From positions 2,976,001 to 3,040,000 of the forward strand of contig NZ_VFOO01000001.1 in assembly GCF_006716115.1 (NCBI RefSeq): a stretch of 64,000 nucleotides of DNA, read 5' to 3'. Source of the DNA: Subtercola boreus (GTDB lineage Bacteria; Actinomycetota; Actinomycetes; Actinomycetales; Microbacteriaceae). Shown piece by piece: positions 1-64,000 of the stretch. Under the pieces are notes generated by a model that was given only the letters and a program-made list of their open reading frames with translations, did not search any database and was not told where the DNA came from. How positions within the stretch are numbered: position 1 is the stretch's first letter; each line of letters starts with the position of its first letter. A program made the position numbers and the translations under genes.

Positions 1-1184
1 CGGAGCGTGAACGACGATGCGCCCGACGCGGTGGGCGTGCCTGTGAGCGCACCCGTCGAGGGGTCGAGCTTGAGCCACGCCGGGAGGTCAGGGGATGAGA
101 ACGTGATGTCGCCGACGCCGGTCGCCGTGGCCGTACCCGCGAACGCTGTCCCCACCGTCAGCGGCCCGATGGTCGAGGTGCCGATCTTGGTCTCCAGGCT
201 GATCGACGAGATCGCATTGCCATCCTTGCTCGCAACGAGGAGCTTGTTGTCGCTCGAGATCGCCAGCGCCACCGGAGAGGAACTCACGCCCGTGACGGGT
301 TGCGGCTTCGGATTCCCGGGAACGATCACGCTGATGGCATTGGTGCCCGAGTCGGCAACGAAGAGATTGTCAAACTCGTCGACCCGCAGCGCGACCGGGT
401 GCGCGGCGGGCGGAAGGTTAAAGGTGCCGAGAGGCGGTGTGTTTGCCGGCTTCGACGTGTCGAACGACAGGACTGTGTCGCTGACCTCGTCCGACACCCA
501 GAGGATCCCCTTTGGCGTGATGGCGAGACCGGTCGGACCAGCGCCCGCGCCGAGGGTCGCGTACACAGAGACGTCGCCCATCGGAGTGATCTTCGAGATC
601 GTATTGCTGCCATGGTTGGCCGTGTAGACGTTGCCAGCAGCATCCGTGACCACTCCCCGTGGGTCGGATCCGGCCGGAAGTTTGGCGAACGCCAGGGTCA
701 CCACGTCGGCCGGAGTGATGCGCGTCACCTCGTCGTTCTTCTTCGTCACGAAGACGTCACGTGTGGAACTGATCGCCAGCGAGACGGGCACATCCGCCGC
801 CGGCAGCGAGAAGGGTGTGATCGCGCCGGTCTTGATGTCGACCCGAGACACCGAAGGCTTGGCCCCACCGGGGTTCGCCACGTAGAGCGACCCGAACAGG
901 TCGCTCACCATCGCACTCGACTTCGACCCGACCGGAAGCAGCGCCGTGGCCTTCGCCCCGACCTGCTGGCCGGCCGCGTTGTACTCGATCACGCTGTCGA
1001 GCCCGCTGTTGAGGGCGAAGAACCCACCGTTGGCGGCAGGCACGACCGCCGTGGGCGCCGAACCGGCCAGCGTCACCAGCGGATCGGTCACGACCGGGGT
1101 ACCGGTCACAGCAGAGGCAGAAGCTCCGCCGACGAGCAACAACGCGCAGAGCGCAGGGACGGCAATAAGGGGAATCCGGTTCAT
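1..1184 (-). CDS. Secreted beta-propeller (NHL/SMP-30-like) protein, 3' end cut by window
   Basis: About 394 codons are visible; the C-terminus lies beyond the left edge. The ATG at 1184 is followed by a clear signal peptide (MNRIPLIAVPALCALLLVGG, then ASASA), so the product is exported. The mature part is a run of roughly 40-residue blade-like repeats with phrases such as GVVTDAAGNVYTANHGSNT, LAITPKGILWVSDEVSDT and ALRVDEFDNLFVADSGTN, typical of NHL/Vgb six-bladed propellers. Near the visible C-terminal end the text changes to an Ig-like 'putative Ig domain' style (FSSPDLPAWLKLDPSTGALTG). No catalytic residues are evident; a surface or ligand-binding role is inferred. It is the last gene of a minus-strand run starting at serS but is separated from the phosphatase gene by 55 bp, so it may have its own promoter. 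Confidence 0.8.
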   Translation of the reverse strand, partial: MNRIPLIAVPALCALLLVGGASASAVTGTPVVTDPLVTLAGSAPTAVVPAANGGFFALNSGLDSVIEYNAAGQQVGAKATALLPVGSKSSAMVSDLFGSLYVANPGGAKPSVSRVDIKTGAITPFSLPAADVPVSLAISSTRDVFVTKKNDEVTRITPADVVTLAFAKLPAGSDPRGVVTDAAGNVYTANHGSNTISKITPMGDVSVYATLGAGAGPTGLAITPKGILWVSDEVSDTVLSFDTSKPANTPPLGTFNLPPAAHPVALRVDEFDNLFVADSGTNAISVIVPGNPKPQPVTGVSSSPVALAISSDNKLLVASKDGNAISSISLETKIGTSTIGPLTVGTAFAGTATATGVGDITFSSPDLPAWLKLDPSTGALTGTPTASGASSFTL

Positions 1185-1239
1185 GCAGGTGAGATTAGCT
1201 CATTAACTGAGCAATCCGCAATTCGGCAGAACCGACCGG

Positions 1240-2256
1240 TCAGTCGAGCGTCGCGAGCGCCTTCGCCAGCCCGTCATCGTCGATCGACGACGTCACCTCC
1301 GAGGCCGCAGCCTTTACGTCATCGGGTGCCTGCCCCATGGCGACAGCACGCCCTGAGACCGCAGCCCACGTCAGCATCTCGATGTCGTTGCGCCCGTCGC
1401 CGGCCACGAGCACCCGCGAGGCCGGGATGCCGAGCAACTGCCGCACGCGCTCGAGCGCTGTCGACTTGTTGACGCCGTCGGGCGCGATGTCGAGCCACGC
1501 GGTCCAGCCGACCGAGTACGAGACGCGGTGCAGGCCCATGGTCTCGACGATCGCGAGGAAGTCCTCCATGTCGTGTCCGGGCGAGATCACGACCACCCGG
1601 GTCGCCTCGACGTCGAGCAGGTCTTCGAACGAGACGGCCTCGCCGCCGATGTTCCGTGCGGCATCCGGGAACTCACCGGTGTAGCGGAAGTAGCCTTCCG
1701 CATCCTCGACCGCATACTGCCCGTTCGCCAGGTGCGAGCGGATCTGCGTCAGCACCGCACCGGGATTGAACGTCTCGACGATCTCGCGCCGATAGCCGAG
1801 CGGAGCATCCGTGTCACGCTGCAGAGTGATGGCACCGTTCGAGCAGACCACGTAGGTCGGCGTGATACCGAGCAGGTCGAGGATGGGCAGCGTCGCAGCG
1901 ACCGAACGGCCGGTGGCGAGCATCACCTCGTGGCCGAGGCCGGTGAGGCGCGCGATCTGGTCGATCACGCCGTCGGAGATCGACCCGTCTTCATGCAGCA
2001 CCGTGCCGTCGATGTCGAGCGCGACGAGCCAGCGGTCGACGTTCGTGGGGTTGGTCTCCGGATGACCGGCAGAACCCGGGGCGTCCTCCACCGCGTCACG
2101 GGGCAGGTCGATCTGCCCCGGGCGTGCTGCGAAATCGGCCCGCTCGGGGTGCGCGCTGGCCACGACGGTGTCGTCGACCATCGGCACATCGCCTGCTTCG
2201 ACCTCGGCGGCCGCCTCGTCTGCGTCGTCGAACGGGATGTCGGGGCCGGCGCTCAC
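1240..2256 (-). CDS. Cof-type HAD-superfamily phosphatase
   Basis: A 338-residue cytosolic HAD hydrolase, probably a sugar-phosphate or nucleotide phosphatase (substrate unknown). Motif I DIDGT lies at residues 81-85 and motif [12 protein letters not shown] at about 286-295, with a Cof-type C2 cap between them. The GTG at 2256 was chosen because it overlaps the serS stop (GTGA, 4 nt), the usual coupled arrangement; the frame stays open much further upstream but that would overlap serS. The first 73 residues before the HAD core are an acidic, Ala/Pro-rich extension not found in typical Cof proteins. A true start nearer the core cannot be excluded, but the overlap favours the long form. Confidence 0.85.
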
Positions 2257-3536
2257 GGGCGGCGCCCGTTCAGCGGTTCGATGACCTCGAGGCCGCCGAG
2301 ATAGGGTCGCAGCACCTCCGGCACGCGCACGGACCCGTCCGCCTGCTGGTGCGTCTCGAGGATGGCCACGATCCACCGGGTCGTCGCGAGCGTGCCGTTC
2401 AGCGTCGCCACGGGGGCCGTCTTGCCCGATTCCGTGCGGTAACGGGTATCCAGTCGCCGCGCCTGGTACGTGGTGCAGTTCGACGTCGACGTCAGCTCGC
2501 GGAACGTGCCCTGCGTCGGCACCCACGCCTCGATGTCGTACTTGCGCGCCGCCGAGGAGCCGAGGTCGCCGGCCGCCACGTCGATGACGCGGTAGTTGAG
2601 GCCGAGCGAGGTGAGCAACTCCTCCTGGTACCCCAGCAGACGCAGATGTTCGGCCTCGGCGTCTTCGGGCAACACGTACGAAAACATCTCCAGCTTGTTG
2701 AACTGGTGAACGCGCAGGATGCCGCGGGTGTCCCTTCCGCCAGAGCCCGCCTCACGGCGGTAGCAGGTCGACCAGCCGGCGTACCGGTACGGCCCGTCGG
2801 TCAGGTCGAGGATCTCGTCGGAGTGGAATCCCGCGAGCGCCACCTCGCTGGTTCCCGTGAGGTAGAGGTCGTCGGCCGGGAGGTAGTAGATCTCGTCGGC
2901 GTGCTCGCCGAGGAAGCCGGTGCCGCGCATGATCTCGGGGCGCACCAGCGTCGGCGTGATCATGGGGGTGAAGCCCGCGTCGAGCGCCTTCTGCAGCGCC
3001 AGGTTCATCAACGCGAGTTCGAGGCGCGCACCGATGCCGGTGAGGAAGTAGAAGCGCGCTCCGCTGACCTTCGCCCCGCGGGTGAGGTCGAAGGCTCCGA
3101 CCAGCTCTGCGATCTCGACGTGGTCTCGCGGTTCGAAGTCGAACGTCGGGCGTTCGCCGACCTCGCGCAGCGTGATGAAGTTCTCCTCGCCACCCGACGG
3201 TACGCCCGGCAGCACGGGGTTGGCGATGGCGCCGACGAGCTCGCTGAAGCTCAGTTCGGCATCCTGCACCCGCTGGTTCGCCTCTTTGACGCTCGCGGCA
3301 AGCGACTGCGCCTCGGCGACCAGCGCCTTCTTCTCGTCTTTGGGTGCGGCGGCGACCCGCTTGCCGAAGAGGTTCTGCGAGGCACGGAGGTTGTCGTACT
3401 CGCCGATGGCGGTGCGACGCTCGGAATCCGCGGCCAGCGCAGCGTCGACGAGCTCGACCGAATCGCCTCGGGCAGCCTGGGACTGGCGGATGAGGTCGGG
3501 ATTCTCGCGCAGGAGTACTGGATCGATCACCTGCAC
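2253..3536 (-). CDS. serS: Seryl-tRNA synthetase
   Basis: Charges tRNA-Ser with serine in the cytosol. The 427-residue length matches bacterial SerRS. The N-terminal coiled-coil arm (residues ~30-110) is followed by the class II catalytic core: motif 2 region with [15 protein letters not shown] and HQFNKLEMF, and motif 3 region [19 protein letters not shown]. The start ATG at 3536 begins [14 protein letters not shown], the canonical SerRS N-terminus. It is the first gene of an operon with the HAD phosphatase downstream and is divergent from the lipid kinase at 3566, leaving only 29 bp between them. Confidence 0.98.
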
Positions 3537-3565
3537 AATCTTAGCGATGCCCTACCCTATGACTT

Positions 3566-4567
3566 GTGGCCGTCGCAGAGCATCCCGCAGGAGAGGCGTC
3601 GGCCGCGTCAGCAGCCAAGCGCGCGGCCGTTGTGTTCAATCCGATCAAGGTCGACGCCGCGAAGCTGCGTGAGGCTGTCGGACGTCAGGCGAAAGCCTCC
3701 GGTTGGGGCGAGACGCTCTGGTACGAGACGACTGTCGAGGATGCCGGACAGCTCGTCACCGCGACAGCGATCGCCGACGGGGCGGATGTCGTCATGGCCG
3801 CGGGCGGTGACGGCACCGTGCGCGCCGTGGCCGAGGCGCTCCGCGGATCAGGCGTTCCCCTCGCCCTCCTGCCGTCGGGCACCGGCAACCTCCTCGCGCG
3901 GAACCTCGACCTCACGATGGACTTCGACGAGGGCATCGGCCTGATGTTCACGGGCTACGACCGCAATATCGACGTGGGGGTGATCGAGATCGGCCGGCCG
4001 GGTTCCGCCGAGACATCCACTCACGTGTTCCTGGTCATCGCCGGGCTCGGGATCGACGCCAAGATGATCGCGAACACCAACTCGAAGCTCAAGAAGGCTG
4101 TCGGTTGGCTCGCTTACGTCGACGGCGGCATTCGCGCGCTCCCTGAGCTGCACTCCATCAAGATGGACGTGTCGATCGACGGCGAGGAGCCGTGGCGCTC
4201 CGTCTCGTCGCATTCGGTGATGGCCGGCAACTGCGGGCTGCTCCCCGGCGGCATCCTGCTGATGCCCGACGCGAAACCCGACGACGGGGTGCTCGACTTC
4301 ATGGCGCTGCGACCGCAGGGGCCGTTCGGCTGGATCCGCGCCTGGAACAAGGTCACCCTCGAGAACGGTGTGCTGGCGAAGTCCGCGGCCGGGCGGCGGC
4401 TCATCGAGATCTCGCCCGAGGTCAAAGACGTGGTCTACGCGCAGGGCACCGACCTGCGGCTGAAACTCGAGTCGCCGCAGGAGATCCAGCTCGACGGCGA
4501 CGAGTTCGGCGCGGCATCCGAGCTGCACATCCGCGTCGACCCCGGCGCCCTGAAGGTGCGGGTCTAG
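3566..4567 (+). CDS. Diacylglycerol kinase family lipid kinase (YegS/DgkB-like)
   Basis: A 333-residue soluble lipid kinase that would phosphorylate diacylglycerol or a related lipid. The diacylglycerol-kinase catalytic signature GGDGT is at residues 80-84 and the nucleotide-loop motif PSGTGN at about 103-108; the C-terminal beta-sandwich domain is present to the end. The GTG start at 3566 is preceded by TACCCT (3553-3558) seven nt upstream with no Shine-Dalgarno, suggesting a leaderless transcript. Its stop overlaps the stop of the convergent pheA gene. The exact lipid substrate cannot be told from sequence. Confidence 0.9.
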   Translation: MAVAEHPAGEASAASAAKRAAVVFNPIKVDAAKLREAVGRQAKASGWGETLWYETTVEDAGQLVTATAIADGADVVMAAGGDGTVRAVAEALRGSGVPLALLPSGTGNLLARNLDLTMDFDEGIGLMFTGYDRNIDVGVIEIGRPGSAETSTHVFLVIAGLGIDAKMIANTNSKLKKAVGWLAYVDGGIRALPELHSIKMDVSIDGEEPWRSVSSHSVMAGNCGLLPGGILLMPDAKPDDGVLDFMALRPQGPFGWIRAWNKVTLENGVLAKSAAGRRLIEISPEVKDVVYAQGTDLRLKLESPQEIQLDGDEFGAASELHIRVDPGALKVRV

Positions 4568-5514
4568 GCTCCGGGTTCGCCGCTCACCAGCGACCGCAGC
4601 CAGTCGCGCGCCTCGATGAACACCCCGTCGTCGTACCGGTCCACATATTCCACCTGCGCCCGGTCGGCACGCGGATACGAGCCGAGGAAGATCACACGCG
4701 GGCTGAACCGGCGAACGCCCAGCAGGGCATCCGCGACCCGCTCGTCGAGGATGTGACCGTCAGCGTCGATGATGAACCGGTAGCGCCCGAGAGCATCGCC
4801 GATCGGACGGGACTGCAGCAGGCTCAGGTTCACGCCCCGGGTCGAGAACTGTTCGAGCAGTTCGAGTAGAGCGCCCGAGCGGTCGGCCGGGAGCTCAGCG
4901 ATGATGCTGGTCTTGTCCGCGCCGGTCGGCTCGGGCAGCCTGTTCGTGCGGCTGACGAGCACGAACCGGGTGACCGCGTTCTGGTTGTCGCCGATGTTCT
5001 CGGCCAGCACGTTCAGTTCGTGGTGGTCGACGATGCGGGGCGGGGCGATCGCGGCATCCGCGAGATCGTTCTCGAACAGGGCGAGCGCGCTGGCGACGTT
5101 CGAGGTCGACGGAATGTGCCCGTGCGCCGGCAGGTTCGCCTCCAGCCAGCCGCGGCACTGGGCGTAGGCGACCGGATGTGCGTTGACGACGTTCACGTCC
5201 TTCAACTCGATCCCGGGCCGGGCGACGAGCGCGAACTGCACCCTGACCAGGTATTCGCCGACGATGCGGAGGTTCGGGATGCTCGCCAGCGCGTCCTGCG
5301 TGGCGCTCACACCGCCCTCGACGGAGTTCTCGATCGCGATCATCGCGGCGACACTGCGACCTGACGTCACGTCGTCGAACGCCTCCCCCACGTTATTGAC
5401 GCTCTTCCACACCTGGCCCGCGGCCTCCGGAACCTGGGCGAGAGCCGCCTCGGTGAAGGTGCCGGTGGGGCCGAGGTAGCTGTAGGTGCGTGTTGCGGGC
5501 GGGCTGTCTGGCAT
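4564..5514 (-). CDS. pheA: Prephenate dehydratase
   Basis: Converts prephenate to phenylpyruvate in phenylalanine synthesis. The 316-residue monofunctional actinobacterial type has the periplasmic-binding-fold PDT domain (YLGPTGTFTEAAL at ~12-24; the NAVTRFVLV catalytic Thr-Arg-Phe motif near the domain end) followed by an ACT domain (GALLELLEQFSTRGVNLSLL) with QSRP in place of the usual ESRP loop. The loop change is conservative, but feedback sensitivity to Phe cannot be inferred from it alone. It is convergent with, and overlaps, the lipid kinase stop codon. Confidence 0.96.
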   Translation of the reverse strand: MPDSPPATRTYSYLGPTGTFTEAALAQVPEAAGQVWKSVNNVGEAFDDVTSGRSVAAMIAIENSVEGGVSATQDALASIPNLRIVGEYLVRVQFALVARPGIELKDVNVVNAHPVAYAQCRGWLEANLPAHGHIPSTSNVASALALFENDLADAAIAPPRIVDHHELNVLAENIGDNQNAVTRFVLVSRTNRLPEPTGADKTSIIAELPADRSGALLELLEQFSTRGVNLSLLQSRPIGDALGRYRFIIDADGHILDERVADALLGVRRFSPRVIFLGSYPRADRAQVEYVDRYDDGVFIEARDWLRSLVSGEPGA

Positions 5515-5664
5515 GTTCCGAGCCTAGTGCGCCGGGCATTTGCCTGAGATTCTGTCGAATCGGCGTAATGGAACGCGTGCGGCCCACTCTCTCCTCGTAG
5601 GAACCCGGAATCCATCCGGCACTTGCTCCCCCGTCTGGGGCACACGTTGAAAAGGAATGGCGCA

Positions 5665-7287
5665 ATGAAGTTGGCAAAGTTGTTGGCGGGGGCGGCGGTC
5701 GCCTTGCTGCTCGGGTCCGGGGTGGTTGCGATTGGGGGCGGGATGTCGGCGTCGGCCGCGTCGCGCCAGCTGAATCATCGGCCCCTCGCCTGCAAGCGTG
5801 GAAGCGACGTGATCGGAGGGCTCCAGCCGGACTATGGCTGTGGCTACAAAGGCTCATCAGGGGGCGGCACCTCGGGCACACCCGAGGGGGGACCGACGTG
5901 GGGGTATGACCGAACGCGATACACCGACACGAAGGACATGAGCGCCTGGGAGGTGCTCAACAATCCGCTGCTGTTTCCGACGTCTGATGCCAACTACGAC
6001 TGCACCCCATCCGTGAACGGATCTAACCTCTGTGCGCGGGCGACCGACAAGACTCCCGCGCCCGGCATCGCCGGCTCAACCTTGAAGCAGCTCAAGGATG
6101 AGGCTCATCGCGGAAGCGTCCTCAGCTGGACCGAGGATGACACCGTGAACTGCATGAGTGTGCTGCAGTGTTTCAAGACCACAGTTGTCTTTCCGAAATT
6201 CATCGCCGAGGCGATCTACACATACGGCAACAATGGCGAACTCAACACGCCGGACGTCTTCTGGTACAACACGGATGGCAAAGGGGCAGGCAACGGAGGC
6301 TCCTACATCGGGATGTCGCGGGGATTTCTCACGACCGAGGCCGTCAATGCGGCACTCGAACCAGCAGGCTCAGCGTCAGTGTCTTCGACGATTTCACCCG
6401 GATCGGTCGTCACGAAGGGCGGCCGGGCCGACTACACGGCTACGGTGTGGGCCGACACCGCCGGCTCCAGCGTGGTGCGTCTCCACTTGGACGGGTTGAA
6501 GGATCCTGTGGAAGGCAAAGTGCCGTCCGATTGGATCCGGTTCCCCTCCAACGACGCGTCGACGATCAACTACCTGGTGCCACACATGAATGCGGGCGAC
6601 GTTCAGACTGCGACGCTGCATTTCACGATCGACGGATACCGAGGTGTCGGTGTCACTGCGACCGCCAATGACGCATCCTCCCGCTCTGAGGTGTCGGTGA
6701 CCCCGGAAGCACCGGTGTGCACGACGCCGGACACGGCCGACGGCAACCCGATCGCGGTCGGCGGGTCGCAGCCCACGGTTCTCGAGGGGCTGCACTGCTC
6801 GGTCGCGTCGGACTCGACGCTCGACGTCTGGGTGCCGGCCGGGCGCGACATCAAGAAGCTCAGCGTGTCGGGCGACCAGATCCGGTACGTGCCTGCCAAC
6901 GAGGCCTTCCGCGGCGAAGAGACCATCTACCTGATGGCCCGCAATGAGGGTGGCATCGCGAGCGCCCCGATCCCGATCACCGTGAACGTTGTCGACAAGG
7001 CCGCACCCGTCGACGACGAGTACACGGTGAAGATGGAGGAGCGCACGACTCTGGATGCCGCACACGGCCTCATGGCGAATGACATGTTCCCGGGCGGCGC
7101 CGCCGCATGGACCGTGGTCAGCAACGGTGTCGAGGCTGACGGCGCGATCCGGATCGGCGATCACGGGGAACTCACGATCGAGCCGGGCCGCCACTTCACG
7201 GGCGACCTCACCTTCGAGTACAAACTGGCCGCGGCTCACGGGCAGGGCACCGATACGGCAACCGTCACCATCCACGTCGTCGAGTAG
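5665..7287 (+). CDS. Exported protein with Ig/cadherin-like C-terminal repeats
   Basis: A 540-residue exported protein of unknown function. The ATG at 5665 was chosen because AAAGGA (5651-5656) sits eight nt upstream and the peptide begins MKLAKLLAGAAVALLLGSG, a textbook signal peptide ending near MSASAASRQ. The middle (about 70-230) contains six or more Cys residues and aromatic-rich text with no family I recognise. Residues ~240-340 resemble a DUF11/CARDB-type beta-sandwich, and the end (PVDDEYTVKMEERTTLDAAH to TATVTIHVVE) resembles a Tandem-95/cadherin-like Big_9 repeat. There is no LPXTG or C-terminal membrane anchor, so it is probably released. A strong terminator follows directly. Confidence 0.75.
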   Translation: MKLAKLLAGAAVALLLGSGVVAIGGGMSASAASRQLNHRPLACKRGSDVIGGLQPDYGCGYKGSSGGGTSGTPEGGPTWGYDRTRYTDTKDMSAWEVLNNPLLFPTSDANYDCTPSVNGSNLCARATDKTPAPGIAGSTLKQLKDEAHRGSVLSWTEDDTVNCMSVLQCFKTTVVFPKFIAEAIYTYGNNGELNTPDVFWYNTDGKGAGNGGSYIGMSRGFLTTEAVNAALEPAGSASVSSTISPGSVVTKGGRADYTATVWADTAGSSVVRLHLDGLKDPVEGKVPSDWIRFPSNDASTINYLVPHMNAGDVQTATLHFTIDGYRGVGVTATANDASSRSEVSVTPEAPVCTTPDTADGNPIAVGGSQPTVLEGLHCSVASDSTLDVWVPAGRDIKKLSVSGDQIRYVPANEAFRGEETIYLMARNEGGIASAPIPITVNVVDKAAPVDDEYTVKMEERTTLDAAHGLMANDMFPGGAAAWTVVSNGVEADGAIRIGDHGELTIEPGRHFTGDLTFEYKLAAAHGQGTDTATVTIHVVE

Positions 7288-7309
7288 CCGACAGCGCCCC
7301 GGCGGCACG

Positions 7310-7349
7310 GTGGTCTTCTCCTCCACAAGCGGAGGGGAAGACCACTTTT
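7310..7349 (+). terminator. Rho-independent terminator
   Basis: The arms 7310-7324 and 7331-7345 form a 15-bp stem with one G-U pair and a 6-nt loop, followed by TTTT (7346-7349). It ends the exported-protein gene and insulates pgm, which starts at 7405. Confidence 0.85.
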
Positions 7350-7404
7350 GCACAGATCAGGCAAGTGCTCGCCGGGCGGAGCCGCCGAATGCCAAGATGA
7401 AGGC

Positions 7405-9030
7405 ATGAACGAGCGCGCCGGGCTGCAGGCCCTCCCCGAAGACCTTGTCGATGTCGATGCCCTGGTGTCGGCGTACTACGAGTTGAAGCCCGATGTGACG
7501 AACCCTGAGCAGAAGGTGATCTTCGGCACGAGCGGCCATCGCGGCTCGTCGCTCGACACGGCATTCAACGAGAACCACATCCTCGCGATCACGCAGGCGA
7601 TCGTGGAGTACCGGGCGCTGCAGGGAATCACGGGGCCGCTCTTCATCGGCCGCGACACCCACGGGCTGTCGAAGCCCGCCGAAGACACCGCCCTCGAGGT
7701 ACTGAACGCCAACAACGTGACGGTGTGGACGGATTCGAGGGACAGTTACACGCCGACTCCGGCGGTGTCCCACGCGATCCTGCGTTACAACAACGCCGCA
7801 TCGGGGCACTCCGACCAGGCCGACGGCATCGTCATCACGCCGAGCCACAACCCGCCCCGCGACGGCGGCTTCAAATACAACCCGCCGCACGGCGGGCCGG
7901 CCGACTCGGATGCGACCGGGTGGATCGCCGCCCGCGCCAACGAGTTGATCGAGGCCGGGCTGGTCGATGTGCTCCGCGGGGAGGCGACTCCGAGCGACAC
8001 GTACGACTTCCGTGAGCACTACGTCGCCGACCTGCCGAGCGTCATCGACGTCACGCGCATCGCCAAGTCGGGCATCCACATCGGCGCAGACCCGCTCGGC
8101 GGGGCGAGCGTCGAGTACTGGGAGCTCATCGGGGAGCGCTTCGGCCTGAACCTCGAGGTCGTCAATACGACGGTCGACCCGCAGTGGGCCTTCATGACGC
8201 TCGACTGGGACGGCAAGATCCGCATGGACTGCTCCTCCCCCTACGCCATGGCGTCCCTGGTGGAACGTCGGCACGACTACGACATCTCGACCGGCAACGA
8301 CGCGGATGCCGACCGGCACGGTGTTGTGACGCCCGACGCCGGGATCATGAACCCGAACCACTATCTCGCCGTCGCGATCCAGTACCTCTACAGCAACCGC
8401 ACCTCGTGGCGGCCCGACGCGGCGATCGGCAAGACGCTGGTGTCGTCCACAATGATCGACCGGGTCGCGTCGTCGCTCGGCCGACGTCTCTGGGAGGTGC
8501 CGGTCGGCTTCAAATGGTTCGTGCCCGGTCTCATCGACGGAAGCGTCGCGTTCGGCGGTGAAGAGTCGGCCGGAGCGTCGTTCCTCCGCTTCGACGGCAC
8601 CGTCTGGACCACCGACAAAGACGGCATCATCCTCTCGCTGCTCGCGTCGGAGATCCTCGCGGTCACCGGCAAGACGCCGTCGCAGCTGTACGCCGACCTC
8701 GTCGCAGAGTTCGGTGACCCCGTCTACGAGCGCATCGACGCTGCCGCCTCGAAGGCCCAGAAGGCGCAGTTGGCGAAACTCGACGGCAACGACATCCCCG
8801 CTTCGACCCTTGCTGGCGAGGCCATTGTCGCGAAACTGAGCCGGGCACCCGGCAACGATGCAGCGGTCGGCGGGGTGAAGGTCGTCACCGCGAACGCCTG
8901 GTTCGCCGCTCGCCCCTCCGGCACCGAAGACGTGTACAAGATCTACGCCGAGTCCTTCCTCGGGGCTGAGCACCTGAAGGAGGTGCAGGCGGAGGCGAAG
9001 GTCATCGTCGACGGCGCGCTGGGCGCGTAG
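7405..9030 (+). CDS. pgm: Alpha-D-phosphoglucomutase
   Basis: Interconverts glucose-1-phosphate and glucose-6-phosphate, linking glycogen/trehalose metabolism and cell-wall sugars to glycolysis. The 541-residue protein has FGTSGHRG near residue 40, the phosphoserine loop TPSHNPP (Ser at about 147), the metal loop NDADADRHG, the sugar-binding loop GGEESAG and the phosphate-binding [10 protein letters not shown] near the C-terminus, all intact. The ATG at 7405 ([14 protein letters not shown]) was preferred over an upstream ATG because family members start here. A GC-rich hairpin follows the stop codon. Confidence 0.97.
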
Positions 9031-9049
9031 CGCCCGCCGCCTGCGGGCG
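9031..9049 (+). terminator. GC hairpin after pgm, no U tract
   Basis: The 7-bp arms CGCCCGC / GCGGGCG with a 5-nt loop begin at the base after the pgm stop codon. The convergent vanY gene ends at 9097. With no U run, it may act as an L-shaped or Rho-assisted terminator. Confidence 0.45.
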
Positions 9050-9096
9050 TCGGCGGGCGTGCTTGCCACGGTGAGCAGCCGACTGGGGGCCGGGGG

Positions 9097-10122
9097 TCAG
9101 CCGCCGTAGTCGGGGGCGGCCGGGAGGCCGAAGAACTCCTCGAGGGTCGAGACGCCGGTGTTGTGCATCTCCGTTGCGAGGTCGACTCCGACGTAGCGGA
9201 AGTGCCAGGGCTCGTACTCGTAACCCGTCACCGCGGTCTTGTCGGCGGGGTACCGCAGGATGAAACCGAAACGGTAGGCGTTCGCCGCGAGCCACACGCC
9301 TGACGGCGCGCTGCCGAAACAGGGTGTCTCAAGGTCGCAGCCGCTGGAGGTGTCCATGATGTCCATGGCGAGTCCGGTCTGGTGCTCACTGAAGCCGGGA
9401 CGCGCACTGGTCTGGTCCGCCCCGGCGACACCGAGCTGGCTGACGTAGTGACCATAGGCCCGCACCTGCACGCCGTAGTCGCGGTAGCCGCTCTGGGCGA
9501 CCAGCTGCGTTCCGACCTCAGCCTTGTCCGCGACGAACATCGAGTGCAGGGCATCAGCGGCGTCGGACCGCAGCATGTACCCGAGCGGGTCGGGCATGTC
9601 GCCCGGCAGGTCGACGAGATCCGGTGGTTCGAAATTGGCGCCGTCGGCGATCGGGCGCTGCTTGTTCACGACGACCCAGATGCTGTTGGGGTCGTCGATC
9701 GAGTTCGCCGTCTTGTCGAACGCAGGCGGCGCGGGCGGAGCCGCGGGCACCGAAGGGGTGGGCGCGAGGCTCGACGTGGGCGTTGAGGAAGCCGACGGAG
9801 CAGCGCTGGCACCGGGATCCGGCGAAGTGGTCGATCCCGGCAGCGCCGCCGCTGCCGCGCCCGCCTGGAACTGGTGCGCGACCGCGCCCAACGCGATCAC
9901 CGTTCCGCCCACGAACACGGCGACCACGACGACGATCAACACGGCGGCGAGGATGCGCCGCGTCCGAAGTCGGCGGCGGCGATCATCCTGAGCAGGCGGC
10001 GACTCGCGGGAGAGCGGGTACCGCGGCCGGGCCATCGAAGTAGATCGCGAAGAAGAAACCGGTGGCGCATTCCGCCGCTCGGCCCCGCGGGGCCGGCGAT
10101 CGGGCGGGACATCATCGGACAC
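9097..10122 (-). CDS. D-alanyl-D-alanine carboxypeptidase, M15B (VanY-type), membrane-anchored
   Basis: A 341-residue peptidoglycan carboxypeptidase predicted to trim the terminal D-Ala of stem peptides outside the membrane. A cytosolic Arg-rich head precedes one transmembrane helix (about residues 57-80, ILAAVLIVVVVAVFVGGTVI) and a Ser/Pro/Ala linker. The zinc peptidase domain carries PGFSEHQTGLAMDIMD (SxHxxGxAxD metal ligands) and EPWHFRYVG (general base Glu and third His ligand). All catalytic residues are present. The neighbouring amidase gene on the same strand also looks like an envelope enzyme. A shorter start at MARPRYPLSRES is possible. Confidence 0.9.
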   Translation of the reverse strand: MSDDVPPDRRPRGAERRNAPPVSSSRSTSMARPRYPLSRESPPAQDDRRRRLRTRRILAAVLIVVVVAVFVGGTVIALGAVAHQFQAGAAAAALPGSTTSPDPGASAAPSASSTPTSSLAPTPSVPAAPPAPPAFDKTANSIDDPNSIWVVVNKQRPIADGANFEPPDLVDLPGDMPDPLGYMLRSDAADALHSMFVADKAEVGTQLVAQSGYRDYGVQVRAYGHYVSQLGVAGADQTSARPGFSEHQTGLAMDIMDTSSGCDLETPCFGSAPSGVWLAANAYRFGFILRYPADKTAVTGYEYEPWHFRYVGVDLATEMHNTGVSTLEEFFGLPAAPDYGG

Positions 10123-10157
10123 CCGCCCAGTGTAGAGGGATCAGGCGGAAAGCAGCA

Positions 10158-11030
10158 TCAGGCGATGCTGTAGAAGTGGGCCGTGCCGCCGGGGTTCTCG
10201 ACCGTGATCGCGCCGTCGAAGTCGCGGTACTGGGCGTCGACGGTGTGCCCGACGAGCTTGATGGCGTTGGTTCCGTCGGGGTTCACATCCACCCGGGAGA
10301 CGAGCATGGTGTGGTCCACACCGTTGTCGTTCTGCGGGTCCCAGTCGAACATCACCACGTCGCCCACCTTCACGGAGGCACGTTGCGACAGGTCGAGCCG
10401 CGTGGTGTCGGGACGCGAGTTGAGGTAGTCGTCCATCTCGTTGCCGCGGATCCAGCTGAAACTGTAGTCGCCGGTGGTCGCGTAGTTGCTGTACCAGTTC
10501 TCATCCTGCTGCCAGCCCCGCGCGAGGAGGGTCTGGTTGACGAAGTTGCCGCAGTCGTTGTCGCTGAACTTGCTCCATTCCGCCAGGTTGTAGTTCTGCC
10601 AGTAGGTGAAGGCGTACTGGAGCTGGCGATCGACAGCCGTGACGGCCTGGTAGGAGAAGGCGGTACCGGCGTCGAGGCTGGTTCCGTCTGCGAGGGCCAG
10701 GGCGATCGGGGCGGTCGCCGGCTGGTAGTCAACCGCGGCCGGTGTCACGAACGAGACCGCACCGGCCTCGTCGACGGCGAAGGATGTCGCGGCGGTGCCG
10801 CCGACGGTGACCCCGACGACGTCGGCGAGCCCCGATCCCGTGAGGCTCACAGCCGTGCCGCCCGTGAGCGGCCCGGTCGCGATGCTCGCCGCGGTGACAG
10901 TGGGTGTGACGGCCGCTGCCGCGGTCGGGGCGGATTCACCGAACGCGTTGCTGTCGGTGCAGCCGGCGAGGGCGAGGAGTCCGGAACCGGCAATCAGAGT
11001 AATAAATGTGCGTCGCGTAGTAATTGTCAC
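10158..11030 (-). CDS. Lipoprotein with IPT/TIG domain and amidase_6 (NlpC-like) domain
   Basis: A 290-residue exported protein starting at a GTG (11030). The N-terminus has TTRRTFITL followed by a hydrophobic stretch and the lipobox LALAGC, suggesting Tat-type export and lipidation. A TIG-like Ig domain (about 45-125, LTGGTAVSLTGSGL) precedes a C-terminal amidase_6 domain: DCGNFVNQTLLARGW with the candidate catalytic Cys, and a VDHTMLV His. It probably cleaves or binds peptidoglycan peptides. It is divergent from the MFS exporter; the 145-bp gap contains palindromes (see 11071). Confidence 0.82.
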   Translation of the reverse strand: MTITTRRTFITLIAGSGLLALAGCTDSNAFGESAPTAAAAVTPTVTAASIATGPLTGGTAVSLTGSGLADVVGVTVGGTAATSFAVDEAGAVSFVTPAAVDYQPATAPIALALADGTSLDAGTAFSYQAVTAVDRQLQYAFTYWQNYNLAEWSKFSDNDCGNFVNQTLLARGWQQDENWYSNYATTGDYSFSWIRGNEMDDYLNSRPDTTRLDLSQRASVKVGDVVMFDWDPQNDNGVDHTMLVSRVDVNPDGTNAIKLVGHTVDAQYRDFDGAITVENPGGTAHFYSIA

Positions 11031-11070
11031 CGTCTAACAACAACATACATACCTATGAATAACCTCAGGG

Positions 11071-11126
11071 TTGCAATTGCAAGCCCTGCCGGGGTAGAAG
11101 CTTGCCGTCTTGCAACGAAGTTTCGT
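11071..11126. promoter_or_regulatory. Two palindromes in the amidase/MFS divergent intergenic region
   Basis: TTGCAATTGCAA at 11071-11082 is a perfect 12-bp palindrome. ACGAA-GT-TTCGT lies at 11115-11126, 50 bp before the MFS start. Both look like binding sites for a dimeric regulator (MarR or TetR type), but no such regulator gene is adjacent. Confidence 0.45.
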
Positions 11127-11175
11127 CGGGTGTAACTTTGCACTCCACGCAAACTTTCTTCAGATCAGGACATCC

Positions 11176-13029
11176 ATGTCACGCACAACCACGGCCGGCC
11201 AGGCCCGGGCCCAGTCGATCAAGGACGCTGGCGGTGTGATGACCCACCGCCAGATCCTGGTCATCATCTTCGCCCTGATGGCAGGCATGTTCCTGTCCGC
11301 ACTCGACCAGACCATCGTCGGCACCTCGATGCGCACCATCGCCGACGATCTCGACGGGCTTGCGCTCCAGGCCTGGGTCACGACGGCCTACCTGATCCTG
11401 TCGACGATCAGCACGCCGATCTACGGAAAGCTCTCCGACATCTTCGGCCGTCGACCGCTGTTCATCATCGCCATCAGCATCTTCCTGATCGGATCGCTGC
11501 TGTCGGGCCTCTCGACCTCGATGTACGAGCTCGCCATCTTCCGCGGCATCCAGGGCCTCGGCGCCGGTGGACTGATGGCGCTCCCGCTGGCCATCATGGG
11601 CGACATGCTCGCCCCGCGCGAACGGGCGAAGTACCAGGGCTACTTCCTGGCGACCTTCGGAATCGCGAGCGTCATCGGCCCGCTCCTCGGTGGGCTGCTC
11701 TCCGGCGCACCCGAGATCATCTTCATCACCGGCTGGCGCTGGGTGTTCCTGATCAACATCCCGATCGGCATCGTCGCGCTCGGTGTCGTGCTGCGCTTCC
11801 TGCACCTCCCGTTCACGAAGCGCCCGGGTGTGCGCATCGACTGGTGGGGCGCAGTCACCGTCATCGTCGCCCTCGTACCGCTGCTGCTGATCGCCGAACA
11901 GGGCCGCGAATGGGGCTGGGGATCGGGTGGGGCGTGGGTCTGCTACATCCTCTCGGCCGTCGGAATCGCCGCCTTCCTCTTCGTCGAGAGCCGCATGGGC
12001 GATGATGCGCTGATCCCACTGAAGCTCTTCCGGTCATCCACCTTCTCGGTGGCAACCGTTCTGGGTGTGCTCGTCGGGTTCGGGATGTTCGGAGCCCTGC
12101 TCACGTTGCCTCTCTACCTGCAGCTCGTGAAGGGCGCGACGCCCACCGAGTCGGGCTTCCTGATGCTGCCCATGATCCTCGGGCTCATGACCGCGTCGAT
12201 CGTCAGTGGCCAGCTGATAGCCCGCACCGGTCGGTACAAGAAGTTCCCGGTCATCGGCACCGCGCTGATGGCCATCGGATTCTTCATCATGACCTTCCTG
12301 CGGGTCGACACCCAGCTCTGGTACGTGATGGTCGGCATGTTCATCATCGGCCTCGGGCTCGGCCAGATGATGCAGACGCTGACCATCGCCTCGCAGAACT
12401 CGGTCGGGCCGCGTGACATCGGTGTGGCGACGAGCGCGTCGACGTTCTTCCGCCAGATCGGCGGAACGCTGGGCACCGCCGTCGTGTTCTCGTTCATCTT
12501 CACGCGCCTGCCGCAGACCGTGACGGATGCGTTCGCCCTGCCCTCGACGCAGGCCGGCATCGCTGCGGCGGCGCAGGATCCGGCCGTGATCGGCAACTCT
12601 GCCAACACGCAGATCCTCGGCTGGATCCAGACGCAGGACTTCACCGCGATCAGCAACGCGCTGAACGGCGACACCTCCTTCCTGAACGTGATCGACCCGC
12701 GCCTGGCGTTCCCGTTCCTCAGCGGGTTCTCCTACGCGATCGCCTCCGTGTTCTGGATCACCATGGCCGTCGTCACGGTCGCATTCGTGCTCGCGCTGTT
12801 CCTGAAGGCGCCTCCGCTCCGGCAGAAGTCGGCCATGCAGGAGGCGAGCGATCTGGATGCTGCGGAGGGAGTCCTGGCCGCCGAGGCACTCTCCGCCGCC
12901 AACGCCACGGGCGCGATGGTCGAGCCCGGCACGAGCGACGAAAGCGACCGGGGACCGGTGGAACCGGCATCCGGAGCCGCACAGGCAGCCGCACCCGCAG
13001 CAGCGCACGCACCGAAGCACGGGGCCTGA
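11176..13029 (+). CDS. DHA2-family MFS multidrug exporter (EmrB/QacA type)
   Basis: A 617-residue, probably 14-helix proton-driven exporter. It has the family motif A in LSDIFGRRPLF (residues ~75-90), the DHA2 signature SALDQTIVGTSM in helix 1 and a PLLGGLLS motif-C-like segment in helix 5. The C-terminus is a long hydrophilic Ala/Glu/Pro-rich tail (last ~60 residues). The ATG at 11176 (MSRTTTAGQ) was chosen as the start; an upstream ATG at 11110 would add a non-conserved segment. Substrate is unknown. Transcription ends in the large hairpin at 13054-13103. Confidence 0.93.
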   Translation: MSRTTTAGQARAQSIKDAGGVMTHRQILVIIFALMAGMFLSALDQTIVGTSMRTIADDLDGLALQAWVTTAYLILSTISTPIYGKLSDIFGRRPLFIIAISIFLIGSLLSGLSTSMYELAIFRGIQGLGAGGLMALPLAIMGDMLAPRERAKYQGYFLATFGIASVIGPLLGGLLSGAPEIIFITGWRWVFLINIPIGIVALGVVLRFLHLPFTKRPGVRIDWWGAVTVIVALVPLLLIAEQGREWGWGSGGAWVCYILSAVGIAAFLFVESRMGDDALIPLKLFRSSTFSVATVLGVLVGFGMFGALLTLPLYLQLVKGATPTESGFLMLPMILGLMTASIVSGQLIARTGRYKKFPVIGTALMAIGFFIMTFLRVDTQLWYVMVGMFIIGLGLGQMMQTLTIASQNSVGPRDIGVATSASTFFRQIGGTLGTAVVFSFIFTRLPQTVTDAFALPSTQAGIAAAAQDPAVIGNSANTQILGWIQTQDFTAISNALNGDTSFLNVIDPRLAFPFLSGFSYAIASVFWITMAVVTVAFVLALFLKAPPLRQKSAMQEASDLDAAEGVLAAEALSAANATGAMVEPGTSDESDRGPVEPASGAAQAAAPAAAHAPKHGA

Positions 13030-13053
13030 CCCCCGGGGCGCTGCGCCCGCAAG

Positions 13054-13103
13054 AACGCCTGCCGGCCCGACCTCCTATTCGAAGGTCGCGGCCGGCAGGC
13101 GTT
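13054..13103. terminator. Large bidirectional hairpin terminator overlapping the methyltransferase 3' end
   Basis: The outer arms 13054-13067 and 13090-13103 are a perfect 14-bp inverted repeat, continued by an inner 6-bp stem (13068-13073 / 13083-13088) with a single bulged base. TTT follows on the plus strand. It serves convergent genes; the right arm is coding sequence for the last residues of the methyltransferase. Confidence 0.8.
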
Positions 13104-13941
13104 TCTGCATGACCGCGATCGCCTCGGGGTTCTGGTCGATCAGAATGAACCGCCGACCGAGCGCCGACGCCACGGCACCCGTCGTTCCGCTGCCCGCGAA
13201 GAAGTCGAGCACGAGGTCGCCCTCCCGCGACGACGCCTGCACGATGCGGCGGAGCACGCCTTCGGGCTTCTGGGTGGGGTACCCGGTCTTCTCGCGGCCG
13301 GTCGGCGACACGATCGTGTGCCACCAGACGTCCGTCGGGAGCTTTCCCCGCGCCGCACGCTCCGGGGTCACGAGCCCGGGCGCCATGTACGGCTCGCGGT
13401 CGACCGTCTCGGAGTCGAAGTAGTAGCCCTGCGGGTTCTTCACGTAGACCAGGATCGTGTCGTGCTTCGTCGGCCAGCGCGTCTTGGCCTTGGCGCCGTA
13501 GTCGTACGCCCAGATGATCTCGTTGAGAAAACTCTCCCGCCCGAAGAGCGCATCCAGAAGCACCTTCGCGTAGTGCGCCTCGCGGTAGTCGAGGTGCAGG
13601 TAGAGGGTTCCGTCGTCGGCGAGCAGGCGCCAGGCCTCGAGCAGGCGAGGTTCGAGGAACTCCCAGTAGTTCTCGAACGCGTCGTCGTAGCGCAGCAGGT
13701 CGCCCTTGATCCGGTCGTAGCTGTTGCCTTTGAAGCCGGTGATGGATCCGGTTCCGGCCGCCGATCGCACGGCGGTGGTGCCCTGTCGCCGCTGCACGCG
13801 CCCGGTGTTGAAGGGCGGATCGAGGTAGATCAGCGTCACGGATCCGCTCTCGAGCGTCGGCAGCACGTCGAGGTTGTCGGCCCGGATGACGCGGCCATCC
13901 GCCCCCGCCGCCATCGGGTTCGGGCGGGGCAGGGTGGGCAT
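13075..13941 (-). CDS. Solitary site-specific DNA methyltransferase (beta-type)
   Basis: A 288-residue amino-methyltransferase (N6-adenine or N4-cytosine). The catalytic motif IV DPPF is near residue 40 and precedes the S-adenosylmethionine-binding motif I FAGSGTT near residue 250, the order of the beta class. A target-recognition segment (about 110-190) lies between them. There is no restriction endonuclease gene on either side, so it looks like an orphan enzyme with an epigenetic or regulatory role. The ATG at 13941 (MPTLPRPNP) was preferred over an upstream ATG at 13992 that would almost meet the divergent GNAT gene. Target sequence cannot be predicted. Confidence 0.9.
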   Translation of the reverse strand: MPTLPRPNPMAAGADGRVIRADNLDVLPTLESGSVTLIYLDPPFNTGRVQRRQGTTAVRSAAGTGSITGFKGNSYDRIKGDLLRYDDAFENYWEFLEPRLLEAWRLLADDGTLYLHLDYREAHYAKVLLDALFGRESFLNEIIWAYDYGAKAKTRWPTKHDTILVYVKNPQGYYFDSETVDREPYMAPGLVTPERAARGKLPTDVWWHTIVSPTGREKTGYPTQKPEGVLRRIVQASSREGDLVLDFFAGSGTTGAVASALGRRFILIDQNPEAIAVMQKRLPAATFE

Positions 13942-14022
13942 GCTCTCATTGTCGCAGTCCTTCCGCCACCCCCGGAGCGTCGAATCGAACACTCAGGGAG
14001 CCAGGCGTACTGTCGAGGAGAA

Positions 14023-14310
14023 ATGAGCACTCAGATCCGTCACGAAGCTGACCACCACCGTTACGTTCTTGTCGTCGACGACCGTGAAGCCGCGCTTGCG
14101 GACTACCGCACGGAGGGCGACGCCATCGTGTTCACGCACACCGAGGTCGACCCGTCACGCCGCCAGAGCGGCCTCGGCGGCAATCTGGTCAAGGGTGCGC
14201 TCGACGACGTGCGCATCAACACCGGGCTGAAGGTCGTTCCCGAGTGCCCGTTCGTCGCCGAGTGGATCGATGTGCATCCGGAGTACCACGAGCTCGTGGA
14301 GCGAGGTTAG
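14023..14310 (+). CDS. Small GNAT-like N-acetyltransferase (YjdJ type)
   Basis: A 95-residue single-domain protein of the minimal GNAT family (PF14542 type), with the acetyl-CoA pyrophosphate loop region RRQSGLGGNLVKGAL and the terminal CPFVAEWIDVHPEYHELV that characterises this family. GAGGAG (14015-14020) is a strong ribosome-binding site just before ATG 14023. Substrate is unknown. It is divergent from the methyltransferase. Confidence 0.85.
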   Translation: MSTQIRHEADHHRYVLVVDDREAALADYRTEGDAIVFTHTEVDPSRRQSGLGGNLVKGALDDVRINTGLKVVPECPFVAEWIDVHPEYHELVERG

Positions 14311-14358
14311 CCGCACGAGGCTGGACCCCGACAGCCCTGAGTCACTATCATCTTCGGC

Positions 14359-14781
14359 ATGGCTACCAACAACATCTTCGTGAACCTGCCGGTGGACGAC
14401 CTCGAGGCGTCGAAAGCGTTCTACACCGCTCTCGGCTACACGCTGAACCCGAACTTCTCCGACGAGAAGGCGGCCTGCGTGGTGCTTTCCGACTCGGTCT
14501 ACATCATGCTGCTGGTCAAACCGTACTTCTCGACGTTCACCGACCGTGAGGTCGTCGACCCGAGGAGCCAGGTGGGTTCGCTGAACTCGCTCGGTGTCGA
14601 CTCACGCGAGGAGGTCGACCGATTCGCCGAACGGGCGGTGGCGGCCGGTGGCGCCGAACTGAACGAGCCGCAGGACTTCGGGTTCATGTACTCGCGCGAC
14701 ATCGAAGACCCCGACGGGCACGGCTGGCAGATCATGTGGATGGACCCGGTGGCGCAGCAGAACGGCCCGCCCAGCGAGTAG
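14359..14781 (+). CDS. VOC-superfamily (glyoxalase-like) protein
   Basis: A 140-residue protein with two beta-alpha-beta-beta-beta halves: VNLPVDDLEASKAFYTALGY at the N-terminus and DPDGHGWQIMWM at the C-terminus, the hallmark of lactoylglutathione lyase/bleomycin-resistance-like VOC proteins. No specific activity can be assigned. Its stop codon directly abuts the stop of the convergent lplA gene (TAGCTA). Confidence 0.88.
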   Translation: MATNNIFVNLPVDDLEASKAFYTALGYTLNPNFSDEKAACVVLSDSVYIMLLVKPYFSTFTDREVVDPRSQVGSLNSLGVDSREEVDRFAERAVAAGGAELNEPQDFGFMYSRDIEDPDGHGWQIMWMDPVAQQNGPPSE

Positions 14782-15831
14782 CTAGGGAACGCGCTCGATC
14801 CACTCCCGGGTACCGAACTTGCTCTCGACCAGAGCGGCGGCCTTCGCGTACTCGTCGTCGGTGACGTCGCCGGGGGTGGCTCCGTAGAGCGAGGTGAAGG
14901 TGGCGATCATCCGGTCGATGATCTCCTCGCGGCTGAGGCCGGTCTGGCTGCGCAGCGGATCGACCCGCTTTGCGGCGGACTTGGTGCCCTTGTCGCTCAT
15001 CTTCTCGCGACCGATGCGCAGCACCTGCACCATCTTCTCGCCGTCGATGTCGTAACTCATGGTGACGTGGTGGAGCACCGCACCGTTGCCGAGGCGCTTC
15101 TGCGCTGCCCCGCCGATCTTGCCGCTGGGGCTCGAGATGTCGTTGAGCGGAACGTAGCTGGCGTCGATTCCCAGCGATTTGAGCGCGACCAGCACCCATT
15201 CGTCGAGGAACGCGTAGGAGTCGGCAAAGTTGAGGCCCTGCACGAGGTCGGCCGGGGCGTAGATGGAGTAGGTGACGACCGATCCGGCCTCCATGAACAT
15301 CGCACCTCCCCCACTGACCCGGCGCACGACGTCGAAGCCGTACTTCGCCGCGTTCTCGGGGTCGACCTCGTTCTTCAGCGACTGGAAGCTGCCGATCACG
15401 ACGGCAGGCGAATCCCATTCCCAGATGCGGAGGGTCGGCGCGCGGCGGCCCTCGCCCACCTCGACGGCCAGCACCTCGTCGAGAGCCATCTGCATGACGG
15501 GCGGCACGGCTTTCGAATGGATGACCTGCCAGTCGTAGTCGCGCCAACTCGTCGCCTTGGCGAGCGACCGGCGGATCGCGACGGCGACCCCCTCGGCGCT
15601 GAAACCGAGCATGGTCACGTCCTTCGACAGGGCCGCCTTGATCGCGGCGGCGATCGCGGAGGCCTCGCTGTCGGCGGAGAGCCCGTTCACGGCCCGGTTG
15701 ATGTCCTCGAGTGCGCTGTCGGGTTCGAGGAAGAAGTCGCCGGCGAGCCGGAAGTCGGCGAACACCCCGTCCCGCACCTCGAGGTCGACCACGACCAGCT
15801 TGCCGCCCGGAACCTTGTATTCACCATGCAT
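14782..15831 (-). CDS. lplA: Lipoate-protein ligase A with N-terminal accessory domain
   Basis: A 349-residue enzyme that attaches free lipoate to E2 and GcvH lipoyl domains. The BPL/LplA catalytic domain (about 95-349) contains RRVSGGGAMFMEAGSVVTYS, the lipoyl-AMP-binding loop, and the GKIGGAAQKR lysine region. The lipoate-ligase accessory domain, which is C-terminal in E. coli LplA, lies at the N-terminus here (residues 1-90, MHGEYKVPGGKLVVVDLEV), an order known in some bacteria. It is the last gene of a minus-strand group after the alpha/beta hydrolase, 9 bp away. Confidence 0.9.
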   Translation of the reverse strand: MHGEYKVPGGKLVVVDLEVRDGVFADFRLAGDFFLEPDSALEDINRAVNGLSADSEASAIAAAIKAALSKDVTMLGFSAEGVAVAIRRSLAKATSWRDYDWQVIHSKAVPPVMQMALDEVLAVEVGEGRRAPTLRIWEWDSPAVVIGSFQSLKNEVDPENAAKYGFDVVRRVSGGGAMFMEAGSVVTYSIYAPADLVQGLNFADSYAFLDEWVLVALKSLGIDASYVPLNDISSPSGKIGGAAQKRLGNGAVLHHVTMSYDIDGEKMVQVLRIGREKMSDKGTKSAAKRVDPLRSQTGLSREEIIDRMIATFTSLYGATPGDVTDDEYAKAAALVESKFGTREWIERVP

Positions 15832-15840
15832 GGCTTCAGC

Positions 15841-16680
15841 CTAAACCGCATGGGCGGCCAGCCAGGCGAGGAGGTCGGCGACGACCTCGTCGCGGTTGGT
15901 CTCGCGGAGCACCTCGTGGCGGGCATCCGGGTACAGGTGCACCGTGACATCGGTGAGACCGCCGCGCCGGTACGCCGCCGCGAGCTTCTGGGCGCTCTTC
16001 TCCCCGCCGAGGATGTCGTCGGTTCCCGAGAGGATCAGCACGGGCAGGTCGCTGTCGAAGTGACGTGCCGGGCGGCCGAACAGGCGGAGCCCGTCTGCCA
16101 GGCCGAACAACTTCAGCACCTTCGCTTCGAACATGAACTCGTCGGCCGCAGCTGCCGTCTGCACGGCCACGTCGCGGCTCAGCCACTCGTAGCCGTGACC
16201 CCCGCCGGGCGGGCGGTGGCGGCGGCTGAGGTCTCCGCCGTCCATGGATCCGGGCATCCGGTACGCCGAACCGACCAGCACGAGCCCGGCGTAGGGGCGC
16301 GATGAGCCGTTGACGATGATCTGCGCCATCAGTGAGCCCCAGCTCTGGCCGAGCAGGAAGAGTGGCAGGCCCGGGTTCTTGCCCGCGATGAGGGCGGTGA
16401 ACTGGCGGATGCCCGCCATCGTCGCCCGCAGCCCGCCGGGGCCGAGGCGACCGAACTGGGAGCGGTCGCCGTGGTGCTGGTCGAGCCCGGTCTGGCCGTG
16501 GCCGCGGTGGTCGTTCGCATAGACGGAGTACCCCGCGGCGTTCAGCTCGCCCGCGAGCTCGACGTACCGGCCGGCGTACTCGCCGAGCCCGTGCGAGAGC
16601 TGCACCACTCCGCGCGGGTTCTCGACCAGCCAGCGGTAGTAGGCGATGCGAACGCCGTGTTCGTCGGTGAAGTGGGGCAC
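15841..16680 (-). CDS. Alpha/beta hydrolase, monoacylglycerol-lipase-like
   Basis: A 279-residue cytosolic serine hydrolase of the Hydrolase_4 group. HGLGEYAGRY (oxyanion loop), YANDHRGHGQTG, the nucleophile elbow GQSWGS (Ser near residue 110), an acid in LSGTDD and a catalytic His in DARHEVLRE are all in place. The Trp after the nucleophilic Ser replaces the Met of the usual GHSMG motif. Monoacylglycerol or lysophospholipid hydrolysis is plausible but unproven. It sits between the transglutaminase operon and lplA on the same strand. Confidence 0.88.
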   Translation of the reverse strand: MPHFTDEHGVRIAYYRWLVENPRGVVQLSHGLGEYAGRYVELAGELNAAGYSVYANDHRGHGQTGLDQHHGDRSQFGRLGPGGLRATMAGIRQFTALIAGKNPGLPLFLLGQSWGSLMAQIIVNGSSRPYAGLVLVGSAYRMPGSMDGGDLSRRHRPPGGGHGYEWLSRDVAVQTAAAADEFMFEAKVLKLFGLADGLRLFGRPARHFDSDLPVLILSGTDDILGGEKSAQKLAAAYRRGGLTDVTVHLYPDARHEVLRETNRDEVVADLLAWLAAHAV

Positions 16681-16699
16681 ACGCCCACCCTACCGAGAC

Positions 16700-17545
16700 T
16701 CAGGACTCGCGCGTGATCTCGACCTTCACGAAGAGGCGCGAGCCGAACGGACCGGCGTACACCCCGCGGAGCGGTGCCACGTCGTTGTAGTCTCGGCCGC
16801 GCCCCACGGTCACGTGCCGGTCGCCGATGTCGATCGAGTTCGTCGGGTCGAAGCCGCGCCAGTCGCCGCAGAACCATTCGACCCAGGCGTGGGACTCCCC
16901 CGTGACCGTCTCGCCGATACCGGCCGACGGCTTGGGGTGCAGGTATCCCGACACGTATCGTGCCGGGATACCGACCGACCGCAGAGCCCCGAGCGCGATG
17001 TGGGTGATGTCCTGGCAGACGCCCTTCTTCTCCACCCAGGCCTCGCGCGCGTTCGTGTGCACGCCCGTCACACCCGTCATGTACTCGACCTGGTTGCCGA
17101 TCTCGGCACAGATGGCAAGAGCGGCGTCGCAGACGTTGTCATGTTCGTCCGCGATTCTGCGAGCCAGCGCCGCGACCTCGGCCGGCGGTTCGGTGAGCTT
17201 CGTCTGCTTCACCTGTTCGATGGTCGACGTCACCCGCGCGGCCGCCTCGTGAAGCGACTCCCAGCTGAGGGTGTGCGGTGGATGCACGCGGGGGCGCACC
17301 TCGATCAACGAGTTCGCCGTGAGGGAGAGCTCCTTGTGCGGCGTCAGCACCTCGAACGACGACACCCGGGTGCCCCAGTAGTCGAGGTAGCTGTGGTTCG
17401 ACGACAGCGGCGAGATGTCGAGGTTGGAGTACAGCACGAACTGTCCGTCGGAGGAGACGGGGAGCATCCGCGCCTCGTTGTACGACGCACCGACTTCGCC
17501 TTCGTAGCGGTAGCCGGTGACGTGCTTGATCCGGAGGCGGTTCAT
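16700..17545 (-). CDS. Transglutaminase-like cysteine-protease-fold protein of the ATP-grasp/alpha-E operon
   Basis: A 281-residue protein. The N-terminal beta domain (MNRLRIKHVTGYRYEGEVGA) is followed by a transglutaminase-like core with catalytic Cys in KKGVCQDITH (about residue 170), His in GESHAWVEW and Asp in FDPTNS. It is the third gene of the operon; its ATG overlaps the stop of the alpha-E gene (ATGA). The frame extends far upstream but that region belongs to the alpha-E gene. Operons of this type are widespread and have been predicted to make or process a peptide-like modification, but no biochemical role is established. Confidence 0.9.
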   Translation of the reverse strand: MNRLRIKHVTGYRYEGEVGASYNEARMLPVSSDGQFVLYSNLDISPLSSNHSYLDYWGTRVSSFEVLTPHKELSLTANSLIEVRPRVHPPHTLSWESLHEAAARVTSTIEQVKQTKLTEPPAEVAALARRIADEHDNVCDAALAICAEIGNQVEYMTGVTGVHTNAREAWVEKKGVCQDITHIALGALRSVGIPARYVSGYLHPKPSAGIGETVTGESHAWVEWFCGDWRGFDPTNSIDIGDRHVTVGRGRDYNDVAPLRGVYAGPFGSRLFVKVEITRES

Positions 17546-18474
17546 ACGTTCTCTCCCACCCAGCTCGGTGCGGCGTTCGTCGGGAAGTACCGCTGGCGGA
17601 TGGCCTCGGATGCCTCGCTCGTCGCCTCCTGCACGAGGTCCATCTGGTGCGGGAGGTCGTGCAGGATGTCCATGATCGGTCGGTACTCCAGTTGGCTGCG
17701 GATCTGGCCGAGCAGGCGCTGCGCCTGGTCGGTGACCGCGAGGCGGGTGTTGCGCGGCTCGATGTCGCGGAGGCTCTGCTCGGCGCGCGACACCGAGTAG
17801 AGGATCGAGCGCGGGAAGAGACGGTCGAGCAGCAGGAATTCGGCGGCGTTCCGCGCCGACGGCACCCCGCGGTACGTGCGGAGGTACGACTCGTAGGCCC
17901 CGCACGAGCGGAGGATGGTGGTCCACGACGGCCCCGAGGCCTCGGTGAGCGACCGGGTGGCGAGCAGCCGCGCCGTCATGTCGGCCCGTTCGAGCGACCG
18001 GCCGAGGGTGAAGAAGTGCCACGCTTCGTCTCTGGATGCTGCGGACTCCTGGATACCGACGGCCAGAGCCGAACGCTCCCTGACCCAGGCGAAGAACTCG
18101 TGCGTCTTCTCGACGGCGATTCGGCGCGGCATGCGCGCCCGGGTCGTGTTGAGGCACTCCCAGAGCTCGGTCGAGACGATCTCGCGCGCGCGGCGGGCGT
18201 TCTCCCGGGCGGCACCGAGCGAGTAGGCGATCGACGCCGGCTGGGTACGGTCGACGGCGAGGATGTCGAGCACATCCGCGCGCGTCAGCTCGTGGTCGTC
18301 CGGCGGGATGTCGGCCCCCATGACGGCGAGCAGCGAGCGGCAGGCGAGGTTCTCCTCGATCCACGGGTCTTCGAGCAGCAGCTGCAGGTGCACGTCGAGG
18401 ATGCGTGCGGTGCCGTCGCTGCGTTCGATGTAGCGCCCGATCCAGAACAGGCTCTCGGCGATTCGGCTCAGCAT
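17542..18474 (-). CDS. Alpha-E domain protein
   Basis: A 310-residue all-helical protein starting MLSRIAESLFWIGRYIERSDG, the invariant opening of the Alpha-E family. The helical bundle carries conserved Arg/Glu/His residues throughout (for example RSLERADMTARLL). It lies between the ATP-grasp and transglutaminase genes with 1-nt and 4-nt overlaps, implying translational coupling and a joint function. The activity is unknown. Confidence 0.92.
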   Translation of the reverse strand: MLSRIAESLFWIGRYIERSDGTARILDVHLQLLLEDPWIEENLACRSLLAVMGADIPPDDHELTRADVLDILAVDRTQPASIAYSLGAARENARRAREIVSTELWECLNTTRARMPRRIAVEKTHEFFAWVRERSALAVGIQESAASRDEAWHFFTLGRSLERADMTARLLATRSLTEASGPSWTTILRSCGAYESYLRTYRGVPSARNAAEFLLLDRLFPRSILYSVSRAEQSLRDIEPRNTRLAVTDQAQRLLGQIRSQLEYRPIMDILHDLPHQMDLVQEATSEASEAIRQRYFPTNAAPSWVGENV

Positions 18475-20207
18475 CAGCGGTCACCCTCGTGGTCGGTGCG
18501 GGCATCCGGAGCCTGGACGACTCCCGGGAGGGGGAGCTGCAGCGGCGCGCCGAGGCGCACCTGCTGCTGCTGCTCCTGCTGGTCGTGGTGGGACCGAGGC
18601 TTGTCGTAGGGCGAATGGTCGGGCGTGTGTTTCACGATCGGGATGGCCTGGGTGTTGGCTGCCTGGTCGGCCACCAGCCCCTGGATGTTCTGCGCGACCG
18701 GCGCCGTGCCGTCGATCGGTGAGAATCCGCCGGCGAAACCGACCACCCAGGTGTCTTTCGACCCGCCGCCCTGCGACGAGTTCACCACGAGCTCACCCTC
18801 GGGCAGCGCGACGCGGGTGAGCCCGCCGGGCAGCACCCAGATGTCCTTGCCGTCGTTGACGGCGAACGGGCGGAGGTCGGCGTGCCGCGGCCGCATGCCG
18901 TCTTCGACCAGCGTCGGGATCGTGGAGAGCTGGATGACCGGCTGCGCGATCCAGCCGCGGGGATCCTTGATCAGGCGTTTGCGAAGAGCGTCGAGTTCTT
19001 TCTTCGAGGCGGCGGGCCCGACGACCAGCCCCTTTCCACCCGAACCGTCGACGGGCTTCACGACGAGTTCGTCGAGCCTGTCGAGCACCTCCTCGAGCGC
19101 TCCCGGGTCTTCGAGTCGCCAGGTGTCGACGTTCGGCAGGAGCGGTTCCTCGCTGAGGTAGTACCTGATCAGGTCGGGGAGGTAGGTGTAGACGAGCTTG
19201 TCGTCGGCCACGCCATTGCCCACCGCGTTGGCGATGGTGACGTTGCCGAGCCGGGCGGCGAGCAGGATGCCCGGGGAGCCCAGCATCGAGTCCGCGCGGA
19301 ACTGCAACGGGTCGAGGAACTCGTCGTCGACGCGCCGGTAGATCACGTCGACGCGCGTCGGCCCCGCCGTCGTGCGCATCCAGACCCGGCCGCCCGAGCA
19401 GAACAGGTCGCGGCCCTCGACGAGCTCGATGCCCATCAGCCGCGCAAGCAGGGTGTGCTCGAAGTACGCCGAGTTGTAGACGCCGGGTGTCAGCACGACG
19501 ACGTTCGGGTCTTCGACGCCTTCCGGAGCGGATGCCCGCAGCGCCTGCAGCAGTTTGTTGGGGTAGTCGCCGACCGGCCGTACCCGCATCGACACGAACA
19601 GCTCGGGCAGGGTCTGAGCCATGACGCGGCGGTTGGAGATCACGTAACTCACGCCGGAGGGCACGCGCACGTTGTCCTCGAGCACCCGCCAGGCGCCCTG
19701 CTCGTCGCGGATCAGGTCGATGCCCGAGACCTGGATGCGTACGCCGTTCGCGCTCACGATGCCCGCCGCCTCACGGTGGAAGTGGCTCGACGAGCTCACG
19801 AGGCCGGCGGGGATGACGCCGTCGCGCACGGCGTTCTGGGAGCCGTAGATGTCGGCAAGGAAAGCCTCGAGCGCGCGGACGCGCTGCTTGATACCCGCTT
19901 CGACGCCGACCCATTCCTTTTGTTCTATGACGCGCGGCACCGCATCGAGCGGGAACGGACGCTCCTCGCCGGCGAAGTCGAAGGTCACACCCTGGGCGAG
20001 GTATGAGCTGGCGAGTGCGTCGGTGCGACCCCGCAGTTCCTCCTGCGTCATGCGGGCGAGAGCGTTGTAGATGTCCCTGTACGCTGCGCGGGCCTCGACC
20101 GGCGACGACGAGTCGGGCTCGGGGAACATCTCGTCGTAGGCGTGCGCACCTTTGATCGGCTTGCGGGGCAGGAGTGTGGCGCCATAGCCGGCGAACAGGT
20201 CAACCAT
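18474..20207 (-). CDS. Circularly permuted type-2 ATP-grasp protein
   Basis: A 577-residue protein starting MVDLFAGYGATLLPRKPIKG. It has the CP_ATPgrasp_2 features: GIDLIRDEQGAWRVLEDNVRVPSG, NPAV-like VGNGVADDKLVYTYLPDLIRYYL and VVKPVDGSGGKGLVVGP. The family is thought to ligate an amine to a carboxylate using ATP. It is the first gene of the operon and is 166 bp from the divergent exported-protein gene. The C-terminus (about residues 535-577) is a hydrophilic His/Gln-rich tail (SHHDQQEQQQQ) outside the conserved domain. Confidence 0.92.
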   Translation of the reverse strand: MVDLFAGYGATLLPRKPIKGAHAYDEMFPEPDSSSPVEARAAYRDIYNALARMTQEELRGRTDALASSYLAQGVTFDFAGEERPFPLDAVPRVIEQKEWVGVEAGIKQRVRALEAFLADIYGSQNAVRDGVIPAGLVSSSSHFHREAAGIVSANGVRIQVSGIDLIRDEQGAWRVLEDNVRVPSGVSYVISNRRVMAQTLPELFVSMRVRPVGDYPNKLLQALRASAPEGVEDPNVVVLTPGVYNSAYFEHTLLARLMGIELVEGRDLFCSGGRVWMRTTAGPTRVDVIYRRVDDEFLDPLQFRADSMLGSPGILLAARLGNVTIANAVGNGVADDKLVYTYLPDLIRYYLSEEPLLPNVDTWRLEDPGALEEVLDRLDELVVKPVDGSGGKGLVVGPAASKKELDALRKRLIKDPRGWIAQPVIQLSTIPTLVEDGMRPRHADLRPFAVNDGKDIWVLPGGLTRVALPEGELVVNSSQGGGSKDTWVVGFAGGFSPIDGTAPVAQNIQGLVADQAANTQAIPIVKHTPDHSPYDKPRSHHDQQEQQQQVRLGAPLQLPLPGVVQAPDARTDHEGDR

Positions 20208-20336
20208 GGTGTGAGCCTAGCGTCGCGGTGTTGCCGGTGTGTTTCCGGGAAGGCCCGCTGCTCCAATACACCATTGGGGTGAGTTAGCAAAATCCGTACC
20301 CCCCGAAGTGGTTGGATACTCCGGAACATCGGTCGT

Positions 20337-20351
20337 CGATGTCTCACATCG
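20337..20351. promoter_or_regulatory. Palindrome upstream of the small exported protein
   Basis: CGATGT-CTC-ACATCG is a perfect 6-bp inverted repeat ending 21 bp before the ATG at 20373. A second repeat CCAAT-N5-ATTGG lies at 20263-20277. Either may be an operator; no regulator is identified. Confidence 0.35.
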
Positions 20352-20372
20352 AAACCGACAGTTGGGGAAGTC

Positions 20373-20864
20373 ATGTCCAAGCACGTCAACAAGAAAAAGC
20401 GTATCGTCGCGATCGTCACCGCCGCAGTGCTGGTGCTCGGAGGAGGCGGCGCCGCCTTCGCCTACTGGACCTCGACCGGTACCGGTAACGGAACAACCAC
20501 GACCGGCACGAGCGTTGCGTTCGCCGTCGCACAGACCACGACCGCCGGTGGCCCCCTCACGCCCGGCGGGCCGCAGGAGACGGTCTCCTTCACCGTCACC
20601 AACCCGGGCACAGGCAACCAGCGACTGAACGCCGTCGCCGTCACCATCGAGAACACCGACGCCACCGCGTTCTCCGTGACCGTGGGCGGCAACCCCGCCT
20701 GCACCGCAGCGGACTACACGATCGGGACCATCACCGTGCCGACCGGCGACATTGCGCCCGGCGCACTCGTCACCGGCACCGTGGCGATCACCATGAACAA
20801 CCTGGGGACCAACCAGGACTCCTGCAAGCTCGCGGTCGTCCCCCTGCACTACGTCGCCAGCTAG
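20373..20864 (+). CDS. Small exported protein with SipW/TasA-type signal peptide
   Basis: A 163-residue exported protein. The N-terminus KKKRIVAIVTAAVLVLGGGGAAFAYWTSTGTG has the A-Y-W-T-S feature seen after signal peptides of SipW-dependent/TasA- and camelysin-like proteins. The mature domain is a single Thr-rich beta-sandwich with a C-terminal signature TNQDSCKLAVVPLHYVAS that recurs in the third gene of this cluster. GGGGAAG at 20364-20370 is a good ribosome-binding site. A fibre or matrix subunit role is inferred. No SipW-type peptidase is in the window. Confidence 0.8.
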   Translation: MSKHVNKKKRIVAIVTAAVLVLGGGGAAFAYWTSTGTGNGTTTTGTSVAFAVAQTTTAGGPLTPGGPQETVSFTVTNPGTGNQRLNAVAVTIENTDATAFSVTVGGNPACTAADYTIGTITVPTGDIAPGALVTGTVAITMNNLGTNQDSCKLAVVPLHYVAS

Positions 20865-20942
20865 CTCACCGACCGCGTGACATCCGCTTCGCAGTACCGG
20901 ATGCCCCGCCCTTCAGAAACAGGTCGAACGGCGAGCTGAACC

Positions 20943-23900
20943 ATGAGCGCCGCACCACCCCGTCACGGCAGGCGTACCCACAGATCATCGTGGGTGCGCC
21001 TGCCGTTCGGCGTGCGTGCACGCTCGCAGTCGTGGCTGAGCGGGATGCTTGTGCTGCTCCTGCTCGCCGTCGGAACCCTCGCCGTCGGAGTGACGGCTGA
21101 CGCCTTCTGGCGGAGCACCGGGCAGACTGCCGGGTCGGCGACCACGGGAACCCTGAACCCGCCGACCGCCGTCACCGCGTCGGCCACCGCCGGCACCTCC
21201 ACTGTGAGCGTCGGCTGGACAGCGTCGACGGGCCTCACGACGCCGACGGGGTACTACGTCACGCGCACCTCGGGCGGAACGACGACAGCAGCCTGCGGCA
21301 GTTCGGCCACGACCCTTCTCTCCGCGACATCCTGCACCGACTCAGGCGTTCCCGACGGGAGCTACACCTACACCGTCACGGCGGTCTTCCGCACGTGGAG
21401 CGCGCCGAGTGCCCCGAGCGGCTCGGTCACGATCCTCGTGGCGACGAAGCTCGCGTTCGGCACCCAGCCGAGCACCACGGTGGCGGGAACGACCATCACC
21501 CCCGCGGTGACCGTCGCACTGCAGAGCGTTTCTGGCACTGCGGTGCAGATCGCCAACGTCGCAGTGACGATCGCACTCGGCACGAACCCGGCAACCGGCA
21601 CGCTCTCGGGAACCCTCACCGCGAACACGAACGCGAGCGGTGTGGCGACCTTCTCGTCGCTCTCGATCAACAGGTCCGGCGTCGGCTACACGCTCGTGGC
21701 GACGAGCTCCGGCCTGACAGCGGCGACGAGCTCGGCCTTCACCGTCACGCCGGCCGCGGCGACGAAGCTCGTCTTCACGTCAGCGACCCGCTCCGCTACC
21801 GCCTCGGCCACCACGAACGGCAGCGCCATCACCGTTCAACGCCAGGACGCGCTCGGCAACCCGGCGCCGGTGGCCGGCGCGACCACGCTGACCCTGTCGT
21901 CGAACTCGGCGGGCACGGCGGTGTTCGCGCCGACGAGCGGTGCGGCATCCAGCACCGTCAGCTTCGCCGCCCTGTCAAGCACCGCCACGTTCTACTACGG
22001 CGACACCGCGGCAGGCTCACCCACCATCACCGCCGCGATCGCCGGGCTCACTTCGGCGACGCAGACCGAGACCGTCACCCCCGCTGCCGCCTCGAAACTC
22101 GTCTTCACGTCGGCGAGCAGCAGTGCGATCGCCTCGGCGACGACCAACGGCAGCGCCCTCACGGTGCAGCAGCAGGATGCGTTCGGCAACCCGGTCGTCT
22201 TCGCTTCCCTCACGACTCTCGGGCTGACCTCGAGCACCACGGGCACGGCGGTGTTCGCGCCGACGAGCGGTGCGGCATCCGGAACCGTCAGCTTCGCCGC
22301 CGGAGCGAGCACGGCGACCTTCTACTATGGCGACACCGTGGCGGGCACACCGACGGTCACCGCTGCTGTCGCGGGTCTCACCTCGGCGACGCAGAACGAG
22401 ACCATCACCGCGGCGGTCGCCTCGAAGCTCGTCTTCACCTCGGCAGCACTCACGTCGAGCGCATCGGCGACGACCAACGGCACCGCGATCACCGTTCAGC
22501 GGCAGGATTCCTTCGGCAACCCCGTCGTCTTCGCCTCCGCGACGACACTCGGGCTGGCATCGACGACGACGGGTACGGCGGTCTTCGCCCCCACCTTCGG
22601 TGCTGCGGCCACGACGGTGACCTTCGCGGCCGGTTCCAGTACAGCGACGTTTCACTACGGCGACACCAGGGCGGGCAGCCCCACGATCACGGCGACGGTT
22701 GCCGGTCTGACCTCCGCGACGCAGGCCGAGACCATCACGGCGGCAACAGGGTCCACGCTGGTCATCACCTCCGCGCCGAGCAGCCAGGTCGCCTCCGCGA
22801 CCACGAACGGCAGCGCGATCACCGTGCAGCGGCAGGACGCGTTCGGCAACGCAGCGCCGTTCGGGTCGGCCACCACGCTCGGGCTGACCTCGAACTCCAC
22901 GGGCACAGCGGTGTTCGCGCCGACGAGCGGTGCGGCATCCACGGCCGTCACCTTCGCCGCGGGTTCGAGCACCGCCACCTTCTACTACGGCGACACCAAG
23001 GCCGGCAGCCCCACGATCACAGCCGCCGTGGCGGGGCTCACATCCGCCACCCAGACCGAGACCGTGACGGCGGCGACCGCGACGAAACTCGTGTTCACGT
23101 CGACCGCTGCCAGCCAGGCTGCCTCGGCGACGACGACGGGCAGCGCGATAACCGTGCAGCGCCAGGATGCCTTCGGGAACCCCTCGGCCGTGGTCGGGGC
23201 GACGACACTCACGCTCACCTCGAACTCGGCCGGGACGGCCGTGTTCGCGCCGACGAGTGGTGCAGCATCCACGGCCGTCAGCTTCGCCGCGGGTTCGAGC
23301 ACCGCCACCTTCTACTACGGCGACACCAGGGCCGGCACACCGACCATCACCGCGACGCTCTCGGGGCTCACCTCGGCGACCCAGGCGCAGACCGTGACGG
23401 CTGCGGCAGCATCGAAGCTCGTGTTCACGACGACCGCCAGCAGCCAGGCGGCCTCGGCGACCACGAACGGCAGCGCGATCACCGTGCAGCGCCAGGACAC
23501 GTTCGGGAACCCCTCGGCCGTCGGCGGGGTGACGACGCTCACTCTCACGTCGAACTCGACCGGCACCGCGATCTTCGCGCCCACCAGCGGGGCGTCCGCA
23601 ACGGCCGTGACCTTCGCGGCGGGCTCCAGCACAGCGACGTTCTACTACGGCGACACCCGGGCCGGCACACCGACCATCACAGCCGCTCTGGCGGGGCTCA
23701 GCTCGGCGACGCAGAACGAGACGATCACCGCCCTCGCCGCGTCGAAGCTAGGCTTCACCTCGGCTCCGTTCACGGCCAGCGCATCGACGACCACGAACAG
23801 CGGCGCGATCACCGTGCAGAGGCAGGACGCGTTCGGCAACGCGATCACGTCGGGCACCGCGACCACGCTGACCCTCACGTCGAATTCCACCGGGACCGCG

Positions 23901-25094
23901 TTCTTCGCCCCTACCAGTGGCGCCAACGCCACGGCGACCGTGACGATCCCGGCCCTCTCCGACACGGGGACGTTCTTCTGCGCCGACACGAAGTCGGGCA
24001 CTCCGGTGATCACCGCGGCCACCTCCGGCCTCACCTCGGCCACCCAGACCGAGACGATCACGGCCGCGAGCGCGACGAAGCTGGTGTTCACGTCGGTAGC
24101 CTCGTCGGCCATCGCGTCGGCGACCACGAACAGTTCCGCGATCACGGTGCAGCGCCAGGACCAGTTCAGCAACCCGGCAGCCGTCGCCTCGGCCACCACG
24201 CTGACCCTGGCCTCGAACTCCACCGGCACCGCGATCTTCGCCCCGACCAACGGCACCGGCGGATCGGCTGTGACCTTCGCTGCCACCTCGGACAGCGCGA
24301 CCTTCTACTACGGCGACACCAAGGCGGGCACGCCGACGATCACGGCATCGCTGTCAGGCCTCACCTCTGCGACGCAGGCCGAGACGATCACCGTCGCGGC
24401 CGCTGCGAAACTGGCGTTCACCTCGGCTGCGTTCAGCGCTGTCGCCTCGACGACGACCAACAGCAGCGCGATCACCGTGCAGCGCCAGGATACCTTCGGC
24501 AACGCAGTGATCGCCGCGGCGGCAGCGACCCTGACACTCACCTCGGACTCCACGGGACAGACGATCTTCGCCCCGGCGACTCTGGCGACCAGCACGGCCG
24601 CCGTCGCGATCCCGGCGAACGCCAGCACCGCCACGTTCTACTACGCAGACCGCAAAGCGGGCACACCCACCATCACTGCAGCCCTGTCGGGACTGACATC
24701 GGCAACGCAAGCCGGGACCATCACCGCCGCGGCCACTGCGACGCTGAGCTTCGACCAGGGTCCACCGGCCACCATCGCATCGGGTGTGGCCTTCTCGGCA
24801 CTCCGGGTCCTGTCTGTCGACGCCTTCGGCAACCCGACGACGACCACGGTGACCCTGACCATCGAGAACAATCCGTCTCTGGCGGGACTCGGCCGCCTGT
24901 ACAACGCCGCGAACCAGTCGACGGTGCCGATCACCGTGACCACGGACAGCGTGACGGGTCTCGGTAGTTATGTGGGTGTCAAGATCGCCGGCGCGCTCCT
25001 GTCGCTCGGCGCCGGAGGTTCTCCTTACACTCTGCGGGCGGCGTCAGGCTCCGTGTTCGTCATCAGCAGCGGCTTCGCCGTGACCGGGCTCTGA
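20943..25094 (+). CDS. Large exported protein: FN3 domain plus nine 110-residue Ig-like repeats
   Basis: A 1383-residue exported adhesin- or matrix-like protein. After a basic head, a signal-anchor (LSGMLVLLLLAVGTLAVGVTADAFW) leads into FWRSTGQT, again SipW-like. A fibronectin-III domain (about 75-160) and one divergent Ig-like domain (about 165-270) are followed by nine tandem repeats (residues ~273-1264), each opening with (A)(T/S)KLVFTS and containing AITVQRQDAFGNP, GTAVFAPTSGAA, TFYYGDT and GLTSATQ. A degenerate tenth unit forms the C-terminus. No sorting signal is present in this frame. The gene starts 78 bp after the small exported protein and is followed 25 bp later by the third gene of the cluster. 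Confidence 0.88.
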   Translation: MSAAPPRHGRRTHRSSWVRLPFGVRARSQSWLSGMLVLLLLAVGTLAVGVTADAFWRSTGQTAGSATTGTLNPPTAVTASATAGTSTVSVGWTASTGLTTPTGYYVTRTSGGTTTAACGSSATTLLSATSCTDSGVPDGSYTYTVTAVFRTWSAPSAPSGSVTILVATKLAFGTQPSTTVAGTTITPAVTVALQSVSGTAVQIANVAVTIALGTNPATGTLSGTLTANTNASGVATFSSLSINRSGVGYTLVATSSGLTAATSSAFTVTPAAATKLVFTSATRSATASATTNGSAITVQRQDALGNPAPVAGATTLTLSSNSAGTAVFAPTSGAASSTVSFAALSSTATFYYGDTAAGSPTITAAIAGLTSATQTETVTPAAASKLVFTSASSSAIASATTNGSALTVQQQDAFGNPVVFASLTTLGLTSSTTGTAVFAPTSGAASGTVSFAAGASTATFYYGDTVAGTPTVTAAVAGLTSATQNETITAAVASKLVFTSAALTSSASATTNGTAITVQRQDSFGNPVVFASATTLGLASTTTGTAVFAPTFGAAATTVTFAAGSSTATFHYGDTRAGSPTITATVAGLTSATQAETITAATGSTLVITSAPSSQVASATTNGSAITVQRQDAFGNAAPFGSATTLGLTSNSTGTAVFAPTSGAASTAVTFAAGSSTATFYYGDTKAGSPTITAAVAGLTSATQTETVTAATATKLVFTSTAASQAASATTTGSAITVQRQDAFGNPSAVVGATTLTLTSNSAGTAVFAPTSGAASTAVSFAAGSSTATFYYGDTRAGTPTITATLSGLTSATQAQTVTAAAASKLVFTTTASSQAASATTNGSAITVQRQDTFGNPSAVGGVTTLTLTSNSTGTAIFAPTSGASATAVTFAAGSSTATFYYGDTRAGTPTITAALAGLSSATQNETITALAASKLGFTSAPFTASASTTTNSGAITVQRQDAFGNAITSGTATTLTLTSNSTGTAFFAPTSGANATATVTIPALSDTGTFFCADTKSGTPVITAATSGLTSATQTETITAASATKLVFTSVASSAIASATTNSSAITVQRQDQFSNPAAVASATTLTLASNSTGTAIFAPTNGTGGSAVTFAATSDSATFYYGDTKAGTPTITASLSGLTSATQAETITVAAAAKLAFTSAAFSAVASTTTNSSAITVQRQDTFGNAVIAAAAATLTLTSDSTGQTIFAPATLATSTAAVAIPANASTATFYYADRKAGTPTITAALSGLTSATQAGTITAAATATLSFDQGPPATIASGVAFSALRVLSVDAFGNPTTTTVTLTIENNPSLAGLGRLYNAANQSTVPITVTTDSVTGLGSYVGVKIAGALLSLGAGGSPYTLRAASGSVFVISSGFAVTGL
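21759..24734 (+). repeat. Nine in-frame tandem repeats of 330-333 bp
   Basis: The nine units fill 2976 bp: seven of 330 bp and two (the seventh and ninth) with one extra codon. Units 2 to 6 are the most alike; the seventh and ninth are the most divergent (FFCADTKSG and YYADRKAG replace YYGDT(K/R)AG). High DNA similarity makes unit-number variation by recombination likely. The same base composition opens long spurious frames on both strands here. Confidence 0.95.
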
Positions 25095-25119
25095 TGCGGG
25101 CCTCGAACGGGGTGAGCGC

Positions 25120-25761
25120 GTGACCGGCGCCGCGAGCTGCGAACTGTCGAACACCGGGCTGCCCGTCGCCGCGTTCGTGATCGTCGGGCTAATTTTCCTG
25201 CTCGCCGGGGTGGCCGCATTCGTGGTGTTCGGCGCGCGGGGCCGGCGGGCCCGCGCTGGCGGTGCGCTGGTGCTGCTTCTCGTCGTGGCCGGGACTCTCG
25301 GGGTTGCCGGCGGAGCGCCTTCCGCGCAGGCCGCGTCGGTGGGCGCAGCCGTCACGACAGCTGACGACTGTCCCGACGGCGGCGGCGCCAGCGGCGGCGG
25401 AGGCGGCGGCGGCGCGGACAACACGCTCACGATCATCCAGACCTCGGTGAACACCGGGATCGTGCCGGGCTCGACGCCTACGACGCTGGCCGGAACCATC
25501 ACCAACTATGGCACCGCGAGCGCCCCCATCACCACCGTGACCGTGTCGATCGAGAGCGTCTCGAAGGCGCCCGGGGCGGTCGACGGGCCGTGCGACGCTA
25601 GCGACTACGTGCTGCGGGACGCCGCGATGCCGGTCGGACGCACGCTGGCACCCGAGGAGGCGGCCGGGTTCAGCGGAGCATCCATCGGGTTCAGTGAGAA
25701 GGGCACGAACCAGGACGCCTGCAAGAGCGCCACCCTGCACCTGCTCTACGTGAGCTCGTGA
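25120..25761 (+). CDS. Exported protein with N-terminal sorting-signal-like module and TasA/SipW-like domain
   Basis: Taken from the GTG at 25120 this is 213 residues. It opens with CELSNTG, a hydrophobic helix and GARGRRARA, a pattern that normally ends an LPXTG-anchored protein, then a second hydrophobic stretch ending SAQA|ASVG that is a normal signal peptide, a poly-Gly linker (about 88-98) and a beta-sandwich ending TNQDACKSATLHLLYVSS, like the gene at 20373. Alternative GTG starts at 25222 and 25225 would leave only the ordinary signal peptide. The sorting-like part could instead belong to the preceding 1383-residue protein through a frameshift, because this frame is open from 25084. 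The start is therefore uncertain. Confidence 0.65.
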   Translation: MTGAASCELSNTGLPVAAFVIVGLIFLLAGVAAFVVFGARGRRARAGGALVLLLVVAGTLGVAGGAPSAQAASVGAAVTTADDCPDGGGASGGGGGGGADNTLTIIQTSVNTGIVPGSTPTTLAGTITNYGTASAPITTVTVSIESVSKAPGAVDGPCDASDYVLRDAAMPVGRTLAPEEAAGFSGASIGFSEKGTNQDACKSATLHLLYVSS

Positions 25762-25774
25762 CGGAACGGGCGGG

Positions 25775-27811
25775 CTAGCGGAGGAACGCCGCCGCGACCC
25801 CGGCGTCGACCGGGATGTGGAGGCCCGTGGTGTGGCTGAGGTCGGCGCTGCAGAGTACGAACACCGCGTTGGCGACGTTCTCGGGCAGCACCTCGCGCTT
25901 CAGCAGGGTGCGCTGGGCGTAGTACAGGCCGAGCTCCTCCTCCGGTACGCCGTAGGTCGCGGCGCGCTTGGCGCCCCAGCCTCCCGAGAAGATGCCCGAT
26001 CCGCGCACGACGCCATCGGGGTTGATGCCGTTGACCTTGACGCCGTAGCCTCCGAGCTCGGCGGCCAGCAGGCGCACCTGGTGGGACTGGTCGGCCTTCG
26101 TCGAGGAGTAGCCGATGTTGTCGGGCCCCGCGAAGATCGAGTTCTTCGATGAGATGTAGACGATGTCCCCGCCGAGTTTCTGGTCGATGAGCACGCGCGC
26201 GGCGGCCTTCGAGACGAAGAACGATCCCTTCGACATGACGTCGTGCTGGATGTCCCAGTCCGCCTCCGAGGTTTCGAGCAGCGAGCGCGCCAGCACCAGG
26301 CCGGCGTTGTTCACGACGAGGTCGAGCCCGCCGAATGCCAGCACGGCGGCGTGCACCGACGCGATGACCTCCGCCTCGCTGGTGACGTCGGCCTTGACGC
26401 CGATCGCGACATCCGTGTTCCCGATCTCGGCGGCTGCGGCCTGCGCCTTCGCGAGGTCGAGGTCGGCGATGACGACACATGCGCCTTCCGCCGCGAGGCG
26501 GTGCGCGATGGCCTTGCCGATACCGGATGCCGCTCCGGTCACGAGGGCGATGCGGGTGGCGAGCGGCTTGGGCTTCGGCATCCGCGCGAGCTTCGCCTCC
26601 TCGAGCGCCCAGTACTCGATGCGGAACTTCTCGGCCTCGGAGATCGGCGCGTACGTCGACAGCGCCTCGGCGCCGCGCATCGCGTTGATCGCGTTGACGA
26701 AGTACTCGCCGGCGACCCGGGCGGTCTGCTTGTTGGCGCCCCAGCTGAACATGCCGACGCCCGGGATCATGACGATCGCCGGGTCAGCACCGCGAATCGC
26801 GGGCGAGTCGGCGGTGGCGTTGCGGTCGTAGTAGGCCTGGTAGTCGACGCGGTACTGCTCGCCGAGCTCGGCAAGACGAGCGACCGACTCCTCGACCGTC
26901 GCGGTGGCCGGCAGGTCGAGCACGAGCGGCTTGACCTTGGTGCGGAGGAAGTGGTCGGGGCAGCTGGTGCCCAGGTCGGCGAGCCGCGGGTGCTCGGTGC
27001 TGCTGAGGAAGTCGAGCACCTCGGGGCTGTCGGTGAAGTGGCCGACCTGCACCTTGTCGGTCGAGACGAGGGCACGGATGTGCGGCGCCAGCAGCGCCGC
27101 CTTCGCGCGCCGTTCCTCCTCGGGGAGGGCCTCGTAACCCGCAAGCACGGGGCCGAACGGCTCGGCCCTGCCGTGTTCGGCGATGTACGCCTCGGCGGTG
27201 TCGACGATCCAGAGCGAGTTCGCCTCGGCCTCGTCGCTCGTGTCGCCCCAGGCGGTGATGCCGTGTCCGCCGAGGATCGCGCCGATCGTGCCGGGGTTCT
27301 CCGCCTTGATACGGGCCATGTCGAGGCCGAGCTGGAAGCCGGGGCGACGCCAGTCGACCCACGCGACCCTGTCGCCGAAGATCGTCTTCGTGAGCGCTTC
27401 GCCGTCGGCCGACGTCGCGACGGCGATGCCCGAGTCGGGGTGGAGGTGATCGACATGCGCTGCGTCCACGAGAGCGTGCATGCTCGTGTCGATCGACGGG
27501 GCGGCCCCGCCCTTGCCGAACAGCACGTACGGGAAGGCCTCGATCATCTCGTCTTCGCGCTCGACGCCGGGGTAGACATCCACCAGGTCGCGGAAGCGGT
27601 CGAGGCGGAGCACGGAGAGACCGGATTCGGTCAGTGTTCCGAGGTCCCCACCCGACCCCTTCACCCAGAGCAGCTCGACCGGCTTGCCGGAGGCGGGGTC
27701 GATCTCGGTGCCCTTCGCTGAGGTGTTCCCGCCGGCGTAATTCGTGACCCGTGGGTCGGAGCCGAGCCGATTCGACCGTGCGATGAGGTCGGCTTTCGGG
27801 GTGGATGTCAT
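25775..27811 (-). CDS. rhaEW: Bifunctional rhamnulose-1-phosphate aldolase / L-lactaldehyde dehydrogenase (copy 1)
   Basis: A 678-residue fusion that splits L-rhamnulose-1-phosphate into dihydroxyacetone phosphate and L-lactaldehyde, then oxidises the aldehyde to L-lactate. Residues 1-~400 are a class II (metal) aldolase with YAGGNTSAKG, HVDHLHPDSG and GHGITAWG. Residues ~418-678 are a short-chain dehydrogenase with TGAASGIG (425-432), NNAG and the YSSTK catalytic Tyr/Lys (about 568/572). It is transcribed divergently from the DeoR-rha operon from a near-perfect promoter (27854-27882). A second full-length copy lies at 40253-42289 and is alike end to end. Confidence 0.95.
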   Translation of the reverse strand: MTSTPKADLIARSNRLGSDPRVTNYAGGNTSAKGTEIDPASGKPVELLWVKGSGGDLGTLTESGLSVLRLDRFRDLVDVYPGVEREDEMIEAFPYVLFGKGGAAPSIDTSMHALVDAAHVDHLHPDSGIAVATSADGEALTKTIFGDRVAWVDWRRPGFQLGLDMARIKAENPGTIGAILGGHGITAWGDTSDEAEANSLWIVDTAEAYIAEHGRAEPFGPVLAGYEALPEEERRAKAALLAPHIRALVSTDKVQVGHFTDSPEVLDFLSSTEHPRLADLGTSCPDHFLRTKVKPLVLDLPATATVEESVARLAELGEQYRVDYQAYYDRNATADSPAIRGADPAIVMIPGVGMFSWGANKQTARVAGEYFVNAINAMRGAEALSTYAPISEAEKFRIEYWALEEAKLARMPKPKPLATRIALVTGAASGIGKAIAHRLAAEGACVVIADLDLAKAQAAAAEIGNTDVAIGVKADVTSEAEVIASVHAAVLAFGGLDLVVNNAGLVLARSLLETSEADWDIQHDVMSKGSFFVSKAAARVLIDQKLGGDIVYISSKNSIFAGPDNIGYSSTKADQSHQVRLLAAELGGYGVKVNGINPDGVVRGSGIFSGGWGAKRAATYGVPEEELGLYYAQRTLLKREVLPENVANAVFVLCSADLSHTTGLHIPVDAGVAAAFLR

Positions 27812-27853
27812 GACGGGAGTCCTTCGACGATGGAGGGTGTGGGGGGCGGGGCC

Positions 27854-27882
27854 AATCTACGAGCACGAGGTGGACCTGTCAA
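27854..27882 (-). promoter_or_regulatory. Sigma-70-type promoter for rhaEW copy 1
   Basis: On the minus strand TTGACA (27882-27877) and TAGATT (27859-27854) are separated by exactly 17 bp. The predicted start is near 27847, giving a leader of about 36 nt before the ATG at 27811. Confidence 0.75.
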
Positions 27883-27896
27883 GCGAATCGCTTCGC
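27883..27896. promoter_or_regulatory. LacI-type operator candidate next to the rhaEW promoter
   Basis: GCGAA-TCGC-TTCGC is an inverted repeat directly abutting the -35 box of the rhaEW promoter. Its core GAATCGCTTC differs by one base from GAATCGTTTC in the operator candidate in front of the isomerase gene (38884-38897). Confidence 0.5.
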
Positions 27897-27898
27897 TT

Positions 27899-27918
27899 CG
27901 AAAGTCGTTTCTCTTTCG
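27899..27918. promoter_or_regulatory. CGAAAG-N8-CTTTCG operator candidate
   Basis: The perfect 6-bp inverted repeat CGAAAG / CTTTCG with an 8-nt spacer lies between the two divergent promoters. The same half-sites recur at 27948 and 27973-27991, so a DeoR-family site is likely. Confidence 0.5.
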
Positions 27919-27932
27919 TAACCTTTCAATCG

Positions 27933-27961
27933 TTGACGCAATGTTTACTTTCGGATAGGTT
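27933..27961 (+). promoter_or_regulatory. Sigma-70-type promoter for the deoR-rhaB-ABC operon
   Basis: TTGACG (27933-27938) and TAGGTT (27956-27961) are 17 bp apart. A CTTTCG half-site (27948-27953) lies inside the spacer and a full CGAAAG-N7-CTTTCG palindrome lies just past the expected start, so repression at this promoter is likely. Confidence 0.65.
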
Positions 27962-27972
27962 CACTCCAACGA

Positions 27973-27991
27973 CGAAAGGTACCCGCTTTCG
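27973..27991. promoter_or_regulatory. CGAAAG-N7-CTTTCG operator candidate at the operon start site
   Basis: A second copy of the CGAAAG/CTTTCG inverted repeat, spacer 7 nt, placed about 5-23 bp downstream of the predicted transcription start. This position would block transcription of deoR itself (autoregulation). Confidence 0.5.
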
Positions 27992-28033
27992 ACCGGTCAC
28001 CACTCTTCGCCACTGCAGCCGAACGGAGCAACG

Positions 28034-28882
28034 ATGTCTGAGAACTACGACTTCGTGCGTGAAGAGGTCATCCTTCACGAGCTCACCCTGACCGGGCGGG
28101 TCATGGTCAACGACCTCGCCCGCACGCTCGGCGTCTCGACGGTCACGGTTCGGAAAGACCTCGACTCCCTCGAGAAGCGCTCGCTGCTCCGCCGGGTGCG
28201 GGGCGGCGCCGTCGCCCCCTCGACCGGTGAAGAGGGCGCTTTCAGCGAACGGATGCGCCGCGACTCGACCGCGAAGAGCCTGCTCGCGAAAGAGGTTGCG
28301 AAACTCGTCGACGACGGCGACGTCATCGCGATCGACTCCTCCACCACCTCCTACTACCTCGCGCAGGAGCTGCTCGAGCACCGCGACCTGATCGTCATCA
28401 CCTACGGCCTCCGCGTGACGATGCTGTTCATGGACCACTCGAACGCGACCGTGGTGGTTCCGGGCGGCGTGCTGCGGCGGGCATCCGGTTCCCTCGTCGG
28501 CGCGTTCTCCGACGTGCTGAAGGGCCGCGGCCGCATCGACAAGGGCTTCTTCGGCCTGGCCGCCGCCTCGACCGAACTCGGCATGCTCGAACTGGTCGCC
28601 GAGGAGGCCACCTCCAAGCGCAGCCTGATGGCCTCCTGCGACGAGATCTACGTCACCATGCCGTCGTCGAAGATCAACGGTTTCGGCCTGCACTCGTGGG
28701 GCACCCCGGCCGAGATCACCCGGCTGTTCACCGACGAGCGCGCCACAGACGAGTTCGTCGCCGCCTGGACCGAGGCCGGCTCCCCCGTCACCCGCGTCGA
28801 GGGCACGGGCGCCTCGCTCGACAACGGCGAGCGCTCGATCGACGCCGTCACCTCCCGCGCCCTCCGGGCGGTCGACGAGTGA
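28034..28882 (+). CDS. DeoR-family transcriptional regulator of the rhamnose operon
   Basis: A 282-residue repressor-type protein. The N-terminal DeoR winged helix-turn-helix (residues 1-60: VNDLARTLGVSTVTVRKDLDSLEKRSLLRRVRGGAV) is followed by the sugar-phosphate-sensing DeoRC domain (about 75-235: IDSSTTSYYLAQEL, KGFFGLAAASTELGML). The effector is probably a rhamnose-pathway phosphosugar. It is the first gene of the operon; its stop overlaps the rhaB start by 4 nt, and its own promoter carries candidate operators. A weak GGAG precedes the ATG. The last ~25 residues are non-conserved. Confidence 0.9.
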   Translation: MSENYDFVREEVILHELTLTGRVMVNDLARTLGVSTVTVRKDLDSLEKRSLLRRVRGGAVAPSTGEEGAFSERMRRDSTAKSLLAKEVAKLVDDGDVIAIDSSTTSYYLAQELLEHRDLIVITYGLRVTMLFMDHSNATVVVPGGVLRRASGSLVGAFSDVLKGRGRIDKGFFGLAAASTELGMLELVAEEATSKRSLMASCDEIYVTMPSSKINGFGLHSWGTPAEITRLFTDERATDEFVAAWTEAGSPVTRVEGTGASLDNGERSIDAVTSRALRAVDE

Positions 28883-30450
28883 CCGGCCTCACGGTGGCCG
28901 CCGTCGACCTCGGTGCGGAGAGCGGGCGCGTCGCCGCAGCCCGCTTCGACGGCAGCCGCATCGACCTCGAGATCGTGCACCGGTTCGCGAACACGCCCCG
29001 GGAGACCGGCGGCTGGCTGCGTTGGAACGCGGATGCCCTGTGGGACGACATCGCGGAGGGCCTCGGCATGCTGGGCGGGCGCGAGAGCGTCGCATCCGTG
29101 GGCGTCGACACCTGGGGCATCGACTACGGGCTCTACCGTGACGGCGTGCTGCTCGACGACCCCGTCACCTACCGCGACGCGCACCACGTCGAAGCGTTCG
29201 AACGGGCTGTCGCCGAGTTCGGCAGTGACCGGCTGTACAGCGCCACGGGCATCCAGCTCATCGAGATCACGGCCCTGTTCGGGATGCTCGCCGATGCCCG
29301 CGAGCGCCCGGAGCTCCTGCAGGCCGCCGACCTGATGCTGATGATGCCCGACGTCTTCCACAACAGATTGAGTGGCAGCCGCGTCACCGAGTTCTCGGTC
29401 GCGTCGACCACCGGACTCTACGACCTCGCCTCGGGGGGCTGGGCCCTCGGCCTGTTCGACGAACTCGGGCTCCCGTCGCACTTCCTCCCCACCGTGGTTC
29501 CCGCGGGCACCGATGTCGGCCGGATCATCGGCGACCTGGCCGTGGCCGGCCTGTCGAAGACCCGGGTCATCCTGCCCTCGGCGCACGACACCTCGAGCGC
29601 CGTGCTCTCGATCCCGAACGCCGGCGCAGACACGCTCTTCATCTCCTCGGGCACGTGGTCGCTCGTCGGCGTCGTGCTCGACGAGCCGATCGTGACGCGG
29701 GAGTCCCGCCTGCTGAACCTCACGAACGAGGGCGGCTACGACGGCCGCGTGCGGTTCCTCCGGAACGTGATGGGCCTCTGGGTGCTGCAGGAGTGCCGGC
29801 GCCAGTGGCAGCGCGAAGGTGTCGACGTGAGCTACGAACGGCTCGTCGAACTGGCGGATGCCCAGGCCCCCCTTGTGAGCGTCATCGACCTCAACGCGAC
29901 CGAGTTCCTCGCCCCGGGCGACATGCCGGCGCGCATCCGGGCGTACTGCGCCAGCCGGTCGATCGTCGTGCCCGCCACCATGGGCGAGATCGCCCGCGCC
30001 ATCTTCGACTCTCTCGCCCTCAGCTACCGCCTGGTGCTCGAGGACATCGAACAGCTGACGGGCGTCCCCATCACCTCCATCGCTGTCGTCGGCGGGGGCG
30101 GCCTGAACGCACTGCTGCAGCAGGCCACCGCCTCGGCCACCGGCCGCCCGGTCGTCTGCTGGGCGAAGGAGGCGACCGCCCTCGGCAACGCCGCGGCCCA
30201 GCTGCGGTCGCTCGGCGAACTCGACTCGGTCGAACAGATCTGGGGGGTGGCAGCCGCGAGCACCCGCACGCGCTCGTTCCAGCCACAGCCCGACAGCCGC
30301 TGGGATGACGCGGCCCACAGACTTCGGAACCTCGAACGCGCAGAGACTGCGCGCCGGGGGCTCGGGGATTCCTACCAGGAACTCACACTCCACCACGAGG
30401 CAGGTCGCACAGTCGCGCCTGCCCGCACAACAAGAGAGGCAACACAGTGA
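28879..30450 (+). CDS. rhaB: Rhamnulokinase, FGGY family (copy 1)
   Basis: A 523-residue kinase that converts L-rhamnulose to L-rhamnulose-1-phosphate. FGGY domain I (AAVDLGAESGRVAAARF, VGVDTWGIDYGLY) and domain II (SAHDTSSAVLSIP, ISSGTWSLVG, VVGGGGLNALLQQ, ALGNAAAQ) are complete. The GTG at 28879 was chosen because it overlaps the deoR stop; the open frame upstream of it is antisense-like Arg/His text. The C-terminus is about 30 residues longer than usual. The stop overlaps the start of the binding-protein gene by 4 nt. A second kinase of the same type lies at 42286. Confidence 0.93.
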   Translation: MTGLTVAAVDLGAESGRVAAARFDGSRIDLEIVHRFANTPRETGGWLRWNADALWDDIAEGLGMLGGRESVASVGVDTWGIDYGLYRDGVLLDDPVTYRDAHHVEAFERAVAEFGSDRLYSATGIQLIEITALFGMLADARERPELLQAADLMLMMPDVFHNRLSGSRVTEFSVASTTGLYDLASGGWALGLFDELGLPSHFLPTVVPAGTDVGRIIGDLAVAGLSKTRVILPSAHDTSSAVLSIPNAGADTLFISSGTWSLVGVVLDEPIVTRESRLLNLTNEGGYDGRVRFLRNVMGLWVLQECRRQWQREGVDVSYERLVELADAQAPLVSVIDLNATEFLAPGDMPARIRAYCASRSIVVPATMGEIARAIFDSLALSYRLVLEDIEQLTGVPITSIAVVGGGGLNALLQQATASATGRPVVCWAKEATALGNAAAQLRSLGELDSVEQIWGVAAASTRTRSFQPQPDSRWDDAAHRLRNLERAETARRGLGDSYQELTLHHEAGRTVAPARTTREATQ

Positions 30451-31484
30451 TCAGCAAAAAGAAAGTCATCGCCGTCGGTGCGATCGCACTCGCCGCCGTT
30501 CTGACCGTCTCGGGCTGCACCAGCCGCACCGATTCATCGTCAGGCAGCAGCACCTCCTCGGCTGCGGCCGGTGGCAAGATCACCGTCGCATTCGTCCCGA
30601 AGCTGCAGGGCATCCCGTACTTCGAAGCGATGAACGCCGGTGGCAAGAAGGCCGCAGAAGACCTCGGCATCACCTGGCTCTATCAGGGCCCGACCACCGC
30701 CGACGCAGCAGCGCAGGCCGACATCGTGCGGTCGTACATCCAGCAGAACGTCTCCGCACTCATCGTGGCCCCCAACGACCCCGACTCGATGGCCCCCCTT
30801 CTCAAAGAGGCCGCCGACAAGGGCATCAAGGTGCTGACCGCTGACACCGACGCGCCCGACTCCGTGCGCGAGGTGTTCGTCAACCAGGCCTCCGTCGAAG
30901 GTATCGGCGAGGCCCTGACCGACCAGCTGATGACCGCGATGGGCGGCAAGGGCAAGTACGCGATCGTCTCCTGTGGCGAGACCGCGGCCAACCTGAACGC
31001 GTGGATCGCCGTGCAGAAGGCGTACACCGCCTCGAAGTACCCGGACGCGACGCTCGTGAACGTCGTCTACGCCGGTGAAGACCAGGCTGCTGCGACCTCG
31101 ATGGCAACCGACCTGATGAACGCCAACCCCGACCTCACCGGTCTCGTCGGCGAGTGCACCTCGTCCGCTCCCGGCGTGGCACAGGCTGTCAAGGATGCCG
31201 GCAAGATCGGTACCGTCTTCACCGACGGCCTCGGCACGCCCCAGTCGATGGCTCCGTACCTGAAGGACGGCTCGTCCAGCGCCTCGATCCTCTGGGACGT
31301 GCAGAACCTCGGCTACCTCGCCGCCTGGACCGGCAACGAGCTGGCGACCGGCAAGACCCTGGCTGCCTCGAACGACGTCAACGCCGACCTGAAGGGTGTC
31401 GCCTACGACTCCGCTTCGAAGGTGCTCCTGCTGGGTGACCCGCTGGTCATCACCAAGGACAACGTCGACACGTTCAGCTACTAA
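30447..31484 (+). CDS. rhaS: ABC sugar transporter, substrate-binding lipoprotein (rhamnose/AI-2 type)
   Basis: A 345-residue periplasmic-binding-fold lipoprotein; the lipobox is LTVSGC with Cys at about 23. The mature protein is a type I (Peripla_BP_4) sugar binder: VAFVPKLQGIPYFEAMNAGG, APNDPDSMAPLL and VNQASVEGIGEAL. This subgroup includes both rhamnose RhaS and autoinducer-2 LsrB proteins. The operon context (rhamnulokinase, mutarotase) favours rhamnose. It begins at a GTG overlapping the kinase stop. A strong hairpin follows the gene. Confidence 0.9.
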   Translation: MISKKKVIAVGAIALAAVLTVSGCTSRTDSSSGSSTSSAAAGGKITVAFVPKLQGIPYFEAMNAGGKKAAEDLGITWLYQGPTTADAAAQADIVRSYIQQNVSALIVAPNDPDSMAPLLKEAADKGIKVLTADTDAPDSVREVFVNQASVEGIGEALTDQLMTAMGGKGKYAIVSCGETAANLNAWIAVQKAYTASKYPDATLVNVVYAGEDQAAATSMATDLMNANPDLTGLVGECTSSAPGVAQAVKDAGKIGTVFTDGLGTPQSMAPYLKDGSSSASILWDVQNLGYLAAWTGNELATGKTLAASNDVNADLKGVAYDSASKVLLLGDPLVITKDNVDTFSY

Positions 31485-31496
31485 GCACCACCCCTG

Positions 31497-31531
31497 GGGG
31501 TGCGGATGCTCGTCACGGGCATCCGCACCCC
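31497..31531 (+). terminator. Intra-operon hairpin after the binding-protein gene
   Basis: A perfect 13-bp stem (31497-31509 / 31519-31531) with a 9-nt loop is followed by a C/T-rich stretch but no U run. Such hairpins commonly stabilise the binding-protein message or partly attenuate the transporter genes downstream. Confidence 0.6.
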
Positions 31532-31583
31532 ACCCCCACTTCTTCTTCTCCCCCGACCATTCCCCCCTAAGGAACAGCTGCCC

Positions 31584-33116
31584 ATGAGCGCAGATACTCC
31601 GGTCGCGACAGCGACCTACCGTCTCGAGCTGCAGGACATCGCCAAGAGCTACGGTGGCGTGCGCGCCATCCGGCACGCCGACTTCGCCCTGAAGCCGGGC
31701 ACGGTGCACGCCCTGGTGGGTGAGAACGGTGCCGGCAAGTCGACGTTGATCAAGATCATCGCGGGCGCCGAGATCCCCGACGCCGGCACGATCGCGTTCG
31801 ACGGCAGCGCCAAGACGATCTCCTCCACCTCCGACTCGATCGCCCTCGGCGTGCAGACGGTCTACCAGGAGCCGCAGCTGTTTCCCGAACTCAGTGTCGC
31901 CGAGAACGTCTTCGTCGGCCGCGAGCTGAAGAAGGGCGGCCGGGTCGACTGGAAGGCCGAGGCCGACCAGATCCAGGGCCTCCTCGACACCGTCGGGCTG
32001 CCGGCCCGCATCGCCACCGTGCCCGTCGGCACCCTGTCGATCGCCGAGCAGCAGCAGGTCTCCATCGCGAAGGCCCTGGCCGGGAAGGCCTCGGTGCTCA
32101 TCCTCGACGAGCCGTCGGCCATCCTGACGGACTCCGAGATCGAGGTGCTCTTCACGGTCATCCGTCGTCTCACCGCCACCGGCGTCTCCGTCATCTACAT
32201 CTCGCACCGGCTCGACGAGCTGTTCGTCATCGCCGACGAGGTCACGGTCATGCGTGACGGTGAGACCATCACCACGCGGCCGATCGGCGACCTCTCCGTT
32301 CGCGAGATCGCCGAGCTCATGGTCGGAGGCGTTCTGGCCGAGGCGCGGCCGAAAGGATCGGGTACCTCGGGCGAAACCGTTCTCGAACTGGCGAACCTGT
32401 CGCGCACGGGCAAGTTCGAGAACGTCAGTCTCACGGTGCGCTCCGGCGAGATCGTCGGGCTCTACGGACTCGTCGGCTCGGGTGCCGGCGACATCGCCGG
32501 CGTCATCTACGGGATGGACAAGGCCACCTCGGGCACCATGCGGCTCTCCGGCAGCGAGGTCGTCGTCAAGCGGCCCTCGCAGGCGAAGAAGATCGGGATC
32601 CGGCTGCTCCCCGCGAACCGTTCCGCGCAGGGCTCCTTCAGCTTCCAGAGCATCTCGCTGAACATCGTGATCGGCGAGCTCGGCAAGCTCAGCCGCGTAC
32701 CCGGCTGGGTGAGCGGCCGCGTGCAGCGCGACATCGCCCGCGACTTCATCAGACGCCTCGCCGTGAAGACCCCGTCGGAGAAGCAGCCGATCAGCGCTAT
32801 GTCCGGCGGCAACGCCCAGAAGGTGGTGCTCGCCCGACAGCTCGTGCAGACGCCGAAGCTCCTCGTGCTCGCCGAGCCGACCCAGGGCGTCGACGTCGGG
32901 GCGAAAGAGGAGATCCACCGCATCATCTCGAACCTCGCAGACGACGGATCCGCCGTGCTCGTGGTGACCAGCGACCTCGGTGAGGTGCTGCGCATCTCCG
33001 ACCGCATCCTGGTCATCAGGGCCGGGGAAGTCGCCGCCGAATTCACCCCCCAAGCCACGCAGGTCGAGATCCTCGCCGCGGCGGCCGGAGACCAGACAAC
33101 GGAAGAACACTCATGA
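31584..33116 (+). CDS. rhaT: ABC sugar transporter, double ATP-binding protein
   Basis: A 510-residue tandem ATPase powering the importer. The first half has Walker A GENGAGKST (near residue 50), signature-like SIAEQQQVSIAKAL and Walker B LILDEPSA. The second half has the degenerate LVGSGAGDIAG, signature SGGNAQKVVLARQL and Walker B LVLAEPTQGVD, as is normal for RbsA/LsrA-type proteins. AAGGA (31569-31573) precedes the ATG at 31584. The stop overlaps the permease start (ATGA). Confidence 0.94.
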   Translation: MSADTPVATATYRLELQDIAKSYGGVRAIRHADFALKPGTVHALVGENGAGKSTLIKIIAGAEIPDAGTIAFDGSAKTISSTSDSIALGVQTVYQEPQLFPELSVAENVFVGRELKKGGRVDWKAEADQIQGLLDTVGLPARIATVPVGTLSIAEQQQVSIAKALAGKASVLILDEPSAILTDSEIEVLFTVIRRLTATGVSVIYISHRLDELFVIADEVTVMRDGETITTRPIGDLSVREIAELMVGGVLAEARPKGSGTSGETVLELANLSRTGKFENVSLTVRSGEIVGLYGLVGSGAGDIAGVIYGMDKATSGTMRLSGSEVVVKRPSQAKKIGIRLLPANRSAQGSFSFQSISLNIVIGELGKLSRVPGWVSGRVQRDIARDFIRRLAVKTPSEKQPISAMSGGNAQKVVLARQLVQTPKLLVLAEPTQGVDVGAKEEIHRIISNLADDGSAVLVVTSDLGEVLRISDRILVIRAGEVAAEFTPQATQVEILAAAAGDQTTEEHS

Positions 33117-34144
33117 CCCTCGACGAGCGCACGAAGCCTGCGCCCCAGTCCGGCCGGCCCGCAGCCGCCGCCACCGCGAAGCGCATCCTGCCCCTGCCGG
33201 TCACCGGCCAGGAGTTCGTGCTCATCGGCGTGCTGATCGTGCTGTGGATCCTGCTCGGCATCTTCACGCCGGCGTTCCTGACGCCCAACTCGATCCAGCC
33301 GCTGCTGGTGTCGGTCGCCCCGATCGCCCTGATCGGCATCGGCATGACGTTCATCATCATCACGGCCGGCATCGACGTCTCTGTCGGCGGAGCGATCATG
33401 CTCTGCGCGGTGATCGTCGCGAAGACCCTGGTGAGCGCCGACATCCCCCTGATCGGTGCGGTCGCGCTGGCGGTCGCCGTCGGGCTCGTGCTCGGTCTGG
33501 TCAACGGTTTCCTCATCGCCTACGGCCGCGTCGCCGCGATCATCATCACGTTCGGTACCGCGAACATCTTCCAGTTCCTCGCGCTCCGCGTCTTCGGCTC
33601 GTCGACGGTCAACGGGATCCCGTCGACCCTCGAGGTGTTCGGCCGCGGCGAGGCCGGTCGCACGCTCGGCGTACCGAACAGCTTCGCGATCATGATCATC
33701 ATCGCTGCGGTCGCGTGGTGGTACCTCCGGCACGCGTCGGGTGGGCGTCACCTGTTCGCAATCGGCGGGAACGCGAACGCCGCTCGCCTCGTGGGTATCA
33801 AGGTGCAGCCGCGGGTGCTCATCGCCTACGCTCTCACCGGCGCCCTCGTCGGACTCGGTGCGTGCTTCATCCTCGCGTCGGGAACCGCGACGCTCGACCA
33901 GTCGGTCGGATCCGGTAAGGAGCTGCAGGTCATCGCCGCGGTCGTGATCGGCGGAACGTCCATCCTCGGTGGTCGCGGGTCGGTCATCGGAACGGTGCTC
34001 GGCGCGATCCTGGTTCAGACCGTGACCTCGGGTGTCACCCAGCTCGGGTGGCCCAGCCAGCTCGCGAACCTGTTCGTGGGAATCTTCATCATCATTGCTG
34101 TCGGCACTGACCTGCTGCGTGAGCGCGCAAGGAGAAAAGCATGA
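33113..34144 (+). CDS. rhaP: ABC sugar transporter permease 1
   Basis: A 343-residue BPD_transp_2 permease with about 9-10 hydrophobic helices and the family loop GGTSILGGRGSVIGTVLGA near the C-terminus. The ~30-residue N-terminal tail is hydrophilic. It overlaps the ATPase gene and the second permease gene by 4 nt each. It pairs with the next gene to form the membrane channel. Confidence 0.94.
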   Translation: MTLDERTKPAPQSGRPAAAATAKRILPLPVTGQEFVLIGVLIVLWILLGIFTPAFLTPNSIQPLLVSVAPIALIGIGMTFIIITAGIDVSVGGAIMLCAVIVAKTLVSADIPLIGAVALAVAVGLVLGLVNGFLIAYGRVAAIIITFGTANIFQFLALRVFGSSTVNGIPSTLEVFGRGEAGRTLGVPNSFAIMIIIAAVAWWYLRHASGGRHLFAIGGNANAARLVGIKVQPRVLIAYALTGALVGLGACFILASGTATLDQSVGSGKELQVIAAVVIGGTSILGGRGSVIGTVLGAILVQTVTSGVTQLGWPSQLANLFVGIFIIIAVGTDLLRERARRKA

Positions 34145-35238
34145 CACTCGTCAACGAGACCACGCACATCCAGGTCCCGAAGAACCCGAAGAAGCGCGGT
34201 GGCCGATCCGTTCTCTCCCGCGGCGTCGAAGCCCTGCTGACGAACCGTGTCGTGCTGCTCGCCGTGCTCATCGTCGTGGTGCTCGTCGTCATGACGATCC
34301 TCGACTCGGCCGGCCAGCTGAGCGGTGCGTACAACGCCGACTACCTCGCCTCCTCGCTGATCAGCGCCGTTCCGCTGGCAATGCTCGGCATGGCGCAGCT
34401 GCTCGTGATCCTGTCGGGCAAGGGCGGAATCGATCTCTCCGTCGGCTCGATCGTGTCGCTAACGGGCATCCTGTTCGGTTTCGCGTACGGCCCGGGCGGC
34501 TGGGACTTCGTTCCCGCGCTGATCCTCGCCGTCGTCGCCGGTGGCGTGTTCGGTGCCGTCAACGGCGTCCTGATCGCGTACATCGGCTTCCCGCCCCTGA
34601 TCGCGACGCTCGCGACGTACTACGCCTACCGTTCGCTCGCCCTCGTGATCTCGAACCAGAAGCCCGTCTCGTCCGAGTCGATCCAGAACTTCTACTCGGC
34701 CGCCCAGTCGGTCGAGATCCCGGTCATCGGTGCGACGATCCCGCTGATCCCGCTCGGCATCTTCACGTTCCTGATCCCCACGATCATCGTCGTCTGGATC
34801 GTGCTCAACAAGACGACCTTCGGCCGTCGCCTCTACGCGATCGGCACGAACGACGTCGCCGCACAGTGGTCGGGCATCAACGTACGACCGAACCGGATGG
34901 CCGTCTACGCCATCTCGGGGGTGATCTCCGGTCTCGTGTCGGTCGTCACGGTCGCGCAGTTCGCCTCGGCCCGGCCCGACGCCGGAACCTCGGGCAACGG
35001 CATGGCGCTCCCCGCGATCACGATCGCGGTCCTCGGCGGTGTCGCCATCACCGGTGGAATCGGCCGGGTCAGCGGAATCGTGCTCGCCACGCTGCTCATC
35101 GTCTGGCTGAACGCGGGCATCCTGCTCGCCCTGCCCGGCAACGACGGATCGCAGTTCCAGCTTCTGGCCCTCGGCCTCGTGCTGGTCTTCGCCTCGCTGC
35201 TCAACGGACTCACCAAACGCAAATACGGAGGAATCTAA
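34141..35238 (+). CDS. rhaQ: ABC sugar transporter permease 2
   Basis: A 365-residue BPD_transp_2 permease with the LVILSGKGGIDLSVGSIVSL motif of LsrD/RhaQ proteins and the conserved AITIAVLGGVAITGGIGRVSG loop. The N-terminus is a hydrophilic Lys/Arg tail, then about ten helices. Its stop codon TAA overlaps the aldolase start by one base. Confidence 0.94.
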   Translation: MTLVNETTHIQVPKNPKKRGGRSVLSRGVEALLTNRVVLLAVLIVVVLVVMTILDSAGQLSGAYNADYLASSLISAVPLAMLGMAQLLVILSGKGGIDLSVGSIVSLTGILFGFAYGPGGWDFVPALILAVVAGGVFGAVNGVLIAYIGFPPLIATLATYYAYRSLALVISNQKPVSSESIQNFYSAAQSVEIPVIGATIPLIPLGIFTFLIPTIIVVWIVLNKTTFGRRLYAIGTNDVAAQWSGINVRPNRMAVYAISGVISGLVSVVTVAQFASARPDAGTSGNGMALPAITIAVLGGVAITGGIGRVSGIVLATLLIVWLNAGILLALPGNDGSQFQLLALGLVLVFASLLNGLTKRKYGGI

Positions 35239-36011
35239 TGGCCACGAACTGGCTGCCCGAACTCGTCAGCGACGAGCTGGTCGCCCTGACCCGCTCGCTC
35301 GGCGAGCCGGCCAAAGACCTGGTCATCCTGGCGGAGGGCAACGTCTCCCAGCGCCTCGCCGACGGTCGCATCGCGATCAAGACGTCAGGTTCCTACATGG
35401 CGCGCTCCGACGCCTCGCAGTTCGTGGTCGTGGATGTCGAACCCCTCGTCGAGCTGATGATGGCTGAAGACACCACCCAGGCCGAACTGACCGCGATGCT
35501 CGATGCCGGCGAGCACGACGGCATCCGTCGGCGCGGATCGATCGAGACGCTGGTACATGCCGCTGTACAGTCGATCCAGCCCACCGCGTTCGTGGCGCAC
35601 ACCCACCCGACGGCGATCGTCTCGCTGCTGGCCAGCGTGCACGCGGCGACGGCGTTCGACGAGTGGGTCTACTCCGATGAGGCCGTCGTGATCGGCAAAC
35701 CCCTGTTCGTGCCCTACGCCGAGCCGGGCATCCAGCTCGGCCGGCTGTACCTGACCAAGCTCCGCGAGTACTTCGAAGCGAACGGCGAACTGCCGTCGCT
35801 CGTGCTGCTCGGCAACCACGGCATGGTCGCGATCGGCGGCAGCGCGGAGGCCGCGGAGGCCATCACGCTGATGGCGGTCAAGGGTGCGCGCGTGCGCCTC
35901 GAGGCGCTGTCGGTCGGCGGCGTGCGGGGACTCGGCGGCGACACGGTCTCGCACTACTTCGAACGCGAAGACATGGCTGAGCGCCGGAAGGCGCTGGCCG
36001 GCACCAACTGA
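35238..36011 (+). CDS. Class II aldolase/adducin family protein
   Basis: A 257-residue metal-dependent aldolase-fold protein: LAEGNVSQRL, KTSGSYMA, the metal-binding AHTHPT pair of His (near residue 120) and LLGNHGMVAIG with a third His. It is not related closely to the aldolase half of rhaEW. Sitting directly after the transporter, it may act on a second deoxy-sugar phosphate or be an epimerase. It overlaps both neighbours by one base. The substrate is unknown. Confidence 0.85.
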   Translation: MATNWLPELVSDELVALTRSLGEPAKDLVILAEGNVSQRLADGRIAIKTSGSYMARSDASQFVVVDVEPLVELMMAEDTTQAELTAMLDAGEHDGIRRRGSIETLVHAAVQSIQPTAFVAHTHPTAIVSLLASVHAATAFDEWVYSDEAVVIGKPLFVPYAEPGIQLGRLYLTKLREYFEANGELPSLVLLGNHGMVAIGGSAEAAEAITLMAVKGARVRLEALSVGGVRGLGGDTVSHYFEREDMAERRKALAGTN

Positions 36012-36736
36012 TGGCTGCAGCTCCTTCCATCCAGGCGGTCTTCTGCGACGTCGGCGGGCCGATCTACGACGACGAGAACTTCGTCGCCGCGGTGCTGCGG
36101 GCGGCCGACGAGCTGCGCGCAGCCGACGGCCTCGGGCCTGTCGACCGCCCCCGGTTCCGGTCGATCTACGACGGGGTGCGGGCCGAGCAGGGCGGAGTGT
36201 CGCTCCGGGCGTCCATCGCGCGGGAGTTCCTCGGCTCTGAGTCGCGCAAGCGCGAGCTGCACGATCTGACGCGCGACTACTGGGCGCACCCCGCCGGCAC
36301 GCTCTACGCCGACGTGATGCCGTTCTTCTCCGCCCTCGCGGGCCGGGTGAAGATCGGGATTCTGGCGAACCAGGAGGAGTCGGTCATCCGCTCGCTCGAA
36401 CGGGACGGCCTCGCGCCGTACATCGACGTGTGGGGAGTGTCGGCGGTGGTGGGCTTCGAGAAACCGTCGCCCGAGCTGTTCACGTGGGCGCTCCGGGCGG
36501 CCGGGGTGGCTGCGTCCGAGGCCGTGCACATCGGCAACCGGCTCGACACCGACGTGCGCCCTGCCGCCGCCCTCGGCCTGTCGACGGTGTGGGTGCTGCG
36601 CGGCGAGGCGCCCACCTCGCCCACCGCCGCCCAGCTCGCCGAGCCGGACATTGCGGTGTGGACGCTCGACGGCCTCGCCGATCGCATCTTCACGGAACTC
36701 CCCGCCGCGCGCACTGCTTCGGCGGTGGCCTCGTGA
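36011..36736 (+). CDS. HAD-family hydrolase with DxGG motif I
   Basis: A 241-residue HAD protein. Motif I reads FCDVGGPIYDDE: the nucleophile Asp is present but the +2 Asp (general acid/base) is Gly, as in the DxGG/DxGN subgroup. Motif II is ILANQ, motif III lies in FEKPSPELF and motif IV in NRLDTDVRPAAALG. It may be a slow phosphatase or a binding protein. The last ~15 residues run into an Ala-rich end. It overlaps the aldolase gene by one base. Confidence 0.85.
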   Translation: MAAAPSIQAVFCDVGGPIYDDENFVAAVLRAADELRAADGLGPVDRPRFRSIYDGVRAEQGGVSLRASIAREFLGSESRKRELHDLTRDYWAHPAGTLYADVMPFFSALAGRVKIGILANQEESVIRSLERDGLAPYIDVWGVSAVVGFEKPSPELFTWALRAAGVAASEAVHIGNRLDTDVRPAAALGLSTVWVLRGEAPTSPTAAQLAEPDIAVWTLDGLADRIFTELPAARTASAVAS

Positions 36737-36832
36737 GCGCGCCCGCGCGCGCCACCGCCCCCGCGCGCCCCACCCCCGCGCGCCCTGCCGCCGCCGCGCG
36801 CCCTGCCGCCCCCGCGCGCCCCGCCACCACCG
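36737..36832. repeat. C/G-only low-complexity tract
   Basis: This stretch is nearly all C and G, built of imperfect CCCGCGCGCC(CTG)CC units, placed between the HAD stop and the palindrome at 36833. It contains no credible gene. Confidence 0.7.
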
Positions 36833-36890
36833 GCGAAGGGACGCAAACTGCTCCAAAGCTCGCGTCCCAGAGCGTTTTGGGTCCCTTCGC
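36833..36890. repeat. Intergenic palindromic element, member of the GAAAGGACGCTAACTGCTCC family
   Basis: The perfect 10-bp outer arms GCGAAGGGAC / GTCCCTTCGC enclose GCAAACTGCTCCAAAG and an alternative inner stem GGGACGC / GCGTCCC. The left side (36835-36854, GAAGGGACGCAAACTGCTCC) differs by two bases from the arm of the palindrome at 44014. Confidence 0.7.
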
Positions 36891-36944
36891 GCACGTGTCG
36901 CGCCGGGCACGCCGGGCACGCCGTGCGTGCGGGGCGGTGACCTC

Positions 36945-38357
36945 GTGAGCGTCGTGCTCGGCGTCGACCTCGCCACCGGCGACGCACGGGTGCTGGCGGT
37001 CGACGCGGAGACAGGCGCGCACCTCGCCGAGCGGTCGACCGCGCTGCCGACGGTGAGCACCGCAGGCACCCGTGAGCAGCCCGCGGTCTACGCCGAGGCC
37101 GTCTTCGCGATGATCGCCGCGATCACCGACGCTCTCGGATCGCGCGCCTCCGACATCGCTGCGCTGTCGATCACGGGCACCTCGGGCACCGTCGTGCCGG
37201 CCGACCTCCTCGGGCGTCCGGTCGGCAACGCGCTGCTCTACAACGATCCGCGCGGCTCCGAGGAGCTTTCCGCCCTCGCCGCGGCGGGTCTCGGCGTGCG
37301 TCCCTCGGGTGCGCTGGCCCGCGCGGCGTGGATGCACGCCCACACCCCCGCGCCCCTCTACCTGTTCACGCCCGACGTGGTCGCGGCCGCCCTCGCCGGC
37401 ACGGTGCTCGCCAGCGACACGTCGCACGCGCTGAAGAGCGGCATCGACGCGGTCACCGCCACGTGGGACGCTACGGCGCTCGACGTGCTCGGCCTCCCTG
37501 CGTCCACGCTGCCCGCGCTTGTCGCGCCTGCCCGCGCCATCGGTGTCGTCTCGGCCTCGGTCGCCCCGTCTCTCGGCCTGCCGCAGGGCGTGCTCATCGT
37601 CTCCGGCATGACCGACGGCAGCACCGCGCAACTCGCCACCGGAGCGGTACGCCCCGGCGACACCGTGGGAGTGCTCGGCACGACGCTGGTGCTCAAGGCG
37701 GCGTCGCGCACGATGCTGACGGATGGGGCATCCGGGATCTACTCGCACGTCGCGCCCGACGGAACCTTCTGGGCCGGCGGAGCGTCGAACACCGGCGCGG
37801 GCGTGCTGCGGCACGGAGTGACGGCGGGGCTCGACGTTCGCGAGGCCGACCGGGCTGCGGTGGCACTCGGGGCGTCGCCGGTGGTCGCGTATCCGCTCGC
37901 CGGGCGCGGGGAGCGGTTTCCGGTGGTGGATGCCGCGTTCGACGGCTTCGCGGTGGATCTGTCGGGCGTTCCGCACGTGGGCACCGACCCTGTCGTACGG
38001 TTCCGTTCCGTGCTCGAGGGCGTGGCATTTGTGGAGCGGCTCGGGATCGAGCGGCTGCAGGCGCTTGCGGGGCCGGGCACCGGGCACCACCACCTCGGCG
38101 GCGGTGCTTCGGGCAGCGTGGTGTGGAACACCATCCGCGCGTCGGCCCTCGGGCGGCCCGTCGTCGTGCCGGGTAACCGGTCGAGCGCGTTCGGCGCGGC
38201 CATGCTGGCCGCCGCCGGGCTCCCGGGCGAGACATTCCAGGGTGTCATCGACCGGCTCGCCTCCCCCGGGCGCTTCGTCGAACCCGACCCGCAGCTCGTC
38301 GCTGCGCTCGAAGACCGGTACGCCGTCTTCACGGAGATGCTGGCGGTGAGGGTCTGA
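36945..38357 (+). CDS. FGGY-family carbohydrate kinase (third FGGY kinase of the locus)
   Basis: A 470-residue kinase closer to xylulokinases than to rhamnulokinases: VVLGVDLATGDARVLAVD, SITGTSGTVVPAD, LLYNDPRG, VSGMTDGSTAQLATGA, LGTTLVLKAASRTM, HHHLGGGASGSVVWNTIRA and SSAFGAAMLAAAG. The GTG at 36945 follows GGGGCGG and lies just before the first beta strand; the open frame upstream is low-complexity. With the class II aldolase and HAD protein it may form a side branch for another sugar. Its stop overlaps the rhaM start. Confidence 0.88.
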   Translation: MSVVLGVDLATGDARVLAVDAETGAHLAERSTALPTVSTAGTREQPAVYAEAVFAMIAAITDALGSRASDIAALSITGTSGTVVPADLLGRPVGNALLYNDPRGSEELSALAAAGLGVRPSGALARAAWMHAHTPAPLYLFTPDVVAAALAGTVLASDTSHALKSGIDAVTATWDATALDVLGLPASTLPALVAPARAIGVVSASVAPSLGLPQGVLIVSGMTDGSTAQLATGAVRPGDTVGVLGTTLVLKAASRTMLTDGASGIYSHVAPDGTFWAGGASNTGAGVLRHGVTAGLDVREADRAAVALGASPVVAYPLAGRGERFPVVDAAFDGFAVDLSGVPHVGTDPVVRFRSVLEGVAFVERLGIERLQALAGPGTGHHHLGGGASGSVVWNTIRASALGRPVVVPGNRSSAFGAAMLAAAGLPGETFQGVIDRLASPGRFVEPDPQLVAALEDRYAVFTEMLAVRV

Positions 38358-38374
38358 TGGCGGGTCTGATGGCG
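38351..38374 (+). repeat. 12-bp direct repeat duplicating the rhaM start
   Basis: GGTCTGATGGCG occurs twice in tandem (38351-38362 and 38363-38374). Each copy contains an ATG in the rhaM frame, so the gene has two candidate starts four codons apart. Confidence 0.9.
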
Positions 38375-38875
38375 AGTCTGCAGCGTGTCTGTTTCCAGTT
38401 GCAGGTCGACCCGGCGAAGCTCGACGAGTACCGGCGCCGGCACGCTGACGTCTGGCCCGAGTTCCTGGTCGAGCTGCGGCGCACCGGGTGGCAGAACTAC
38501 TCACTGTTCCTCCGCGACGACGGGCTGCTGATCGGGTACTTCGAGACGCCCGACCTCGCTCTGGCCCAGGCGGGCATGGCGGCGACCGCCGTGAACGAAC
38601 GGTGGCAGGCAGAGATGGCGGAGTTCTTCGAGGGGCTGGAAGGCACTCCCGACCAGGGTTTCCTGCAGCTGACCGAGATCTTCAACCTCGACGACCAGCT
38701 CGGTCGTGCCGACGCCGCGACCGGCTCCGCGACCGGCACCGCCACCACCTCCGCGACCGGCACCGCAACCACCTCCGCCGCCTCCGAGACCGCCTCCGCG
38801 ACCGGCTCCGCCACCGCCTCGCCCCACCCCACCGACATCCACCCGACCACCCCACCCGCCACCACCGCGGGCTGA
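38357..38875 (+). CDS. rhaM: L-rhamnose mutarotase with low-complexity C-terminal tail
   Basis: Interconverts alpha- and beta-L-rhamnose. Residues ~5-112 are the RhaM dimeric alpha/beta domain: RVCFQLQVDPAKLDEYRRRHADVWPEF (active-site His) and LIGYFETPDL. Residues ~116-172 are an added Ala/Thr/Ser/Pro tail encoded by slippage-prone GCGACCGGC/ACC-type repeats and ending in a His/Pro/Thr segment. Normal RhaM proteins are about 105-110 residues, so the tail is extra. The start is either 38357 or 38369 because of the duplication. Confidence 0.92.
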   Translation: MAGLMASLQRVCFQLQVDPAKLDEYRRRHADVWPEFLVELRRTGWQNYSLFLRDDGLLIGYFETPDLALAQAGMAATAVNERWQAEMAEFFEGLEGTPDQGFLQLTEIFNLDDQLGRADAATGSATGTATTSATGTATTSAASETASATGSATASPHPTDIHPTTPPATTAG

Positions 38876-38883
38876 TACCCTGA

Positions 38884-38897
38884 TTGAATCGTTTCAA
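38884..38897. promoter_or_regulatory. LacI-type operator candidate upstream of the rhamnose isomerase
   Basis: TTGAA-TCGT-TTCAA is an inverted repeat with central CG, typical for LacI-family regulators, 34 bp before the isomerase ATG. It shares the core GAATCGYTTC with the site at 27883-27896. No LacI-family gene is in the window. Confidence 0.6.
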
Positions 38898-38931
38898 AAC
38901 ACGTTCCACCCGCAGATTACGGAGAATTCCA

Positions 38932-40098
38932 ATGGTGCAGTTCAGCGACATCGCCGCCGACCTCGAGGCTCAGGCCATCGAGCTCCCCTCCTGGGCGTTC
39001 GGCAACTCAGGTACCCGCTTCAAGGTGTTCGGAACACCCGGAACCCCGCGCACGCCCGAAGAGAAGATCGCCGACGCGGCACAGGTGAACAAGCACACCG
39101 GGCTGTCGCCGAAGGTCGCGATCCACATCCCCTGGGACAAGGTCGACGACTTCGGTGCGCTCGGCCGCTATGCGAACGACCTCGGGGTCTCGCTCGGTAC
39201 CGTCAACTCGAACACCTTCCAGGACGACGACTACAAGTTCGGCAGCCTGACGCACATCGACCCGGTCATCCGCCAGAAGGCCATCGACCACCACTACGAG
39301 TGCATCGACATCATGAGCGAGATCGGCTCCAAGGACCTCAAGGTCTGGCTCGCCGACGGCACCAACTACCCGGGCCAGGGCGACCTGCGCGGCCGGCAGG
39401 ATCGGCTCGCGACATCCCTCGCCGCCATCTACGACCGCATCGGCGAAGGCCAGCGCCTCGTGCTGGAGTACAAGTTCTTCGAGCCGGCGTTCTACCACAC
39501 CGATGTTCCCGACTGGGGAACCTCCTACACGCAGGTGGCCGCGCTCGGCGACCGCGCGATGGTCTGCCTCGACACCGGACACCACGCGCCCGGCACGAAC
39601 ATCGAGTTCATTGTGATGCAGCTCCTCCGCCTCGGCAAGCTCGGTTCGTTCGACTTCAACTCGCGCTTCTACGCCGACGACGACCTGATCGTGGGGGCTG
39701 CGGACCCGTTCCAGCTGTTCCGGATCCTCGTGGAGGTCGTGCGGGGCGGCGGCTACGGCCCCTCCTCGCCGGTCGCGTTCATGCTCGACCAGTGCCACAA
39801 CGTGGAGGACAAGATCCCCGGGCAGATCCGCTCGGTGCTGAATGTGCAGGAGATGACGGCCCGTGCGCTGCTCGTTGACCGACCCGCCCTCGAGGCCGCT
39901 CAGGCCGCGGGTGACGTTCTCGGCGCGAACGGCATCCTGATGGATGCGTTCTACACCGACGTGCGCCCCTCCCTCGCCGCGTGGCGCGAGTCGCGCGGCC
40001 TGCCCGCCGACCCCATGGCGGCCTACGCCGCCTCCGGCTACCAGGCCACCATCGCCGCGGCCCGCGCCGGCGGCACCCAGGCCGGCTGGGGAGCCTGA
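38932..40098 (+). CDS. rhaI: L-rhamnose isomerase
   Basis: Converts L-rhamnose to L-rhamnulose. A 388-residue TIM-barrel enzyme of the actinobacterial/Pseudomonas RhaI type: FGTPGTPRTPEEKIADAAQVNKHTG at the N-terminus, VWLADGTNYPGQGD, EYKFFEPAFYHTDVPDWG, CLDTGHHAPGTNIEFIV and FNSRFYADDDL supply the metal ligands (Glu/Asp/His). The ATG at 38932 follows GGAG (38921-38924). It is the first gene of the isomerase-rhaEW-rhaB unit, which begins with its own operator. Confidence 0.95.
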   Translation: MVQFSDIAADLEAQAIELPSWAFGNSGTRFKVFGTPGTPRTPEEKIADAAQVNKHTGLSPKVAIHIPWDKVDDFGALGRYANDLGVSLGTVNSNTFQDDDYKFGSLTHIDPVIRQKAIDHHYECIDIMSEIGSKDLKVWLADGTNYPGQGDLRGRQDRLATSLAAIYDRIGEGQRLVLEYKFFEPAFYHTDVPDWGTSYTQVAALGDRAMVCLDTGHHAPGTNIEFIVMQLLRLGKLGSFDFNSRFYADDDLIVGAADPFQLFRILVEVVRGGGYGPSSPVAFMLDQCHNVEDKIPGQIRSVLNVQEMTARALLVDRPALEAAQAAGDVLGANGILMDAFYTDVRPSLAAWRESRGLPADPMAAYAASGYQATIAAARAGGTQAGWGA

Positions 40099-40126
40099 GC
40101 GGCCGCCACCTCTGCCCGCCCCCTAC

Positions 40127-40186
40127 CTCGAGTGGGCAGTTTGGGCCCCAAAAGTCCCACCTTGGGGCCCAAACTGCCCACTCGAG
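40127..40186. repeat. Perfect 25-bp inverted repeat between rhaI and rhaEW copy 2
   Basis: The arms 40127-40151 and 40162-40186 match over all 25 bp with a 10-nt spacer; outer CTACCT/AGGTAG bases can extend the pairing. The core GGGCAGTTTGGGCCC resembles the reverse complement of the AACTGCTCC family. No U run follows. It could attenuate or stabilise the message inside the operon. Confidence 0.9.
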
Positions 40187-40252
40187 CATCAGGTAGCCAC
40201 GCACCCGCACCCGCACGCACCCGCACCGCACCGCCGAACCAGGAAGAGCACC

Positions 40253-42289
40253 ATGACGAATCCCGCAGCCGCCGAGCTGATCGGCCGGTCGAACCGGCTC
40301 GGCTCCGACCCGAAGAACACGAACTACGCGGGCGGCAACACGTCGGCGAAGGGCCTCGAACGCGACCCCGTGACCGGTGAGGATGTCGAACTGCTTTGGG
40401 TCAAGGGCTCCGGCGGCGACCTCGGCACCCTGAAGGAGCAGGGCCTCGCGGTGCTGCGCCTCGACCGGCTCCGCGCCCTGAAAGGCGTCTACCGCGGAAT
40501 CGAACACGAAGACGAGATGGTCGCAGCCTTCGACCACACGTTGTTCGGCAAGGGCGGGGCGACACCGTCCATCGACACCGCGATGCACGGGCTGGTGGAT
40601 GCCGCCCACGTCGATCACCTGCACCCCGATTCCGGCATCTCCATCGCAACAGCGGCCGACGGCGAAGCCCTCACCGCGACGATCTTCGGCGGTCGCGTGG
40701 CCTGGGTCGACTGGCGGCGTCCGGGCTTCCAGCTGGGCCTCGACATCGCCGCGATCAAGGAGTCGACCCCCGACGCGATCGGCGTGATCCTCGGCGGACA
40801 CGGCATCACCGCCTGGGGCGACACGAGCGACGAGGCCGAGGCGAACTCGCTCTGGATCATCGACACCGCCGCCGCGTACATCGCCGAACACGGCACGGCG
40901 GAACCCTTCGGGCCCGCCCTCGACGGGTACGCCGCGCTGCCGGAGGCCGAACGGCGGGCCAAAGCGGCAGCGCTCGCCCCGAGCATCCGGGGCCTCGCCT
41001 CGACCGACCGCGTCCAGGTCGGTTCCTTCACCGATGCGGAGGTCGTGCTCGACTTCCTCGCGAGCTCCGAACACCCCCGGCTCGGGGCTCTCGGCACCAG
41101 CTGCCCCGACCATTTCCTCCGCACCAAGGTGAAGCCGCTCATCCTCGACCTGCCGGCGACGGCCACCGTCGAGGAGTCGATCGCGCGACTGAAGGAGCTG
41201 CACGAGGCTTACCGCGCGGACTATGCGGCCTACTATGACAGGCACGCAACCGCAGACTCCCCCGCGATGCGCGGCGCAGACCCGGCGATCGTGCTGATCC
41301 CGGGCGTCGGCATGTTCTCGTACGGCGCCACCGCTCAGACCGCCCGTGTTGCCGGCGAGTTCTACATCAACGCGATCAACGTGATGCGCGGCGCCGAGGC
41401 GCTGTCGACGTACGCGCCGATCGAGGAGTCCGAGAAGTTCCGCATCGAGTACTGGGCCCTCGAGGAAGCCAAGCTGCAGCGCCTCCCCAAGCCCGCCTCG
41501 CATGCCACCCGCATCGCGCTGGTGACCGGTGCGGCATCCGGAATCGGCAAAGCCATCGCAACCCGTCTCGCCGCCGAGGGTGCGTGCGTCGTCATCGCCG
41601 ACCTCGACCTGGAGAAGGCGGTTGCGGCCGCCGCCGAGCTGGGGTCGACGGATGTGGCCATCGGCGTGCAGGCGAACGTGACGTCGGCTGTCGAGATCCA
41701 GGCAGCGGTGGATGCCGCACTGCTCGCCTTCGGAGGCCTCGACCTCATCGTGAACAACGCCGGCCTCTCGCTCTCGAAGTCGCTGCTCGACACCACCGAC
41801 GCCGACTGGGACCTGCAGCACAACGTCATGGCGAAGGGCTCGTTCATGGTCTCGCGCGCCGCGGCCCGCGTGCTCATCGACCAGGGACTCGGCGGGGACA
41901 TCGTCTACATCTCGTCGAAGAACTCGGTGTTCGCCGGACCCAACAACATCGCCTATTCGGCGACGAAAGCCGACCAGGCGCACCAGGTGCGGTTGCTCGC
42001 GGCGGAGCTCGGCGAATTCGGGGTGCGCGTGAACGGCATCAACCCCGACGGCGTGGTGCGCGGCTCGGGCATCTTCGCGGGCGGCTGGGGCGCCAAGCGC
42101 GCGGCCGTCTACGGGGTGCCCGAGGAGGATCTCGGCGCGTACTACGCCCAGCGCACGCTGCTGAAGCGCGAGGTTTTGCCCGAGAACGTGGCGAACGCGG
42201 TCGCGGTGCTGACCGGCGACGACCTGTCGCACACAACGGGACTGCACATCCCGGTGGACGCTGGCGTGGCCGCGGCGTTCCTGCGATGA
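40253..42289 (+). CDS. rhaEW: Bifunctional rhamnulose-1-phosphate aldolase / L-lactaldehyde dehydrogenase (copy 2)
   Basis: A 678-residue paralogue of the gene at 25775 with the same domains and no length difference: aldolase YAGGNTSAKG, HVDHLHPDSG, GHGITAWG; dehydrogenase TGAASGIG (425-432) and YSATK (568-572). All catalytic residues are intact in both copies. The ATG at 40253 follows AGGAAGAG; the longer frame upstream overlaps rhaI. Its stop overlaps the next kinase (ATGA). The two copies may serve different inducers or carbon fluxes. Confidence 0.95.
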   Translation: MTNPAAAELIGRSNRLGSDPKNTNYAGGNTSAKGLERDPVTGEDVELLWVKGSGGDLGTLKEQGLAVLRLDRLRALKGVYRGIEHEDEMVAAFDHTLFGKGGATPSIDTAMHGLVDAAHVDHLHPDSGISIATAADGEALTATIFGGRVAWVDWRRPGFQLGLDIAAIKESTPDAIGVILGGHGITAWGDTSDEAEANSLWIIDTAAAYIAEHGTAEPFGPALDGYAALPEAERRAKAAALAPSIRGLASTDRVQVGSFTDAEVVLDFLASSEHPRLGALGTSCPDHFLRTKVKPLILDLPATATVEESIARLKELHEAYRADYAAYYDRHATADSPAMRGADPAIVLIPGVGMFSYGATAQTARVAGEFYINAINVMRGAEALSTYAPIEESEKFRIEYWALEEAKLQRLPKPASHATRIALVTGAASGIGKAIATRLAAEGACVVIADLDLEKAVAAAAELGSTDVAIGVQANVTSAVEIQAAVDAALLAFGGLDLIVNNAGLSLSKSLLDTTDADWDLQHNVMAKGSFMVSRAAARVLIDQGLGGDIVYISSKNSVFAGPNNIAYSATKADQAHQVRLLAAELGEFGVRVNGINPDGVVRGSGIFAGGWGAKRAAVYGVPEEDLGAYYAQRTLLKREVLPENVANAVAVLTGDDLSHTTGLHIPVDAGVAAAFLR

Positions 42290-43803
42290 GCGCGGCGGCG
42301 GGTGGCGCGTCTTGCGCCAGCGCGGGCGGCACGGCTGCGGAGAACGGCGCGTCCGGTGCGGCGGGTGCGGCTGCCGGCGCGGGCGGCGTCGTCGCCGCGA
42401 TCGATCTCGGCGCCACGAGCGGACGCGTCATGCTCGGCTACGTCGGCCCCAACGGTATCCGCCTCGAGCCGGTCGCACGCTTCCCGAACGTCCCCGTGCG
42501 CACCATCGACGGCCTGCACTGGAACATCCTCGAGCTCTACCGCAACGTCATCGCCGGCCTTGCCGAGGCCGTGCGGCGGGAGCCCGGTCTGGCCAGTATC
42601 GCCGTCGATTCGTGGGCCGTCGACTACGCCCTGCTCCGCGGTGACCGGATGCTCGGCAACCCGTTCCACTACCGCGACGAGCGCACCGCGCGAGGCGTCG
42701 AGGCCGTCCACGCCGCCGTACCCTTCGCGGAGCTGTACCGCACGAGCGGCCTGCAGTTCCTCACGATCAACACCGTCTACCAGCTCGGCGCCGAGCCCCG
42801 CGACATCCTCGACCACGCGGATGCCCTGCTGCTCATCCCCGACCTCATCGACTTCTGGTTGACAGGCGTACGCCGCGCCGAACGTACGAACGCGTCGACG
42901 ACGGGGCTGCTCAATGTGCACACGCGCGAATGGGATGACGCTCTCATCGCCTCGCTCGGGCTCCCTCGCGCGCTCTTCCCCGCGCTGATCGAACCCGGCG
43001 AGACCGTCGGACAGCTGCTGCCCGCCGTCGCCGAGGAGATCGGCGCCGCCCACCTCGCCACGCCCCTGCCGGTGACCGCGATCGGGTCGCACGACACCGC
43101 CTCCGCCGTGATGGCGGTGCCCGCGGTGGGCGACGACTTCGCGTACATCTCCAGCGGAACCTGGTCCCTCGTGGGGGTCGAGCTCGAGCATCCGGTGGTC
43201 AGCGACGAGAGCCGCGCCGCCAACTTCACGAACGAGGGCGGGGTGGATGGCCGGGTCAGGTTCCTGCAGAACGTCTCCGGGCTCTGGCTGCTCTCCGAAT
43301 CGGTGCGCACCTGGGAACGGTCGGGCGAGGTCATCGACCTGCCCGCACTGCTGGCGGAGGCCGCGGCCGTGGCCGAGCCGGTCGCCGTGTTCGAGGTGGG
43401 CGATGCCGGCTTCGTCGCGCCGGGCGACATGCCGTCGCGCATTGCCAAATGGTGCGCCGACCACGGTCAGCCGGTGCCGCAGTCGCGCGCCGAGTTCGTG
43501 CGGAGCATCCTCGAAAGCCTCGCCGAAGCGTATGCCGTCTCGCTCGCTGCAGCACAACACCTGTCGGGAAAAGTCGTGAGCACGATCCACATCGTCGGTG
43601 GCGGGTCGCAGAACGCGCTCCTCTGCCAGCTGACGGCGGACCGCACCGGCCTCCCCGTGCTCGCGGGGCCGGTCGAGGCGACCGCGATCGGCAACGTGCT
43701 GGTGCAGGCGCGGGCCGCGGGCCTCGTAACGGGTGACCTCGCGGCGCTGCGGGCGCTCGTGGCGGAATCGTTCCCGCCGGTGCGGTACAGGCCCGCGGGC
43801 TGA
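42286..43803 (+). CDS. rhaB: Rhamnulokinase, FGGY family (copy 2) with Ala/Gly N-terminal extension
   Basis: A 505-residue kinase. The first ~34 residues (MSAAAGGASCASAGGTAAEN and onward) are low-complexity Ala/Gly and precede the FGGY start VAAIDLGATSGRVMLGY. IAVDSWAVDYALL, GSHDTASAVMAVP, ISSGTWSLVG, HIVGGGSQNALLCQL and ATAIGNVLVQA are intact. It is the last gene of the second rhamnose unit. The initiation at the overlapping ATG is likely, but a later start within the Ala/Gly tract is possible. Confidence 0.93.
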   Translation: MSAAAGGASCASAGGTAAENGASGAAGAAAGAGGVVAAIDLGATSGRVMLGYVGPNGIRLEPVARFPNVPVRTIDGLHWNILELYRNVIAGLAEAVRREPGLASIAVDSWAVDYALLRGDRMLGNPFHYRDERTARGVEAVHAAVPFAELYRTSGLQFLTINTVYQLGAEPRDILDHADALLLIPDLIDFWLTGVRRAERTNASTTGLLNVHTREWDDALIASLGLPRALFPALIEPGETVGQLLPAVAEEIGAAHLATPLPVTAIGSHDTASAVMAVPAVGDDFAYISSGTWSLVGVELEHPVVSDESRAANFTNEGGVDGRVRFLQNVSGLWLLSESVRTWERSGEVIDLPALLAEAAAVAEPVAVFEVGDAGFVAPGDMPSRIAKWCADHGQPVPQSRAEFVRSILESLAEAYAVSLAAAQHLSGKVVSTIHIVGGGSQNALLCQLTADRTGLPVLAGPVEATAIGNVLVQARAAGLVTGDLAALRALVAESFPPVRYRPAG

Positions 43804-44231
43804 GCCGCGCCCCCGCGCGCGACGGCGCCCGCGCCCGCGCGCCACCTGCACCCCGCGAGTCTGGCTCGCGCTCCCGCGCATCCGCCCGTGCCACCTACAC
43901 CCGGCGACGCTGGCTCGCGCCCGCGCATCCGTCTGCGCGCACCCGCTCGCGCACGCGCCACCTCCACCCCGCGATCCCGGGGCCGATGCTGCTGGGGCGC
44001 ACCGAAAGCCACGCGAAAGGACGCTAACTGCTCCACAGAACCGTGAGAGGAGCAGTTAGCGTCCTTTCGACGCTACGATCCGGCAGGTGCCAGGCCGTCC
44101 GGCGTACGGTGGGGGGCAGTGCGGTGGGGTGCGGGCAGTGCAGTGGGGTGCGGTGAGGGGCAGTGCAGCGGGGTGGCGTGCGGCGGGGCGGAGCGGCGGC
44201 GTCAGGCGGGCTGGCGTGCAGCGCGGCGGCG
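43804..44231. repeat. 428-bp gene-free region: degenerate C-rich repeats, 21-bp palindrome, G-rich repeats
   Basis: The left part is C-rich with three imperfect copies of a segment beginning GCCACCT(G/A/C)CACCC (43841, 43890, 43957). The centre is the palindrome at 44014-44069. The right part is G-rich with short GCAGTG(C)GGTGGGGTGCGG-like repeats and a 30-bp tandem duplication (44193-44214 and 44223-44244) that copies the 3' end of the ribokinase gene. No credible gene is present. Confidence 0.75.
44014..44069. repeat. Perfect 21-bp inverted repeat (GAAAGGACGCTAACTGCTCC family)
   Basis: The arms 44014-44034 and 44049-44069 match exactly; the spacer is 14 nt. It lies between the convergent rhaB copy 2 and ribokinase genes and could act as a bidirectional terminator, but lacks a U run. 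Arm sequence recurs at 36835 and 63961. Confidence 0.9.
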
Positions 44232-45107
44232 TCAGGCGGGCTGGGCCCCGAGCCAGGCGACGGAGCGGGCCGCCGCGGCGCTGGCCGCCGACATCGCGGC
44301 CGCGCGATCGTCGCCGGCAGCGAGCCTCGCCGCGAGCGTGCCGCAGTAGGTGTCGCCCGCTCCCGTCGTGTCGGCGACGTCGGCGACACGGGTCGAAGCG
44401 ACCTCGACGTCGCCCCAGCGAGATCCCTCTGAGCCGAGCGTCACGAGCAGGGAGCCGGGTTCGGCACCGGATGCCCGGAGCTCCTCCGCCTCGTGCTCGT
44501 TGACGATCACGGGGTCGGCGAGCGCCAGCACCTCGGGCGCGAGCACGGCGAACGGGGCGAGGTTCAGCACGACACGCGCGCCGGCCGCCGAGGCGATCCG
44601 CACCGCCTCGGAGATGACGTCGACGTGCAGTTCGAGGGAGACCAGGAGAACATCGCTCTCTGTGATGCCCGACGGTTCGGAGTCGTACACGGTGTCCGTA
44701 GTCTCGAGGCCCCCCGTGCCGCGCAGCACCTCGAGGTCAGCGACTGTGACCCGAGCGTTCGCTCCGGGCGAGACGATGATCGTGTTCTCGCCGCTGGCCG
44801 CCACCGCGATCATCGCGTGGCCGGTGGTCACGCTGCGGGTGATCCGCAGCGGGCGCACGTCGATGGATCGCGAAGCCAGTCGCGTGCGGTACTCGGCACC
44901 CTTCGGATCGTCGCCGACCCGACCGACGAAGACGACGTCGGCTCCGGCCTCCGCCGCCGCAACGGCCTGGTTCGCTCCCTTGCCGCCCCAGAACGTGGTG
45001 ACGTCCCCGCCCATCAGGGTCTCCCCGGGTGAGGGGTGGCGTTCCACGCGCACCACAGAATCGACATTCAACGAACCGACAACGAACACGCGACCCACGG
45101 GCGACAC
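44232..45107 (-). CDS. rbsK: Ribokinase-like PfkB-family sugar kinase
   Basis: A 291-residue PfkB kinase that probably phosphorylates ribose or a related sugar. VVGSLNVDSVVRVERHPSPGETL at the N-terminus, WGGKGANQAVAAAEAG (PfkB signature 1), VLNLAP, VNEHEAEEL and the catalytic DTTGAGDTYCG (Asp base, signature 2) are intact. The start is GTG 45107 or the GTG at 45098. Its 3' end has been duplicated as a 30-bp tandem repeat beyond the stop. No ribose transporter adjoins it. Confidence 0.9.
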   Translation of the reverse strand: MSPVGRVFVVGSLNVDSVVRVERHPSPGETLMGGDVTTFWGGKGANQAVAAAEAGADVVFVGRVGDDPKGAEYRTRLASRSIDVRPLRITRSVTTGHAMIAVAASGENTIIVSPGANARVTVADLEVLRGTGGLETTDTVYDSEPSGITESDVLLVSLELHVDVISEAVRIASAAGARVVLNLAPFAVLAPEVLALADPVIVNEHEAEELRASGAEPGSLLVTLGSEGSRWGDVEVASTRVADVADTTGAGDTYCGTLAARLAAGDDRAAAMSAASAAAARSVAWLGAQPA

Positions 45108-45129
45108 CCTTCACTTCGAAGCCGCCAGC

Positions 45130-45399
45130 CTATCCGGAGCGGGCTGGGAGCTGCAGGGTGACCTTGCCCTCGGGGAAGGGATCGCCCGCGAGCGGCGCTG
45201 GTGCGGGCATCTCCGTCTGGGCGACCCAGATGAGGTCGGCCTGGTGTGCCCCGGGGTGGAAGATCTCGTCGGCGATGCCGATCATCCCGGCAGTCGGGGT
45301 GCGCTTGCGTTGTTCCCGCTCCGAGCGCACCATTAACGGAATTCCCACGAGCGCGACCGCGATGGCAACGACCATCGCCACGCAATCGTGTGGTTGCAC
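45130..45399 (-). CDS. Small single-pass membrane protein of unknown function
   Basis: Up to 89 residues. One transmembrane helix (about 8-24, VAMVVAIAVALVGIPLMV) is followed by a basic stretch and a soluble tail containing ADEIFHPGAHQADLIW. The tail pattern suggests a conserved actinobacterial family, but I cannot name a function. The start may be GTG 45399 or ATG 45375. It is 22 bp upstream of the ribokinase gene on the same strand. Confidence 0.6.
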   Translation of the reverse strand: MQPHDCVAMVVAIAVALVGIPLMVRSEREQRKRTPTAGMIGIADEIFHPGAHQADLIWVAQTEMPAPAPLAGDPFPEGKVTLQLPARSG

Positions 45400-45407
45400 T
45401 AACGAAC

Positions 45408-45449
45408 GCCAGGGGCGCCTCGCTCATCTTGACGAGAGGCACCCCTGGC
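45408..45449 (-). terminator. Hairpin between the two small minus-strand genes
   Basis: The arms 45408-45421 and 45436-45449 form a 14-bp stem with one G-U pair. It follows the small exported-protein gene (stop at 45468). The U tract is weak. Confidence 0.6.
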
Positions 45450-45467
45450 ATCAGTCGGCGCAGGTTG

Positions 45468-45848
45468 TCAGTTGGCGCAAACGATCTGGGTCTGCGAGGA
45501 GGTGAGTGCGCAACCACCACCCTTTGCTGAGTTGAAGTAGTCCACCGCTCCCTGGGTGACCGGAGTTCCCGCGCTCGTCGGGCTGTAGAAATACACACCG
45601 TAGGCCATGCCGTCGAACATCCAACCAGAAACGGGAACGCTTCCGGGGCTGCCAGCGGTGTAGCTGCCACCCCCTCCGGGAGTTCCGAGGCTTCCCACAT
45701 AACCACCACCGCTGCTTTCGATGTCCGCCTGCGTTGGGGGGTCAGTCATTTCGGCGTGAGCCGCCTCGGCAGCGCCCGCCGAGAAGAGGAGGGCCAAGCC
45801 CACGGTTGCCGTGACGGCGGTCTTCCGAAGAAACCGAGTTGTGTTCAT
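45468..45848 (-). CDS. Small exported Gly-rich protein
   Basis: A 126-residue exported protein. The signal peptide MNTTRFLRKTAVTATVGLAL leads to a cleavage site around AEAAHA. The mature part is Gly/Ser-rich (GGGYVGSLGTPGGGGSYTAG) and then has an aromatic segment and two Cys near the C-terminus (GGGCALTSSQTQIVC), likely a disulfide. No family is recognised. A GGAAAC box precedes the ATG on the minus strand. Confidence 0.65.
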   Translation of the reverse strand: MNTTRFLRKTAVTATVGLALLFSAGAAEAAHAEMTDPPTQADIESSGGGYVGSLGTPGGGGSYTAGSPGSVPVSGWMFDGMAYGVYFYSPTSAGTPVTQGAVDYFNSAKGGGCALTSSQTQIVCAN

Positions 45849-45997
45849 GCTGTTTCCTTTGCGAGTCTGGACAGAAGCCTTTTCTTCTGTCCCACTAAGA
45901 AGATGGAGCGAAGGCCGGTCTCTTACGTCGATTCAGGAAATGCCAGCGAATATTCAGGTCTGTAGGCAGATATGCAGCCATCTGCCACGGGGTAGGT

Positions 45998-48141
45998 CTA
46001 ATTTGTGGCAGCCTCGCTGGTCAGGTCGTAGAGGGTGGTGCCGTCGACGGTGGTGGCCGTGAAGGTCGAGGCGACCCAGCTGGCGATTTCGGACGAGGCC
46101 GAGCTGCCGCCGTTGGACGCACCGATCGATCCCGCCGAGATGAAGTAGTGGATCTTGCCCGAGGCCACGTAGGCCTTGAACTCGTCGAGGGTGGGAGACG
46201 GGTCGCTGCCGTTGAAACCGCCGAGCGGCATGATGGCCGCCTGGCTGGCGAGCTGGTAGCTCGCGGCGTTCTGGGAGCCGACGGCGGCCGCCGCCCAGGT
46301 GTAGCTCGACGCGTCCGCGGAGAGGAGTGCACTCACCTGGCTGCTGACGGTGGCTCCGCCGAGAAGCCCGCCACCACCGGCGCCGGCGCGCGTGCCCGTG
46401 CCGCCCCTGGTCGTACCGGTTCCCGTGGTGCCGGTCGCGCCGGGAGCTGTGCCAGTTCCCGCACCGGGAGCCGTGCCGGCTCCACCACCGGTGGTCGTTC
46501 CGCCGGGCGGCGTGCCGCCGGCCTGACCGCCCGTGGTCGTGCCACCGGGCCGCGCGCCTCCGGCGAAACCGCCGGCCCCGCCGAAGCCACCGCCCCGGCC
46601 GAAGCCGGTGGATGAGGCGACCGTCGGGCCGGCCGTCACAATGGAGCCGGTGTGCGCGGTCGTGAGGGTCTGGATCGTGTACGCCGTCGGGGCGAGCAAC
46701 GAGGCGGTGAGCGCCACCGCGAGGGTCGCCACACGGAGGGTGCGACGCTTCCAGCGCACCACGAGCATCCCGGCACCCACGATCGCGAGCGCAAGCACCA
46801 CGAACTTCAGCCAGGGCAGCCAGTCGACGGCCCGGGTGAGGAGCGCGTAGGCCCATACTCCGGTGCCGAGAACGATGACGGCGGCGACGATCCGGGCCCA
46901 GAGGTACCGGCGCGTGTTCCAGAGCAGGATGGCCCCGGCGCCGACGGTTCCGGCTATGGCCGGGGCGAGCGCGACGGTGTAGTACGCGTGGAAGATGCCG
47001 GCCATGAAGCTGAACACGAGACCGGTGATGACGAGCCAACCGCCGAACATGATGAGGATGGCGCGGCGGGCGTCCACCCGCTTCTGGCGTCGCAGCAGCA
47101 CGAACCCGACGACGAGCAGAACGAGCGCGGCCGGGATCAGCCAGGCGATCTGCCCGCCGAACTCACCGTCGAGGAGTCTGGTGATGCCGGTCGCACCCCA
47201 CTGCCCACCCGTCGCGGCCGCACCGCCAACACCACCGGTGACGCTGCCGGTCTCCGCGCCGGTGAGACGACCGAATCCGTTGTAGCCGAAGGTCAGCTCG
47301 AGGAAGTCGTTGTTCTGGGACCCGCCGATGTAGGGCCGCATCGACGCCGGCACGAGTTCGACGAGAGCGACCCACCAGCCGGCGGAGACGATCACGGCCG
47401 CCAGGGCTGCGAGCAGATGCAGCAGTCGCTTTCCGAATTTCACCGGACCCGCCCAGCCGTACGCCAGCGCGAGCGGGGGCAGGATGACGAAGGCCTGGAG
47501 CTGCTTCGTGAGGAACCCGAAGCCGATCATGGCCCCGGCCAGGAGCAGCCAGCGCACACGGCCGCTCTCGATGGCGCGAAGGGTGAAGTAGACCGACGCG
47601 GTCATGAGGAGGACGAGCAGTGCGTCGGGGTTGTTGAAGCGGAACATGAGCGCGGCCACGGGGGTCGCGGCGAGCACACCCCCGGCCAGCAGGGCCGCTC
47701 CCGCGGAGAAGTGGCGGCGCACGATCACGTAGACGAGCGCGACGGTGACGAGCCCCATGATGACTTCGGGCATGAGGATACTGAAGGAACTCAGGCCGAA
47801 GACGCGCACAGAAAGGGCCATCACCCAGAGCGAGGCCGGTGGCTTGTCGACGGTGATCGAGTTGCCCGCATCGGACGAGCCGAAGAGGAAGGCCTCCCAG
47901 TTGGTGGATCCGGCCTGCACGGCTGCCGAGTAGAACTCGTTGGCGTAGCCGCTCGCGGTGAGGTTGTAGAAGTAGGCGATCGCCGTGACGAGGAGGAGCC
48001 CGAGGAAGGCGGGGCGCTCCCAGGCTGCATGGGTCGCACGGCCACGGATGACGGAGTGGCCGAGCGACCGGATGCGGCCGCCGAGCGCGGATGCTCCCGG
48101 CGCGGTGGGCGCGGAGGGCGCGGGAAGAGTGCTGCTGGTCA

Positions 48142-48142
<1 letters not shown>
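45998..48142 (-). CDS. GT39-type (ArnT/PMT-like) membrane glycosyltransferase
   Basis: A 714-residue polyprenyl-phosphate-sugar-dependent glycosyltransferase. The first luminal loop has the acidic NEFYSAAVQAGSTNWEAF and NSITVDKPPASLWV typical of GT39/PMT_2, followed by about ten helices. After the last helix comes a Gly/Thr/Pro-rich linker (about 540-620) and an extracytoplasmic C-terminal domain (IMPLGGFNGSDPSPTLDEFKAYV...). The ATG at 48142 overlaps the stop of the GT2 gene by one base; the frame upstream is antisense-like. The pair likely builds and uses a lipid-linked sugar for cell-surface glycosylation. Confidence 0.9.
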
Positions 48143-49539
<1,397 letters not shown>

Positions 49540-49582
49540 GCAGACACTCTGCGCCCGCAGTCTCCCGGTGCCCCATGGTTGA

Positions 49583-49600
49583 GCTATGAGAAGGCTATGA
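49583..49600. promoter_or_regulatory. 11-bp-spaced direct repeat upstream of the GT2 operon
   Basis: GCTATGA occurs at 49583-49589 and 49594-49600, exactly 11 bp apart, about 45-60 bp upstream of the GT2 start on the minus strand. This geometry fits tandem binding by an OmpR-family response regulator. No such regulator is adjacent. Confidence 0.4.
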
Positions 49601-49648
49601 CCTTCAGGCGGTGGATTCCGCTGGTTTTCGGGGGCAGATGCGGGTAGG

Positions 49649-49678
49649 GTGTGGTCAGACCACATGGTCTGACCACAC
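49649..49678. promoter_or_regulatory. LldR-type double operator over the lldR promoter
   Basis: The perfect inverted repeat GTGTGGTCAGACCA / TGGTCTGACCACAC with a 2-bp centre contains two TGGTCNGACCA boxes (49652-49662 and 49665-49675), the FadR/LldR-type GntR recognition pattern. A likely -10 TAGGGT (49645-49650) with TGGTTT 17 bp upstream places the start site inside the operator. Confidence 0.75.
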
Positions 49679-49710
49679 CACCTGTACGCCCTCACAGTCG
49701 AAGGTTCTGG

Positions 49711-50535
49711 ATGATCGGCGAAACCACCGCCCCCGCGAGCACCCGCGCGTGGCAGGACGTGCTCACCCACATCGAGAACGACCTGCTCTCGGGCGCACTC
49801 GCCCCCGGCGACCACCTCCCCTCGGAGCGCACACTGGCTGTCGAGCTCGGCGTCGGCCGGTCATCCGTTCGCGAGGCACTGCGGGTACTGGAGGTGCTCG
49901 GGCTGCTCCGCACGCAGACCGGATCGGGTCCCGGGTCGGGGGCGATCATCATCGCGCGGCCGGGCGGCGGAATGTCGTCGCTGATCCGACTGCAGGTTGC
50001 GGCTCAGGGATTCCGGGTCGACGATGTCGTGTCGACCCGGCTCATCCTCGAGACCGCCGTGGCCGGGCAGCTGGCCGGCCAACTCGCCGGACAGCTGGCA
50101 GCGCAGTCAGCCGGGCGACCTGCCCAACAATCCGCCAGCGCCGCCCCAGACCTCTCACCCGCGGTCGAGATCCTCGACGCCATGGAGGCGACCGGCGACG
50201 CCGAGCCGACCCCCGAAGAGTTCCTGGCCCTCGACGCACAGTTCCACTTCTCCCTCGCCGAGATCGCGGGAAACGAGGTCATCGCGGCCATGATGACCGG
50301 CCTCCGCAACTCGATCGAGAGCTACGCGCTCGCGGGCGTGCCGAACCTGCCATCGTGGCGCGAAACCTCCGACCGTCTCAGACAGGAGCACCGCGCGATC
50401 GTTGCGGCGATCCGATCCGGTGACCCGGCCGCGGCGCGCCAGACCGTCGACGATCACATCACCCAGTACTACGCGGAGGCCGGTTTCGGCACCCCCGCGA
50501 CATCCACCCTCCCGAAAGGACCACACCATGGTTGA
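49711..50535 (+). CDS. lldR: GntR-family (FadR/FCD) regulator of L-lactate utilisation
   Basis: A 274-residue repressor. The N-terminal winged helix (about 14-80: [34 protein letters not shown]) and C-terminal FCD domain ([22 protein letters not shown], with metal-binding Asp/His) are clear. A Gln/Leu/Ala repeat insert ([20 protein letters not shown], about 120-140) lies in the first FCD helix. AAGG (49701-49704) precedes the ATG at 49711. The gene overlaps lldD by 8 nt and its promoter carries the TGGTCNGACCA boxes, so lactate-responsive autoregulation is inferred. Confidence 0.9.
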
Positions 50536-51796
50536 ACGACGCCTGCCCAAGATCCGCGACCTCGCACCTCTCATGCAGTTCAAGGCTCCCGACCTGAACG
50601 CGAAGAGGCGTCGGCTCGAGTCAGCCCTGACCATCGCCGACCTGCAGAAGATCGCCCGGCGGCGCACACCGAAGGCCGCCTTCGACTACACCGAAGGGGC
50701 CGCCGAGGGCGAGATCAGCCTGGCCCGGGCGCGCCAGGCCTTCGAGGACATCCAGTTCAACCCGGCGATCCTCCGCGACGTCTCCGCCGTGAAGACGGGA
50801 TGGGATGTTCTCGGGGCCCCGGTCTCGCTGCCGTTCGGCATCGCGCCCACCGGCTTCACCCGCATGATGCAGACCGAGGGCGAGATCGCCGGCGCCGGCG
50901 CTGCAGCTGCGGCGGGCATCCCGTTCTCCCTGTCGACGATGGGTACGACGGCCATCGAAGACGTGAAGGCGACCAACCCGAACGGCCGCAACTGGTTCCA
51001 GCTGTACATGTGGAAGGATCGGGACCGCTCGATGGCCCTCGTCGACCGGGCAGCGGCCGCCGGCTTCGACACCCTCCTCGTGACGGTCGACGTGCCCGTC
51101 GCTGGCGCGCGGCTCCGGGACAAGCGGAACGGCTTCTCGATCCCGCCGCAGCTCACACTCGGCACCGTCGTGAACGCGCTGCCCCGGCCGGAGTGGTGGA
51201 TCAACTTCCTCACCACCGAGCCGCTCGCGTTCGCATCCCTCGACCGTTGGTCAGGCACCGTCGGCGAACTGCTCGACTCGATGTTCGACCCGACCGTGAC
51301 CTTCGAAGACCTCGCCTGGATCAAGGCGCAGTGGCCGGGCAAGATCGTCGTCAAGGGGGTGCAGAACCTTGCGGATGCCCGTCAACTCGCCGATCTGGGC
51401 GTCGACGGCATCGTGCTCTCGAACCATGGTGGGCGCCAGCTCGACCGCGCTCCGATCCCGTTCCACCTGCTGCCGGAAGTCGTCCGCGAGGTGGGATCCG
51501 AGTACGAGGTGCACCTCGACACGGGCATCATGTCCGGGGCGGACATCGTCGCGGCCGTGGCGCTCGGCGCCCGCTTCACGCTGGTCGGCCGCGCCTACCT
51601 CTACGGCCTGATGGCCGGCGGGCGCGAGGGAGTGGATCGCATGATCCAGATCCTGAGCGGAGAGATCACCCGCACGATGCGCCTGCTCGGCGTGAACTCG
51701 CTCGAAGAGCTCGAGCCGGGCCACGTGACGCAGCTCGAGCGCCTCATCCCGCGCGCGCGCGCCGAAGCCGCGGAGCGGGAGCCGAGCGCCCTGTAG
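50528..51796 (+). CDS. lldD: FMN-dependent L-lactate dehydrogenase (quinone), alpha-hydroxyacid oxidase family
   Basis: A 422-residue FMN enzyme that oxidises L-lactate to pyruvate and passes electrons to the quinone pool. [87 protein letters not shown] and the catalytic His300 in [10 protein letters not shown] are present. The ATG at 50528 lies inside the end of lldR. It would complete the route from L-rhamnose through L-lactaldehyde and L-lactate to pyruvate. Confidence 0.95.
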
Positions 51797-51805
51797 ACGA
51801 AGCGC

Positions 51806-53284
51806 TCAGCGCACGCCGGCCATCAGGCGGCGCACGAGGGGCGTCGAGAACGCGAGCAGCAGGCCGATCACGATGGCGATGCCGCCGAGAACGCCGAAGT
51901 AGGGGGCCTGGTTGGCGGGGTTGTAGAGCGCCGCCAACTGGCCCGAGATGGCCGTGCCCAAGGCGATCGAAAGGAAGAACAGCGCCACCATCTGCGTGCG
52001 ATAGATCGCGGGGGCGAGTTTGGTGGAGATCGACAGGCCCACCGGCGAGATCAGAAGCTCCGCGATCGTGAACACGAAGAGGATGCCCACCAGCGCCAGC
52101 AGCGGAGTCGAGTTCGCCCCGCCCCCCGCGAACGGCAGGAAGAGCAGGAACGCGACCCCCATCACGATGGTCCCGCCAGCGAACTTCAGCGGCGTGGCGG
52201 GCTGGCGCGATCCGAGTTTCGTCCAGATCGCAGCGAAGACACCCGACAGGATGATGATGAAGATCGGGTTGATCGACTGCACCCACGACACCGGCATCTG
52301 CCAGCCGAAGAGGTCGCGGTTCAGCTGGCTGTCGGCGTAGAGCGTCACCACGGTGAACTGCTGCTGGTAGAGAGACCAGAAGGCGACGCTGGCGATGAAC
52401 AGCGGAATGAAGGCGAAGACCCGGCTGCGTTCCGTCTTCGTGATGAGCTTGCTGCGAAGGATCACCGCGAAGTACGCGATCGCCGCGATGAGCGTCAGCC
52501 CGATGACGACCGTGACGAGGTTCCCGACGTTCAGGATGCCCGTGGCGACGGCGATCGCAACGATAACGACGGCGACCACCGCGACCACGACCGCACGTGT
52601 GCGGTGACTGGCCGGCAGCGGGTTCGGCACGATGCTCGCGGCCTTCGGCAGGTGCCGGCGGCCCACGCTGTACTGGATGAGTCCGGCCGCCATCCCGATC
52701 GCGGCGAGGCCGAAGCCGTAGTGGAAGCCGAGAGTGGTCTGCGCCAGTCCGGTCAGGAGCGGGCCGACGAAGGCACCGAGGTTGATCCCCAGGTAGAACA
52801 GCGAGAATCCGGCGTCGCGCCGCGGATCATCCGCTGAGTAGAGCGTGCCGACGATCGACGTGGCGTTGGCCTTCAGGCCACCACTGCCGATCGCGATGGT
52901 CACCAGGCCGACGGCCACGCCGAGCCCGCCCGGGAGGAGCGCCAGGGCGATGTGGCCGAACATGATGAGGATGGCGCTGAAGAACAGCACCCGTTCGGAA
53001 CCAAGAATCCGGTCGGCGAGCCACGCGCCGAGGATCGTCGAGAGGTAGACCGCCCCGCCGTAGGCACCGACGATGCCGGCCGCAGTGTCCTTCGGGATGC
53101 CGAGGCCGCCCTGGTCGGCCGGGTAGAACAGGTACAGCAGCAGGATGCCCTGCATGCCGTAGAACGAGAACCGCTCCCACATCTCCACACCGAAGATGTG
53201 GGCGAGCTGTCTCGGCTGGCCGAAGAACGTCTTCGTGCCGCGGTTGGCGTCATCGAGTTCGGTGGTGGTTCCTGCGCTGGTCAC
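51806..53284 (-). CDS. POT-family proton-dependent oligopeptide transporter
   Basis: A 492-residue MFS transporter. GVEMWERFSFYGMQGILLLYLFY in helix 1 contains the proton-coupling ExxERFxYY-type motif; GAYGGAVYLSTILGAWLADRILG and NLGAFVGPLLTG follow, with 14 predicted helices. Di- and tripeptides are the usual substrates. The GTG at 53284 was chosen; an ATG at 53320 would add 12 residues. It is convergent with lldD (9 bp apart) and lies 110 bp beyond the rocD stop on the same strand. Confidence 0.9.
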   Translation of the reverse strand: MTSAGTTTELDDANRGTKTFFGQPRQLAHIFGVEMWERFSFYGMQGILLLYLFYPADQGGLGIPKDTAAGIVGAYGGAVYLSTILGAWLADRILGSERVLFFSAILIMFGHIALALLPGGLGVAVGLVTIAIGSGGLKANATSIVGTLYSADDPRRDAGFSLFYLGINLGAFVGPLLTGLAQTTLGFHYGFGLAAIGMAAGLIQYSVGRRHLPKAASIVPNPLPASHRTRAVVVAVVAVVIVAIAVATGILNVGNLVTVVIGLTLIAAIAYFAVILRSKLITKTERSRVFAFIPLFIASVAFWSLYQQQFTVVTLYADSQLNRDLFGWQMPVSWVQSINPIFIIILSGVFAAIWTKLGSRQPATPLKFAGGTIVMGVAFLLFLPFAGGGANSTPLLALVGILFVFTIAELLISPVGLSISTKLAPAIYRTQMVALFFLSIALGTAISGQLAALYNPANQAPYFGVLGGIAIVIGLLLAFSTPLVRRLMAGVR

Positions 53285-53387
53285 AGTCGTATCTTGGCAC
53301 GCAGATGCACCCCGCACCATGGATCTGGATCGACGTTCGCCCGGACGGGGGGTGACGAGGGAACTAGGGCATTCGCCACGGAAGTCG

Positions 53388-53406
53388 GGCGGGGCTACGC
53401 CCCGCC
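53388..53406 (-). terminator. Hairpin at the rocD stop codon
   Basis: GGCGGGG / CCCCGCC pair around a 5-nt loop that contains the rocD stop codon (53395-53397). It probably limits read-through from the arginine operon into the transporter gene. Confidence 0.5.
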
Positions 53407-54738
53407 GAGCTCCTCCAGCACCGCGGCGAGCTGGTCGACCGCCCAGTCGAGGTCGGCCTCCGAGACCACGAGAGGCGGCGCGAGGCGGATGGTCGAACCG
53501 TGGGTGTCCTTTGCGAGCACGCCGCGCTCCATCAGTCGCTCGCAGACCTCGCGGCCGGCGGCGAGCGCGGGGTCGATGTCGATCCCGGCCCAGAGACCGG
53601 CGGTGCGCACGGCGAGAACTCCGTGGCCGAGGAGCGCCTCGAGGCGCGCCGCGAGAAGGGCGCCCCGGGCATCCGCGAGCCGCTGGTACTCGCCGGTGGC
53701 GAGCATGGCGACGACAGCGCTGCCGACCGCGGCGGCGAGCGGATTGCCGCCGAACGTCGAGCCGTGTTCGCCGGGGCGGAGCACCCCGAGGATGTCGGCG
53801 TTGCCGACCACAGCGGAGACGGGAACGATTCCGCCGCCGAGCGCCTTGCCGAGCAGGTAGAGGTCGGGCACGACGCCGACGCGGTCGCACGCGAAAGTCG
53901 TTCCGGTGCGGCCGAGGCCGGACTGGATCTCATCCGCGATCATCAACACGTTGTGGGCGGTGCAGATGTCACGCACGGCGGGCAGATACGACGCAGGCGG
54001 CACGATGATGCCGGCCTCGCCCTGGATCGGCTCCAGCAGAACGGCGACCGTGTTCTCGTCGATTGCCGCCTCGAGCGCCGCGGCATCGCCGTACGACACC
54101 GAGCGGAAACCGGGCGTGAAGGGGCCGAAGCCGTCACGTGCGGAGGCGTCGTCGGAGAAGCTCACGATCGAGATCGTGCGCCCGTGGAAGTTGCCGTCGG
54201 CGACGACGATGTTCGCCCGCCCGTCGGCGACACCTTTCACGCGGTAGCCCCAGGCGCGGGCGACCTTGATTCCGGACTCCACCGCCTCGGCACCGGTGTT
54301 CATCGGCAACACCATGTCCTTGCCGGTGAGGGCGGCCAGCGCCTCGACGAAGGGGCCGAGCTGGTCGTTGTGGAAGGCGCGCGAGGTCAGGGTGATGCGG
54401 CCGAGCTGGGCGCGGGCGGCATCCAGCAGCACCGGGTTGGAGTGACCGAAGTTCACGGCCGAGTAGGCGGCGAGGCAGTCGAGGTAACGGCGACCGTCGA
54501 CGGCTGTGACCCAGGCCCCGTCGCCGGATTCCACCACGATCGGCAGGGGGTGGTAGTTGTGCGCGGCGTGCGCCTCCTCGCGGGCGATGGCCCGGTCGGT
54601 CGCGGTGGCGTCCCCGGTGAGGGTGGCGTCCCCGGTCAGGGTGGCGTCCCCGGTGAGGGTGGCGTCCCCGGTCAGGGTGGCGTCCCCGTTCAGGGTGGCG
54701 GGCGAAGCGGCTCCGGATGCCGTACCGACCGTGCTCAT
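53395..54738 (-). CDS. rocD: Ornithine aminotransferase (class III PLP enzyme) with repetitive N-terminus
   Basis: A 447-residue enzyme that converts ornithine to glutamate-5-semialdehyde. The class III core has HPLPIVVESGDGAWVTAVDGRRYLD, NTGAEAVESGIKVARAWGY, EPIQGEAGI, DEIQSGLGRTG and the PLP lysine in YLLGKALGGGIVPVSA. Residues ~16-45 are five tandem copies of GDATLT-type hexapeptides encoded by an 18-bp DNA repeat, which are not part of the fold. The ATG at 54738 overlaps the ddaH stop (ATGA). Confidence 0.93.
   Translation of the reverse strand: MSTVGTASGAASPATLNGDATLTGDATLTGDATLTGDATLTGDATATDRAIAREEAHAAHNYHPLPIVVESGDGAWVTAVDGRRYLDCLAAYSAVNFGHSNPVLLDAARAQLGRITLTSRAFHNDQLGPFVEALAALTGKDMVLPMNTGAEAVESGIKVARAWGYRVKGVADGRANIVVADGNFHGRTISIVSFSDDASARDGFGPFTPGFRSVSYGDAAALEAAIDENTVAVLLEPIQGEAGIIVPPASYLPAVRDICTAHNVLMIADEIQSGLGRTGTTFACDRVGVVPDLYLLGKALGGGIVPVSAVVGNADILGVLRPGEHGSTFGGNPLAAAVGSAVVAMLATGEYQRLADARGALLAARLEALLGHGVLAVRTAGLWAGIDIDPALAAGREVCERLMERGVLAKDTHGSTIRLAPPLVVSEADLDWAVDQLAAVLEELGGA
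54604..54693. repeat. Five 18-bp tandem repeats in the rocD N-terminus
   Basis: Units of GGTGGCGTCCCCGGT(G/C)AG (plus strand) begin at 54604, 54622, 54640, 54658 and 54676. They keep the reading frame and encode GDATLT. The copy number probably varies between strains. Confidence 0.95.
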
Positions 54739-55628
54739 CGGCGCAGCTCCAGCGTGCAGCACTTGACCCCGCCGCCGCCGAGCAGCAGCTCGGACAGGTC
54801 GACGCCGATCGGGTTGTAGCCGCGCTCCCGCAGCTGCGCCTCGAATCCGGTGGCACGCGACGCGATGACCACGTTGTACCCGTCGGAGATCGAGTTCAGC
54901 CCGAGCACGGCGGCGTCGGTCTCGCTGACGAGGATCGCGTCGGGGTACCGCCGCTGGAGTTCGGCGCGGCTTGCGGCGTCGAAGGCGCTCGGCAGATAGG
55001 CGATGGTCGCGGCATCCGGAGCCTCATCGGCGGACTCGTTCAGCACGGCGATGGCGGTGTCGAGGTGGTAGAAGTTCGGGTTCACGAGGTTCAGGGTGAC
55101 GACTTCACGGCCGTAGAGCGCTGCGACCTCCTCATGCGAGTTGGATGCACTGCGGAAGCCCGTGCCGGCGAGGATCGTGTCGCCCACGAGCATGAAGTCA
55201 CCTTCGCCCTCGTTGATGTTCTGCGGTTCGGCGACCGCGAAACCGGCGCCTTCGAACCAGCGCATGAATGCCGGCCCCTCGGCCTGGCGCTCGGCATGCG
55301 TGAAGCTGGCCCCGTAGGCCACGTTGTCGATGACGAAACCGCCATTGGCCGTGTAGACCATGTCGGGGAGGCCCTCGATCTGGTCGATGAGTTCGACGGT
55401 GTGGCCGAGCGCGATGTAGGTGTCGTACAGCGTCTGCCACTGGGCCACCGCGAGGGCGGTGTCGGTGGGGAGGGCCGGATCCATCCACGGGTTGATCTTG
55501 TAGGTCACGGTGAAGAACTCGGGGCGGCACATCAGGTAGGTGTGGGGTTTCGCCTGGCGAACGCGAGGTTCGGAGGGGAAGACCTCTTCGAGAGTGGTGG
55601 AAACGGGCAACGAGGTAGACACGGGCAT
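54735..55628 (-). CDS. ddaH: Dimethylarginine dimethylaminohydrolase-like amidinohydrolase
   Basis: A 297-residue pentein-fold hydrolase of the DDAH/arginine-deiminase-related group: MCRPEFFTVTYKINPWMD, YTANGGFVIDN, EGEGDFMLVGDTILAGTGFRS, the catalytic His in NPNFYHLDT and the nucleophile Cys near the end (GGGVKCCTLELRR). It may act on methylarginines or arginine to give citrulline and amines, feeding ornithine to the next gene. The ATG at 55628 has AAGG touching it, so the GTG at 55622 with AAGG at proper distance may be the real start. Confidence 0.88.
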   Translation of the reverse strand: MPVSTSLPVSTTLEEVFPSEPRVRQAKPHTYLMCRPEFFTVTYKINPWMDPALPTDTALAVAQWQTLYDTYIALGHTVELIDQIEGLPDMVYTANGGFVIDNVAYGASFTHAERQAEGPAFMRWFEGAGFAVAEPQNINEGEGDFMLVGDTILAGTGFRSASNSHEEVAALYGREVVTLNLVNPNFYHLDTAIAVLNESADEAPDAATIAYLPSAFDAASRAELQRRYPDAILVSETDAAVLGLNSISDGYNVVIASRATGFEAQLRERGYNPIGVDLSELLLGGGGVKCCTLELRR

Positions 55629-55784
55629 CCTTCGTTCGACGGATGGCGGACGTCGTCCTGAGGCTCCGAGGAGCACGCCAGGCAGCTAGTCTGACACGCT
55701 CGTAATGTCAATAGTCGATCATCCAGCGCTGAAAAACTGCGTTGAATGCGGCGCGATGCAACAAAACGTCGTATGCTCGATCGA

Positions 55785-56213
55785 ATGGACAACCTCGATT
55801 TTCGCATCATCGACCTCCTGAAGCTCAACGCCCGCACGGGATACGGGGACATCGGGCAGGTGATCGGGCTGTCGGCCTCGGCCGTGAAACGGCGCATCGA
55901 CAGGCTGATCGCCGACGGGATCATCCGCGGCTTCACCGTTCTGCTCGACACCTCGCTCGACGGGAAGGTGACCGAAGCCTACGTCGAACTCTTCTGTCGG
56001 GGAACCGTCGCGCCGGCTGAGCTGAAGCGCATCCTGTCGGGCGTGCCCGAGGTCGTCGACGCTGGCACGGTGACCGGCAGTGCCGACGCCATCGTGCACA
56101 TGCGATCGCGCGACATCCCGAGCCTGGAGCTGGCACTCGAGAGGGTTCGCATCGCGCCGAACGTCGATCACACGCGGAGTGCGATCGTGCTGTCGAACCT
56201 CATCAAACGGTAG
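55785..56213 (+). CDS. Lrp/AsnC-family transcriptional regulator
   Basis: A 142-residue regulator divergent from ddaH-rocD and probably controlling it in response to an amino acid. The N-terminal helix-turn-helix (FRIIDLLKLNARTGYGDIGQVIGLSASAVKRRIDRL) is followed by the RAM ligand domain (about 65-140). TATGCT (55772-55777) is a -10 box 7 nt before the ATG at 55785, suggesting a leaderless message; the ATG at 55773 would lie inside this box. The stop codon is the first base of a tandem-repeat tract. Confidence 0.9.
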   Translation: MDNLDFRIIDLLKLNARTGYGDIGQVIGLSASAVKRRIDRLIADGIIRGFTVLLDTSLDGKVTEAYVELFCRGTVAPAELKRILSGVPEVVDAGTVTGSADAIVHMRSRDIPSLELALERVRIAPNVDHTRSAIVLSNLIKR

Positions 56214-56297
56214 GGGCCGAGTCGCGGTCGGGGCTGCGTCGCGGTAGGGGCCGAATCGCGGTCGGGGCCGAATCGCGGTCGGGGCTGCGTCGCGGTG
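56213..56297. repeat. Five 17-bp tandem repeats after the Lrp gene
   Basis: Five exact-length units (starts 56213, 56230, 56247, 56264, 56281) alternate GGGGCCGA(A/G)TCGCGGTC and GGGGCTGCGTCGCGGT(A/G) forms. The array fills the gap between the Lrp stop and the convergent putA-like stop at 56310. Confidence 0.95.
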
Positions 56298-56309
56298 CGA
56301 CTCGCCCGC

Positions 56310-59300
56310 TCAGCCGATCCGCACAGCCGCGACGGGGCTGGCTCCGCCGAACCGCCGCGCCGCCACCGTCACCACCTGCGGCGCGAGGAACGGCAGCAGC
56401 TCGATGCGGCCCGCCCGTGTGACGTCTCCCGCGTAGACCGTCACGTCGGGCGAACCGCCGAGGGCTTCGGCCAGGGCGCGTGGATCGCCCCCGATCATCC
56501 GAATCCGGGACGCACCGTCGCCCACCTTCGCCGCCCGTTCGAGCCACGCCGCGTCGTTCTCGACGAAGACGCGCACCCGCCGCTCCTTCAACAGTGCGCG
56601 GAGCGGACGCGGCAACTTCAGTGCTGTGCTGAGGCCGAGGGATGCCCGGGCCCGCGTTCCCGCGGCGAGAACCCGCACGAGGGCATCGAACGGCTCACCC
56701 TCGGAGAGCCGCACCACGACGGGAACCGGGCGGTGGCGGAGCACTGTGCGCGTGCCGCCGGAGTCGGGCGCCTCGCCGAGGTCGGGTGCACCGCCGAGGT
56801 CGCGCGCCGCGAACACCGCGCCCCACGCCTCCTCGTCATTGAGCGCTGAGCGCCGCACCATGTCGAACTGCCGCCAGTCGAGCCCGGCTGTCGCCGATTC
56901 GATGAGCTCCCGCACTTTCGGGTCGAGAGCGCCGAGCGTCAGGTCGGTGCTCTCGGTTCCGGGTTCGGTGGTCCAGGTTCCGAGGCGGAAGAGGGCGCCG
57001 GTGCCGGCCGAGCTCTCGTCGCCAGATGCTCCGCTGCCCTGCGCAGCCGGGCCGACGGATGACCGCTTCCAACCGCCGACGGCATGCCGGCCGCTGGCAC
57101 CTCCCGCCAGGGCGCCGTTCACGAACAGGTTCCCCGCCTCGACGCCGGCGAGCCACGCCTCGACCTCGATCGGATCGAGAGAATGGAGCCCTGCGCTCCA
57201 CCCGAAGTCGCTGCTGTTCTGCAGCGCGAGCGCCTCGTCGAGCGTTGACGCCTGCATCACTCCGAGCACCGGCCCCGATGGCGCTCCGAGGTGGAACGGC
57301 GAGCCGGCCGTCACACCCGACCGCACGCCCGGCGACCACAGGAGTCCCTGATCGCCCGACTGCCTAGGTTCGACGATCCTATGGTCGTCGTCGTCGAGCT
57401 TCGTGAGGGCATCCGACACTCGCCCTTCGGCGGGGTGGATGAGCGGACCGACCTCGCTCGCCGCATCCCCCGCCGCCCCGACCTTCAGCGAGGTCACGGC
57501 GTCGACGAGCTGGCGCGTGAACCGGCTGGACTTCGCCGCCGACCCCACCAGGATGACCAGGCTCACCGCAGCGCGGCCCTGGCCGGCGCGACCGAAAGCG
57601 CTCGCCACGATGTCGGCGACGGCGAGGTCGAAATCCGCGCTCGGGGTCACGACGATGGCATTCCGGCCGACCGTGGAGGCGAGCAGCGGCAGGTCGGGGC
57701 GCCACGAGCGGAGGAGTTCCGCCGTCTCGTACGTGCCCGTGAGCACAACGCGATCGACGCGCGGGTCGGTGAGGAGCTGGCGCGTGAGGCCGACAGGGCG
57801 GGCGGGCTCGGGGGCGACCGAATGGGCGTCGTCGTGGTCGGTGGCGGCGTCGTCGGTGGTGGCGTCGTCTGCGTCGGCGTCGTCGTCGTCTGCGGCGGCG
57901 GCGTCTGCGGCGGCCGGGGCGGGGAGGGCGACGGCCGGGTCCGTCGCGAGGTCGGCCGCGGCATCCGGATGCCCGCCCTCGGCCGCGCGCTCGGCGAGGT
58001 CGACCAGCAGCAGCACCTCCCGTGGGATCCCCGCCTCCCAGAGCACCTCGCAGAACACCGCGGATGCTCGGCGAACCTCGGGCGGTGGCGAGAGCACGAC
58101 GGCCGCGCCCGCCGCGAGCGCGGAGAACACGCCTTCCGCCGCATCGGCGAGAGGCGTGGGTGCCGCCGGACGGACGACGATCAGGGCCGGCGGGACGAAG
58201 CGCGCCCCGTCCACCTGTTCGAGTCCGCTGGCGGCCGCCGCGAACCGAACCGCTCCGTCGACTGCCTCGCTGACCTCGGAATCACCCTCGCCGAGGATCG
58301 TGCCGACCTCGCTCGCCAACACCTCGACCAGGCGATCGCGGCCCGCTTCGAGCGCGAGGCCCGCGTGCCGGAGTGCTGCGGAACGCGTCTCAGCCGGTGC
58401 TGCGCCCCACTGCGCGCCCGCCACGGCGGCTCGCTCGAGGAGAGCGTCGAGCGTCGCCGGTGCGAAGATCCGGGCGGCGGCTATCGTCTCGCTGCCGAGC
58501 CGCGAGCCCTCGACACGCGCCAGGATCTCGCGGGCGCGATCGCGGTCAGCCGGCACCGCCGGGTCGAGCCCGCGCCGAGGAGCACGAGTCGAGGTGGCGT
58601 CGGATGCTGCGTCGGGCGCGACAGCAGCCAGCCCGTCGGCCCCAGCCAGCCCGTCGACAGCAGCCAGCCCGTCGGCCCCAGCCAGCCCGTCGTGCGCTGC
58701 CGACCCCGCAGCGCCATCCAGACCGCCACCTGCGTCGGGCCTGCCCGATTCGCCGAGCGAAGCGAGGAACCGGTCCCGCTCCCGCACGAACACCGGCTGG
58801 TCCGTGGCCGGGTCGAAGCCCTCCGCGAGGAGGTTCTCGTCCCGGGCGTCCTCACCGAGGCGCTTCACAAGATCGGCCGCGACGACCGGGAAGTCCCGGG
58901 GAGCCACGATCGGCGCAGTGATCACGAGCCCGCCGACCTCCCGGCGCACGGCAGCGGCCACGCCGGGCGACACCCCGAGCTGCAGTTCGACGGCCAGGCG
59001 ATCGGAGACCCCCCGCTGTGCGGCCAGAAGCCACGCGTATGCCGCATCGAACAGGTTCTGGCCCGCCACGACCACGCGCACGGACTCGGTGCGCTCCGGG
59101 GTCAGCGCGGCATCCACCAGCCCGAGGAGTCCGGGCCCCGCCACAATTCGCACCGTGAGCGGAGCTCCGCCGGCGTCGACGCGCACCCGCGCCCACTCCA
59201 TCAGTCGTTCCAGCGCGGCAGGCGCTTCGGGTGAGCCCGCTGGCAGCGTGATGCCGGCCTCCAGCGACAGCAACTGCGGTCGGGAGAGGATGCTCTGCAG

Positions 59301-60290
59301 CACGGCGATCGTCAGGTCGAGGTCTGTGGGCCTGCGCACATCGAGCGTGATCATCTTCGGCGCTGAGCCCGCCCCACCGCCGGCCAGCGCCAGCTCGTAG
59401 ACCGGCAGGAGCGCTTCGGCGACACGCTCGACCGCCTCTTCGAAGGCCCAGGGCGAGGGGGAGGCCGCGACATCCGGAACCGCGAACATGACGCGGTCGA
59501 CGTTGCCGCGCACCAGCAGCTCGCGGATGCCGTCCCGGCGGCTCGCCGCCCCCGCCCCGCCGAGCACGGGTTCGCCCAGCTGGGTCAGGTTCAGGCGGGA
59601 GCCGTCAGCGGTGAGACGTGCGATCGTCTCGGCCAGCCGCGACGGGGTCGCGTCGGCGACGAGGTGCCCGACCATCCGGCGCAGCACCCGTTTCGACGTC
59701 GGCACGACGGCCCAGGGCAGCGCCTCTCCGACGGTGCTTCCGACCCGGATGGCCGACCGCAGTCGCGCGGGGAACAACTCGGGTGTGAGCGCGCTGAGCC
59801 GCTCGAGGTTCCTCGCGGCGACCGCGTTGTCTTCGGGGCGCACGACGCCGTCGACGAACGCGGTCACGAAGGCAAGCCCGGCGGGTTCGCGCACGACGTG
59901 CAGAAGGCGCGTCGCCGCAGAATCGGGGCCGGAACCCGTCTCGCCCGCGGCCCCGCGTGCGGGCGCGTCGCCTGGAGTGTCACCGGGGGTGCTGCTCTCG
60001 TTCAGCCAGCGACGCACCAGTGCGACGGCACCGGCACCGAGGCCGTCAGCACTGGGGTCACCGGCACCAAGGTCACCGGCACCGGGGTCATCGGCCCCGA
60101 GGTCATTGACGCCGTCACGATCGTCGTCGGCGGCGAGGCCATCAGCTTCGAGGTCATCAGCCTTGAAGCCATCAGCACCGGGGTCATCAGAACCGAGGCC
60201 ATCCCGCCCGGCGGACCGGTCGCCCCGGGGGTCGCCGCCGACTCCCTCGTCCGTCTCGGCCGCGCGTTCCTCGGACTTCTGGTCGACCAT
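56310..60290 (-). CDS. PutA-like protein with degenerate active sites (putative pseudoenzyme)
   Basis: A 1326-residue protein collinear with actinobacterial PutA (proline dehydrogenase then glutamate-semialdehyde dehydrogenase). The barrel part (about 120-520) keeps framework text such as DLDLTIAVLQSILSRPQLLSLEAGI and RREVGGL but lacks the usual substrate/FAD Lys and Tyr positions and is shortened before ALTPERTESVRVVVAGQNLFD. In the aldehyde-dehydrogenase part (about 600-1150) the general-base Glu is Ser872 (LLASTVGRN), the nucleophile Cys is Arg906 (AGQGRAA) and the NAD-binding Glu is Ala1003 (GAPSGPV). The spacings (34 and 97) equal the canonical ones. Acidic low-complexity inserts occupy ~1-95, ~540-580 and ~770-810. 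The reading frame is uninterrupted. It sits beside arginine/ornithine genes and the Lrp regulator. Confidence 0.85.
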   Translation of the reverse strand: MVDQKSEERAAETDEGVGGDPRGDRSAGRDGLGSDDPGADGFKADDLEADGLAADDDRDGVNDLGADDPGAGDLGAGDPSADGLGAGAVALVRRWLNESSTPGDTPGDAPARGAAGETGSGPDSAATRLLHVVREPAGLAFVTAFVDGVVRPEDNAVAARNLERLSALTPELFPARLRSAIRVGSTVGEALPWAVVPTSKRVLRRMVGHLVADATPSRLAETIARLTADGSRLNLTQLGEPVLGGAGAASRRDGIRELLVRGNVDRVMFAVPDVAASPSPWAFEEAVERVAEALLPVYELALAGGGAGSAPKMITLDVRRPTDLDLTIAVLQSILSRPQLLSLEAGITLPAGSPEAPAALERLMEWARVRVDAGGAPLTVRIVAGPGLLGLVDAALTPERTESVRVVVAGQNLFDAAYAWLLAAQRGVSDRLAVELQLGVSPGVAAAVRREVGGLVITAPIVAPRDFPVVAADLVKRLGEDARDENLLAEGFDPATDQPVFVRERDRFLASLGESGRPDAGGGLDGAAGSAAHDGLAGADGLAAVDGLAGADGLAAVAPDAASDATSTRAPRRGLDPAVPADRDRAREILARVEGSRLGSETIAAARIFAPATLDALLERAAVAGAQWGAAPAETRSAALRHAGLALEAGRDRLVEVLASEVGTILGEGDSEVSEAVDGAVRFAAAASGLEQVDGARFVPPALIVVRPAAPTPLADAAEGVFSALAAGAAVVLSPPPEVRRASAVFCEVLWEAGIPREVLLLVDLAERAAEGGHPDAAADLATDPAVALPAPAAADAAAADDDDADADDATTDDAATDHDDAHSVAPEPARPVGLTRQLLTDPRVDRVVLTGTYETAELLRSWRPDLPLLASTVGRNAIVVTPSADFDLAVADIVASAFGRAGQGRAAVSLVILVGSAAKSSRFTRQLVDAVTSLKVGAAGDAASEVGPLIHPAEGRVSDALTKLDDDDHRIVEPRQSGDQGLLWSPGVRSGVTAGSPFHLGAPSGPVLGVMQASTLDEALALQNSSDFGWSAGLHSLDPIEVEAWLAGVEAGNLFVNGALAGGASGRHAVGGWKRSSVGPAAQGSGASGDESSAGTGALFRLGTWTTEPGTESTDLTLGALDPKVRELIESATAGLDWRQFDMVRRSALNDEEAWGAVFAARDLGGAPDLGEAPDSGGTRTVLRHRPVPVVVRLSEGEPFDALVRVLAAGTRARASLGLSTALKLPRPLRALLKERRVRVFVENDAAWLERAAKVGDGASRIRMIGGDPRALAEALGGSPDVTVYAGDVTRAGRIELLPFLAPQVVTVAARRFGGASPVAAVRIG
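58621..58692. repeat. 36-bp tandem duplication inside the PutA-like gene
   Basis: Two exact 36-bp copies (58621-58656 and 58657-58692) encode the DGLAGADGLAAV-type repeat of the interdomain insert. The reading frame is kept. Confidence 0.9.
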
Positions 60291-60353
60291 GTTCCGACCC
60301 TAACGCGGCGCGACAGGCGCGCACCGGGGGGACACGCCCTCGGCGCACGTCAG

Positions 60354-61382
60354 CTAGTGCCAGCGGTGATCCTGGATGGTGGCGCGCGGCCCGAACTTCG
60401 GTTTCGGAACCCCGCTGGCGAGGATCAGGCGCACCACGCGCTGCCGGTGCCCGCGCCACGGTTCCAGCAGTTCGAGCATCCCGTCGTCGTCGACCGGTTC
60501 GCCGATGAGAACCCAGCCGACGTGGGCGGCGAGGTGGAAGTCGCCGACGCTCACGGCATCCGGATGCCCGTGGGAGCGCTGGCTCGTCTCCGCGGCCGTC
60601 CACGCGCCGACGCCGTGCACGGTCTGCAGCTTCTCGAGCACGCCCTCGTGCGTGCGAGCGGGGCGCGCACTCACGCCCGCCGCCTCGCCGGCCAGCCCAC
60701 CGCGCTCCCCCGACACGTCGACTGCACCGGTGCCACCCGCACCCGCCCTCTGCGCCAACCGGTCGAGGCCCGCCGCCACCGCGGCCGCCGCCAGCACAGC
60801 GCGCGACCGGTTCGGGCCGACGCCGGCCCGGTGCCACTCCCACGACGGGATCAGTGCCCACTGCCGGGGGCTCGGCTGCACCCGCATCCCCTCCGGTGCA
60901 GGGCCCGGCGGGATTTCACCGTACTTGCCCACCAGATAGCGCCACGCGCGGCGGGCCTCGATCGTGGTGACCTTCTGCTCCAGGATGGTCGGCACGAGCG
61001 ACTCGAAGACAAGCGCCGTCGAGGTGAGCCAGAGTCCCGGATGCTGCCGCCGCACCTCAGCCAACGGCGGAACCCGCGACAGGTCGAGCCCGCTCCAGTC
61101 GTCGCCGGCTCCGAGGAGCTCGGGGAGAGCATCCAGAACCCACTCGGCCCCGGCGCCCCACGCGGTCGCGTGCACCTGCCCGTCGCCCGAACGCGTCTCG
61201 GCATGCAGGGTCGCGGTGCCCTCGGGCGTGCGGATGACTCGCCAGAACCCGTTCGGAGTGAACCGCATCGTCGGCTCCTGCTGGCCGCGCAGCAGCGGCC
61301 CGACCGTCTGGCGGAGGTTCACCGGGCGCGCGGGCGCGTACGCGCTGGTGAGGGGCCGGGGATCGGCGAGCAGAGCATCCAT
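60354..61382 (-). CDS. DNA-3-methyladenine glycosylase II (AlkA-like)
   Basis: A 342-residue helix-hairpin-helix base-excision glycosylase that would remove alkylated purines. The HhH motif GVGAWTAAETS is followed by VSVGDFHL, where the Asp is the catalytic residue. LEQKVTTIEARRAWRYLV and RVVRLILASG complete the core. A Gly/Ala-rich insert (about 212-245, GAGGTGAVDVSGERGG) lies before the HhH. The ATG at 61382 was chosen; the upstream open frame is low-complexity. It is 63 bp beyond the PutA-like start region on the same strand. Confidence 0.88.
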   Translation of the reverse strand: MDALLADPRPLTSAYAPARPVNLRQTVGPLLRGQQEPTMRFTPNGFWRVIRTPEGTATLHAETRSGDGQVHATAWGAGAEWVLDALPELLGAGDDWSGLDLSRVPPLAEVRRQHPGLWLTSTALVFESLVPTILEQKVTTIEARRAWRYLVGKYGEIPPGPAPEGMRVQPSPRQWALIPSWEWHRAGVGPNRSRAVLAAAAVAAGLDRLAQRAGAGGTGAVDVSGERGGLAGEAAGVSARPARTHEGVLEKLQTVHGVGAWTAAETSQRSHGHPDAVSVGDFHLAAHVGWVLIGEPVDDDGMLELLEPWRGHRQRVVRLILASGVPKPKFGPRATIQDHRWH

Positions 61383-61583
61383 CCTGCCCGCCACCCTAGT
61401 TCGCCCGCCCGACACTCGCACCCTGCGCGCACCAGACTCGCGCCCTACTCGCGCCCCGCTCGCACCCCCGCCCACGCCACGCCCCCAACCCGCCCACGCC
61501 CAAGGGACCCATAACGTCCCAACGCGACCGCCGCAGCGCGATCTGCGACCCTTCGCGTCTCGCAGCCACGTACGCGGCACCGC
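61383..61583. other. 201-bp intergenic region with a diverged family repeat
   Basis: No gene is seen. The left half is C-rich. At 61501-61553 the text AAGGGACCCATAACGTCCC ... GACCCTTCGCG has outer AAGGG/CCCTT and inner GGGAC/GTCCC pairing, a diverged relative of the palindrome at 36833. Confidence 0.5.
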
Positions 61584-62666
61584 TCACGCGGAGAGGGAGG
61601 CGACACGCGACGAGATGCGGGTGGATGCCGCAGCCGCGAGTTCCGCGAGGAGCACCGCCGTGGTGGCCCAGTCGATGCACGCGTCAGTGATGCTCTGGCC
61701 GAAGACGAGCGACGACGCATCCGCACCCGGCTCGAGCTTCTGCGACCCCGCAACGAGGAAGCTCTCCATCATGATCCCCGAGATCGCATCGCCCGCGAGA
61801 ACCTGCGCGGCGAGCTCGCGCACCACCGCTACCTGGCGCACGTGGTCCTTGCCGCTGTTGGCGTGGCTGGCGTCCACGATCACGCGGGGCGGCAACCCGG
61901 CCCGAGCGAGCAGCGCGGTCGCCGCCGCAACGGAAGCCGACGACGAGTTCGGGCCTCCGCGCCCACCCCGCAGGATGACGTGCCCCGCAGTGTTGCCCGT
62001 CGTCTCGACGGCGGCAGCCATCCCGAGCTCGTCGATGCCGAAGAAGACGTGCGGCTGCGCCGACGACACGCACCCGTCGACCGCCACCTGCACATCCCCG
62101 TCGGTGGCGTTCTTGAAACCGACCGGCATCGACAGGCCCGAGGCCAGCTGGCGGTGGATCTGGCTCTCCGTCGTGCGGGCTCCGATCGCGCCCCAGCTCA
62201 CCGCGTCCGCGATGTACTGCGGGCTGGTCGGCTCGAGGAACTCGCACCCCACGGGCAGCCCGAGGTCGAGGATGTCGCGGAGCAGCAACCGCGCAATGCG
62301 GAGCCCGTCCGCCACCCGGTGCGTTCCATCCAGGTACGGATCGTTGATGAGACCCTTCCATCCGCCCGTGGATCGAGGCTTCTCGAAGTACACCCGCATC
62401 ACGATCAGCATCGAGTCCGCGACGGAGGCGGCGATCGGGGCGAGCCGGCGCGCGTACTCGAGTGCGGCATCCGGATCGTGCACGGAGCACGGCCCGACCA
62501 CCACCAGCAGCCGCGGGTCCTCTCCACGCAGGATGGCTTCGATCTCGGCGCGCGACGACGACACGAGCCCGGACTGCGCCGGTGTGAGCGGCAGTTCGGT
62601 GCGGAGCGCCAGCGGTGTCGGCAGCGGAGAGAAGCGGGTGACGCGGAGGTCTTCGGTGGTGCTCAT
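61584..62666 (-). CDS. aroF: 3-deoxy-7-phosphoheptulonate (DAHP) synthase, class I
   Basis: Catalyses the first step of aromatic amino-acid synthesis from phosphoenolpyruvate and erythrose-4-phosphate. The 360-residue AroF/G/H-type enzyme has LLVVVGPCSVHD, MRVYFEKPRSTGGWKGLINDP, GCEFLEPTSPQYIADAVSWGAIGARTTESQ, GFKNATDGD, HVILRGG and VDASHANSGKD, so metal and PEP ligands are intact. Its upstream region encodes an aromatic-rich leader peptide and attenuator-like hairpins, implying control by aromatic amino-acid supply. Confidence 0.96.
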   Translation of the reverse strand: MSTTEDLRVTRFSPLPTPLALRTELPLTPAQSGLVSSSRAEIEAILRGEDPRLLVVVGPCSVHDPDAALEYARRLAPIAASVADSMLIVMRVYFEKPRSTGGWKGLINDPYLDGTHRVADGLRIARLLLRDILDLGLPVGCEFLEPTSPQYIADAVSWGAIGARTTESQIHRQLASGLSMPVGFKNATDGDVQVAVDGCVSSAQPHVFFGIDELGMAAAVETTGNTAGHVILRGGRGGPNSSSASVAAATALLARAGLPPRVIVDASHANSGKDHVRQVAVVRELAAQVLAGDAISGIMMESFLVAGSQKLEPGADASSLVFGQSITDACIDWATTAVLLAELAAAASTRISSRVASLSA

Positions 62667-62722
62667 GAAACGGTTCCGTTCCGGCGAGCGGCTTCCAGGC
62701 CTACCCGCCCGTTAAAGGCGAA

Positions 62723-62746
62723 AGGCAGAGACGGGTGTCTCTGCCT
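62723..62746 (-). terminator. Attenuator terminator hairpin upstream of aroF
   Basis: A perfect 10-bp stem AGGCAGAGAC / GTCTCTGCCT with a 4-nt loop lies between the leader peptide and aroF; TTTCGCCTTT follows on the transcribed (minus) strand. It lies 57 bp before the aroF ATG. Confidence 0.7.
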
Positions 62747-62750
62747 GGAT

Positions 62751-62799
62751 GGCTCTGGAGGATGGTGCGCGCGACTACAGCGTCAGCCCTCCCAGAGCC
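62751..62799 (-). promoter_or_regulatory. Alternative pairing of the aroF leader
   Basis: GGCTCTGG inside the leader-peptide coding region (minus strand, 62799-62792) pairs with CCAGAGCC (62758-62751) just before the terminator stem, and flanking GAGG/CCTC extends it. Ribosome stalling on the aromatic codons would disturb this pairing, the usual logic of attenuation. Confidence 0.55.
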
Positions 62800-62831
62800 A
62801 ACCCGAAATACGCATACCAACGACCGTGCAT
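62775..62831 (-). CDS. Aromatic-rich leader peptide of aroF
   Basis: An 18-residue open frame, MHGRWYAYFGLALGGLTL, with Trp-Tyr-x-Tyr-Phe at residues 5-9. TACAGT (62843-62838) lies 6 nt before the ATG, so the message may be leaderless and begin with this peptide. DAHP synthase genes of other actinobacteria (for example corynebacteria) are known to have aromatic leader peptides. An overlapping alternative in another frame, MRISGWLWEG (62815-62783), is Trp-rich but has no clear start signal. Confidence 0.65.
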   Translation of the reverse strand: MHGRWYAYFGLALGGLTL

Positions 62832-62863
62832 GCCACCACTGTACCCCGCCCGAGCGGCGTGCG

Positions 62864-62869
62864 TATGCT
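62864..62869 (+). promoter_or_regulatory. -10 box of the FAD oxidoreductase gene (leaderless)
   Basis: TATGCT ends 6 nt before the ATG at 62876. It faces the TACAGT box of the aroF leader (62838-62843) across only 20 bp, so the two divergent promoters overlap. Confidence 0.5.
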
Positions 62870-62875
62870 CAGCAG

Positions 62876-64000
62876 ATGAACGAGCATCCGGAACCCGCCG
62901 TCGGCGACGCCGCGGCTGACGCCAGCGCGATCGCCGCAGATGCCGTCGACGCGGCCGTCGACGTCGCGATCGTCGGCGGCGGCCACAACGGTCTCGTCGC
63001 CGCGGCCTACCTCGCCCGCGCGGGCCTGGCCGTCACCGTGCTCGAACGCCTGCCCGAGGTGGGCGGCGCGGCCGTTTCGGCGTCGCCGTTCGAGGGAGTG
63101 GATGCCCGGCTCTCCCGCTACTCGTACCTCGTGAGCCTGCTCCCCCGGAGGATCATCGACGACCTCGGCCTCGACATCACCCTGGTCAGGCGCCGTTTCT
63201 CGTCGTACACGCCCGTTCCGGGGTCGGATCGCGGCCTCCTCGTCGACACCGCCGACGTGGAGGCGACCACCGCCTCGTTCGCCGCGATCGGCGCGGCTCG
63301 GGACGCCGCCCTCTTCCTCGAGTTCTACGATCACTGCGCTGCCCTCGCCCGCGAACTCTGGCCCACGATGACCGAGCCGCTCCGCCGCCGCTCGGAGCTT
63401 CGGGCGCAGGTCGTCGACGCCGGCGCACCGCACGTCTGGGAGGCGATGGTCGAGCATCCGATCGGCGAACTCATCGAGGCGCACATCCAGAACGACACCG
63501 TGCGCGGGGTGATGCTGACCGACGCTCTGATCGGCACTTTCGCGCGCGCACACGACGCGGATCTCGCCCAGAACATCTGCTTCCTCTACCACCTCATCGG
63601 CGGCGGAACCGGCGACTGGGACGTGCCGGTCGGCGGCATGGGCGCGGTCACGGCGGCGCTCCACACGGCGGCTCTGGATGCCGGAGCCACCGTCGTGCGG
63701 AACGCCGAGGTCACCGCGCTGACGCCCGACGGCGTGGTGACGTACCGCGCCGCGGCGGCCCCCGCTGCGCCCGCGCCCGCTGGCGCGCCCGCGACCGCCA
63801 CCCTCGCCGCCGCCGCGGCTCCAGCCGGCCCGACCCGCACCCTCCGCGCCACCACCGTGCTCGCCAACGTCGCGCCCGCCGTGCTGACCCGCCTGCTCGC
63901 CGCGGCGACTACCCCCACTGCGCAGAGGTCCCCCGCCACCCCCGCCCCATTTGATCGATCGAAAGGACCCGAACTGCTCGAAAGGGGCGCCGATGGAGCA
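62876..64000 (+). CDS. FAD-dependent oxidoreductase, phytoene-desaturase/PYROXD2-like, 3' end cut by window
   Basis: 375 codons are visible. After an Ala/Asp-rich head the FAD-binding VAIVGGGHNGLVAAAYLARAG (about 31-51) and VLERLPEVGGAAVS define the NAD(P)/FAD amine-oxidase-like fold; GTGDWDVPVGGMGAVTAALHTAALDAGATVV is the conserved central motif. Two low-complexity inserts follow: an Ala/Pro tract (about 294-320) and a segment near 350-370 that contains, in frame, a 20-bp copy of the intergenic GAAAGGACNCNAACTGCTC motif (63961-63979), read as SKGPELLE. Substrate is unknown; retinoid- or carotenoid-like compounds are only one possibility. Confidence 0.85.
   Translation, partial: MNEHPEPAVGDAAADASAIAADAVDAAVDVAIVGGGHNGLVAAAYLARAGLAVTVLERLPEVGGAAVSASPFEGVDARLSRYSYLVSLLPRRIIDDLGLDITLVRRRFSSYTPVPGSDRGLLVDTADVEATTASFAAIGAARDAALFLEFYDHCAALARELWPTMTEPLRRRSELRAQVVDAGAPHVWEAMVEHPIGELIEAHIQNDTVRGVMLTDALIGTFARAHDADLAQNICFLYHLIGGGTGDWDVPVGGMGAVTAALHTAALDAGATVVRNAEVTALTPDGVVTYRAAAAPAAPAPAGAPATATLAAAAAPAGPTRTLRATTVLANVAPAVLTRLLAAATTPTAQRSPATPAPFDRSKGPELLERGADGA

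Follow-up and report, generated by a model that had tools for sequence, protein, structure and literature searches.

The putB locus

The window, a stretch of 64,000 nucleotides from Subtercola boreus, carries on its minus strand a gene, here called putB, that reads without interruption from an ATG at 60290 to a stop codon at 56310-56312 and encodes a protein of 1326 residues (Table 1). In a Pfam search the product matches Aldedh (3.3e-52) and Pro_dh (2.4e-10), and its best solved relative is 5ux5, the PutA of Corynebacterium freiburgense (3e-144). As in type B PutAs, a proline dehydrogenase (PRODH) domain, an aldehyde dehydrogenase (ALDH) domain and a CTD are present in a single chain, in the same order as in 5ux5, whose type we take to be that labelled "class 3B". 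The true start may lie downstream of the assigned ATG.

putB is the second PutA paralogue (B) at a conserved locus with the order AlkA-like gene, putB, Lrp, DDAH and OAT. The initial annotation of this DNA had proposed a search for another, canonical putA in the genome; one is present and intact (paralogue A). The same annotation had taken the arginine/ornithine genes and the Lrp regulator as pointers to a new role, but Lrp, DDAH and OAT also adjoin intact B orthologues, both in the window's genus and in the genera of G036, G021 and G015, and this neighbourhood is therefore best regarded as inherited context.

Table 1. Features of putB and its neighbours in the window
Feature	Position	Strand	Evidence
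putB, second PutA paralogue (B), catalytically degenerate, 1326 aa	56310..60290	-	frame, Pfam, 5ux5 match, alignment to intact PutA
Low-complexity N-terminus, residues 1-115, weakly conserved	59946..60290	-	mean identity 0.45, 5 dead copies
Helical arm and PRODH barrel, residues 116-515; lacks Lys, both Tyr and 27 FAD-region residues	58746..59945	-	alignment, AF2
ALDH domain, active site dead (P711, S734, S872, R906, A1003), residues 576-1090	57021..58565	-	Pfam, alignment, AF2
Asp/Ala-rich low-complexity insertion inside ALDH domain, residues 769-834	57789..57986	-	alignment
Codon 906, CGC (Arg), replacing catalytic Cys	57573..57575	-	sequence
CTD core, residues 1176-1298; tightest part among dead copies of the window's clade	56397..56765	-	alignment, codon model
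Final CTD motif, residues 1299-1319, degenerate in putB	56334..56396	-	alignment
Lrp/AsnC regulator, convergent to putB	55746..56213	+	conserved synteny
DDAH/arginine deiminase-like amidinohydrolase	54735..55676	-	conserved synteny
Class-III aminotransferase, probably ornithine aminotransferase (from inferred substrate)	53395..54762	-	conserved synteny
AlkA-like upstream neighbour (label from sequence reading, no Pfam match)	60354..61580	-	conserved synteny

Loss of both active sites

Active-site residues of putB were read against the intact PutA encoded elsewhere in the genome, with site names (Lys329 etc.) taken from E. coli PutA. In the ALDH domain the general-base Glu731 of the intact protein aligns with Ser872, the nucleophile Cys765 with Arg906 and the ExFGP Glu862 with Ala1003, at spacings (34 and 97 residues) that are identical in the two proteins; the oxyanion Asn is replaced by Pro711 and the NAD-site Lys by Ser734. 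In the PRODH domain the catalytic Lys has become Ala270, the LQAY Tyr Gly352, the YTPVV Tyr Thr458, the first Arg of RRLEE Lys476 and the GHN His Gln411, while the FAD-region stretch from RIV to ALxPE is 22 letters long vs 49 in the intact copy, a loss of 27 residues. Retained are D317, the Asp of NLD; R477, the second Arg of RRLEE; and E480. Altogether 12 of the 14 scored sites are altered, such that neither the Lys, Tyr and Arg-pair set of PRODH (R477 excepted) nor the Asn, Glu, Cys and ExFGP Glu set of ALDH survives, and putB has the homology to an enzyme family, without its catalytic residues, that characterizes a pseudoenzyme. The losses are specific to paralogue B, since each of the 17 aligned paralogue-A copies matches the intact reference at no fewer than 19 of the 20 sites read. 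The open frame, the three ALDH replacements and their canonical spacing, the CGC codon and the damaged PRODH barrel had all been read from the DNA in the initial annotation, and the alignment bears them out. Its suggestion of a sensor finds no support where the old ligands are concerned, residues of the FAD, NAD and substrate sites having been lost.

An error of sequencing or assembly is so improbable as to be negligible. The altered sites are many, the 1326 codons are open on a contig of 4.05 Mb, and in five related species the same gene is degenerate at the same locus; with similar losses in all five, a base-call error is implausible.

AF2 models of the two halves of putB have pLDDT values of 82.7 and 87.4 and 5ux5 as best PDB match. 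Being built on an alignment of relatives, such models are biased towards the PutA fold, but they agree with the earlier proposal that the fold is kept, with which the sequence is compatible. The insertion of residues 769-834 has no alignable counterpart in the 6 live B copies of the window's genus, and its pLDDT is under 50 across most of its length.

Distribution and selection among relatives

Paralogue B is intact in 6 and degenerate in 6 of the 12 genomes sampled from the window's genus, and degenerate B copies are present in 12 further sampled genera. Each of the six genomes of the genus with a dead B also has an intact A, and in a hand count of the family sample degenerate copies occur in 18/31 two-copy genomes vs 0/39 single-copy genomes. 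This association favours slow decay, by which putB, redundant beside an intact A, would have lost catalysis and be drifting as a pseudogene; its frame could stay open for long because GC-rich DNA is poor in stop codons. The growth of the low-complexity insertion speaks for the same reading, as does the divergence of G008 and G010, in which dN of the dead B is about four times that of A (0.087 vs 0.021). The dead B of G007 is split by an in-frame TAA, which is also to be counted against the explanation preferred below. The copies of G008 and G011 are interrupted by contig ends, with a stop in the N-part frame of G008 148 bases ahead of the end, so that an unbroken frame is seen only in the window's copy, G002 and G010 among the six.

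The substitution patterns nonetheless speak against decay. For the G008-G010 dead copies omega is 0.253 at dS 0.34 in the N part and 0.160 at dS 0.38 in the C part, and omega = 1 is rejected for both (2dlnL of 131 and 52, respectively); the live copy of this pair has omega 0.056 at dS 0.39. The comparison of non-synonymous with synonymous change, which the initial annotation had recommended, has thus revealed purifying selection on the protein sequence of related dead copies. In the pair G105-G108, omega of the dead copy (0.033) is near that of the live enzyme (0.028); in G084-G118 the values are 0.067 and 0.033, an unclean comparison with dS of 0.75 for the dead and 0.20 for the live copy. 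Two usual marks of a pseudogene, a broken frame and omega near 1, are absent from putB and from the relatives and clade, respectively, and the codon-position GC pattern of putB persists (GC1 0.803, GC2 0.557, GC3 0.841). Selective retention, as expected of a pseudoenzyme, is a property of the relatives and the clade from which the window's species alone is not separable; dS between the window's copy and that of G010 is 2.6, and the sample holds no close relative of the former. In the window's genus we consider decay unlikely, though a rival to be reckoned with.

On whether catalysis was lost only once in the genus, two trees disagree. In the B tree, G002 groups with the other five dead copies (AU test vs placement with live copies, p 0.0005), and in the rpoB tree it groups with the live-copy species. 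Long branches or transfer could account for the conflict.

A shift of constraint to the CTD

Per-domain omega was estimated with a purpose-written codon model. In live A copies the values are 0.107 for the CTD core vs 0.034 for ALDH and 0.017 for PRODH, and in live B copies 0.087 vs 0.044 and 0.049; in the dead copies of the window's clade they are 0.069 vs 0.129 and 0.158. Constraint is inverted in this clade: the CTD core is the loosest part of live PutAs and the tightest part of dead ones. A bootstrap of identity over alignment columns gives a difference of differences of 0.30 (99% interval 0.19-0.40), and the CTD core of dead copies is as conserved as that of live B copies, a further argument against decay. 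Divergence at fourfold sites is much the same in the CTD as in other parts, which places the constraint on the protein and lends no support to constraint at the DNA level. This move of constraint is the main clue to a new role and was absent from the initial annotation. Outside the window's genus the shift is weaker. Ratios of CTD-core to ALDH identity are 0.83-1.03 within four dead groups, vs a mean of 0.67 for live pairs (95th percentile 0.82, maximum 1.06), and the copies of G014, G027, G034, G064 and G089 are inside the live range when set against live copies.

The reading that we favour, and hold to be probably correct, is that putB is a conserved, non-catalytic pseudo-PutA, a PutA-folded protein that serves in binding or as a scaffold by way of its CTD. 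This paralogue, the second PutA of a bacterial family, has lost the residues on which the chemistry of proline dehydrogenase and of P5C/GSA dehydrogenase depends, and would be retained as a protein that does no catalysis; it would still fold like PutA and would act through the CTD. The intact PutA is a possible partner in the window's genus, where the two coexist in every genome with a dead B.

Two further observations concern the CTD. Its final motif, LPFLREQAVSITxHRFG in live copies, is degenerate in the window's putB, which counts against an explanation based on this domain. A 246-aa frame in G014 that had the appearance of a stand-alone CTD gene was rejected as one, for it closes contig C1 and matches the last part of the full gene, carried by contig C2, with 100% identity.

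Dead copies with and without a live PutA in genus g14

All 16 sampled genomes of the genus g14 match the dead copy of G024, and each of the 15 copies read lacks the catalytic residues, a regularity that, with an omega close to the live enzyme's in one g14 pair, also argues against decay. An Asp is fixed at the position of the PRODH Lys, other new residues are fixed at old active-site positions, and 13 of the 15 copies share 69 invariant residues, distributed across all domains, that are absent from ten aligned live copies. The gene lies immediately downstream of an ABC importer, in the same orientation, at 7 of the 11 loci from g14 and its allied genera (Pfam on one locus only). Such features, with the persistence of dead copies described below, would suit new chemistry or a new ligand site in the old fold, as in a neofunctional enzyme or a small-molecule sensor. 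For putB this is distinctly improbable: within the window's clade the Cys position differs by species (R, S or P) and the old active-site positions behave as if free of constraint, part of the FAD stretch is gone, and the importer linkage was seen neither in the window's genus nor in other degenerate lineages (five loci).

When the live protein of G024 served as query (E<=1e-30), a live-type PutA was found in 6 of 10 g14 genomes (G103, G109, G111, G115, G116 and G117); five of these have all 14 sites intact and that of G111 is split across two frames. The same search detected nothing beyond the dead copy in G106, G107, G112 and G104. G112 and G104 are less complete assemblies, but G106 and G107 are single contigs, 100 and 99% complete, and their retention of the dead copy with no live one detected suggests a job independent of live PutA, and weighs against decay. 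The rule that a dead copy always stands beside a live PutA held for the first 18 degenerate copies and is broken by these two genomes; live PutA as the likeliest partner was withdrawn on this result, since it cannot be a general one. As another genus is concerned, the weights given to the preferred reading of putB and to its rivals are unchanged. When 149 genomes from elsewhere in the order were searched for a g14-type dead copy, six gave a match at E<=1e-130, and in all six the match was a PutA intact at 13 or 14 of 14 sites; with so strict a cut-off, the support for absence of this type is weak.

We tentatively propose, while regarding it as doubtful, that conserved pseudo-PutAs arose in this bacterial family on four or more separate occasions, judged by the tree, with a job of their own that is borne mainly by the CTD, is independent of live PutA and in g14 is perhaps linked to amino-acid import. 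If this is true, the PutA CTD has a function that requires no catalysis.

Relation to known proteins

Compared with 5ux5, its best match in sequence and fold, putB has lost part of the FAD region and, in both domains, the catalytic residues, and constraint on its CTD is relatively raised. In PutAs of types B and C the role of the CTD is unsettled; the domain has a part in P5CDH activity and in channelling, and has been implicated in membrane switching (PMC5293562). In a natural protein that retains the CTD but has given up both reactions, a catalytic role of this domain can be told apart from a non-catalytic one. Similarity-based annotation would be expected to label these genes as encoding bifunctional proline enzymes, and any metabolic model treating dead copies as active would err. 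Among the titles and abstract openings listed, a range with most of the subscription literature outside it, no report of a dead PutA was found.

The AdoMetDC prozyme of trypanosomes is likewise a paralogue that has lost catalysis but persists in the genome; it is reported to assemble with its live counterpart into a functional complex (PMC5201418). For putB a complex of this kind would be conjectural. The two complete g14 genomes differ from the prozyme case in keeping a dead copy without a detectable live PutA.

ALDH16 proteins carry, in addition to an ALDH fold, a second domain at the C-terminus that resembles ALDH, and have no PRODH; putB, with its PRODH domain, is not of this type. Human ALDH16A1, a pseudo-aldehyde dehydrogenase, resembles putB in having the ALDH fold without the catalytic triad, and has a reported protein partner (PMC10650815). 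It differs in being a monofunctional ALDH relative that is not known to have a PRODH half. Among the Foldseek matches of the putB model, 6mvs, an ALDH16 from bacteria, ranks 50th.

A PutA paralogue stripped of its catalytic residues

The putB frame of the window is uninterrupted over 1326 codons, and its product matches Aldedh and Pro_dh of Pfam, both above cut-off, as well as 5ux5, a PutA, in phmmer (3e-144). The initial annotation had described the replacement of three key residues in the aldehyde dehydrogenase (ALDH) domain; their positions and spacing are borne out by alignment with relatives' PutA copies, and codon 906 does read CGC in the window sequence. The damage reported for the proline dehydrogenase (PRODH) half is equally real: its Lys and the two Tyr residues are lost, and the FAD stretch is shorter by 27 residues. 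Residue labels such as K329 and Y437 follow E. coli PutA. A second putA, which the same annotation had proposed seeking, is present: a Pro_dh search of the source genome (G000; 4.21 Mb, two contigs) gave a single strong hit, in a frame of 1156 aa (202 bits), besides the weak one in the window. Repeats occur in the degenerate copy (see table), and the very long open frames antisense to it, seen again at other loci, are as expected for GC-rich coding DNA.

Coordinates of features at the degenerate putB locus and of one importer locus (G, genome; L, locus)
Feature	Location	Strand	Remark
Degenerate putB	window 56310-60290	minus	1326 codons
Asp/Ala-rich and Gly/Leu/Ala-rich repeats	window 57789-57986, 58566-58745	minus	ALDH domain and linker
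Antisense open frames	window 57291-59234, 57403-59400	plus	
Putative DAHP synthase gene	window 61584-62666		label by reading
Putative DAHP synthase gene, AlkA-like gene and putB	window 56310-62666	one strand	tight group
G106 locus with ABC importer	L210:5114-11763	same as dead gene	PF04392 binding protein, PF02653 permease, ATPase; Pfam names, G106 only

Two paralogues in the genus

A search of 60 relatives with the window protein found matches in 56. Two PutA types are seen, A (frames of 1156-1223 aa) and B (for the most part 1190-1450 aa). The first alignment contained 17 A copies, every one intact. Within the 12 genomes compared of the window's genus, B is intact in six (G001, G003, G004, G005, G006, G009) and degenerate in six (G000, G002, G007, G008, G010, G011). 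In all 12, putB is clustered with the AlkA-like gene, Lrp, DDAH and OAT, the cluster being divided between two contigs in G001, G008 and G011, and the B locus is orthologous throughout; Lrp-DDAH-OAT also lies beside putB in G036, G021 and G015, outside the genus. No A copy was found in G001 or G004 (86 and 98% complete), both with an intact B. One dead copy has an in-frame stop (G007) and two are cut by contig ends (G008, G011), so that some lineages of the genus may already be losing the gene to decay.

Among the loci compared, the putative DAHP synthase gene also adjoins the dead B of G007, G008, G010 and G011 only, and is absent beside the G002 dead B and every live B. At locus L035 (contig C234 of G001) the contig terminates with the putB end present in both orientations, which may reflect a fold-back in the assembly.

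Degenerate copies across the family

PutA genes of 70 evenly drawn genomes of the family were scored at 14 sites, a copy being termed degenerate when at least two had changed. Such copies occur in 18 genomes: six of the window's genus and 12 others, each of a different genus (G014, G024, G027, G029, G030, G034, G064, G068, G080, G082, G084, G089). By hand count they occupy 18 of 31 two-copy genomes but none of the 39 genomes that have a single copy in a complete frame (Fisher value 9e-9, relatedness ignored), copy number being taken from searches with the window protein, which diverged second copies can escape. Each of the 18 also has an intact PutA as its other copy. The counts exclude G019 (sole gene split into two frames, genome 86% complete) and the second, partial frame of G090, with intact ALDH sites, this genome still being scored as two-copy. 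A quick 100-row tree, built without six fragment rows, implies at least four changes to the degenerate state, a number made unsure by long branches, and places none in the 38-row branch containing all 17 A copies.

Loss is uneven: ALDH Asn, Glu and Cys are still present in G034 and G064, and in G014 the losses are limited to the PRODH Lys and ALDH Glu. The half-dead copies L067 and L069 (in G034 and G014), in which the PRODH Lys is gone and most or all ALDH catalytic residues are kept, are a possible intermediate stage.

In another, larger genus, g14, the dead copy of G024 is matched in all 16 genomes sampled (best matches at least 47% identity), and catalytic residues are gone in all 15 copies scored, the G109 copy, in two frames, being left out. 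Elsewhere in the family, six more matches from other genera all turned out to be intact PutAs. The live-type copy is intact at 14 of 14 sites in G024, G105, G108, G110, G113, G114, G103, G109, G115, G116 and G117, and is divided over two frames in G111; at E<=1e-30 none was found in G106, G107, G112 or G104. The last two are 92 and 72% complete, whereas G106 and G107, each assembled in one contig (100 and 99% complete), have a dead copy and no detectable intact PutA; a dead copy can thus survive the loss of the live one.

Constraint on the dead copies

Pairwise non-synonymous/synonymous ratios (omega) were obtained from relatives' copies, the window copy itself having no close neighbour. For G008-G010, at similar dS (A 0.39; B 0.34 and 0.38), live A has an omega of 0.056, and dead B one of 0.253 in its N part and 0.160 in its C part; in both parts of dead B omega = 1 is rejected (2dlnL 131 and 52). 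Outside the genus, constraint on the dead copy is nearly that on the live copy: 0.033 versus 0.028 for G105-G108 (dS 1.37 and 0.86) and 0.067 versus 0.033 for G084-G118 (dS 0.75 and 0.20, unequal). The dead value for G113-G114, 0.016, is unreliable at dS 4.6.

Domain constraint is inverted in dead copies of the window's clade. Five of them, excluding G002, share an identity of 0.55 over PRODH, 0.57 over ALDH and 0.82 over the C-terminal domain (CTD) core, residues 1176-1298; the values for six live B copies are 0.87, 0.85 and 0.80. Codon models on fixed trees gave omega values for CTD core, ALDH and PRODH of 0.069, 0.129 and 0.158 (dead), 0.087, 0.044 and 0.049 (live B), and 0.107, 0.034 and 0.017 (live A). 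Imposing the ALDH omega on the CTD costs 2dlnL of 10.1 (dead) and 14.2 (live). The helical arm, at 0.091, is the second tightest part of the dead copies, and synonymous sites in the CTD show no extra conservation relative to elsewhere. CTD identity in g14 is similar in 14 dead (0.68-0.70) and six live copies (0.67-0.72), against 0.52-0.58 (dead) and 0.84-0.87 (live) in PRODH and ALDH. The shift is weaker in the remaining dead groups, and five single dead copies fall inside the live range.

AF2 models of residues 116-515 (pLDDT 87.4, pTM 0.86) and 576-1326 (pLDDT 82.7, pTM 0.85) both have 5ux5 as best match. Because the input alignments include live relatives, the models indicate that the window sequence is compatible with the PutA fold and are not proof of folding.

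Possible function and candidate partners

The loss of both chemistries with protein-level constraint maintained, as read from the sequences, fits a pseudoenzyme, which the initial annotation had suggested. PMC5293562 describes the CTD of type B PutA as contributing to P5CDH (ALDH) activity and channelling, and as having a suggested part in functional switching and in binding to the membrane. Since the dead chain has no catalysis to support, constraint on its CTD must serve something else; we infer, as the simplest reading, that this domain would contact another molecule. For the window's genus this molecule could be the live PutA, a candidate that, given G106 and G107, does not serve for dead copies as a whole. 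An ABC importer, absent from this position in the window's genus and at five other degenerate-lineage loci (G030, G064, G068, G082, G089), lies directly upstream of the dead gene on the same strand at seven of 11 loci of g14 and allied genera (present in G105, G106, G107, G110, G114, G117 and G080; absent in G024, G111, G115 and G084).
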